This document shows, in pieces, positions 1 through 34,582 of a stretch of DNA of 34,582 nt. The DNA lies in the NCBI GenBank assembly GCA_947473475.1, contig CANJBZ010000042.1, positions 1-34,582 of the forward strand. The letters run 5' to 3'. Both the position numbers and the translations under genes were made by a program. The stretch is from Alphaproteobacteria bacterium (GTDB lineage: Bacteria; Pseudomonadota; Alphaproteobacteria; Micropepsales; Micropepsaceae). The notes below the pieces were generated by a model. It saw only the letters and a program-made list of their open reading frames with translations, was not told where the DNA came from and did not search any database. Each line of letters begins with the position of its first letter. Position 1 is the first letter of the stretch.

Positions 1-71
1 TAAAGTTCCACTGTGAACATCCTTCCAGCCCCTCCATGCCCTTCAAGACATAAAGACGGCCTAGCAGGACC

Positions 72-132
72 GGTACACTTTGCCGCCGCCTTCCAGCAGC
101 CAAATCAAAGCCGGTTCAGTGGTACACTTTGC
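72..132. repeat. Direct repeat of a 12-mer, possible old IS end
   Basis: The 12-mer GGTACACTTTGC occurs at 72-83 and again at 121-132, 49 bases apart on the same strand. Short tandem copies of this kind are found near the ends of IS21-type elements, but no transposase frame is visible here, so an IS remnant is only a guess. Confidence 0.35.
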
Positions 133-229
133 TCCCGCGATTTATACCTATCCGCAAAGCGGTGCGCGCCCGAAAATGGGCGTGAAGGCTCAACTACGCT
201 GAGGATTTTCGCCCCCCGCGCGCACGAGG

Positions 230-245
230 TTAAGCATTAGTTAAC
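230..245. promoter_or_regulatory. CtrA-type binding site
   Basis: The sequence reads TTAA, then seven bases (GCATTAG), then TTAAC, which matches the full consensus of the alphaproteobacterial cell-cycle regulator CtrA exactly. A lone TTAAC half-site lies at 330-334. The nearest gene in the window ends, rather than starts, towards the site (346-999 minus), so the target is probably outside the window to the left. Binding is inferred from consensus only. Confidence 0.5.
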
Positions 246-345
246 GCTAGGACAATCGCGGAACTATGACGCTCTCAATTGTCACAGCCCAACGCTGTGC
301 CAATTTGGGAAATTGGCGGTCGTGTATGGTTAACGCAGCGTAGGC

Positions 346-999
346 TTAGCCTTGCGGTGGCTTTTGACGGCGCACAACCGCCGGCGCCTGAGGCCGCGGC
401 GGCATGTATCCGTTCGCGACGATATTTCGTGCCGCCGGCCGATAATTCTCCGGGTCCGCCGCCATCGGCGCGCGCATGCCTTCCATCCGGCCCGAAAACA
501 ACCCTTCCGCGCAGGCAATCATCATCGCCAGAACGATGTCCGTTGGGCTCGCGCCAGCTTTCAGAACGATATCGATGCGTTCCTGAGTCAGGGCCGCCGG
601 CGCAGCAGCGACAGACAGCACCATCTCGGCGAGGGCACGGAGTTTTGCGTCGAGCGGCGTGAAATCGCCGGTAATTGCCGCGTCAACCAGCGGACCGCCA
701 TCGCGCTTTTCGGCCGTGAACAATTCCAAGGCACAGGCAGCATGCGTATCCATGCCGCGGAGGCAATCGGTAGCGCCGGCAGCCACCGCCCCTAGCAATT
801 CGCGTTCTGCTCTGGAAAGGGTTCCGTTCGCTTGAGGCTTCGCATAAAGCTCATGCGCCAGCGAGTTCAGGTGTGCCTCAATTCCCGCGATGGTTTGGAT
901 GGCGCCTGGGGCCATTCCGCCAGCCGCCAGTTTTAAGGGAGTCCGCTTGGCGCGCGCCTCCCGCACCTTCGCCAGTTCGTCTTTGCTCCTCAGCGGCAT
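346..999 (-). CDS. Carboxymuconolactone decarboxylase / AhpD-like protein lacking one motif Cys
   Basis: This 217-residue all-helical protein has the outline of the CMD/AhpD superfamily, whose members act as thiol peroxidases or gamma-carboxymuconolactone decarboxylases. The helix around residues 65-90 carries the AhpD-like element with Cys79 and His86 in the spacing of CxxCxxxH, but the second Cys position holds Gly82, so classical CxxC peroxidase chemistry is unlikely. There is no signal peptide, so it should be cytoplasmic. The ATG at 999 is preceded by GAAGGGAA at a suitable distance. The last ~25 residues are Pro/Arg-rich and probably disordered. It stands alone, ending toward the gene-free left edge. 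The superfamily assignment is moderate; the substrate is unknown. Confidence 0.6.
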   Translation of the reverse strand: MPLRSKDELAKVREARAKRTPLKLAAGGMAPGAIQTIAGIEAHLNSLAHELYAKPQANGTLSRAERELLGAVAAGATDCLRGMDTHAACALELFTAEKRDGGPLVDAAITGDFTPLDAKLRALAEMVLSVAAAPAALTQERIDIVLKAGASPTDIVLAMMIACAEGLFSGRMEGMRAPMAADPENYRPAARNIVANGYMPPRPQAPAVVRRQKPPQG

Positions 1000-1260
1000 G
1001 CGTTGTTCCCTTCATCGCCGGCACTCGTTGCAACCTTCTGCTCAGGTTGCACGCCGAACGTAACCCAGGGCGAGCGTAGCAGCCATAGCCGCCGCCGATT
1101 GGTGCTGCGCGGATTGCGGGCGGCCGCTCTCTTTCGCCACAGGGAATCCTACCTCCGAGCAATTGGGGCCATCCCGCATACCGGACGCGATCGATTTGGC
1201 CTGGGTATACTAATTCGCCGGGATGGGTTCATATCGGCAGCCACCATTTCCATCCGTCAA

Positions 1261-1276
1261 AGGGAGCAGGCCGTTG
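1261..1276 (+). promoter_or_regulatory. RBS that decides a TTG start
   Basis: AGGGAG at 1261-1266 is followed by seven bases and then TTG at 1274. The upstream ATG at 1223 has no comparable site. Two other genes here (3871 and 21428) also pair a strong purine-rich site with TTG. Confidence 0.55.
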
Positions 1277-2917
1277 AGCAAACGCTGGATCGTTGTAGCC
1301 GCTGTCGTCAGCGCGTTGCTCATCGCTGCGTTTTATCAGCTGGTGCTGCCTGGGCTTTCGGTTGCGCGGCAGGAACCATCGCAGCTTGAGGTTCAGGTTG
1401 CGACGTGGCTGCTGCGCCACAGCGTTCCGGCTTCCGCCGACGCAATGACCAATCCGCTGAAGGGCGATCAAGCGGCGATCACGGCAGGAAGCGACCTCTT
1501 CCGGCAAAAATGCGAGGTATGCCACGCTTATGACGGCAGCGGAAAAACCGAAATCGGATCGGGGGCTTTTCCGCGCCCACCGCATTTGCGGGAAACGGCG
1601 CAATCGCTCAGCGACGGCGAAATTTTCTACCATATCCGCAACGGCATCCGGAACACCGCGATGCCCGCCTGGAACATGCCCGACCGTGAGGTCTGGCAGC
1701 TCGTATCGTATATAAGAAATCTTCCTGTGGTGACCCCGAGCGGCGCAAAGCCAGCGGCCGTCGCCCAAGCGGGACCGTCGCCAAACGCACACTATACCGG
1801 CTCCGCCGCGTGCCAGGATTGCCACAAAGACGTCTATGCGCGCTGGATCAAGACCAAAATGGCCAATGTGGTGCGCGATCCCAAAGTACACCCTGAAGCG
1901 GTGCTTGGGGATTTCTCCAAGCCCGATCCCCTGGTCAAATTCTCGCTCGACGAAGTGGCGCTGGTGTACGGCAGCGGCTGGAAGCAGCGCTATTTCAAGA
2001 AAACCGGCGACGATTATTTCCCCTTCCCCGCGCAATGGGACATCACGCACAAACAATGGCGTCCTTATATGGTCGCTAACGGCACCGACTGGTGGGCAAC
2101 GCTTTATCCGCCGGACAATTTCCAGCGTCCGACGGGTCCGCTGTGCGATGGGTGCCATTCCGTCAACTTCGACATCGAGAAGAAGACCGTCACCGAATGG
2201 AACGTGGGCTGTGAACGCTGCCACGGTCCCGGCAGCGAGCACGTTACCGACAAGAAGCTGACGTCCATTCTGAATCCGGCGCGCATGGACTATGTCGCCG
2301 CAAACGACACCTGCATACAGTGCCATTCGCAAGGACGTCCGGCGCAAAACCCGATCAACGGCAAATATTACGATTGGCCCGTCGGCTACCAAGTCGGAGG
2401 TAAATTATCGGATCATTGGAGCCTGGAAGAGCACAAGCTCGGCGAACTGAGCTTCACGCATTTTCCCGACGACACCGCGCATAAGAACCGGATGCAGGGC
2501 AACGACTACGTTCAGAGCCTCATGTACAACCGCGGCGTCACCTGCTTTTCGTGCCACGATCCGCACGGCACCGACAATGACGCCAGTCTGAAAAAGCCGG
2601 TCAACGAAGTCTGCCTGACCTGCCACGGAACCAATACGCAAAATGGGCCGCACGCAGCGTCGATCGAAGCGCATACCCATCACAAGGCGGACAGTACCGG
2701 CAGCCAGTGCGTCAACTGCCACATGCCGAAAATCGAGCAGACGATCGCGGATGTAAATGTTGCGAGCCACACCTTTCGATTCATCACGCCGTCTCAAACC
2801 GAATCGCTGAAGATTCCCAACCCCTGTACGGTCTGCCATAAGGACAAGGACGTCGCCTGGGCTAAGGCGGCCATCAAAAGCTGGCCGGACCGTTCGCCCT
2901 GGCGAATGGCTCAGTAA
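1274..2917 (+). CDS. Nine-haem cytochrome c: class I domain fused to an octahaem module
   Basis: I chose a TTG start at 1274 because AGGGAG (1261-1266) lies eight bases upstream and the hydrophobic anchor follows at once; an ATG at 1223 only adds 17 residues. The 547-residue product has an N-terminal membrane anchor or uncleaved signal (about residues 4-25). A class I cytochrome domain follows with CxxCH at residue 80 and a Met-containing stretch near residues 130-145. Then comes a long module with eight more CxxCH motifs at about residues 180, 291, 313, 347, 424, 447, 479 and 518. The second part resembles the c554/doubled-CxxCH multihaem families. It should be a periplasmic, membrane-tethered electron carrier or oxidoreductase. 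No catalytic CxxCK-type site is seen. The barrel gene starts 27 bases downstream and probably shares its transcript. The haem count is certain; the redox partner is not. Confidence 0.85.
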   Translation: MSKRWIVVAAVVSALLIAAFYQLVLPGLSVARQEPSQLEVQVATWLLRHSVPASADAMTNPLKGDQAAITAGSDLFRQKCEVCHAYDGSGKTEIGSGAFPRPPHLRETAQSLSDGEIFYHIRNGIRNTAMPAWNMPDREVWQLVSYIRNLPVVTPSGAKPAAVAQAGPSPNAHYTGSAACQDCHKDVYARWIKTKMANVVRDPKVHPEAVLGDFSKPDPLVKFSLDEVALVYGSGWKQRYFKKTGDDYFPFPAQWDITHKQWRPYMVANGTDWWATLYPPDNFQRPTGPLCDGCHSVNFDIEKKTVTEWNVGCERCHGPGSEHVTDKKLTSILNPARMDYVAANDTCIQCHSQGRPAQNPINGKYYDWPVGYQVGGKLSDHWSLEEHKLGELSFTHFPDDTAHKNRMQGNDYVQSLMYNRGVTCFSCHDPHGTDNDASLKKPVNEVCLTCHGTNTQNGPHAASIEAHTHHKADSTGSQCVNCHMPKIEQTIADVNVASHTFRFITPSQTESLKIPNPCTVCHKDKDVAWAKAAIKSWPDRSPWRMAQ

Positions 2918-2944
2918 CCTCAGGTTCGATGGAAAGAACCTTAG

Positions 2945-3664
2945 ATGCGCCCTGTCGCCAGCATCGCATTCGCTGCGGTCATTGCCATTCCTCTTCCGGC
3001 ATTCGCGTACCGGCCGTTTGACTCGACCGATCCTGCCGTCGCGGAGAAGGGCGCCTTCGAGGTCGAAGCCGCCCCCCTGAGCTATCGCCGCGATGAGAAC
3101 GGACACACCTGGATCGCTCCGCAATTGCGCCTGAATTACGGCTTCGCGGACAATTGGGAAGTGGTGCTGGAAGGGCAGAGCGAATATGCGCCGCATGCAG
3201 CCGGACGCCTGGAAGACAATGCGCTTTCGCTCAAGAACGTCTTTAGGGAAGGCACGCTGCAAGATAAGGACGGCGTCAGCATCGCGGCTGAGTACACGCT
3301 GCTGCTTCCGGGCATTCACGAGGACAACGGTGTCGGCGCGGAGATTACCGGGATTATCGGTCAGCAATTTTCGTGGGGCGCGGTGCATGTGAACGTCGCG
3401 GCAGCCCTGACGCGGGAACAGCGCGGCGAAGTCTTCTTCGGCACCATTTTGGAAGGACCAAATGCCTGGGTTGTGCGTCCAGTTGCCGAATTCGTCTACG
3501 AGCGCGACACAGCCGGCCACGAACAGACTGCATTCCTTGCGGGCGCAATTTGGCAGGTGAAAGACGGCCTCGCCTTCGACGCCGCCGTTCGCCGCGCAAA
3601 TACCGATGGGCAGACGGCCACCGAAATCCGGGCGGGCTTTACGTTCGACTTCTCGCTGCGGTGA
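2945..3664 (+). CDS. Small outer-membrane beta-barrel protein
   Basis: The 239-residue product begins with a clear signal peptide (cleavage near AFA at residues 20-22). It then shows alternating hydrophobic/polar segments with turns, ending in FDFSLR, consistent with a barrel of about 10-12 strands. The pattern resembles small barrels often annotated as transporter or MetA-pathway phenol-degradation-like proteins. It lies 27 bases behind the nine-haem cytochrome on the same strand, so the two are likely co-transcribed. A role as outer-membrane partner of the cytochrome is tempting, but the barrel is much smaller than known porin-cytochrome conduits of the MtrB type. The family call is by shape only. 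Confidence 0.6.
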   Translation: MRPVASIAFAAVIAIPLPAFAYRPFDSTDPAVAEKGAFEVEAAPLSYRRDENGHTWIAPQLRLNYGFADNWEVVLEGQSEYAPHAAGRLEDNALSLKNVFREGTLQDKDGVSIAAEYTLLLPGIHEDNGVGAEITGIIGQQFSWGAVHVNVAAALTREQRGEVFFGTILEGPNAWVVRPVAEFVYERDTAGHEQTAFLAGAIWQVKDGLAFDAAVRRANTDGQTATEIRAGFTFDFSLR

Positions 3665-3870
3665 AAACCGGACGGGCTGGCAAAAGCCCACCCCAAGCAC
3701 GTTATATTTGACTGGACATCACGAACCGATTGGCGATACATCTCCTGCCGGTTTGATGGATGTCAGTGCCAGCCGGACGTAGCGGAATCATTTCAGCAAT
3801 ACGGAAAAGCAAGCAGGCGCGCTGAGACGCACAGCGCGGGCAGCTTTGGTTTGCCTGTGAGGGGAGAACA

Positions 3871-6285
3871 TTGCGCAGCGGGAAACATTGTTGGCGGCAA
3901 TATGCAGCCGCCGCCGCAACCCTTGGCTTCACCAATCCGGTCTTTGCGCAAGATGACGCGCAACTGCTTCTCGTCGCGGCGGCTGATCCATCATCGGTGC
4001 AAGTCGCCGCGGCAAATACGGACGCGAGCGGTCCCGTGGTGGAGCGCATCAACATCACCGCGCGCCGCCATGAGGAAAACGCGCAAGACGTGCCCGTTTC
4101 CGCGTCGGTCATTACCGGAATCACGCTGGACAAAACGTCGACCGTCAATCTGTCTCAACTGACCCAGCTTGCGCCGAGCCTCAACTACACCTCGCCCAAT
4201 CCGCGCAACACCGCCTACACCATTCGCGGCCTTGGCAGCAGCGTGGTCGCCATTGCCCAAGCCAATGACGGCCTAGAGCCCGGCGTCGGTTTCTATATCG
4301 ATCAGGTCTATTACGGACGGCCCGCCGCAGGCGCTTTCGATTTCTTCGACATCGACCAGGTTGAAATCCTGCGCGGGCCCCAAGGCACATTGTTCGGCAA
4401 GAACACGACGGCCGGCGCCATTGCGATCACCACCAAAGCGCCAACGTTCGAACCTGAAATGCAAGCCGAAGTGACTGGCGGCAGTTTTGGCTTCCTGCAA
4501 GGCAAGGCGGCGTTTTCCGGCCCTATTGTGGGCAACATTCTGGCCGCGCGTGTCTCGCTCTCCACGACGCACCGCAATGGGGTGATCCAAAATGTCGTCA
4601 CCCGCGTACGTGAGAACGACATCAACAACACCGGCGGCCGGGCGCAAATCCTGTACCGGCCGAGCGCGGATTTCGATCTGACGATTTCCGGCGACTACAA
4701 TTCCTTCGACTCCACCTGCTGCACGCAGGTTTACGTGCGCGTGGGAACCTCGTTGAAGCCGGCCGGCCAGCAATATCCGGCGCTCGCTCAGGGCATCGGC
4801 TACACGCCGCCCAGTACAAATCCATATGACCGCCTTACCGATATCGACGCCGCGCTGGATGTCACGACCAGCGAAGGCGGTGTCTCCGCCGTTGCCAATA
4901 GGAACGTAGGACCCGCCACTGTGACATCCGTGAGCGCCTGGCGGTGGTGGGATTGGGACGCGGCCAACGACCGCGACTACACACGGCTGGTGATCCAGAC
5001 CGTGCAGCATATTCCCTCGCGTCAGATCCAATACAGCCAGGAACTGCGCGTCGCATCGAACGGACGGAACACCATCGACTATGTGGGCGGGCTCTATTGG
5101 TTTGAGCAGACCGTCAAAGGCCATCCCATCACGCAATACGGGCGCAACGGCGCGTACTGGCTTCTCGCGCCCCCGGCAGTGCCGGGCAATCTTCTCGACG
5201 GCTACACGTCGGAAGGGCGCACGAAGTTCACGTCCGACAGCTATGCCGCGTTCGGCGAGGCAACATGGCATGCGACGGACCGCCTCGATGCCACGCTGGG
5301 CGTTCGCTACACCTATGAAGACAAGAGCGGGACGTTTGCGTCGGTGGTTTACGGCGGGCCGCCGGGATTGAGCCAAACGCTCATCAATCGCCAATTGTCT
5401 ATCCTGAGGCCGCAGGCCTATGACGCGAGCGTTTCCGAAGGCAATTTTTCGGGCCGCGCCAACATTTCATACAAAGTCACGCAAGACGTGATGGTCTACG
5501 GAATTTACGCGCAAGGGTATAAATCCGGCGGCATCAACATGTCGGGTTTGCCGCTGAACGCCTCCAATCTTCCGGCGCTCAACACCGCTGTGATCAAACC
5601 GGAAAAGAACACAACGATCGAAGCCGGCGTTAAGACGGAGTTGCTCGACCACCGCCTTATTCTGAACGCGGATGCATTTCTCACCACCGTCCGCAACTTC
5701 CAGACCAATATTGTCGATTCCGCGCCGGGTGCGCTGCGCGGCTATCTTTCCAATGCCGAAAAGGCGCGCGTGCAAGGCATCGAATTGGACTCGACCTTCA
5801 TCGTCAGCGAAAACCTTTCCGGCAATCTGTCGGCGGCGTTCATGGACGGCAAGTATGTGTCGTACAACAATGGCTCGTGCCCGTTGGAGCTGATAGCCAC
5901 GTCGACCACGGTTTGCGACCTGAGCGGGCGCCCGCTTTCCGCGCTGCCGAAATGGACGTTATCCGCCGGCGGAGAATATGTGCGTGACGCGAACTTCGCC
6001 GGCCTGAATGGAAACTTCTTCGTCAATGTCGAAGGAAATTTGCGCACCAAAGTCTTTGGCGATTCCTCGGATTCGAAATACACGGTCATCGACGGGTATG
6101 GCGTCGTCAATTTGGCGCTCGGCTTCCGGCAGGAAGGACCGTGGGAAGTGTTTCTGTGGGTGCGGAATTTGTTCGATAAGAACTACATGCAAAACCTGAC
6201 GGTGCAGGCGGGCAATTCCGGTTTGATCCTGGGCACGCCAAATGATCCGCGCACCATCGGCCTGACGGCGCGGGTGAAATATTAA
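3871..6285 (+). CDS. TonB-dependent outer-membrane receptor
   Basis: This 804-residue receptor imports a scarce ligand across the outer membrane using TonB/ExbBD energy. The start is TTG at 3871 behind GAGGGGAG; a signal peptide follows, ending near VFAQ (residue 27). A TonB-box-like VVERINITA segment lies near residues 56-64. The plug domain spans about 70-190 with the IRGLG and VEILRGPQGTLFGKNTTAG signatures. The remaining ~600 residues are barrel strands ending in an aromatic residue (RVKY). The plug wording is typical of sphingomonad/caulobacter receptors that take up complex organic compounds, oligosaccharides or siderophores. It is 206 bases from the upstream barrel gene and converges with a ModA-like gene. 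The ligand cannot be told from sequence. Confidence 0.92.
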   Translation: MRSGKHCWRQYAAAAATLGFTNPVFAQDDAQLLLVAAADPSSVQVAAANTDASGPVVERINITARRHEENAQDVPVSASVITGITLDKTSTVNLSQLTQLAPSLNYTSPNPRNTAYTIRGLGSSVVAIAQANDGLEPGVGFYIDQVYYGRPAAGAFDFFDIDQVEILRGPQGTLFGKNTTAGAIAITTKAPTFEPEMQAEVTGGSFGFLQGKAAFSGPIVGNILAARVSLSTTHRNGVIQNVVTRVRENDINNTGGRAQILYRPSADFDLTISGDYNSFDSTCCTQVYVRVGTSLKPAGQQYPALAQGIGYTPPSTNPYDRLTDIDAALDVTTSEGGVSAVANRNVGPATVTSVSAWRWWDWDAANDRDYTRLVIQTVQHIPSRQIQYSQELRVASNGRNTIDYVGGLYWFEQTVKGHPITQYGRNGAYWLLAPPAVPGNLLDGYTSEGRTKFTSDSYAAFGEATWHATDRLDATLGVRYTYEDKSGTFASVVYGGPPGLSQTLINRQLSILRPQAYDASVSEGNFSGRANISYKVTQDVMVYGIYAQGYKSGGINMSGLPLNASNLPALNTAVIKPEKNTTIEAGVKTELLDHRLILNADAFLTTVRNFQTNIVDSAPGALRGYLSNAEKARVQGIELDSTFIVSENLSGNLSAAFMDGKYVSYNNGSCPLELIATSTTVCDLSGRPLSALPKWTLSAGGEYVRDANFAGLNGNFFVNVEGNLRTKVFGDSSDSKYTVIDGYGVVNLALGFRQEGPWEVFLWVRNLFDKNYMQNLTVQAGNSGLILGTPNDPRTIGLTARVKY

Positions 6286-6335
6286 AGCAATTGAAGTGCG
6301 CGAAGCGGTGGCGTCCGGTTTGCGTAACGGGCGCT

Positions 6336-7082
6336 TCAGCCCGGCTCCATGCCCGCTTTGCGGAAGGCGTCCGCCGCCCTCGGTGCGCCAAGAAACAGCA
6401 TGAGCGCGCGCGCTGCGGTGGGGGCTGCCACGTCCTTGTGCAGGCCGGCTGAGAACACCGTCGTTTCCTGAACGTCCGCGGGGAGAGGTCCGAGAAAAGT
6501 GATCCCCTTTATGTGGATCAGTTCGCTCACCTGCTGAAAACCGATATCGGCGTCGCCGTTCGCGATCGCGATACCCACAGGCGTCTCAACCGGCGGAATA
6601 AGCGTCTTGTCCTTGACGCTGTCCCAGATGCCCATTTGCTGCATGAGCTTCTGGATGTAGACGCCGCTTGGCCCCGTTGAGAAAGCGATTCTATTCGCTT
6701 TCAGCAAGGCGTCTTTCAGATCGTCGCCGTTGCGCAGACGCGGTTTGGGCTTGCCCGCTTTGATGGCGATGCCGACGCCGGACTTCGCCAAATCGATGCG
6801 GCTTCCGGCAACGAGCTTTCCTTTGCGCGTCAGTTCATCGATCTGCGCCGCGGGAAGAATGACGATGTCGGCTATCTCACCATCCGCGACCCGCTTCGTG
6901 ACATTCACCACGCCGTCCCAAATGGTGATGACATGATGGCCGCTGGCTTTTTCAAATTGCGGCACCAGCTCGGTGTAGGCTTCCCGCACACCCGGCGAGG
7001 CCAGCACTTTGATATCCGCGGCGTGCGCGGGAACGGCAAGAACCATCGCCGCCAAAGCAAATATTGCGTGATGCGAAGACAT
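6336..7082 (-). CDS. ModA-like periplasmic substrate-binding protein
   Basis: The 248-residue protein has a signal peptide (cleavage near AHA-A, residue 21) and then the type 2 periplasmic-binding fold of the molybdate-binding ModA group. Early IKVLASPGVREAY, central ADIVILPAAQIDEL, and a C-terminal IGFQQVSEL segment mark the family. No modB or modC is nearby. Such orphan ModA-like proteins are common beside catabolic genes and may bind organic anions rather than molybdate. The ATG has GGGGAGG eight bases upstream. It is the last gene of a long minus-strand run, 71 bases behind an NHL protein, and converges with the TonB receptor. Ligand and any transport partner are unknown. Confidence 0.75.
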   Translation of the reverse strand: MSSHHAIFALAAMVLAVPAHAADIKVLASPGVREAYTELVPQFEKASGHHVITIWDGVVNVTKRVADGEIADIVILPAAQIDELTRKGKLVAGSRIDLAKSGVGIAIKAGKPKPRLRNGDDLKDALLKANRIAFSTGPSGVYIQKLMQQMGIWDSVKDKTLIPPVETPVGIAIANGDADIGFQQVSELIHIKGITFLGPLPADVQETTVFSAGLHKDVAAPTAARALMLFLGAPRAADAFRKAGMEPG

Positions 7083-7153
7083 CGCGATTGCCTCCCCTCA
7101 GCCCTCACCGCACCTAAATGGCCGGGATAAACCCAGCCATCAAGGAAAGCGAT

Positions 7154-8443
7154 TTACTGCCAAGCTGAATAGATTTGCTTGCCGACCAGGAAATTCGGGT
7201 TCACGCCCTGACGCGGCGCGAATTTCTGCACGCGGCCTGAGTCCACTTCGGCGACATAGAAATTGCCTTCCTGGTCAACGGAAAATCCGTGTACGCCCCA
7301 GAAGCCGCCGGCGAAATCGCCCCATACACCCCAAGAATAGAGGAAATGCCCTTCCAGATCGTATTTCAGCATCTTCGACGAACCGCGATCGAACGCCCAC
7401 AACGTGCGGTCGGCCCCGATATAGACCAGGTGAACGTCGGACGGCTCCTCGCCGAAGCTCCAATCGTAGAGAAACTTGCCGTTCTCATCGAACACCTGCA
7501 CGCGATGATTGCCGCGATCGTTGACAAAGACGCGGCGCGTCTGCGGGTCTACCGCAATGCCGTGTACATTGTTCATGTAGCCGGGGCGCTTGTCGGCGCC
7601 GTTTGAGCCCTTCTGGCCCCAGGCGGTTATGAACTTGCCGTCCTTGTCGAACTTCGCCACGCGCGTACCGTTGTAACCGTCGGCCACGAACATGGTGCTG
7701 TCGGGCAGCCAGGCGAGATAGGTCGGGCGATTGAAATGCGTGCCGTCCGCGCCTTCCTGTTCCGGCGTGCCGATGGTCTGCACGAGCTGCTTGCCGTCAT
7801 GGGTGAATTTGTAGATCGCGTGCATGTGGTCGTCGACGATCCACACGTGCTTTTCCGGGTCGTAGGGATTGACCGCGACGAAATGCGGGCGCTTCAGGAT
7901 TTTGTCCCATTGCGTCCAGCGCTCGATGATGTCGCCCTTGGAATTGATGACGACGATGCAGTTTTCCCAATTCGCATCGACCCCGAGCTTTCCGTAATAA
8001 AGCTTCATCCCGTCGCGGGGATCCTGACCGGTGCCACCGGCGGCCGGCGGGGAAGAGACGGTGGCGTCGCGGTACGGAAGCCGGCCGATGGGGAAGAGAA
8101 CGCTCGGCCCAAACTCGTCCAGCTTCTTGGTCGCGGGCCGCTTGATGTTCGGAAGTTCGCCGCGCTGCAGCACGTAGATGCGGTCCGGGCTTTCGGCAAA
8201 GACGCTTTGGCCGGCGCCCCAGGTCCACTTTTCATTGCCCGGCACCGTGCTGATGTCTTTCGGCCAGCCTTTCACGACGTTGTACGGACCGAACAAATCC
8301 TGTCCGCCAACCGCGCCTGGAATGGCGGCAAAGCCGGCGCCAGGGCGCGGCGTCGCTTCGATAGCCTGTGTTTGACGGCTGAATTCGACGCCGGCCACGC
8401 AGCCGATGAGCGCCGCCGCCACTGCCAAATATGTCTTGCGCAT
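7154..8443 (-). CDS. NHL-repeat beta-propeller protein, probable lipoprotein
   Basis: I start this 429-residue protein at the ATG at 8443, preceded by GGGGGAGA; a further upstream ATG (8488) would add 15 residues with no better site. The N-terminus is a short signal with a lipobox-like LIGC (Cys15), so it may be a lipoprotein. The body contains repeated NHL-type blades with motifs such as HFVAVNPYD, PTYLAWLPDSTMFVADGYN, VHGIAVDP and VHGFSVDQEGNFYVAE. It resembles the peptidyl-alpha-hydroxyglycine amidating-lyase-like exported propellers, but catalytic identity cannot be claimed. It sits 75 bases behind a histidine kinase and 71 before a ModA-like gene on the same strand. A second, shorter NHL protein is encoded at 14350-15405. 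Confidence 0.8.
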   Translation of the reverse strand: MRKTYLAVAAALIGCVAGVEFSRQTQAIEATPRPGAGFAAIPGAVGGQDLFGPYNVVKGWPKDISTVPGNEKWTWGAGQSVFAESPDRIYVLQRGELPNIKRPATKKLDEFGPSVLFPIGRLPYRDATVSSPPAAGGTGQDPRDGMKLYYGKLGVDANWENCIVVINSKGDIIERWTQWDKILKRPHFVAVNPYDPEKHVWIVDDHMHAIYKFTHDGKQLVQTIGTPEQEGADGTHFNRPTYLAWLPDSTMFVADGYNGTRVAKFDKDGKFITAWGQKGSNGADKRPGYMNNVHGIAVDPQTRRVFVNDRGNHRVQVFDENGKFLYDWSFGEEPSDVHLVYIGADRTLWAFDRGSSKMLKYDLEGHFLYSWGVWGDFAGGFWGVHGFSVDQEGNFYVAEVDSGRVQKFAPRQGVNPNFLVGKQIYSAWQ

Positions 8444-8518
8444 GGTTTCTCCCCCATTGTTCGCTGGGGGAACGATTAGCATAAACAAAATGGGACGGCG
8501 ACCGCCGATTGGTTCCCG

Positions 8519-10135
8519 CTACGCCGCAATATTTTCCTGCTGGGGCTCAGGGCTAAAGAGGGGCGCGGGCAACTCGACATGCACGTGGGTGCCCCGGCCT
8601 TGCTCGCTTTCAATCACGAAGGTGCCTTCGAACCGCGCAACGAGTGTCTTGACGAGTGCGAGTCCCAGCCCAGTCCCCGGCTGCCGCGCAAAGCTGCTTT
8701 CCGAATGGTAGAAAGGCTGCCCCAGATAGGGCAATTTATCCTTGGGGATACCGCAGCCATTGTCTTTCACATCGATGCGAATCCGCTGCGCTTCCGCATC
8801 GTAGGCTGCTGCGATTTCCACAGCTCCACCCTTGGCGGTGAATTTGATGGCGTTGCTTCCTAAGCTCATCAGGATTTGGCTGAGCGCTTTGGTATTGCTC
8901 ATGACCACGGCACTTGTTTCAGGCAGAGCAAGACTTAGCGCGATACCTTGAATCCGCGCGGCCTCCTGGAGAATCGAGCCCGATGACTTCAATACCGTGG
9001 CCAGTTCGACCGGATCAAGGTCGAGTCCGGTGCTGGAATTCTGCAGCTTGGTCAGATCCAGCACGTCGTCCACGATATGCAGCAGATGCAGGCCGCTGGA
9101 GTGGATGGATTCCGCGTAATCGAGGTATCGATTGGACACAGGCCCAAACATTTGCTGCGTCATAACTTCGGAAAAGCCGATCACCGCATTCAGCGGTGTG
9201 CGCAGTTCATGACTCATGTTGGCGAGAAACATGGTCTTGGACCAGCTCTCTTCGCGCAGGCGAACGGTTTCCTCCCTCGCCTGTTGCAGCTGGCGGACTG
9301 TCGCCATCCAATTGGTCAGGCCGAGCCATTGCAGTACGCCAATGAAAGCTATGCAGAACAGGGCGTAGGGCGCCACGGTCAAGGCAAAATCGCGTCCCGG
9401 CGTCGCCGGCCGCCAAGCGAGATAGGCCACGGTCGTGCCCGACGCATCATCAAGCGGGATTTGCGCGAATTCTTTCGACGGAGGCGCATTAACCACGGCT
9501 ACGCGTGACAGATGGAAATCCGTTTGGACTTTGGAAATCGCGGAGCTATCGAATTCCTTCAGATAAAGCTCGACATTGTGGCGCTCCAGCTTTCCCGTCC
9601 CCCGGTCGTCATTGGGCACGACAAGAGAAGCGGCGCCGAGAAAGAGTTTCCCACCCACGGCGACGAAACCGGCGGCCGTACCAGGCGGTGCGCCCGGACG
9701 CGCTTTGGCATCTTGCACCAGAGTCAGCAGAGCCACGTCCGTTTCAAATTCGGTTTCGGCGATCTTCTGCTTCGGATCGACATAGCCGTAGATGACATGG
9801 TTGTTGTCGCCGAGCACAAACAGAGCCGATACGCCCGTGGTCGTCAGCGCGTAAGGACCGAGATTTTTCTCCGTCCATTCCGGATCTGGTTTGTCGGTGA
9901 GTTGGTCGTAAGCATTATCCCAATAGGTATTGTTGCGCAGCGCATCGCCGAGCTTTGTCAGCGCGTCCTTGTTCGCAGAGCGGACAATCTGCTGCTCGAT
10001 TCCGACTTGATCGGCATCGCGCATTCCCGCGAACACGAATCCGATCGCGCCCACAGCGAATGTCATCGCAGCCAAGCTGCTGAATATCGAAATTCCAGGT
10101 GTAAGCTTGGCGGAAAGCCAGTCCGGAAGTTTCAT
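8519..10135 (-). CDS. Membrane sensor histidine kinase with CHASE4-like periplasmic domain
   Basis: The 538-residue protein has a first transmembrane helix (about 14-37) and a periplasmic domain (about 40-245) with the NNTYWDNAYD pattern typical of CHASE4. A second helix follows (about 249-272). The cytoplasmic part has a HisKA domain with the phospho-acceptor in FLANMSHELRTPLNAV (His309). An HATPase domain follows, with N-box SNAIKFT, G1 VKDNGCGI and G2 GTGLGLALV. It should autophosphorylate in response to an external signal. No response regulator is encoded anywhere in the window, so it is an orphan kinase here. It lies 56 bases downstream of the MFS transporter gene on the same strand, which suggests but does not prove a link to solute sensing. 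Confidence 0.9.
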   Translation of the reverse strand: MKLPDWLSAKLTPGISIFSSLAAMTFAVGAIGFVFAGMRDADQVGIEQQIVRSANKDALTKLGDALRNNTYWDNAYDQLTDKPDPEWTEKNLGPYALTTTGVSALFVLGDNNHVIYGYVDPKQKIAETEFETDVALLTLVQDAKARPGAPPGTAAGFVAVGGKLFLGAASLVVPNDDRGTGKLERHNVELYLKEFDSSAISKVQTDFHLSRVAVVNAPPSKEFAQIPLDDASGTTVAYLAWRPATPGRDFALTVAPYALFCIAFIGVLQWLGLTNWMATVRQLQQAREETVRLREESWSKTMFLANMSHELRTPLNAVIGFSEVMTQQMFGPVSNRYLDYAESIHSSGLHLLHIVDDVLDLTKLQNSSTGLDLDPVELATVLKSSGSILQEAARIQGIALSLALPETSAVVMSNTKALSQILMSLGSNAIKFTAKGGAVEIAAAYDAEAQRIRIDVKDNGCGIPKDKLPYLGQPFYHSESSFARQPGTGLGLALVKTLVARFEGTFVIESEQGRGTHVHVELPAPLFSPEPQQENIAA

Positions 10136-10147
10136 CTCTACCTCACC

Positions 10148-10164
10148 CCCCTTAATTAAGAGGG
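10148..10164. promoter_or_regulatory. AT-centred palindrome before the kinase gene
   Basis: CTTAATTAAG (10151-10160) is a perfect palindrome, extended by near-complementary C and G runs on each side. It lies 15 bases upstream of the kinase start, in the short MFS/kinase gap. It has no T-run in the minus direction, so it is not a convincing terminator; an operator or translation-control element is possible. Confidence 0.3.
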
Positions 10165-10191
10165 TGGGGTTGAAAAAACCTTAAGTTGTAA

Positions 10192-11541
10192 CTATTCCGC
10201 CGCGCGCAACGTATCGGCATTCCGCACCGGACGAACAGCGGGCTTTTCTCCGAGCAGCGGAATATGACGCACGGCCAGCGCGGGAATAAGCACTGGAATG
10301 GCAAGCACTGAGTAATAAGCGATCCGCTGCCACCCGGACCCGATGAGCAGGCCTGCGACATACGGTCCAACCACGGCGCCCAGACGCCCGAAACCGATGG
10401 CCAGCCCCGTACCGGTATTACGCACCAGCGCCGGATAGATCTGCGGCACAAGTATGTACAGGCTTGCCATCGAACCGATGAGAAAGAAGCCCGCGACGAA
10501 CGCCCCGGACATGACGGGGATGAGGCCCTCGCGCAACGCCCCAAAGCCGACGATGGAGGCGAACAATGCGATGAACATGTAAGGCGCCAGCGTGCGCGTA
10601 TGCGATTTGCCGGCGAAGTAGCCGAAGATCAGTCCTCCCAAAATCCCTCCGACATTCAGCAGGACCGAGCCGAAAATTCCCTGCTGAACGCTGAAACCGA
10701 GATCGACCAGATTTTTGGGTGTCCACGACAGGACAAAATAGAAACTGAACATCAGTGTGAAGTAGCAGAGACAGATCAACAGCGTTGCTTTGCGGAATCG
10801 CGGCTCGAAAACCCCAAGCACGGCCCGGGTGGAAATCTCCTCGCGCGCTAATTCCGGCAAAGCCGTCATGGCCGGATGTCCAATACGGCGCATCACGGCA
10901 TTTACGCGTTCCAGTGCGTCGGGCCGGCGGCGGGACAAAATAAAATCGAGCGATTCCGGAAGGTAAAGGATCGCGGGCAACAGCAATGTGGAGCAAGCGC
11001 CGCCAAAGATGAAAGCAGAGCGCCAGCCAAACACGGCAATGAGATAGGCCGAAATAGAACCGCCGATGATCGCGCCCGCCGAGTAACCGACCACCATCGC
11101 GGAAATGGAAAAGTCGCGCCAGCGGTCCGGCGCGTATTCCGCCAGCAGCGTGTTGCCGCTCGCCAGCAAGCCGCCGACGCCGAGGCCTGTCACGAAGCGT
11201 AAAGCCGCAAGTTCAAGCACATTCGAGGTCACAGCCGACCCGAGCATGCCCACGCTGATAATCGCGGTGGAAAGCAGAACAACATTCCGCCGCCCCCACA
11301 AATCGGCCAAGGGCGACAGCAGCAACGACCCCATCGCCATGCCGGCAAGACCGGCCGACAGCAGAATGCCCAATGTCGCCGGAGCGACATCCCATTCCTT
11401 AGCAATCAGAGGCGCGGTGAACGAGATCGCCAATACGTCAAAGCCGTCGATCATGTTCAGGACGGTGCAGATCACCACCACCATGATCTGGAAAGATTTC
11501 ATGGGGCTTTCGCGCAAGACGATTCTGGCGTCTCCGGTCAT
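10192..11541 (-). CDS. MFS transporter, aromatic acid:H+ symporter (AAHS) type
   Basis: This 449-residue, 12-helix transporter has the first-helix MIDGFDVLAISF motif with the DGxD acidic pair typical of PcaK/BenK-type aromatic acid symporters. It also has the MFS motif A equivalent LADLWGRRNVVL between helices 2 and 3, and a second-half counterpart region near FGYFAGKSHTRT. It is expected to import benzoate-like or hydroxybenzoate-like acids with protons. The ATG at 11541 has GGAGA upstream and overlaps the stop of the preceding YeeE-like gene by four bases, so the two are translationally coupled. The Rieske/decarboxylase gene set at 26-33 kb could use such a substrate, but it is far away in this window. 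Confidence 0.88.
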   Translation of the reverse strand: MTGDARIVLRESPMKSFQIMVVVICTVLNMIDGFDVLAISFTAPLIAKEWDVAPATLGILLSAGLAGMAMGSLLLSPLADLWGRRNVVLLSTAIISVGMLGSAVTSNVLELAALRFVTGLGVGGLLASGNTLLAEYAPDRWRDFSISAMVVGYSAGAIIGGSISAYLIAVFGWRSAFIFGGACSTLLLPAILYLPESLDFILSRRRPDALERVNAVMRRIGHPAMTALPELAREEISTRAVLGVFEPRFRKATLLICLCYFTLMFSFYFVLSWTPKNLVDLGFSVQQGIFGSVLLNVGGILGGLIFGYFAGKSHTRTLAPYMFIALFASIVGFGALREGLIPVMSGAFVAGFFLIGSMASLYILVPQIYPALVRNTGTGLAIGFGRLGAVVGPYVAGLLIGSGWQRIAYYSVLAIPVLIPALAVRHIPLLGEKPAVRPVRNADTLRAAE

Positions 11542-11993
11542 CTGTTCTCCTCTGCGGCCAGCGAGGGCATGCTAGCCCGGCTGCCGCTCCGCATCCAACG
11601 CACCAGAATCATTCCTACAAGCATCGACAGCACGAACACCACCACGGCGATGCGGCCGGACGCCAGCGAAACGACGGCCGGTCCAGGGCAATACCCGGCG
11701 AGGCCCCAGCCGATGCCAAAAATTGCTGCGCCTGCGAGCAGGGGCGTGTCGATGCGTGTTGCGGTAGGAAGCGAAAACCGGCTCGCCCACAACGGCTTCG
11801 ATTTCGGCACCAGAAAGCGATAGCCGACAAACGTCACGGCAACACCGCCCGCCATCACGAACAACAGTGCGGGATTCCAGGCGCCGGCGACGTCCAGAAA
11901 CCCTTGCACGACCGCGGGACTTGTCATGCCCGACAAGCAAAGCCCCAAGCCGAACAAAAATCCCGCGAGCAATCCGGTGAGTGTGCCGCGCAT
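11538..11993 (-). CDS. YeeE/YedE-type membrane protein, second half (PmpB-like)
   Basis: The 151-residue protein has about four transmembrane helices and the paired motifs GLCLSGMTSPAVV (about residues 17-29) and GYCPGPAVVSL near residue 100, each with a conserved Cys. This is the small DUF6691/YeeE-YedE group thought to move sulfur compounds such as thiosulfate or persulfide across the inner membrane. It starts three bases after the stop of its partner half and overlaps the downstream MFS gene by four bases (ATGA). The usual neighbours (persulfide dioxygenase, rhodanese, ArsR regulator) are absent. The transport role is inferred from the family. Confidence 0.82.
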   Translation of the reverse strand: MRGTLTGLLAGFLFGLGLCLSGMTSPAVVQGFLDVAGAWNPALLFVMAGGVAVTFVGYRFLVPKSKPLWASRFSLPTATRIDTPLLAGAAIFGIGWGLAGYCPGPAVVSLASGRIAVVVFVLSMLVGMILVRWMRSGSRASMPSLAAEENR

Positions 11994-11996
11994 CGC

Positions 11997-12419
11997 TTAC
12001 GCTCCCAACACGTGGCGGGTCACGAAGACCGTCAGAACACCCGCGGCGATGAACGTAACCACCGCAACGACGGATCGCACAGATAACCTTGATATCCCGC
12101 AGATTCCATGTCCGGAGGTGCAGCCGCCTCCAAGCGCCGTCCCAATTCCCACGAGCAACCCCGCGGCGATGAGAACCGGCGTACCCACGGTGGGTGGCCC
12201 AATCAGCACATCGCCGCTGAATGTGCGTAACGCGGCAGGAGCAGCCACAAGGCCAAGAATGAAAGCCAGCCGCCAGGAGCGATCCGCTACGGGCTTGGGC
12301 GGCAGCAGGCCACCCACAATACCGCTGATGCCCGCAATGCACCCGGTGAGCGCCATCAGCAACACCGCGGACGTGCCGATCATAACGCCGCCAATCGCGG
12401 CGAGAGCGAAGGGATGCAT
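11997..12419 (-). CDS. YeeE/YedE-type membrane protein, first half (PmpA-like)
   Basis: The 140-residue protein has about four helices, the LTGCIAGISG motif near residue 25 and the hallmark GGGCTSGHGICGISR near residue 97. These Cys/Gly motifs line the sulfur-compound path in YeeE family structures. It forms the N-terminal half of a split transporter, with the second half starting three bases on. It lies 29 bases behind PPK2 on the same strand. Whether the pair carries thiosulfate, sulfide or another sulfur species cannot be decided here. Confidence 0.85.
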   Translation of the reverse strand: MHPFALAAIGGVMIGTSAVLLMALTGCIAGISGIVGGLLPPKPVADRSWRLAFILGLVAAPAALRTFSGDVLIGPPTVGTPVLIAAGLLVGIGTALGGGCTSGHGICGISRLSVRSVVAVVTFIAAGVLTVFVTRHVLGA

Positions 12420-12448
12420 CGTTTACCCCAAAAAGCGTTGCTAAGCCG

Positions 12449-13213
12449 TCACCGCGCCAAGACGCCTTCCTTGCCGATGCCCGGCGTCCAAATGACCACC
12501 GTCTTGCGGTCTGGCTCGACCAGTGAATTTTTCCGTCCCGGATAGGAGAAGCTGTTCAGCAAATCCTTCAGCACCGCCGCGTGGGCAAGCTTTTTGTGAT
12601 CGGCCCTGACGATACGCCAGGGCGCCAATCCATGGCTTGTGCGGAGAAACATTTCGTCGCGCGCTTTGGTGTAGGGCTTCCATTTCTTGGCCGCGACGGC
12701 GTCGATGGGCGAATTCTTCCATGCCTTCAGCGGGTCCTTGCAGCGATCCATCAGGCGCTTCTTCTGCTCGTCTCGGGTGACATCGAGATAATATTTGCGG
12801 AGCTGCAGCCCCGAGCGCACGAGCAGGCTCTCAAACTCCGTCACGGTGTCGAAGAACTCCTCGACTTCGGCCTCCGTACAAAAGCCCATGACGCGCTCGA
12901 CGCCCGCGCGATTGTACCAGGAGCGGTTGAACAGCACGAATTCGCCATGCGCCGGCAATTCCCGCACGAAACGCTGGTAATACCATTGGTCTTTTTCGCG
13001 GTCGGAGGGCTTTGGCGGCGCGAACACGCGCGTATCGCGCGGGCTCATGTGCTCCATGATGCTCTTGATGGTGCCGTCTTTACCGGCGCCATCGCGCCCC
13101 TCGACAATGACCAGCACGCGGGCGTTATTCTCAATCAGATGGCGTTGCAGCTTTACCAATTCGATCTGCAAGCTGCGCATCTCGCGCTTCAACGCATCGT
13201 GCTTGTCTGTCAT
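12449..13213 (-). CDS. ppk2: Polyphosphate kinase 2
   Basis: PPK2 moves phosphate between polyphosphate and nucleoside di- or monophosphates in the cytoplasm. The 254-residue product is a single-domain enzyme. It shows the Walker A loop EGRDGAGKDGT (about 38-48), the KPSDREKDQWYYQRF segment, a Walker B-type FNRSWYNRAGVERVMGF and the lid-region Arg cluster (KKRLMDRCKDPLKAWK). The Walker B position is Asn rather than the Asp found in many members. I prefer the ATG at 13213 because AGGGA lies six bases upstream; the ATG at 13219 abuts that site directly. A strong terminator of the upstream hydrolase gene ends only about a dozen bases before the start. PPK2 subclass (ADP- or GDP-preferring) is not determined. 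Confidence 0.92.
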   Translation of the reverse strand: MTDKHDALKREMRSLQIELVKLQRHLIENNARVLVIVEGRDGAGKDGTIKSIMEHMSPRDTRVFAPPKPSDREKDQWYYQRFVRELPAHGEFVLFNRSWYNRAGVERVMGFCTEAEVEEFFDTVTEFESLLVRSGLQLRKYYLDVTRDEQKKRLMDRCKDPLKAWKNSPIDAVAAKKWKPYTKARDEMFLRTSHGLAPWRIVRADHKKLAHAAVLKDLLNSFSYPGRKNSLVEPDRKTVVIWTPGIGKEGVLAR

Positions 13214-13224
13214 CAGCATTCCCT

Positions 13225-13258
13225 ATGAAAACGGGCGGGAACAAAGTCCCCGCCCGTT
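13225..13258 (-). terminator. Rho-independent terminator of the alpha/beta hydrolase gene
   Basis: A perfect 10-bp stem pairs AACGGGCGGG (13230-13239) with CCCGCCCGTT (13249-13258) across a nine-base loop. Read on the minus strand it is followed by TTTTC. It begins 23 bases past the hydrolase stop and ends just before the PPK2 ribosome-binding site. Confidence 0.8.
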
Positions 13259-13281
13259 CAACGTACTATGCGCGGCGGACT

Positions 13282-14214
13282 TTACTGCGCGGCAGCAGCT
13301 TTGACGTTCGCCGAATATTTCTTGATGAACGCCAGCATGCGATCGGAAAGCTGAGTCTCGTTGGTTCCGATCGAATAGACCTGCGACATGTGGTTGTGGC
13401 CGCTCATCAGGTGGAAGCCATGTTCCTTGCCGGCAGCGGTGAGCGTCTTGTCGATCATATCGCCCTGCTGCATCTGGCTCTGCATGTCCCATTCCGCACG
13501 GGTGAAGAACAGAGGGATGTCGGTTTTCTTCATGCCTTCGACCGCGTTCACTTCCGCAATCTTGGCCGCATCATCGCCCGCATAAGGGTGCGGCGCTTTG
13601 AACTCATATTGGCCGGAGGTGATGAACGCGCCCGCGAGATTTCCGCCCGTCGCCTTCACGAAGTTCGGATGCGACACCATAATCGCGACCAGCGAAGCGC
13701 CGGCGGAATGCCCCCACACGAAAATCTTGTTCGGGTCGCCGCCATATTCACGCGCGTGCTCACGGACATATTTCACCCCGGCGGAAACGTCATCGTTCGC
13801 GGCCGGATATTTCGATTGCGGCGCCAGACGGTAGTTGGTCTGCGCGGCCACCATGCCGTGCTGCACGGCCCAGGTCATAACGTTGTCGTACATGAATTCG
13901 CCGGGGCGATGCTTGTCGCCGCGTGTGAACCCGCCGCCATGGACATAGATCAGGATCGGCTTGCCTGTGCCCTGACCCGACGTGAACATATCCAGCTTCT
14001 GCGCCGGATCGGAGCCGAAGGCGAGATCGCGGGTGACTTTGATGTCGGCGGGAATTCCGGCGGTGTGGAACGGCGCGAACAGCGGCGCTGTCTTGGGATC
14101 GTTCTCATGGCCCATCTTGGCAATCGCTGCCTGCACGTCTTTGGGCAGGTCGGCGCTGGCGGCCGTCGGTAAGGCAAGCGCGGCAACGGCAAGCAAGAGA
14201 AGATGCTTCTTCAC
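13282..14214 (-). CDS. Exported alpha/beta hydrolase (esterase/lipase, HSL-like)
   Basis: The start is GTG at 14214, with GGAGGA six bases upstream; the long frame beginning at 14319 has no such site. The 310-residue product opens with a signal peptide (cleavage near ASA, about residue 21). It then has the HGGG oxyanion-hole motif (about 92-95) and the nucleophile elbow GHSAG with Ser170. A late His-rich GHNHM segment may supply the catalytic His. It should be a periplasmic carboxylesterase-type enzyme. It is divergent from the NHL gene at 14350, with a 135-base shared promoter region, and is closed by a strong terminator. Substrate unknown. Confidence 0.85.
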   Translation of the reverse strand: MKKHLLLLAVAALALPTAASADLPKDVQAAIAKMGHENDPKTAPLFAPFHTAGIPADIKVTRDLAFGSDPAQKLDMFTSGQGTGKPILIYVHGGGFTRGDKHRPGEFMYDNVMTWAVQHGMVAAQTNYRLAPQSKYPAANDDVSAGVKYVREHAREYGGDPNKIFVWGHSAGASLVAIMVSHPNFVKATGGNLAGAFITSGQYEFKAPHPYAGDDAAKIAEVNAVEGMKKTDIPLFFTRAEWDMQSQMQQGDMIDKTLTAAGKEHGFHLMSGHNHMSQVYSIGTNETQLSDRMLAFIKKYSANVKAAAAQ

Positions 14215-14349
14215 GGGGTGTCCTCCTGGCGGGTTTTCTTGGTGTTTGGGCCGAAGAGTGCCGTATCGGCGTAACGCGGGCAAGGGCAGGCCATTGCAGA
14301 ATGGCCGCAAGGACAGCATTCTGCCCGCAAAATCCCAGGGAGGAAACCG

Positions 14350-15405
14350 ATGAAATCGTTGCTGATGAAGACCGCCGCTTGTACCGCGCTGGCTATGGCC
14401 GCCTTAACTGCTTCGCCCGCATTTGCGCAAAGCGTGAAATACGAAGTGGATACGTCCTGGCCTAAGCCCCTGCCCGACAAATGGGTCATCGGCGGTTTGG
14501 GCGGTCTGTGCGTGGATGCGCAGGACCATGTTCTGATCCTGAACCGGCAGGATGTGCTCGACGTCGACCTGAACGCCGGCAAGGTCGCGCCGAACATGAT
14601 CGAGTTCGATCCGGCGGGAAATGTCGTCAATTCCTGGGGCGATCCCAAGCTGCTCGATGACCGGCTGCATTCCTGCCACTTCGATGGCGAAGGCAATGTG
14701 TGGGTTGCCTCGGCGCCGTCCGGGATGATTCAGAAATACAGCCATGACGGAAAACGCATGCTGCTGCAGATCGGCCCCAAGGGGAAAATCGATTCGTCCG
14801 ACGGCACCGACAAAGGCAAACCGCTCAATTCGGACGCCGCCATTTTCAACATGCCGTCGTCCATCTTTGTCGATCGCGGCAATGGCGATGTCTATGTCTC
14901 GGACGGCGAAGGCTCCGGCAGCAACCGCCGCATCGCGGTGATGGACAAGACCGGAAAATTCCTGCGTCAGTGGAAGCAGGAGGACATGCAGACCGTCCAT
15001 TGCCTGACCATGGCAAAAAACGGCGATGTCTATGTCTGCAACCGGTTGGGCGAGTCGATCCGCGTGTTCGACAAGATGGGCAAACTGAAGCGGACTATCT
15101 CCGTGCCATGGCAGCCGGTGACCCCGCCCAAGGACGGCAAAAAGAAAGAGACCGGCGGCTCAGCGGTGGCGATCGATTTCTCGCCCGATCCGCAGCAGAA
15201 GCTGATGTTCGTGATCAATCAGAACAGCGCCACGATTGAGATTCTTGAGCGCGAGTCGGGCAAGAAGGTCGGTCAATTCGGACGCGCGGGAAGCTTCATC
15301 GGCGAATTCCAGCAGGCGCACGGCATCGCAGTGGATTCAAAAGGCAACGTCTACATCGCCGAAAACCGCGGCCGCCGCGTGCATAAGTTCAAACCGGTTC
15401 CGTAA
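14350..15405 (+). CDS. Exported NHL-repeat beta-propeller protein
   Basis: The 351-residue protein has a signal peptide (cleavage near AFA-Q, residue 26-27). It then has about six NHL-type blades, seen as repeats of the form G-hydrophobic-x-VD-x-x-G-x-V-Y-V-A/S-D, for example SIFVDRGNGDVYVSDGE and GIAVDSKGNVYIAEN. Such propellers are binding platforms or lyase-like enzymes in the periplasm. The ATG has CAGGGAGGA at the right distance. It is divergent from the hydrolase gene and is followed by a hairpin at 15429-15460. It is a shorter relative of the propeller at 7154-8443; no catalytic residues can be assigned. Confidence 0.8.
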   Translation: MKSLLMKTAACTALAMAALTASPAFAQSVKYEVDTSWPKPLPDKWVIGGLGGLCVDAQDHVLILNRQDVLDVDLNAGKVAPNMIEFDPAGNVVNSWGDPKLLDDRLHSCHFDGEGNVWVASAPSGMIQKYSHDGKRMLLQIGPKGKIDSSDGTDKGKPLNSDAAIFNMPSSIFVDRGNGDVYVSDGEGSGSNRRIAVMDKTGKFLRQWKQEDMQTVHCLTMAKNGDVYVCNRLGESIRVFDKMGKLKRTISVPWQPVTPPKDGKKKETGGSAVAIDFSPDPQQKLMFVINQNSATIEILERESGKKVGQFGRAGSFIGEFQQAHGIAVDSKGNVYIAENRGRRVHKFKPVP

Positions 15406-15428
15406 CGACTCTTCCGTTTGAGAGAACG

Positions 15429-15475
15429 GCTCGGTAAAGGTCGAATTCCCTCTACCGAGCTCTCTATTGTTTGCT
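15429..15475 (+). terminator. Hairpin after the NHL gene
   Basis: GCTCGGTA (15429-15436) pairs perfectly with TACCGAGC (15453-15460) across a 16-base loop, and a T-rich stretch follows. It sits between convergent genes and starts 24 bases after the NHL stop. The long loop makes it a weaker terminator than those at 13225 or 19424. Confidence 0.45.
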
Positions 15476-15823
15476 TCAATCGATGTGCTGCTTTTGACGC
15501 ATCCGCCCCCCGAGCTTTTGCCACGCTTCAAATCGGTGGGTTGCTGCCCCAAAGCTAATTTCCATCGCTTGAGCCACGGCGTAACGTGATCGCCCCCGAT
15601 CAAATAGTCTGTAGCAAACCTCCACACCGCGAGGCGTCAGCTTCTCCAGTCCACCTACCTCGTACTTATTCCGAGGGTCTTTCGGATCAAATTCCGCATC
15701 CAACGACACTGGTTCTCCCAGTGACTGGCGAAGTGCAACGAGGCCACTGAGAACCTTCTCTAATCCAGCAATTACGTCGTCAATAGCTGCCCAAGCATCT
15801 GCATTGTTGATCTCGATGTTCAC
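15476..15823 (-). CDS. Small protein with probable helix-turn-helix, in an AT-richer islet
   Basis: The preferred start is GTG at 15823, with a perfect AGGAGG (15829-15834) five bases upstream; a GTG at 15829 overlaps that site. The 115-residue product has an N-terminal helical, coiled-coil-like part (about 8-40). The C-terminal domain reads KLTPRGVEVCYRLFD, RSRYAVAQAMEISFGAATHR, a pattern consistent with a DNA-binding helix-turn-helix. I do not recognise a named family. Codon use and flanks are visibly less GC-rich than neighbours, and an inverted repeat lies just upstream of the ribosome-binding site, so it could be an acquired autoregulator. Function is not assigned. Confidence 0.55.
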   Translation of the reverse strand: MNIEINNADAWAAIDDVIAGLEKVLSGLVALRQSLGEPVSLDAEFDPKDPRNKYEVGGLEKLTPRGVEVCYRLFDRGRSRYAVAQAMEISFGAATHRFEAWQKLGGRMRQKQHID

Positions 15824-15842
15824 ACTCACCTCCTTAAATAAC

Positions 15843-15862
15843 TATAGAAGACACCTTCTATA
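15843..15862. promoter_or_regulatory. Inverted repeat, candidate operator
   Basis: TATAGAAG (15843-15850) and CTTCTATA (15855-15862) form a perfect 8-bp inverted repeat with a 4-base centre, nine bases upstream of the AGGAGG of the small HTH-like gene. The 9-mer TAACTATAG overlaps it at 15839-15847 and recurs at 15900-15908. The position suits a repressor site; no binding evidence exists. Confidence 0.45.
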
Positions 15863-15913
15863 TGTACATTAAGGATAGGTCAAGCCTTATGTAGGTATGT
15901 AACTATAGCCTTC

Positions 15914-16756
15914 TCAAAAATCCGGCTTATCCGCGTGCGGTAGCGGGGCAACTTCGTAGCCGAAGAAGAAATCGTTGTTGGGTTCGCAGATGTCTTCGAT
16001 CAGACGGCCCGCCTTGATGCGCCGCCAAGTCGAGCGCGCCGTCCATGGCATGTTGAAGGCGCCGGGGTCGTCCACCTGCACTTTCACTTCTAGCGTCTTG
16101 CCGCCATCGAGCATGCGGAAGCGTTCCACGACATGAAGCTGGTCGGTGTGCGGCGTGCGGTAATTGTCCACGAAGGTGCGGTCGTTGAGGCCGATGGTGT
16201 CGACGACCAGCGTGTCGCCTTCGTAATGGCCGACCGATTCTCCGTACCAGGACAGTTTCGGATTTTTGGAATGCGGCACGTTCAGGTAAACGTGCCGGGT
16301 CGAGGCGTACAGCTCGTTGACCAGCAGCACCTGGTCCTTAGCCTGGAAAATGTGTACGGGCTGGCCGCGGTTATAGATGTCCCAGGCCGGTACACCGGCC
16401 GGCCAGCAACGCTCGCGGGCGATGAACGGCACTTTGCCGGCGAGCACATCGTCGTTCGCCTTTTTCATCTGCGGAATGACCCAAGGCTTCAGGATCGGGT
16501 TGGTCAGATCGGCCACGCGATAGGTCGATTGCCCCGCCCCGTTCGGCACATAGGGATGCGCCGGATCGGATTCCACCGGGCCAGGACCGGCCGATTTGTC
16601 ATGCGGAAGAAAGTCGTCGCTCGTGGGGCGGTCTTGCGTCCAGCCGGTTTCGCCGTCCGGATTGAAGTTGGGAATCGCGGCGCCGTCGTGGTCCGCGGCC
16701 AAGGCCGCGCCAAACGAAAGACCGGCAACCGCACCCAGATACAGCAGCTTCTTCAT
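15914..16756 (-). CDS. Exported protein of a conserved uncharacterised family
   Basis: The 280-residue protein has a signal peptide (cleavage near ALA-A, residue 20). Its C-terminal half carries the pattern YEGDTLVVDTIGLNDRTF, TPHTDQLHVVERFR and VDDPGAFNMPWT. I recognise this as a widespread family of unknown function in soil acidobacteria and proteobacteria; the usual version has GxWEGDTLVVDTxGFND. A CWPAGVPAWD segment near residue 118 fits the same family. It is preceded on the same strand by another exported protein of unknown role, but a terminator-like hairpin (16789-16817) lies between them. Only weak ribosome-binding sequence is visible. No enzymatic activity is proposed. Confidence 0.65.
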   Translation of the reverse strand: MKKLLYLGAVAGLSFGAALAADHDGAAIPNFNPDGETGWTQDRPTSDDFLPHDKSAGPGPVESDPAHPYVPNGAGQSTYRVADLTNPILKPWVIPQMKKANDDVLAGKVPFIARERCWPAGVPAWDIYNRGQPVHIFQAKDQVLLVNELYASTRHVYLNVPHSKNPKLSWYGESVGHYEGDTLVVDTIGLNDRTFVDNYRTPHTDQLHVVERFRMLDGGKTLEVKVQVDDPGAFNMPWTARSTWRRIKAGRLIEDICEPNNDFFFGYEVAPLPHADKPDF

Positions 16757-16788
16757 CGGTCCCGCGTCTCCGTGGACAGCGCCCCTAC

Positions 16789-16817
16789 TATAACAGAAAC
16801 CCGGCGCGAGGCCGGGC
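16789..16817 (-). terminator. Terminator-like hairpin between two exported-protein genes
   Basis: On the minus strand CCCGGC, a five-base loop and GCCGGG (16801-16817) are followed by TTTCTGTT. It lies 36 bases past the stop of the gene ending at 16854 and 45 before the next start. Confidence 0.6.
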
Positions 16818-16853
16818 TTCCATGCGTCTGAATTTTTCTTAACCCGCTGCTTC

Positions 16854-17768
16854 TCAGCCTGCCCGGGTCCCGGGGCAGATGTCGAGCGTGGTGTCCGGCC
16901 AACCGATCGCCGGGGGCCCGAGCGCTGAGATATCCATCTTCTCGCCCTTCGGGTCGAAGATAAAGATCACCTTGTCGGTCTTGGGTTCCACGATCTGACC
17001 GACGCGCGGCCCGTTGATGATCACCAAGCCTTTGATGGTCATGCCCATCGCGGTGATCGTGCCGTCCAGGGCTTCTTCGCCACGCACGGTTTTGGCGCGC
17101 ACGGTCGCCTTCAGATAGGCGCTGTCGCAGCTTCCGCCCGGCGCCTTCCAGTTGCCCGCGACCTGCTTCAGCATTTCCGCGGTATCCGCGATGCGCGCGG
17201 CTTCGGTCACCGGCACGATCTCGCCTGCCTTGGCGGGTTCGGGCGCTTTGTTACGAATGCGCACGCCGTCATTGTTCAGAATTTGCAGCGACACCGAGAA
17301 CTGCGCCGGCGGCGGAATGTTCAGCGCCGTATCGGCCTGCGAAATGTACAGACGCTTGTTCGCGGCCACGAGCACTTCACCGAGCAGACGGCGCTGCTGC
17401 GGCGTTTCCACCGTGATGCGCCAGCTCCGGTGATTGTCGAGCATGTTGACGCCTTCATATTTCGTCGTGCCCTTGGCTTTGATGGCAGCCACGGCCTCGT
17501 CGATGGCGGCCGGGATTTCGCCTTCCGCGCTCGAATAATCGACGACGGTGATGGTGTAATTCCCGCGTGCATCCTTGCCGGTATAGACGTGCGCGGGCAG
17601 CGTGGTGCCCTTGGCCGTCTTGTACGGAATGGCCTGGTCGGTGGGTTCACCGGGCATGTTGACGGAGAAGAAATCCGCCCGGTTGACGTATTCCTCCCAG
17701 GTTTGTGCAGACACCGCGCCCGCAATGAATAGGGCCGTGACTGCGGGAATAAGACCGATCAAGCGCAT
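16854..17768 (-). CDS. Exported protein of unknown function
   Basis: The ATG at 17768 is chosen because a signal peptide (cleavage near VSA-Q, residue 20) follows at once and AAAGG lies seven bases upstream; the frame extends 46 codons further without a better site. The 304-residue product has an N-terminal domain with ADFFSVNMPGEP and TITVVDYSSAEGEIPAA segments. This looks like a periplasmic alpha/beta domain of the kind found in proteins of unknown function. The C-terminal part has an isolated Cys pair (GGSCDSAYL and DICPGT). No catalytic motif is recognised. It is divergent from the PEP-CTERM gene at 17957. Confidence 0.6.
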   Translation of the reverse strand: MRLIGLIPAVTALFIAGAVSAQTWEEYVNRADFFSVNMPGEPTDQAIPYKTAKGTTLPAHVYTGKDARGNYTITVVDYSSAEGEIPAAIDEAVAAIKAKGTTKYEGVNMLDNHRSWRITVETPQQRRLLGEVLVAANKRLYISQADTALNIPPPAQFSVSLQILNNDGVRIRNKAPEPAKAGEIVPVTEAARIADTAEMLKQVAGNWKAPGGSCDSAYLKATVRAKTVRGEEALDGTITAMGMTIKGLVIINGPRVGQIVEPKTDKVIFIFDPKGEKMDISALGPPAIGWPDTTLDICPGTRAG

Positions 17769-17956
17769 GCGTATACCTTTCGTGCTCCTCCACTGGCCGG
17801 GGAGATTGCCACAAACCGCAAGCGTTGTCGCGAGGGGGACGAGAGCGGCAGAAAACGCCCGCGAACGCCGATTACCACGCCGCGGGAGGCCTATTGTCCT
17901 TTCCATTTGTTGCGCTCAAGCCTATGCCTTCAACACACTCCAAAATAAGAGCTGCC

Positions 17957-18652
17957 ATGAAACCCTGTTCGCTGACGGCTTTGATTCTCGCGGCCTCCTT
18001 GGGAGCCGGGACGGCACAGGCCGGCATCATAACCGTTGATACGACGCCGAGCTGGAACGGCAGCGACGTTGTATATCCATGGGGCCATAACGGCGTGACC
18101 CAGACGTATGGTCAAACCGTCACCGCGCCTGCATATGCGAGCGGTTTAAAGAGCTTCAGCTTCGTCATTCAGGATTTGAACGATATTGCGAACGTCGGCG
18201 TCGCGGGGCCGATCAAATATCAGGCTTACGTCTATGAATGGGATTCGATCAACGTACAGCCCACCGAGCCCGCGCTGTTTCAGTCGGTCGTACAGCAGAC
18301 GCCCGGCACCAATACCCGTGATTTTCTGACGCTCAGCTTTTCGACGCCGGGCACGGTTCTTGTCGGTGGCAATCAATACGTGCTGTTTCTGACGACGGAC
18401 GGCATAGCGAACCCACCCGACGGAAATACAGCCTGGGCGTTCCCCTTCGCCGATGTCTATAGCGGCGGGCAATTCCAATTCCTGAACGACAGCAATGGGT
18501 TTTGGGAAGACAGTTCGGCTTTTGGCAGCCCCGCAGGGTCTGACCTGGTGTTCGCCGCCGCGTTTAAAGTGCCGGAACCAGGGACATTGGCTTTGCTCGG
18601 TGCGGGCCTCGCCGGGTTCGCCGCATCCCGCCGCCGCAAGGCGAAATCCTAA
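17957..18652 (+). CDS. PEP-CTERM secreted protein
   Basis: The 231-residue product has a signal peptide (cleavage near AQA-G, about residue 21) and a beta-rich middle. It ends in a canonical PEP-CTERM sorting tail: VPEPGTLALLGAGLAGF, then a short Arg/Lys tail. Such proteins are processed by an exosortase and often become part of the envelope or exopolysaccharide matrix. No exosortase is encoded in this window. I start at 17957 where the signal begins; the upstream in-frame codons (from 17825) overlap the divergent promoter region, and the ribosome-binding site is weak in either case. The ligand or matrix role is unknown. Confidence 0.8.
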   Translation: MKPCSLTALILAASLGAGTAQAGIITVDTTPSWNGSDVVYPWGHNGVTQTYGQTVTAPAYASGLKSFSFVIQDLNDIANVGVAGPIKYQAYVYEWDSINVQPTEPALFQSVVQQTPGTNTRDFLTLSFSTPGTVLVGGNQYVLFLTTDGIANPPDGNTAWAFPFADVYSGGQFQFLNDSNGFWEDSSAFGSPAGSDLVFAAAFKVPEPGTLALLGAGLAGFAASRRRKAKS

Positions 18653-18720
18653 ACAAAATCATTGTCACAAATCCGGCGAAGCACCGGATTGGACCTCGCC
18701 AGAATTTAGCGCCTTATCAC

Positions 18721-18737
18721 GGTGCGATCATCGCACC
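18721..18737 (+). other. Hairpin upstream of the speD leader
   Basis: GGTGCGA, TCA, TCGCACC is a perfect 7-bp stem with a three-base loop. A looser hairpin (AATCCGG/CCGGATT) lies at 18670-18690, close behind the PEP-CTERM stop. Neither has a T-run, so they are weak candidates for ending PEP-CTERM transcription. Confidence 0.35.
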
Positions 18738-18757
18738 CTCTCGCCCGCAAAAAACGC

Positions 18758-18786
18758 TTGCATCGCAGGTCAAGAGACCCCATACA
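18758..18786 (+). promoter_or_regulatory. Possible speD promoter
   Basis: TTGCAT (18758-18763) and CATACA (18781-18786) are separated by 17 bases. Transcription would then start near 18793, just before the structured leader. The -10 element is poor, so this is only a candidate. Confidence 0.3.
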
Positions 18787-18793
18787 CCCCGCC

Positions 18794-18860
18794 CTGCTCG
18801 CGAGAGCAGAACCAAAGCGGCGTGTCGCGGAAGTAATCTTCCGCCCGCCGCTTTCTTCTT
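18794..18860 (+). ncRNA. Structured leader or small RNA upstream of speD
   Basis: Two stems lie head to tail. The first is CTGCTC/GAGCAG (18794-18809) closed by a GCGA tetraloop of the stable GNRA class. The second is a nested stem with AAAGCGGCG (18814-18822) pairing CGCCGCTTT (18846-18854) outside and GCGGAAG (18827-18833) pairing CTTCCGC (18838-18844) inside. TTTCTTCTT follows, giving the form of an intrinsic terminator. A further short stem AGTGC/GCACT lies at 18866-18885. The element is on the same strand as speD and ends 60 bases before its ATG. It could be an attenuator controlling polyamine synthesis, a short independent RNA, or just the terminator of the upstream gene. Confidence 0.5.
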
Positions 18861-18919
18861 GGGTGAGTGCGCCAAAGGCTGCACTTCGGTTTTAACACTT
18901 GGGGAAGGCTGGTATCGGC

Positions 18920-19387
18920 ATGGCTACACGCGAATTGGGTTTGAAGGCAATCGCCGGAGGAATGGCGTTCAATACAAGCAAGGCGGCGAAAAACGTTCCT
19001 ATTTCACCGGCCGAGCAGGCAGACCATTTTATTACGCGCGACGGGCTTACATTCGCGGGCAGCCATCTGATTATCGATCTTTGGGAGGCCGAAGGCCTCA
19101 ACGACAAGGACCGCATCGAACAAGCGATGAAAGACGCCGTCGACGCCGCCGGGGCGACGCTTCTCCACATCCACCTCCACACCTTCTCGCCCAATGGCGG
19201 GATCAGCGGCGTGGCCGTGCTGGCCGAAAGCCATATCAGCGTCCACACCTGGCCCGAGCGCGGCTATGCGGCGTTCGATGTGTTCATGTGCGGCAACGCC
19301 GAGCCCCGCAAGGCCGTCACCGTGCTGGAGCAGGCGTTCTCGCCCAAGCGCGTGGTCATCGGAAATCATAAACGCGGCGTCGTTTAA
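18920..19387 (+). CDS. speD: S-adenosylmethionine decarboxylase proenzyme
   Basis: SpeD decarboxylates S-adenosylmethionine to give the aminopropyl donor for spermidine. The 155-residue proenzyme carries the self-cleavage motif LAESHISVHTWPERGYAAFD. Cleavage between Glu103 and Ser104 would convert Ser104 to the pyruvoyl cofactor. A conserved Cys (FMCG, Cys124) follows. This is the prokaryotic class 1B type. The core begins with GSHLIIDLW at about residue 47, so there is an N-terminal extension of some 40 residues compared with compact members. The start is ATG at 18920 behind GGGGAAGG; a TTG at 18899 is less likely. No speE is next to it. A strong terminator follows at 19424. Confidence 0.93.
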   Translation: MATRELGLKAIAGGMAFNTSKAAKNVPISPAEQADHFITRDGLTFAGSHLIIDLWEAEGLNDKDRIEQAMKDAVDAAGATLLHIHLHTFSPNGGISGVAVLAESHISVHTWPERGYAAFDVFMCGNAEPRKAVTVLEQAFSPKRVVIGNHKRGVV

Positions 19388-19423
19388 TAAGCTGCCCGTA
19401 AGGGCGCCTGAGTTTTACGAGTA

Positions 19424-19462
19424 CGGCCGGAGTGCGCCGCCAGCGCGCTCCGGCCGCTTTTG
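19424..19462 (+). terminator. Rho-independent terminator after speD
   Basis: A 14-bp stem (19424-19437 with 19443-19456, one G-T pair) around a five-base loop is followed by CTTTTG. It begins 37 bases after the speD stop and separates it from the RMD1-like gene. Confidence 0.85.
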
Positions 19463-19515
19463 TATTGCCTGTTCGGCAGAGCCTGGGCGATTCGAGACAA
19501 ACCCCGATTGAGGTT

Positions 19516-20334
19516 ATGGTCGTTGAAATGGACACAGCGACCAGGATTTTGACGGACAAGCGCCTTACGGCCAAAGCGCTCCTCGTCGGCGATCGTATCG
19601 ACACCAACGGCCTTGAACACGACCGCGTCCTGTCGACCAACCCCTTGGCATTCTCTGAGGGAGCAAACGGGCTGGTGACGCTCTTCCGATACGGAGTTGT
19701 CGTATCGGCCGGATTGTCTCCGGCGGAACAAGACGAATTTCTGAAATCTATCGCGGGCCGCGTAAAAGGCGAATTCGCGATTCGCGACGAAGAGATCGCG
19801 ACCATCGAACTTTACGCGGATACGGAAGACCACATCACGCCCAAGGGCGCGATCGGCGTCAAAGCTATGTCTGTGGAACGGCTGCTGGTCATTTCCGACG
19901 CCATGGCCAAGAGCGTGGTTCTTGCCCATGACGAAAGAGAGGTCGCAACGGTCTTTCATGTTATCGAGCCCTTTGCGCGCAAGCTTGCCAAGGACGGGCG
20001 CGCCCCAGCCGGACGGCGCACGATGTTGCGTCACATCGGCAAGGCCCTTCTGGTGCAACATCGTGTGTCAGGCCGAGTCGCCGTCGCCGAAAAACCTGAC
20101 GTTCTATGGGACCGGCCGGACTTGGAACGGCTGTATGGCCGTTTGGAAGACGAATATGAACTTAAGGAGCGGGTCGGGCTGCTCAACCGTAAACTCTCGG
20201 TCATCACCGAAACGGCGCAAGCGTTTACGGACATCATCGACACGGAACGCTCGCTTCGCCTCGAACTGATCATCGTGTTGCTGATCGTGTTCGAGATCGT
20301 AATGACGTTCTATCAAATCGTCATAAACAAGTGA
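19516..20334 (+). CDS. RMD1/DUF155 family membrane protein
   Basis: The 272-residue protein matches the RMD1/YagE (DUF155) family outline: an alpha/beta N-terminal domain, a long helical middle and a C-terminal membrane helix. N-terminal segments include LFRYGVVVSAGLSPAEQDEFL. The middle has DRPDLERLYGRLEDEYELKERVGLLNRKL, here read as helices at about 200-235. The membrane helix is LELIIVLLIVFEIVMTF near 248-265. Yeast relatives sit in mitochondrial or other membranes and the bacterial role is unclear. I start at ATG 19516, with GAGG close upstream; ATG 19528 is an alternative. It is isolated from speD by a strong terminator and converges with the ChaN-like gene. Confidence 0.75.
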   Translation: MVVEMDTATRILTDKRLTAKALLVGDRIDTNGLEHDRVLSTNPLAFSEGANGLVTLFRYGVVVSAGLSPAEQDEFLKSIAGRVKGEFAIRDEEIATIELYADTEDHITPKGAIGVKAMSVERLLVISDAMAKSVVLAHDEREVATVFHVIEPFARKLAKDGRAPAGRRTMLRHIGKALLVQHRVSGRVAVAEKPDVLWDRPDLERLYGRLEDEYELKERVGLLNRKLSVITETAQAFTDIIDTERSLRLELIIVLLIVFEIVMTFYQIVINK

Positions 20335-20342
20335 GGTCATAC

Positions 20343-20363
20343 CTGCGCGGTCGTGGCGCGCAG
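20343..20363. other. Hairpin between convergent genes
   Basis: CTGCGCG (20343-20349) pairs with CGCGCAG (20357-20363) in the 38-base gap between the RMD1-like and ChaN-like genes. There is no T-run on either strand, so it is at best a weak or factor-assisted terminator. Confidence 0.3.
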
Positions 20364-20372
20364 TGCGGCCGG

Positions 20373-21428
20373 CTAGCCAGGGCAGCGATTTGGGGCGGTC
20401 TGGCCGGGTTGACCGCGGAACATAGCCCTCACGCGGTCTTCGGCCTCTTTGCGCTCGGTGTCGCTGACATATTCCTTCGGCGAGGCCCTGAGCAGCATGG
20501 CGAAAGTGGCGTTCTTGGCGTCGCCCGCCTCCATGGCGGGATTGCTGTCGGGGTGCTCGGCTTCGGCCGGAACCACCAGGGCGATTTTCAGCTGAGGGGC
20601 GCGCGCCTTCAGCCGCTCCATGGTGCCCAGCGCCTCTTCCACGTGAAAGGCGCCGGTCACATGCACGACCTTGCGAGCCGGATTCTTCTGCAGCGATAGA
20701 AAGATCGATTCGGCCATCGTGTCGTCGCGGGCTACCTGAGACGCGAAGGCGCGGTCCGATTCTTCCTTCTTCTGTTCGGGCGTCTTGTCTGCTTCGGGTC
20801 CGTGGCTGCCGCTTTCTGCCAGGAACCTGAGAAATTTCTCCTTGTACGGACCTTCCTGCACATGCAATTCCGCCGCCGCCTGCCCGCGTTTGTCGGCGGC
20901 CATGCGGTCCAGATAGGCGGGGCCTTCCAGGCCGACGCACCGCACCACGGCGCCGGGAACGTTGGCGGCGATCACTGGCAAACGATGCTCCTTGGCGTAT
21001 TCGACCAAAGGCCGGTAGCTTTCGGCGTAATTGCCCCAGGCGCGGCTGCGCCTGCGGAAAGCGTCCTCACCGATTTTGCCGGCCAGATAATCGTCCACCA
21101 CGGGCTGCACGTCGCGTTCGAACATCTCCATGGACAGCGCCAGATCGGGGCTGCGCGCATAGAGCGCCCGCAGGAGCGCCATCTCGGCCAGATGATTGCC
21201 CGTGTGATCGTGCCATTCGCCGATCAGCACCACGTCGTAATTCTTTAGAGCATCGGCCGCTTGGTCCATGCTGACCGGCGCGGGCTTAGCGGAGTCCGTC
21301 CGCATCATCTGAAACGACATCAGATCGGGCAGGGAAGGCGCGTTTTGGGCAGCATGGCCGTCGCGGGCGGCCGCGCCCGACAACAGCAGCGGCATGGCAA
21401 GCCAGGCGGCAATCGCGGTTCGGCGCAA
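20373..21428 (-). CDS. ChaN-like haem-binding family exported protein
   Basis: The 351-residue protein begins with TTG at 21428, with AGGGAG seven bases upstream, and an N-terminal signal peptide. The body shows the ChaN/DUF399 (Tiki-like) signatures: VVLIGEWHDHTGNHLAEM near residue 66 and LALSMEMFERDVQPVVDDYLAG near residue 96. It also has the late KVVHVTGAFHVEEALG with a conserved His pair. ChaN of Campylobacter binds haem cooperatively and is linked to iron uptake; other superfamily members are proteases. There is no clear lipobox Cys, unlike many ChaN lipoproteins. No haem transport genes adjoin it. It is divergent from the lectin-like pair. The family is fairly sure, the role is not. Confidence 0.8.
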   Translation of the reverse strand: MRRTAIAAWLAMPLLLSGAAARDGHAAQNAPSLPDLMSFQMMRTDSAKPAPVSMDQAADALKNYDVVLIGEWHDHTGNHLAEMALLRALYARSPDLALSMEMFERDVQPVVDDYLAGKIGEDAFRRRSRAWGNYAESYRPLVEYAKEHRLPVIAANVPGAVVRCVGLEGPAYLDRMAADKRGQAAAELHVQEGPYKEKFLRFLAESGSHGPEADKTPEQKKEESDRAFASQVARDDTMAESIFLSLQKNPARKVVHVTGAFHVEEALGTMERLKARAPQLKIALVVPAEAEHPDSNPAMEAGDAKNATFAMLLRASPKEYVSDTERKEAEDRVRAMFRGQPGQTAPNRCPG

Positions 21429-21545
21429 CGGCGAACTCCCTGTTTTTTGTCAGCTTAGCCCCGAAAGTGACGCGAAGACCACCTGGAACCCAGGCCGCGA
21501 CCTTGGTAGGTTGCGGCCACATTCGCAATCGAGGGAGGAGAACCC

Positions 21546-22322
21546 ATGAAAAAGACCCTGCAGCTAATCGCGGCTTCTACACTGTGCCTGACCGCCGGTT
21601 CCATTTTCGCCTTTGCCCAACTGCCGCCCGCGCCGGACTTCAAGCCGGACCCCAAGATGAACTTCTTCGTCACCAGCGTCGGTGGCGGGCATGGCGGCAA
21701 TCTCGGCGGCCTCGCGGGCGCGGACAAGCACTGCCAGGACCTGGCAGCCGCCGCCGGCGCCGGTGGCAAGATGTGGCATGCCTATATGTCGACCCAGGCG
21801 CGCCCCGGTCAGCCGGCCATCAATGCGCGCGACCGCATCGGCAACGGCCCCTGGTACAATTCCAAGGGCGTCATGATCGCCCAGGACAACGCCCATCTGC
21901 ATGGCGACACCATCGAACTCGCCCGCATGGGGAACAACATCAACAAGACGACCGATTTGACCGAAAAGGGTCAGGTGGTACCCGGCCTTTACGATCTGCC
22001 CGCGCCGAACGACCGGGACGAGGAATATATGAAGGCCAATCCCGCCTCGAACCGGCACGAGACGCTGACCGGATCCAATCCGGACGGGCGCGCCTTCACC
22101 GACACGCAGGACCACACCTGCAACAATTGGACGAGCGAGGCCAAGGGCAACAACGAAAATCTGCGCTTGAACACCGGAGCGGCCGTTCAGGTGGGCATGT
22201 CGGATCGCAATGGCGGCGGCAACGGATCGTGGAATTCGGCGCACAGCACCACCGGTTGCGGACAGGCCGACCTGCGGCGCACGCACGGCGTCGGCATGTA
22301 CTATTGCTTTGCCGTGAATTGA
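21546..22322 (+). CDS. Secreted lectin-like protein, copy 1
   Basis: The 258-residue protein has a signal peptide (cleavage near AFAQ, about residue 25). The compact C-type-lectin-like fold is suggested by the early LGGLAGADKHCQDLA, the central RPGQPAINARDRIGNGPWYNSKG and the four spaced Cys. Those Cys lie in KHCQDL, DHTCNNWTS, TTGCGQADL and MYYCFAVN, enough for two disulfides. The closing W/C/YCF pattern resembles bacterial relatives of the collagen/endostatin-like domain. Copy 2 follows 110 bases on and shares nearly all motifs. Copy 1 has an insert of about 25 residues before the third quarter. It should be periplasmic or extracellular; the ligand is unknown. The ATG has GGGAGGAG upstream. 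Confidence 0.7.
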   Translation: MKKTLQLIAASTLCLTAGSIFAFAQLPPAPDFKPDPKMNFFVTSVGGGHGGNLGGLAGADKHCQDLAAAAGAGGKMWHAYMSTQARPGQPAINARDRIGNGPWYNSKGVMIAQDNAHLHGDTIELARMGNNINKTTDLTEKGQVVPGLYDLPAPNDRDEEYMKANPASNRHETLTGSNPDGRAFTDTQDHTCNNWTSEAKGNNENLRLNTGAAVQVGMSDRNGGGNGSWNSAHSTTGCGQADLRRTHGVGMYYCFAVN

Positions 22323-22327
22323 AGAAA

Positions 22328-22420
22328 GAGGTGAGTAGTGAGTGGGGAATAGTGAGCAGTGACGCACGCTGCTCTGCCCCACCACCACTCGCCACTCCCT
22401 ATTCCCTACTCACTCCTCCC
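22328..22420. repeat. Long hairpin repeat between the lectin-like paralogues
   Basis: The left arm (22337-22356) and right arm (22395-22414) are complementary at 18 of 20 positions. Both arms are made of near-repeats of GTGAGTAG / ACTCCCTATTCC type. The arms are low in complexity and unlike the flanking genes. The right end lies just before the ribosome-binding site of copy 2, so a transcript crossing both genes would form a strong stem. It looks like a dispersed intergenic repeat. Confidence 0.6.
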
Positions 22421-22432
22421 AAGGATTTTTCG

Positions 22433-23104
22433 ATGAAAAAGACACTTTTCCTCGTCGCGGCATCGACCGCGGCCGTACTCGCCGGTTCGTATGTCACCTA
22501 TGCCGCGCAGCAGCGGCCGATGACATTTTTCGTCACCAGCGTCGGCATGGGCAAAGGCGCCGATCTCGGCGGTTTGGCGGGCGCGGATGCGCATTGCCAG
22601 CAGCTTGCCGCAGCCGTCGGCGGCGGCAACAAGACTTGGCACGCGTACCTTTCGACCCAGGCCCGTCCCGGCCAGCCCGCCGTCAACGCACGCGACCGCA
22701 TCGGCGCCGGCCCCTGGTACAATTCCAAGGGGCAGCCGATTTCCGATACGCAATCCGAACTGCACGGCGACACGCTGGTCGAGGCGCAGCGCGGCAGCAA
22801 TCTGTTCAAGCAATCCGCGCTCACGGAAAAAGGCCAGGTCGTGAACGGCTTCGGCGACATGCCGAACACGCACGATATGCTGACCGGTTCGCAAGCAGAT
22901 GGCCGTGCGTATACGGACAATGCCGACCACACCTGCAACAACTGGACGAGCAGCGGCATGGGTTCCGCACAACTCGGCCATTCCGACCGCAGCGGCGGCG
23001 GCGGCACCTCGTGGAATTCGCAGCATGCGAGCCGCGGCTGCAGCCAGCCGGACCTCGTCGCCACCGGCGGCGCGGGCCTGTTCTACTGCTTCGCGATTAA
23101 TTGA
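22433..23104 (+). CDS. Secreted lectin-like protein, copy 2
   Basis: The start is ATG at 22433 with AAGGA eight bases upstream. The open frame runs back through copy 1 in another register, but that part is a shadow. The 223-residue protein has a signal peptide (cleavage near AYA-A, about residue 23). It keeps every core motif of copy 1: LGGLAGADAHCQQLA, RPGQPAVNARDRIGAGPWYNSKG, ALTEKGQVV, DHTCNNWTSS, RGCSQPDL and LFYCFAIN, with the same four Cys. It lacks the insert seen in copy 1 and is the more typical family form. The pair clearly arose by tandem duplication. Function unknown. Confidence 0.7.
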   Translation: MKKTLFLVAASTAAVLAGSYVTYAAQQRPMTFFVTSVGMGKGADLGGLAGADAHCQQLAAAVGGGNKTWHAYLSTQARPGQPAVNARDRIGAGPWYNSKGQPISDTQSELHGDTLVEAQRGSNLFKQSALTEKGQVVNGFGDMPNTHDMLTGSQADGRAYTDNADHTCNNWTSSGMGSAQLGHSDRSGGGGTSWNSQHASRGCSQPDLVATGGAGLFYCFAIN

Positions 23105-23113
23105 GATTTGCCT

Positions 23114-23205
23114 GTCATCCCGGCCTCGCGGAGCGAGAGCCGGGACCTACGGTGCAATCGGCTTGGTCCCGGATCGAGCGCTAGCGCGCTCGTCCGGGAT
23201 GGCAT
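23114..23205. repeat. REP-like double palindrome between convergent genes
   Basis: The first hairpin pairs CCCGGC (23119-23124) with GCCGGG (23139-23144), extended inward by CTCGC/GCGAG. The second, at about 23167-23200, pairs CCCGGA and CGAGCGC with their complements. Flanks read TGTCATCCCGG, a wording common in alphaproteobacterial intergenic REP elements. It fills the gap between the second lectin-like gene and the TolB/TPR gene and may stop transcription from both sides. Confidence 0.65.
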
Positions 23206-23208
23206 CTT

Positions 23209-24726
23209 TTAGGTGCAGATAAAATCATTCGCCCCTTGCGGACGGCACTGCGCCGGCCAGCCGCGGGCGCGCCAATAGGCGACAAGTCCCAGATCCTGCG
23301 CGACCTTCTTGAAGCGATCGGTTTTGCGCACCGCGGCATAGCTCGGATGCCAGAACCAGGTGGATGAAATCGGCTGGAAGTAATTCCCCCGAACTTCATC
23401 CTCATAGAACTCCAGCACGCGTTCCGGCGCGCCGACATGCATGAAGGCGAAGCTCATATTGCCGAGCCGGGGCAGCGTCGCGGGTGATGCCGCTTTGGCG
23501 GGCGCCGATTCCAAAATCTTGGCCGCGCTCTCCAGCATACCGGGCAGGTAATTCGTCATCGGCATTTCGCGCAGCGCGGCGGCGGATTCCTTATAGCGTC
23601 CTGCCGATGCCTGAATCAGCGCCAACTCCAGCGTGCGGCCGGGACGAAACGGCTGCAGCATCTGAATCGCTTTGGTGGTGTCGCCATCCAGCCAGTAAAT
23701 CTCTGCCGTATCGGCGGTGTAATTGACGATGAACTGCTCGATATCCTCAAGGTGCTCGCGCATCCGAAGCGACTCCTTGATCTTGCCCATCGCCGCCAGG
23801 AACTGGCTGTAGCCGTGCAGCCCATCGGCTTGGTTCGGATTCAGCGCCAGCGCCTGTTTGAACGCATCTTCCGCGGCGATCATCTTGCGCTGCGCCATGC
23901 TGGCGTAGCCGAGCGCCACGAAACCGTCCGCTCCCTTCGGATCGCGGGCTATGGCCCGCCGCGCCAATTCCTCAGCTTTCGGAATCGTGCGCTCGACGAC
24001 TTTGCGTTCCTCGTCCGGCAGGCCATTGCGCAGCGACGTCGAAAACAGCGGCGTCAGTGCATAATCGTAACCCAGCATGGCGGCGGCGGGCGCATAGTTC
24101 GGCTCGCGCGCGAGAACCTTTTCCAAAATAACGGCGGCGTCCGCCAGCGGCCGGGCGCCACGATCGCGCGCGGCTACTTTGGCGCGCAGGAAATCCAGAT
24201 AGACATCGAAGGAATCCAGCCGGTTGCGCACCAGCATTTCGCCTGCGGGGACCGGGGCTTTCAGCGCGGCGGCGATTTTTTCCGCGGCGTCTTCCTCGAT
24301 ATCGAAAAGGTTCGGACTCTCCGCATAATATTCTTCGGCCCAAATCTGCTTGCCGTCGCTCGCCTGATGCAGCGCCAAGTTCAGCCGCACGCGATCGCCT
24401 ACCAGACGCGCTTCTCCTCGCACGAGATAGCGCGCATGAAGCTGCTCACCCGTGGCTTTCAGATCGCGCTTCGGCTCTTTCACCCGGAATGACGAGGACC
24501 GCGCAACGACATCGAGACCGCGCGCACCCGATAGAGCAGCAGCGATTTCGTCCGTCATGCCTTCGGCGAAGTAATTTTGCGCCCCGTCGCCGGAGCTGTT
24601 GTCGAAAGGCAGCACGGCAACTGTCGGCCGTTGCGTCTGCGCCGATGCCGGCAACGCGCCGATTGCCAGCGCCAACGCGCCTAAAACGCCAAACCACCGC
24701 CTTCCGGCCGCCGAAAACCTATCCAT
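23209..24726 (-). CDS. Exported TolB-like domain and TPR protein
   Basis: The preferred start is ATG at 24726, with GGGAGGAG six bases upstream; an upstream start at 24756 adds ten residues. The 505-residue protein has a signal peptide (cleavage near ASA-Q, residue 29). The TolB-like/FlgO-type N-terminal domain follows (about 34-150), opening with TVAVLPFDNSSGDGAQNYFAEGMTDEI. TPR-type helices follow (about 180-400; clearest at GFVALGYASMAQRKMIAAEDAFKQAL, read as residues 270-295). In many relatives this pair of domains is attached to a cytoplasmic winged-helix or adenylate cyclase domain; here the protein is instead directed to the periplasm. It probably acts as a protein-binding scaffold. 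It converges with the second lectin-like gene across a REP-like repeat. Confidence 0.75.
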   Translation of the reverse strand: MDRFSAAGRRWFGVLGALALAIGALPASAQTQRPTVAVLPFDNSSGDGAQNYFAEGMTDEIAAALSGARGLDVVARSSSFRVKEPKRDLKATGEQLHARYLVRGEARLVGDRVRLNLALHQASDGKQIWAEEYYAESPNLFDIEEDAAEKIAAALKAPVPAGEMLVRNRLDSFDVYLDFLRAKVAARDRGARPLADAAVILEKVLAREPNYAPAAAMLGYDYALTPLFSTSLRNGLPDEERKVVERTIPKAEELARRAIARDPKGADGFVALGYASMAQRKMIAAEDAFKQALALNPNQADGLHGYSQFLAAMGKIKESLRMREHLEDIEQFIVNYTADTAEIYWLDGDTTKAIQMLQPFRPGRTLELALIQASAGRYKESAAALREMPMTNYLPGMLESAAKILESAPAKAASPATLPRLGNMSFAFMHVGAPERVLEFYEDEVRGNYFQPISSTWFWHPSYAAVRKTDRFKKVAQDLGLVAYWRARGWPAQCRPQGANDFICT

Positions 24727-24786
24727 CCGTGGCTCCTCCCAGAACCACGCCTGCATAGCACAAAACCGGGCAAAAACGTTCCGGCG

Positions 24787-25602
24787 CTAGGCCATTCGCG
24801 AACGCCGGCGTCCCCAACCAATGTAGACAACCGAAGCAAAGGCGCTGAGCATGAGCGCGAGCGTGCCGGGCTCCCGCACCGACGGCGGCGGGGCGGCGCT
24901 TGCCAGATAAATGGTGTCGTTGTTGCAGTCGCCGGTGCCCCACATGATCGCGATATTCTTTGCCGAAAAGACGGTTTTCAGAATCTCGTCGGTGGTGGCA
25001 GTCAATTTGACGGACACGAGATAGGGATAGACCCCATCGCCGCTGGCGCTTTGCGACACGTCCACGTTCCAGCCGGGCAGCGCGGTGCCGCCGTTGATAA
25101 TCGTCGGCGCGAGGTGACCCAAGCCGTCATTGGGCGAGATGTACTGGCCTGCGTAAATGTAACCCGTGTTCTTCCAGCGATCGATCGATGTCAGATAGTT
25201 GTTGTTGAGGGCATAAAGACCTTTCCCCACGCCGCCAAAGGCAAGCTGCGCCCCAAGGGCGATGCCATAGGTGTAAGCGTCTTTATCGGCGCCCGTCGCC
25301 AGGAAGATGTCGGCGTAATGCGCGCCAAGATCATCGCCATCGAACTGCGTATAAAAATCGAGTTCGATGGTCCGCGTTCCAGTCGTGACATTGACACGGT
25401 TGGTGTCGAATTCCGGTCCGCCTTCGACAACGTCACCGACCGATGTCGTCCAGCCGCCGTACCAGTTGATGGGATTGGCGCCCTGATACGACACGTTCTG
25501 CGTCGTGTCGGCGATCATGGTGGCGTTGGCAGCCGCTGGGACGCCGATGGCGAAGAGGCTGCCGATAAGGATTTGCGCGAGGCGCGTGGCTTTGTTGGTC
25601 AT
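24787..25602 (-). CDS. PEP-CTERM-type secreted protein with VREP tail
   Basis: The 271-residue protein starts at ATG 25602, where a signal peptide begins (cleavage near ANA, about residue 27); the frame extends upstream without a good site. It has a beta-rich body and a C-terminal sorting tail: VREPGTLALMLSAF, hydrophobic residues, then GRRRSRMA. The motif is VREP instead of the usual VPEP, keeping the E-P pair and the Arg-rich end. This should be a second exosortase substrate in the window. A Cys in GDCNNDT is the only one in the mature part. Its function is unknown. It lies 61 bases beyond the TolB/TPR start on the same strand and 135 behind the small Cys-tailed protein gene. Confidence 0.7.
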   Translation of the reverse strand: MTNKATRLAQILIGSLFAIGVPAAANATMIADTTQNVSYQGANPINWYGGWTTSVGDVVEGGPEFDTNRVNVTTGTRTIELDFYTQFDGDDLGAHYADIFLATGADKDAYTYGIALGAQLAFGGVGKGLYALNNNYLTSIDRWKNTGYIYAGQYISPNDGLGHLAPTIINGGTALPGWNVDVSQSASGDGVYPYLVSVKLTATTDEILKTVFSAKNIAIMWGTGDCNNDTIYLASAAPPPSVREPGTLALMLSAFASVVYIGWGRRRSRMA

Positions 25603-25737
25603 GCCCCAGATATGGGCATGACCGGTATACGGGTTTTGACGAAAAGCGGATTGAACCGGCGATTTTCGGCTGATGGATGAGCGCCCGATTAACGGGGCTA
25701 AGGCATTTCGATTCAAACCCGAATTACAGGCGGACGG

Positions 25738-26112
25738 TCAGCAGCACTCGCAGCCGAAACCTTCCGGGACCACCAATTCGTCCTTCATCCAGGCGAAGGG
25801 CAGGTTATCCTGGGTCACTTCCTCGACCGGCTTGAACAGCTTGAAATGGTACCGCTTCTCGTTTTCCCAGAAGGCGACAACCGTTTCGAGCGGCGGACAG
25901 CCCGGCAGATTGCAGGTCACCTCGGACACCAGGATTGCGCTCTCCGGCGCCAGCTTGAACCGCTCCTGCACCCAGCCGCGGATGCGTTCCATCGCCTCGG
26001 TCTGGGCCTGGGTGATCTTGCCTTGCCCAAACAGATCGTCGTCTTCGGCGGCCGGCTTGGGCTTCGCAAACCAGACTGAAAGGGCGGCTTCGTAGTCGCT
26101 GTCGGAACTCAT
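25738..26112 (-). CDS. Small conserved protein with CxCC tail
   Basis: This 124-residue cytoplasmic-looking protein has the pattern VSEVTCNLPGCPPLETVVAFW (read at about residues 62-82). It then has YHFKLFKPVEEV, LPFAWMKDEL and an unusual C-terminus GFGCECC. I recall small alphaproteobacterial proteins of unknown function with the same central block and a Cys-rich tail. The four or five Cys could bind a metal or act in thiol chemistry. The ribosome-binding site is weak. It is divergent from the first MDR dehydrogenase gene with a 150-base shared promoter region. No function is assigned. Confidence 0.6.
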   Translation of the reverse strand: MSSDSDYEAALSVWFAKPKPAAEDDDLFGQGKITQAQTEAMERIRGWVQERFKLAPESAILVSEVTCNLPGCPPLETVVAFWENEKRYHFKLFKPVEEVTQDNLPFAWMKDELVVPEGFGCECC

Positions 26113-26262
26113 CGCATCTTGCTTAACGGAAGAACCCCAAGGAAGGCCATTCCTTTTCGACCGAATTTACCCCCGCGATACCAGCCTTGGCGGCACACGG
26201 CCTTGAGAGTTTACAGCCCCTCCCCCACGGGATAGATACGCCCCACACGATACTTACCGGAG

Positions 26263-27375
26263 GTGAAAGCAGTGGTTGAAAAAGTACCTGCGGCCGTAAA
26301 GCTGGGCCCGAACGAAACCGTTTATCGCGAATTCGACATGCCGGAAATCGACGACGAGTCGGCCATTCTTAAGGTCGAAATCGCCGGCATCTGCGGCAGC
26401 GACGTCAAAAACTACGCCAAAAAGATCGAAAACGTGATCATGGGCCACGAAAATGTGGCCAGCGTCTATAAGGCCGGCAAGAAATGGCTGGCGCGCAAGG
26501 GCGTCAAGGAAGGCGACCGCGTTCTGCTCGAGCACTATCTGCCCGACATGACCTGCGAGTGGTGCCATCAGGGTGAATACCGCCATTGCGAAGCCACCGA
26601 CTGGCACACGAATCCGAACGCCATCCGCTACGGCTACACCTCGGCCGATCTGGCGCCGCACCTTTGGGGCGGTTTCTCGCACTACCTTTTCGCGCCCTGG
26701 AACGCGATCGTGCACAAGATCCCGGACAACGTCAGCTCGGAACTGGCCGGCATCGCTACCCCGCTCGCCAATGGCATCCAGTGGGCGCTGTTCGAGGCGG
26801 ACATCGGCTACGGTTCCACCGTGCTGATCCAGGGCCCCGGCCAGCAGGGCCTCGCCCAGATCGTCGCCTGTAAGCAAGCCGGCGCGGACTGCATCATCAT
26901 CACCGGCACGACCAAGGACACCAAGCGCCTGGAACTCGCCAAGTTGTTGGGCGCCGACTACACGATCGACGTGCAGAAGGAAGACCCGGCAGCGCGCATC
27001 CGCGAGATCGTGCCGCAGGGCGTCGACGTCTCCATCGACTGCACGGCGGGCGCCGGTACGGCGGCCATGCTGCTCGGCATCACCGCGCTCAAGCGCAAAG
27101 CCGGCATCCTGATCATTCAGGGCAATGAAATGCCGACCTTCCCAGACTTCCCGATCTATCGCGTGACCCAGAAGTACGGGCAGCTCAGAAGCGCCCGGGG
27201 GCACTCGTATAAGGCGTGCGAACTGGCGCTGAAGCAGCTCGCTTCGCACCGCTTCCCGCTGGAGAAGGCCCTCACGCACACCTTCGGGCTGAAGGAAGTG
27301 GATTGGGCGCTGAAGACCGTCGCCGGCAAGGGCGCCCCGGACGTGATTCACGTCTCGGTCGATCCCTGGAAGTAA
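26263..27375 (+). CDS. Zinc-type MDR dehydrogenase with altered structural-zinc site
   Basis: The 370-residue medium-chain dehydrogenase/reductase oxidises or reduces alcohol, diol or ketone groups with NAD(P). Catalytic zinc ligands appear as Cys44 (GICGSD) and His62-Glu63 (GHEN). The structural zinc loop reads PDMTCEWCHQGEYRHC, with Asp95 where the first of four Cys normally stands (others Cys98, 101, 109). The nucleotide loop is GPGQQG (191-196), with no acidic residue after the next strand, which may favour NADP. GTG at 26263 keeps the family's MKAVV opening but overlaps the GGAGG site; GTG at 26272 has better spacing, so the start is uncertain. A terminator (27400-27433) closes it before the next MDR gene. 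Confidence 0.85.
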   Translation: MKAVVEKVPAAVKLGPNETVYREFDMPEIDDESAILKVEIAGICGSDVKNYAKKIENVIMGHENVASVYKAGKKWLARKGVKEGDRVLLEHYLPDMTCEWCHQGEYRHCEATDWHTNPNAIRYGYTSADLAPHLWGGFSHYLFAPWNAIVHKIPDNVSSELAGIATPLANGIQWALFEADIGYGSTVLIQGPGQQGLAQIVACKQAGADCIIITGTTKDTKRLELAKLLGADYTIDVQKEDPAARIREIVPQGVDVSIDCTAGAGTAAMLLGITALKRKAGILIIQGNEMPTFPDFPIYRVTQKYGQLRSARGHSYKACELALKQLASHRFPLEKALTHTFGLKEVDWALKTVAGKGAPDVIHVSVDPWK

Positions 27376-27399
27376 GTTCCGCAAGTCTTGCGCATTCAG

Positions 27400-27433
27400 A
27401 ACGGGCGTCCTTAACGGGCGCCCGTTTTGTTTT
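27400..27433 (+). terminator. Rho-independent terminator after the first MDR gene
   Basis: AACGGGCG (27400-27407) pairs with CGCCCGTT (27419-27426) and runs into TTTTGTTTT. It lies 25 bases after the MDR stop. The 149 bases between it and the next MDR start should hold the promoter of the Rieske gene set. Confidence 0.8.
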
Positions 27434-27483
27434 GGCTGCCCTGGAAGGCTTGACCTGGATCAACACGGCCGGACCGTCCGCCG

Positions 27484-27516
27484 CTAGGTTCGCTCCACAA
27501 TGTCTTTGGTCCACAT
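27484..27516 (-). other. Ten-codon ORF with strong ribosome-binding site
   Basis: On the minus strand GGAGGA (27525-27530) sits eight bases before an ATG (27516) followed by nine codons (WTKDIVERT) and a stop. It lies in the promoter gap before the second MDR gene, in the opposite direction. It could be the relic 5' end of a lost gene, a leader peptide or chance. Confidence 0.25.
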
Positions 27517-27582
27517 AGTGTTTATCCTCCGCCCCTTGGCTCGCTGCTTGTCAGGCAAAGGGCCCGCTCCTATACCGATCCT

Positions 27583-28707
27583 ATGAGCGCCAAAACCTCG
27601 CTTGCCGCGGTCATGCTGAGCCCCCGCCAGACGGAGCTGCGTGAACTGCCACTGCCCGAAATACCCACCGATGGCGGCCTGTTGCGCGTGGTCGCAACCG
27701 GCATCTGCGGCAGCGATTGGGGAAAATATCTCAGCTCCCAATTCAGCCCATGCATCCTGGGGCACGAGATCGTCGGCTATGTCGAAAAGCTGGGCGATGT
27801 CGCGCGCGCCCGCTGGGGCATTAGCGAAGGCGACTATGTGGCGCTGGAGGAATATCTCCCTTGCGGCCACTGCGAATACTGCCGCACCGGCGAATACCGC
27901 TCCTGCCTGGAGACAGACCACTTCAATCCGAAGGGCGTGCGCTACGGCTCCACCCCGATCACCGTCGCGCCGTCGCTGTATGGCGGCTACAGCCAGTATC
28001 TCTACATGCACCCGCGCACGGTCGTACACAGACTGCCGTCCAACATCCCCCCGCACATCGCCGCCATGGCGCTGCCCTTAGGGAACGGCTTTCAGTGGGC
28101 GTACATGGACGCCGGCATCGGGCCTGGGCAAACCATCGTCATCATGGGACCGGGGCAGCAGGGTCTCGGCTGCGTCGTCGCCGCGAACGTCGCGGGCGCG
28201 GACAACATCGTTGTGGTCGGGCTTGCGCGCGATGCCAAACGCTTTGAGACCGCGCGGAAGCTCGGCGCCACCCACACCATCGCGGTCGATGAAGACGACG
28301 TGCGGGAACGCGTGAAGGACATCACCGGCGGCCGTATGGCCGATGTCGTCATCGATGTGTCCAGCGCCGGACCGGAAATCCTCAATGGCGGCCTGACGCT
28401 AGTGAAGAAGCGCGGCCAGATGCTGTGCACCGCCTGGAAGAAAACCGCCGTGCCGCTCGATCTCGACCGGCTCATTCGCTTCCAGGCCAGTTTACGCGGC
28501 GTGCGCGGCCATTCGTATGAAGCCGTCGAACTCGCCATCGGCGCGATGAAATCTAAAAAATATCCGTTGGACCTGATCTCAACGCATGTGGTCGGACTGA
28601 AAGATGTCGATCGCGCTTTGAAGATCGTGGGCGGGGAATCGAACGAACCCGCGATCCACATCACAGTTGAACCTTGGAAGCAGGAAGAAGACCATGTTGA
28701 CCGTTGA
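27583..28707 (+). CDS. Zinc-type MDR dehydrogenase, second copy
   Basis: The 374-residue MDR enzyme has catalytic zinc ligands Cys42 (GICGSD) and His61-Glu62 (GHEI). Its structural zinc loop is complete, PCGHCEYCRTGEYRSC with Cys94, 97, 100 and 108. The nucleotide loop GPGQQGLG matches that of the first MDR gene. Shared blocks (RGHSYEAVELA against RGHSYKACELA; LKDVDRALKIV against LKEVDWALKTV) show the two are paralogues. It is the first gene of the Rieske set: its last 14 bases overlap the start of the first oxygenase. A likely job is oxidising a dihydrodiol or alcohol intermediate. No clear ribosome-binding site precedes the ATG. Confidence 0.87.
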   Translation: MSAKTSLAAVMLSPRQTELRELPLPEIPTDGGLLRVVATGICGSDWGKYLSSQFSPCILGHEIVGYVEKLGDVARARWGISEGDYVALEEYLPCGHCEYCRTGEYRSCLETDHFNPKGVRYGSTPITVAPSLYGGYSQYLYMHPRTVVHRLPSNIPPHIAAMALPLGNGFQWAYMDAGIGPGQTIVIMGPGQQGLGCVVAANVAGADNIVVVGLARDAKRFETARKLGATHTIAVDEDDVRERVKDITGGRMADVVIDVSSAGPEILNGGLTLVKKRGQMLCTAWKKTAVPLDLDRLIRFQASLRGVRGHSYEAVELAIGAMKSKKYPLDLISTHVVGLKDVDRALKIVGGESNEPAIHITVEPWKQEEDHVDR

Positions 28708-29962
28708 AGAAAATGAACGCGTAACGCGAGTTGGGCCGAATACCGCCGGTGGCAAATATTTCCGCCGTTTCTGGTGGCCGATGTGCCTTTCCAGCGAATT
28801 GCCGGAGCCGGACGGCTCACCGCTGCGCGTGCGGTTGCTCGGCGAAGATCTGGTTGCCTATCGCGCGACCGACGGAACCGTCGGGCTTGTCGATGCCTAT
28901 TGTCCGCACCGCCGTGCGCCACTGTTCTTCGGCCGCAACGAGGAATGCGGCATCCGCTGCGTCTACCACGGCTGGAAATTCGATAAACACGGCGATTGCG
29001 TGGACATGCCGTCGGAACCCGCCGGCACGACGTTGCAGGCGAAGGTGAAAATCGTCGCTTATCCGACCGTCGAAAAGGGCGGCGTGGTCTGGGCCTATAT
29101 GGGACCGAAGGATCAGCAGCCGGCAGAGCCCGATTATGAATGGACGCGCGCGCCGCAAACGCACCGCTATGTCTCCAAGACGTTCGAGAACTGCAATTAT
29201 CTGCAGTGCATCGAAGGCGGCCTGGACACGGCGCATTCGTCGTTTGCACACAACAACAAGCTGAACGACCGGGCCAATCTGCGCCAGCACGACAAGTCGC
29301 CGAACATCGACGTGGAGCGCACCGACTACGGCTATTGCTATGTCTCCACGCGTCACGTGGACGACGGCAAATATATCCGCGTCTATCACTATGTGATGCC
29401 GGCGCAGCAATTGCGCGCCTCGATCATCGGCTATGAAGGCACGCGCAACAAACCCGCGCGCCTCGACGGGCACATCTGGGTTCCGATCGATGACTACACC
29501 ACGTTCGTTTACAACATCATGTGCGCGCCGCATCCCGAAGACGAGTTGGTTCCGGAAGCGGTGGAGAAGCGCGAAGTGGCGGCCGGGCGCGGCGCGGTGA
29601 ATAATATTCCAGGCACGTTCCGCCTGAAGCGCAACCAGTCAAACGACTACCTGATCGACCGGCAGATGCAGAAGACGCAGAACTACACCGGCATTGTCGG
29701 GGTGAACACGCAGGACTTCGCGCTGCAGGAAGGCATGGGGCCGATCTGCGACCGCTCGAAAGAATTCCTGGGGACCTCCGACAAGGCCATCGTCGCGATG
29801 CGGCGTCTGCTGCTGGACGCGATTGCGCAGAACGAAAAGGACGGCACGCTGCGTGGGCTCGATCCGGACACGTACCGGAAAGTGCGCGCTTACGACCGCG
29901 TCATTCCGGGAAGCGCCAACTGGAAAGACGCCATGGCCAAAGACCTCGTCGCCATATGGTGA
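28694..29962 (+). CDS. Rieske non-haem iron oxygenase alpha subunit, copy 1 (phthalate-dioxygenase-like)
   Basis: The 422-residue protein binds a Rieske cluster through Cys70-x-His72 and Cys89-x2-His92. A mononuclear iron site follows in EGGLDTAHSSFAHN (His181, His186, bridging Asp178). The third iron ligand is probably Asp341 in NTQDFALQEGMGPI. The QD..EGMGPICDRSKEFLGTSD block is typical of the phthalate 4,5-dioxygenase / aryl carboxylate group of single-subunit-type alpha proteins. It should hydroxylate an aromatic acid with electrons from a reductase, which is not encoded here. The ATG at 28694 has AGGAAG upstream and overlaps the MDR gene. Copy 2 follows after a REP-like hairpin. Substrate is inferred from family and neighbours only. 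Confidence 0.9.
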   Translation: MLTVEENERVTRVGPNTAGGKYFRRFWWPMCLSSELPEPDGSPLRVRLLGEDLVAYRATDGTVGLVDAYCPHRRAPLFFGRNEECGIRCVYHGWKFDKHGDCVDMPSEPAGTTLQAKVKIVAYPTVEKGGVVWAYMGPKDQQPAEPDYEWTRAPQTHRYVSKTFENCNYLQCIEGGLDTAHSSFAHNNKLNDRANLRQHDKSPNIDVERTDYGYCYVSTRHVDDGKYIRVYHYVMPAQQLRASIIGYEGTRNKPARLDGHIWVPIDDYTTFVYNIMCAPHPEDELVPEAVEKREVAAGRGAVNNIPGTFRLKRNQSNDYLIDRQMQKTQNYTGIVGVNTQDFALQEGMGPICDRSKEFLGTSDKAIVAMRRLLLDAIAQNEKDGTLRGLDPDTYRKVRAYDRVIPGSANWKDAMAKDLVAIW

Positions 29963-29978
29963 GGATGGCCGGTGGGTT

Positions 29979-30032
29979 CCTCCCCCGTTGTTACGGGGGA
30001 GGGGGACCGCGAAGCGGTGGAGGGGGCGACGC
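29979..30032 (+). repeat. REP-like hairpin that ends in the RBS of the second Rieske gene
   Basis: CCTCCCCCGT (29979-29988) and ACGGGGGAGG (29993-30002) form a perfect 10-bp stem with a four-base loop. A second small palindrome around CCGCGAAGCGG and a GGAGGGGG run (30019-30026) follow. The wording resembles intergenic repeats widespread in alphaproteobacteria. The G-rich end lies six bases before the GTG at 30033, so it doubles as the ribosome-binding site. Confidence 0.65.
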
Positions 30033-31304
30033 GTGCTAACCCCCGAAGAAAATGCCCGCCTTACGCGCGTCGGACCCGGCACGCCCATGGGCGTCTTGAT
30101 GCGGCGCTACTGGCAGCCCGCGTGTTTGTCTTCGGAATTGCCGGAAGCCGACGGAGCGCCCTTGCGGGTGCGTCTTCTGGGCGAAGACCTGATCGCCTTT
30201 CGGGCCACAGACGGGACTGTCGGCTTGGTCGACGCCTATTGCCCGCACCGGCGTGCGCCTCTGTTTTTCGGCCGCAACGAAGAATGCGGTATCCGCTGCG
30301 TCTATCACGGCTGGAAATTCGACCGCCACGGCGATTGCGTCGACATGCCGTCTGAGCCGGCCGGCACGACGCTGCAAGCCAAAGTAAAACTCATCGCCTA
30401 TCCCTGTGTCGAAAAGGGCGGCGTGGTGTGGACCTATATGGGGCCGAAGGATTCGCAACCGCCGGAGCCCGATTACGAATGGACGCGCGCGCCGGAAGGA
30501 CACCGCTTCGTCTCCAAGACGTTTGAGAACTGCAATTTCCTGCAGGCGCTGGAAGGCGGCCTGGACACGGCGCATTCCTCTTTCGCGCATAACAATTTCA
30601 AAAGCGACAAATCCGAGCCGCGCCAGCGCGACCGCTCACCGCGCATCGACGTCGAACGCACCGATTACGGCTACTATTATGTGTCGACCCGCAATATGGG
30701 CGATGGAGGCAATTACGTCCGCGTCTATCAGTACGTGCTGCCGGCACTGCAAATGCGCTCCAATGCCGTGGGCTGGTTTGGCGGCAAGAACGAACGGCCG
30801 CGCATCGATGGCCACATCTGGGCGCCTATCGATGACGAGCGTTGCCACGTTTACAATTTCATGTGCGCCTATGATAAAAGCACTTACTTCGACGACGCCT
30901 GGCTCGAAAAGCGCGAAGCCGGCATGGGACGCGGCCAAGACGATCTGATTCCCGGCACGTTCCGTCTCAAGCGCAATCAGTCGAACGACTACATGGTCGA
31001 CCGCCAGATGCAGAAGACGCAGAACTACACCGGCATCGTCGGTGTCAACACGCAGGACTTCGCGCTTCAGGAAGGCATGGGCCCGATCTGCGACCGCTCG
31101 AAAGAGTTTTTGGGCACCAGCGACAAGGCTGTCGTGGCGATGCGGCGTTTGCTTCTGGAGGCTGTGGCGACCGCCGAAAAAGGCGGAACGCCCCGTGGCG
31201 TTCAGGCGGCGACCTATTGCAATGTCCGCCCGCATGATCGCATCGTGCCATCAGGCGAAGATTGGCGAAAAGCCGTAGAACAAGAACTAATCGCTAAGTG
31301 GTGA
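30033..31304 (+). CDS. Rieske non-haem iron oxygenase alpha subunit, copy 2
   Basis: The start is GTG at 30033 behind GGAGGGGG; the longer frame from 29823 is a shadow of copy 1 and the repeat. The 423-residue protein keeps the Rieske ligands (CPH and CVYH), the iron-site EGGLDTAHSSFAHN and the C-terminal QDFALQEGMGPICDRS block almost unchanged from copy 1. The middle third differs much more, for example DKSTYFDDAWLEKREAGMG against HPEDELVPEAVEKREVAAG. That region shapes the substrate pocket and subunit contacts in the family. The two may take different substrates or form a mixed oligomer. The stop is eight bases before the decarboxylase-like start. Confidence 0.9.
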   Translation: MLTPEENARLTRVGPGTPMGVLMRRYWQPACLSSELPEADGAPLRVRLLGEDLIAFRATDGTVGLVDAYCPHRRAPLFFGRNEECGIRCVYHGWKFDRHGDCVDMPSEPAGTTLQAKVKLIAYPCVEKGGVVWTYMGPKDSQPPEPDYEWTRAPEGHRFVSKTFENCNFLQALEGGLDTAHSSFAHNNFKSDKSEPRQRDRSPRIDVERTDYGYYYVSTRNMGDGGNYVRVYQYVLPALQMRSNAVGWFGGKNERPRIDGHIWAPIDDERCHVYNFMCAYDKSTYFDDAWLEKREAGMGRGQDDLIPGTFRLKRNQSNDYMVDRQMQKTQNYTGIVGVNTQDFALQEGMGPICDRSKEFLGTSDKAVVAMRRLLLEAVATAEKGGTPRGVQAATYCNVRPHDRIVPSGEDWRKAVEQELIAKW

Positions 31305-31312
31305 GGGAAGAC

Positions 31313-32344
31313 GTGGCGCATTTTACGCAGGATTCGAAGAATCCGGGTCGATCGGTATTGGAGCTTTCGGTTGCGCTGTCGGACAATCCGCGCACCCGTC
31401 CCGTGATTGAAGGCCGCGTGGACTTCGAGGGCCTGCGGCTGGTGCCGACCACCGTCCACCCTTCCGAAATGTTTTGGCGGCAACTGCGTTACGGCGATTT
31501 CGACGTATCGGAAATGTCCATGTCGACGCTGACCATTCTGACATCGAAGGGCAACCGCGATTGGGTTGGGTTGCCGATCTATACGATGCGGAAATTCTTC
31601 CACAACGAAATCGTGGTGCGCAAAGATTCCGGCATCAATGTGCCCGCCGATCTGAAGGGCAAGCGCGTCGGCGTGCCGGAATATCAGCAAACCGCCGCCA
31701 TCTGGACGCGCGGTGTGCTGCAGCACGAATTCGGCGTACACGCTCGCGACATGACGTGGTGGATGGAACGCAACGACGACAAGAGCCACGGCCATTCGTC
31801 GGGCTTCAAGGCGCCGGAAGGCGTTTCGATTACGCCGGTGCCGCTGAACACCAATCTCGGCGACATGCTGTTGAAGGGCGAGATCGATGGCATCGTCCAC
31901 TACATCGCCAACAACAATCTGGTGGACCGCAGTCGCGTCGATGTCGCCGCCGATCCCCGCATCAAATATCTGTTCGAGGACCGCGAGGCGGAATCCGCGC
32001 GTTATTTCAAAAAGACCGGCATCTTCCCGATCAACCATTGCATGGTGATTAAGCGCTCCGTGTACGAACAGCATCCCTGGGTGGCGCTGAATTTGTATTC
32101 GGGCTTCCTGGCGGCCATGGAACAGGTTCGGAAAGAGTCGCTGGCGTGGATGGCGCTGTACTATGAAATGGGGCTGGTGGACCGCCCCGTTCGCAACGTG
32201 GTGACCAAAACGCCCATGCCCTATGGCATCAAGGCCGCGCGGCCGGTGCTGGAGAACGTCACGCAATATGTGTACGAGCAAGGCCTGTGTGACCGTCGCG
32301 TTGCCCTTGAGGAAATTTTCGCACCCAACACGTTGGACCTGTGA
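31313..32344 (+). CDS. 4,5-dihydroxyphthalate decarboxylase-like protein
   Basis: The preferred start is GTG at 31313, with GAGGGA four bases upstream; a GTG at 31298 would overlap the previous stop. The 343-residue protein has no signal peptide although its fold is that of periplasmic binding proteins. The opening ELSVALSDNPRTRPVIEGRV and the later EMFWRQLRYGDFDVSEMSMST and LKGKRVGVPEYQQTAAIWTRG are the signature of the Pht5-type 4,5-dihydroxyphthalate decarboxylase family. That enzyme removes CO2 from a dihydroxylated aromatic diacid to give protocatechuate. Placement right after two Rieske oxygenases and an MDR dehydrogenase supports a decarboxylation step. Some family members may bind other compounds. 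The stop overlaps the flavoprotein start by four bases. Confidence 0.78.
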   Translation: MAHFTQDSKNPGRSVLELSVALSDNPRTRPVIEGRVDFEGLRLVPTTVHPSEMFWRQLRYGDFDVSEMSMSTLTILTSKGNRDWVGLPIYTMRKFFHNEIVVRKDSGINVPADLKGKRVGVPEYQQTAAIWTRGVLQHEFGVHARDMTWWMERNDDKSHGHSSGFKAPEGVSITPVPLNTNLGDMLLKGEIDGIVHYIANNNLVDRSRVDVAADPRIKYLFEDREAESARYFKKTGIFPINHCMVIKRSVYEQHPWVALNLYSGFLAAMEQVRKESLAWMALYYEMGLVDRPVRNVVTKTPMPYGIKAARPVLENVTQYVYEQGLCDRRVALEEIFAPNTLDL

Positions 32345-33567
32345 CCGCGGAAGGTCCCCCGCGTACCGTCGCGATTATCGGAGCTGGGCCTGCGGGATTG
32401 ATGGCCGCGGAGATTCTCGGAGCGGCGGGCGTGAAGGTTTCGGTGTGCGACCGCATGCCGACGGCTGGGCGAAAATTCCTGATGGCCGGACGCGGCGGTC
32501 TGAATCTCACGCACTCGGAAGCGTTCGACAGCTTCTTAAAGCGATACGGAGCAGCCTCCGCGCGGTTGCGGCCGATTCTGAAAGCGTTCCCGCCAGCAAA
32601 GACGATTGCGTGGGCGGAAGGTCTGGGACAACCCACCTTCGTGGGCTCCAGCGGGCGCGTGTTTCCCAAAGCGATGAAAGCCTCCCCGCTCCTGCGTGCC
32701 TGGCTGGAACGGTTGCGCGGGTTTGGCGTGCAATTTTATCCGCGCTACGAATGGCGGGGGTGGGACGATGCCGGCGCACTGCTGTTTCGTACCCCCGCCG
32801 GTAATCTCCGTACGCGAGCCGACGCTACGATTTTGGCGCTTGGTGGGGCAAGCTGGCCCAAGCTCGGATCGAATGGCGGCTGGGCGGAGATTCTGGCTCG
32901 CGAACACATAGAGCTAACACCGTTCGCACCGTCCAATTGTGGGTTTACGGTCGCCTGGAGCGAGGTGTTTCGCACCCGCTTTGCCGGACAGCCGCTGAAG
33001 AATGTTGTCCTCAGCTTCGGCAGGCAATCCGCGCGCGGCGACTGCATGATCGCCGGTTACGGCATGGAAGGCGGCGCGATCTACGCGATCTCAGCCGCGT
33101 TGCGTGACGCTGTTGCCCATGCCAAATCGGCCCGGCTGACCGTGGACCTCCGCCCCGACCTCAGCGCAAACCAAATAGCCGAGAAGCTGAAACGCACGCG
33201 CAAAGGTGAGTCACTTGCCAATGTGCTGCGCAAGACCGGGCTGTCGCCGTTGGAAATCAATCTTCTCCGAGAGGCATTCGGCGCCACGCTGAGTAACGAC
33301 GCCGATACTCTCGCAAAACACATAAAGGCGTTACCGCTAAACCTTCTTGCGCCTCAATCTCTGACGCGCGCTATCTCCACCGCAGGCGGCGTGGCATGGT
33401 CCGCGGTCGACAACGATCTGATGCTTCTGAATCGCCCGGGCGTGTTCGTCGCGGGAGAGATGCTCGACTGGGAAGCCCCTACCGGCGGCTACCTCCTGCA
33501 AGCCTGCTTCGCCACCGGCGCCGCCGCTGCCAACGGCGCGCTGCGCCAATTCGGCGCCAGCGTTTAG
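32341..33567 (+). CDS. TIGR03862/HI0933-like flavoprotein (BaiN-type)
   Basis: The 408-residue protein begins with GTG at 32341, overlapping the preceding stop (GTGA). It has the FAD-binding VAIIGAGPAGLMAAEILG (about 9-26) and the family mark GRKFLMAGRGGLNLTHSE near residue 43. A central SGRVFPKAMKASPLLRAW and the C-terminal FVAGEMLDWEAPTGGYLLQACFATG complete the pattern. The group is related to HI0933 and BaiN, flavin enzymes thought to act on double bonds or as NAD(P)H oxidoreductases. Translational coupling to the aromatic genes suggests a reductive or accessory step, though such genes also occur as stand-alone housekeeping genes. Its stop overlaps that of the convergent CMD-like gene. Confidence 0.82.
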   Translation: MTAEGPPRTVAIIGAGPAGLMAAEILGAAGVKVSVCDRMPTAGRKFLMAGRGGLNLTHSEAFDSFLKRYGAASARLRPILKAFPPAKTIAWAEGLGQPTFVGSSGRVFPKAMKASPLLRAWLERLRGFGVQFYPRYEWRGWDDAGALLFRTPAGNLRTRADATILALGGASWPKLGSNGGWAEILAREHIELTPFAPSNCGFTVAWSEVFRTRFAGQPLKNVVLSFGRQSARGDCMIAGYGMEGGAIYAISAALRDAVAHAKSARLTVDLRPDLSANQIAEKLKRTRKGESLANVLRKTGLSPLEINLLREAFGATLSNDADTLAKHIKALPLNLLAPQSLTRAISTAGGVAWSAVDNDLMLLNRPGVFVAGEMLDWEAPTGGYLLQACFATGAAAANGALRQFGASV

Positions 33568-34256
33568 GGCACAGGCAGAAGCGACGGCAGGTCGTAGGGG
33601 AGCCGCGCGTCGTTGACGGTCAGCAGCACGGCGGTCTCCGTGTAGTCGCCCATCAGCACGCACATATCGATCAAATTCTTCTCGCCCAAGGCCTTGAGGG
33701 CGCGCGCATAGGTGGCGGAGCTCACCTTGTGCTCCTGGAAGAATTCGCGCACCAGCTGGATCATGGCTGCGTCCTTCTCAGGCACGCCGGTCAGCGGTTT
33801 ACGATTGCGGATAATGTCGATCGTTGCCGGTTCAATCTTTTGTTTCAGCGCGACCGGCTCGTGCACCGTCCATTCGAAAGCTTGGTTCAACTCGCGCGAG
33901 ACGGCAAGACGGATCAATTCTTTTGCACGCGGGCCCAAGCTCTCGCCGATGCTATCGGGATTGGAGCCGTGCAGCCGCAAACCGCCCGGCCCTTGCAGCC
34001 CGGCAAGCGAGGACTGGTTCGGGCCGATATGGCGGTCATATTCCTTCTTGCCATACGCATCCAAAGTCTCGCGCCTGATCATCGGCATGCGGCTGCGCGA
34101 GTCGGGATGAATATCGGGCGGCAGGGTGCGGTTGTATTGCTCCTTCGTCATGCGAGGCGCAGCGGTTTGTGCATCCGACGGACGAATGAGCATTCCAGCA
34201 CCAACGCCGGCAAAGCCGGCACAGACAATCGCAATCCCAGAATAGGCGGCTTTCAT
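33564..34256 (-). CDS. Exported carboxymuconolactone decarboxylase-family protein
   Basis: The ATG at 34256 follows GGGAGGA by about five bases; a longer frame from 34331 lacks such a site. The 230-residue protein has an N-terminal membrane segment or signal (about 4-30). Its CMD-family core includes LGPRAKELIRLAVSRELNQ and AFEWTVHEPVALK near residues 105-140 and a repeat-like LGEKNLIDMCVLMGDYTET. The AhpD Cys pair is absent, as in many CMD proteins that carry FEW..H instead. Such proteins are often found near aromatic catabolism genes, but an exported version is unusual. It converges on the flavoprotein gene with overlapping stop codons. Catalysis is not established. Confidence 0.7.
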   Translation of the reverse strand: MKAAYSGIAIVCAGFAGVGAGMLIRPSDAQTAAPRMTKEQYNRTLPPDIHPDSRSRMPMIRRETLDAYGKKEYDRHIGPNQSSLAGLQGPGGLRLHGSNPDSIGESLGPRAKELIRLAVSRELNQAFEWTVHEPVALKQKIEPATIDIIRNRKPLTGVPEKDAAMIQLVREFFQEHKVSSATYARALKALGEKNLIDMCVLMGDYTETAVLLTVNDARLPYDLPSLLPVP

Positions 34257-34377
34257 TACGTCCTCCCGTTTTGTTGCGCAGAGGGTAGCGGGGTTCATCG
34301 AAACTGCAACGTCGGGGTGACCGCCTTCCACAAAAGTGTCATGGCCCGCAAAAGCGGGCCATCCAGGCGGGGCACGC

Positions 34378-34512
34378 TCAACCGATCAGGTCAGGATACA
34401 AATCGCGCCATTCGGGGTTGCCCTTCTCAAACAATCCCGCATATCCCAGATGAACCGCAAATTCGTAGGGGCGTGAGCGCGTTTCAGCTATCGTAATCAG
34501 GCGGTTATTCAA
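34378..34512 (-). CDS. Short ORF of 44 codons, possibly truncated gene
   Basis: On the minus strand a frame from TTG 34512 to TGA 34378 reads NNRLITIAETRSRP, then YEFAVHLGYAGLFEKGNPEWR and ends DLYPDLIG. The composition looks protein-like rather than random. No good ribosome-binding site precedes the TTG, and an in-frame stop closes the frame shortly upstream. Because a likely insertion-sequence transposase begins at 34530 on the other strand, this may be the 3' end of a gene cut by the insertion. It might instead be a genuine small protein. I do not recognise a family. Confidence 0.4.
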   Translation of the reverse strand: MNNRLITIAETRSRPYEFAVHLGYAGLFEKGNPEWRDLYPDLIG

Positions 34513-34529
34513 ACATCGAGGCTTCGATT

Positions 34530-34582
34530 ATGACACACCCAGCGGGTGAATCGGATTGCGGTGTTTTGAGGCTCGATTTCGA
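34530..34582 (+). mobile_element. 5' end of a probable IS1380-family transposase gene, cut by the window edge
   Basis: ATG at 34530 has GAGG (34517-34520) nine bases upstream and opens MTHPAGESDCGVLRLDF before the window ends. The VLRLDFD-type opening a few residues into the protein is how I remember IS1380-family transposases beginning. Only 17 complete codons are visible, so the call rests on this short stretch. The left inverted repeat could not be located. Confidence 0.5.

Follow-up and report, generated by a model that had tools for sequence, protein, structure and literature searches.

Does a short run of genes coding for two zinc-type medium-chain dehydrogenases (MDRs), two Rieske oxygenases, a decarboxylase-like protein and a flavoprotein specify a new route for the breakdown of an aromatic acid? 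This question is raised by a contig of 34,582 nt (hereafter the window, that is, the whole stretch of DNA that was analysed) from the genome of a freshwater-type alphaproteobacterium of the Micropepsaceae. The first-pass annotation had read the run as a new catabolic set acting by hydroxylation, dehydrogenation and decarboxylation on a phthalate-like acid. Our analysis indicates that the operon is real and conserved and probably specifies a pathway for a benzene dicarboxylate, and that it is an unusual variant of the known phthalate pathway rather than a wholly new one. The proposed order of reactions is supported by the substrate-binding residues of the oxygenases and by synteny.

Gene layout and limits of the operon

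All six reading frames lie on the forward strand where they had been placed, and coordinates, frames and Pfam/NCBIfam domains agree with the families proposed for them. The first one, MDR1 (26263-27375), codes for a zinc-type MDR of 370 aa with the Pfam domains ADH_N and ADH_zinc_N. Its stop codon is followed after 21 nt by a terminator-like hairpin of 14 pairs with a T-rich tail (27397-27429, forward strand), the longest and best placed in a scan that overall returned no more terminators than were found in shuffled sequences. The operon proper therefore starts at MDR2, and MDR1, initially counted as a member of the set, is a transcription unit of its own upstream; the hairpin likewise led us to reject a single gene run including MDR1.

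The operon spans positions 27583-32344 and comprises MDR2, RO1, RO2 and DHPDC. Its first gene, MDR2 (27583-28707), codes for a zinc-type MDR of 374 aa, the proposed dihydrodiol dehydrogenase, and overlaps by 14 nt with RO1 (28694-29962, ATG at 28694), a Rieske oxygenase gene of the phthalate-dioxygenase (LigXa_C) family. The second Rieske oxygenase gene, RO2 (30033-31304), begins with a GTG at 30033 and is separated from RO1 by 70 nt, a spacing caused by an intervening genome-dispersed repeat of about 50 nt (29977-30028, forward strand) that consists of a hairpin plus GGGGGACCGCGAAGCGGTGGAGGGGG; this repeat is absent in the closest orthologs, where the gap is 1 nt. DHPDC (31313-32344) codes for a putative decarboxylase of the Pht5 family, which is periplasmic-binding-protein-like. 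Its GTG at 31313, behind AGGGAAG, is better placed than the in-frame alternative start at 31298, and with this start the reported 8-nt gap after RO2 holds. The two reported overlaps, of 14 and 4 nt, were also found, the latter between DHPDC and the gene of a flavoprotein of the TIGR03862/HI0933 type (32341-33567). As the first-pass annotation had pointed out, the oxygenase is duplicated, no Fer2-type or PDR-type reductase is encoded on the contig, and two zinc MDRs are present in place of a Gfo/Idh dihydrodiol dehydrogenase, which is absent from the contig. The linked Gfo/Idh and linked PDR of a complete pht operon are thus both missing from the window.

The 4-nt overlap had also been taken as a sign that the flavoprotein belongs to the operon. 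Only the window and one congener (L049), however, have the flavoprotein gene behind DHPDC. In five congeners it was not detected, whereas about 20 genomes from other genera of the family or class contain it; of 53 genomes from the other genera of the family, just 1 gave any DHPDC match. Because it is widespread without DHPDC and was not detected in those five congeners, we rejected membership of the pathway and do not count the flavoprotein as a pathway gene.

A neighbourhood search for the order MDR-Rieske-Rieske-decarboxylase, which had been suggested as a check, recovered the core MDR2-RO1-(extra RO)-RO2-DHPDC in synteny in four congeneric species (L049, L051, L052 and L053), with a partial MDR2 in L051 and a third oxygenase in L052 and L053. 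This core synteny is far above chance. MDR1 lies upstream of MDR2 wherever the contig extends that far (L049 and L053, at 88% and 79%).

Rieske oxygenases of the phthalate type

RO1 and RO2 are 72% identical to each other, and both combine a Rieske domain with a LigXa_C domain (147.6 and 145.3 bits, respectively, against a cut-off of 27). Their nearest solved relatives are isophthalate dioxygenase (IPDO; 9ina), 7fhr and the phthalate dioxygenase (PDO) of Comamonas testosteroni KF1 (7fjl), and both keep the equivalents of PDO D178/H181/H186, which provide the mononuclear iron ligands and the bridging Asp. It has been reported that R207 and R244 of PDO bind the phthalate carboxylates and that phthalate is stabilised chiefly through S182 and R207, while the isophthalate enzyme has V178 and L198 in place of S182 and R207 (PMC12445078). 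When the alignment columns were read by PDO numbering, the triad S182/R207/R244 was found to be matched by S182, R197 and R229 in RO1, and by S182, R197 and R230 in RO2. The triad is present in both proteins and in their close clade, is absent from the isophthalate-type clade, and has been lost (A/D/R) in the oxygenase paralog encoded on contig C3 of the same genome (G000:C3). Isophthalate was rejected as the obvious substrate, since the residues equivalent to Ser182 and Arg207, kept by RO1 and RO2, are missing in IPDO.

A phylogeny against phthalate and isophthalate oxygenases, proposed as a further check, places RO1 and RO2, triad intact, in a clade of their own (99%), together with proteins from Hyphomicrobiales metagenome genomes, Peribacillus and the own-genome paralog, apart from both the PDO clade (99%) and the isophthalate-type group. 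Neither protein falls in the canonical PDO clade, which gathers the oxygenases of operons with PDR, Gfo/Idh and Pht5. Both oxygenases look built for adjacent carboxylates, in keeping with the hydroxylation step first envisaged for a phthalate-like acid, yet they differ from PDO itself.

A sister clade of the Pht5 decarboxylases

DHPDC is homologous to the solved 4,5-dihydroxyphthalate decarboxylase 9jp7 (phmmer, E=1e-55, about 35% identity), and no signal peptide is apparent in it; on both grounds, a role as a transporter component was rejected. The first-pass annotation had staked its reading on a place for this protein within the Pht5 group. When it was placed in a tree alongside nine canonical Pht5 proteins, DHPDC instead fell into a separate clade, which is supported at 100% and set on a long stem. 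A single clade (99%) takes in eight of these canonical proteins, 9jp7 included, as well as a paralog from the own genome (G000:C19:36400). Dozens of Alpha- and Betaproteobacteria, uncultured for the most part, populate the DHPDC clade, along with a few Chloroflexota. The two clades share many charged or aromatic residues (E57, R61, D69, E72, R98, H102, E128, Y129, R138 and H247), while R104, R158 and R166 of Pht5 are replaced by F, M and H throughout the DHPDC clade, at F101, M156 and H164 of DHPDC itself.

Although DHPDC lies outside the Pht5 clade, its clade takes the position of Pht5 in real PDO operons. Members are found behind a true PDO in three loci (L057, L064 and L065), one of which (L057) also has PDR and Gfo/Idh; on this gene context, the DHPDC clade most likely fills the Pht5 role. 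In addition, among 75 loci from outside the genus, 11 have a gene of this clade directly behind a window-clade oxygenase. Neither an MDR nor a Gfo/Idh gene was seen within about 8 kb in nine RO-DHPDC loci of other taxa.

Zinc MDRs in the dehydrogenase slot

MDR1 and MDR2 are 43% identical, and both show the marks of zinc MDRs, namely ADH_N and ADH_zinc_N domains and the catalytic-zinc Cys and His-Glu. Ahead of the conserved Pro, where Glu/Cys is usual, MDR1 has Thr and MDR2 has Leu; MDR1 also lacks one structural-zinc Cys. The second beta strand ends without an acidic residue in the MDR sequences, a feature that may favour NADP in these enzymes. MDR1 has relatives at 59-62% in Rhizobium, Sinorhizobium and Phyllobacterium, as well as a paralog in the own genome (G000:C58). 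MDR2-type proteins are rare: an even draw of 385 genomes of the class (E<=1e-90) gave matches in the own genome plus a single further one (42%), and a draw of 398 genomes of the phylum (E<=1e-85) gave a match in the own genome only.

Where they occur, they tend to lie near such oxygenases: of 14 plasmid records with an MDR2 match, 10 also carry an oxygenase homolog no more than about 10 kb away. The order MDR2-RO-DHPDC recurs in L086, from Roseiarcaceae bacterium H3SJ34-1, whose record bears no metagenome mark, and in L092; an oxygenase gene precedes the MDR gene in Caballeronia; a Pht5-family gene precedes it in Peribacillus, with a window-clade oxygenase nearby; and the clusters of Arthrobacter and Rhodococcus read RO-(ABC)-MDR-hyp-PDR. 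The pairing of MDR and oxygenase is therefore not peculiar to the genus. The main argument for an MDR as dihydrodiol dehydrogenase comes from the substitutions seen in one gene slot: in Comamonas, a cluster whose IPDO is 92% identical has an SDR where the actinobacterial clusters have the MDR, and pht operons have a Gfo/Idh protein there. Judged by this slot, MDR2 would be a cis-dihydrodiol dehydrogenase. The literature searched yielded no characterised example of an MDR dihydrodiol dehydrogenase, and searches on iphB and on a Rieske/alcohol-dehydrogenase/DHP-decarboxylase set returned nothing useful.

Proposed pathway and alternative readings

The explanation that we favour, with moderate confidence, is that MDR2-RO1-RO2-DHPDC represents the phthalate 4,5-dioxygenase route in a variant form, with the reductase and the 4,5-cleavage provided in trans; the activities, the substrate and the acting MDR are inferred. 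RO1 and/or RO2 would catalyse the dihydroxylation of an aromatic acid bearing two neighbouring carboxylates, receiving electrons from a PDR-type reductase encoded elsewhere; the genome has one match, with an NAD-binding and a C-terminal Fer2 domain (G000:C3:110513). MDR2, perhaps with MDR1, would then oxidise the cis-dihydrodiol to the catechol, replacing the Gfo/Idh protein Pht4, and DHPDC would remove one carboxylate to yield protocatechuate or a carboxylated analogue. This product may enter the 4,5-cleavage set of the LigA/B/C/I/J/K type on contig C16, where LigA, LigB and LigK were identified by curated models, together with LigC-, LigI- and LigJ-like genes. Counting against this explanation are the position of DHPDC outside the Pht5 clade with its three replaced arginines, the nine loci outside the genus without nearby MDR or Gfo/Idh, and the lack of a characterised MDR example in the literature searched. 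The genome also encodes a Pht4-like Gfo/Idh (G000:C3:14928, 55%) and the Pht5-clade protein of G000:C19:36400, so that dihydrodiol oxidation may fall to an enzyme other than the MDR.

An alternative that overlaps with the favoured one, and that we regard as quite possible if short of probable, is that the substrate is a ring acid other than phthalate, e.g., trimellitate, another benzene polycarboxylate or a lignin-derived diacid, with a shifted decarboxylase specificity. One congener (G006) carries, besides the operon, a separate canonical cluster of PDO, PDR and Gfo/Idh (L192). This speaks either for a substrate different from phthalate itself or for two routes that share the work. The retention of two or three diverged oxygenases per operon and the separation of the oxygenase and decarboxylase clades from PDO and Pht5 point in the same direction. 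On the other hand, the phthalate-type triad is intact in RO1 and RO2, and sister-clade decarboxylases accompany true PDOs. On a more far-reaching reading, which we put forward only tentatively, the operon would belong to a distinct benzene-dicarboxylate branch of uncultured freshwater bacteria, with a zinc-MDR cis-dihydrodiol dehydrogenase, a non-Pht5 decarboxylase of binding-protein fold, and paired oxygenases that broaden or shift the substrate range to humic-type polycarboxylates.

It is also conceivable, though we think it unlikely, that the pathway is of the phthalate type but that the Gfo/Idh protein encoded on contig C3 oxidises the dihydrodiol in trans, the MDRs acting otherwise, e.g., in the oxidation of a side-chain alcohol or hydroxymethyl group. 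This Pht4-like Gfo/Idh (55%) is encoded at G000:C3:14928-16076, beside the C3 oxygenase. Consistent with this notion, several RO-DHPDC loci have no linked MDR, and among solved structures MDR2 is closest to threonine/alcohol dehydrogenases. However, MDR2 shares the operon with the oxygenases and is conserved together with them, MDRs occupy the dehydrogenase slot beside similar oxygenases elsewhere, and two congeners keep the operon despite Gfo/Idh relatives of only 38-40% (G001 and G003, at completeness of 63% and 88%). Finally, weak matches of DHPDC to the NMT1/Phosphonate-bd solute-binding Pfam models, and the naming of the oxygenase C-terminal Pfam domain after LigXa, might suggest a cytoplasmic sensor or solute-binding protein alongside O-demethylases or LigX-like monooxygenases, a very improbable reading given the phmmer match to 9jp7, the lack of an apparent signal sequence, the residues E57/R61/H102/E128/R138/H247 common to DHPDC and Pht5, and the agreement of the oxygenase residues with PDO.

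If the favoured phthalate-type variant is true, MDRs would represent a further solution to cis-dihydrodiol dehydrogenation besides the SDR, Gfo/Idh and PdxA types. A large decarboxylase clade of uncultured freshwater bacteria, at present annotated as 'ABC transporter substrate-binding protein' or 'Pht5', would also gain a testable function, and lake degraders of phthalates and related acids could be better predicted.

Comparison with known systems

The reference for the operon is the pht/oph phthalate 4,5-dioxygenase pathway, made up of PDO, PDR, the Gfo/Idh protein Pht4 and Pht5 (e.g., the Polaromonas pPNAP04 cluster and the C. testosteroni KF1 PDO, 7fjl). Both share the Rieske oxygenase family, the phthalate-binding triad, the steps of dehydrogenation and decarboxylation and a Pht5-family protein, whereas the window operon differs in its zinc MDR, in the absence of a linked reductase, in having two to three oxygenases, and in the separate clades of its oxygenases and decarboxylase. 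The isophthalate cluster iphA2-C-B-A1 of Comamonas and the IPDO-like plasmid clusters of Rhodococcus and Arthrobacter draw on the same oxygenase superfamily, and the latter have, as the window operon does, a zinc MDR beside the oxygenase. These isophthalate-type clusters differ in that a DHPDC-family decarboxylase is not annotated and PDR is linked; the IPDO-type oxygenases compared lack the S182/R207 pair, unlike RO1 and RO2, and the Comamonas iph cluster has an SDR versus the MDR of the window operon. A cluster on plasmid pA of Peribacillus sp. R9-11 (L197), although scattered with transporters over 25 kb and equipped with a Pht5-family gene of a different sub-branch, resembles the window operon in its two oxygenases (one of the window clade), its two MDRs, one of which the single Pht5-family gene adjoins, and the absence of an annotated reductase nearby.

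The Rieske oxygenase genes RO1 and RO2 are separated by a hairpin-bearing repeat of about 50 nt (29977-30028), which finds more than 40 matches across the organism's own genome. Since RO1 and RO2 lie only 1 nt apart in the two closest orthologs, the repeat looks like a recent insertion into the operon, either of a REP-like element or of a mobile repeat. Elsewhere in the window, positions 1223-2917 encode a multihaem cytochrome c-like protein with paired CXXCH motifs.

The Pht5 family, which includes the putative decarboxylase DHPDC, is expanded at the genus level. Most congeners carry 6-11 paralogs per genome, and almost none are present in other genera of the same family. The window's own genome holds 13 (loci L165-L175), and the aromatic contexts in which they lie differ: gentisate-type, FAH, LigB and xanthine-dehydrogenase-like.

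Decarboxylase relatives of the window clade also occur at three compared loci (L096, L104 and L105) downstream of an intradiol dioxygenase of the catechol/hydroxyquinol type, likewise with an MDR dehydrogenase and an NMT1-type binding protein upstream. On plasmids of Phyllobacterium, Rhizobium and Sinorhizobium (L198, L199 and L209), a relative of the dehydrogenase MDR1 (~61%) recurs in a cluster with an amidohydrolase, an RraA-type aldolase and a hydrolase. This cluster also contains a Rieske oxygenase of the isophthalate type and a divergent member of the Pht5 family, and its annotated examples include a linked reductase.
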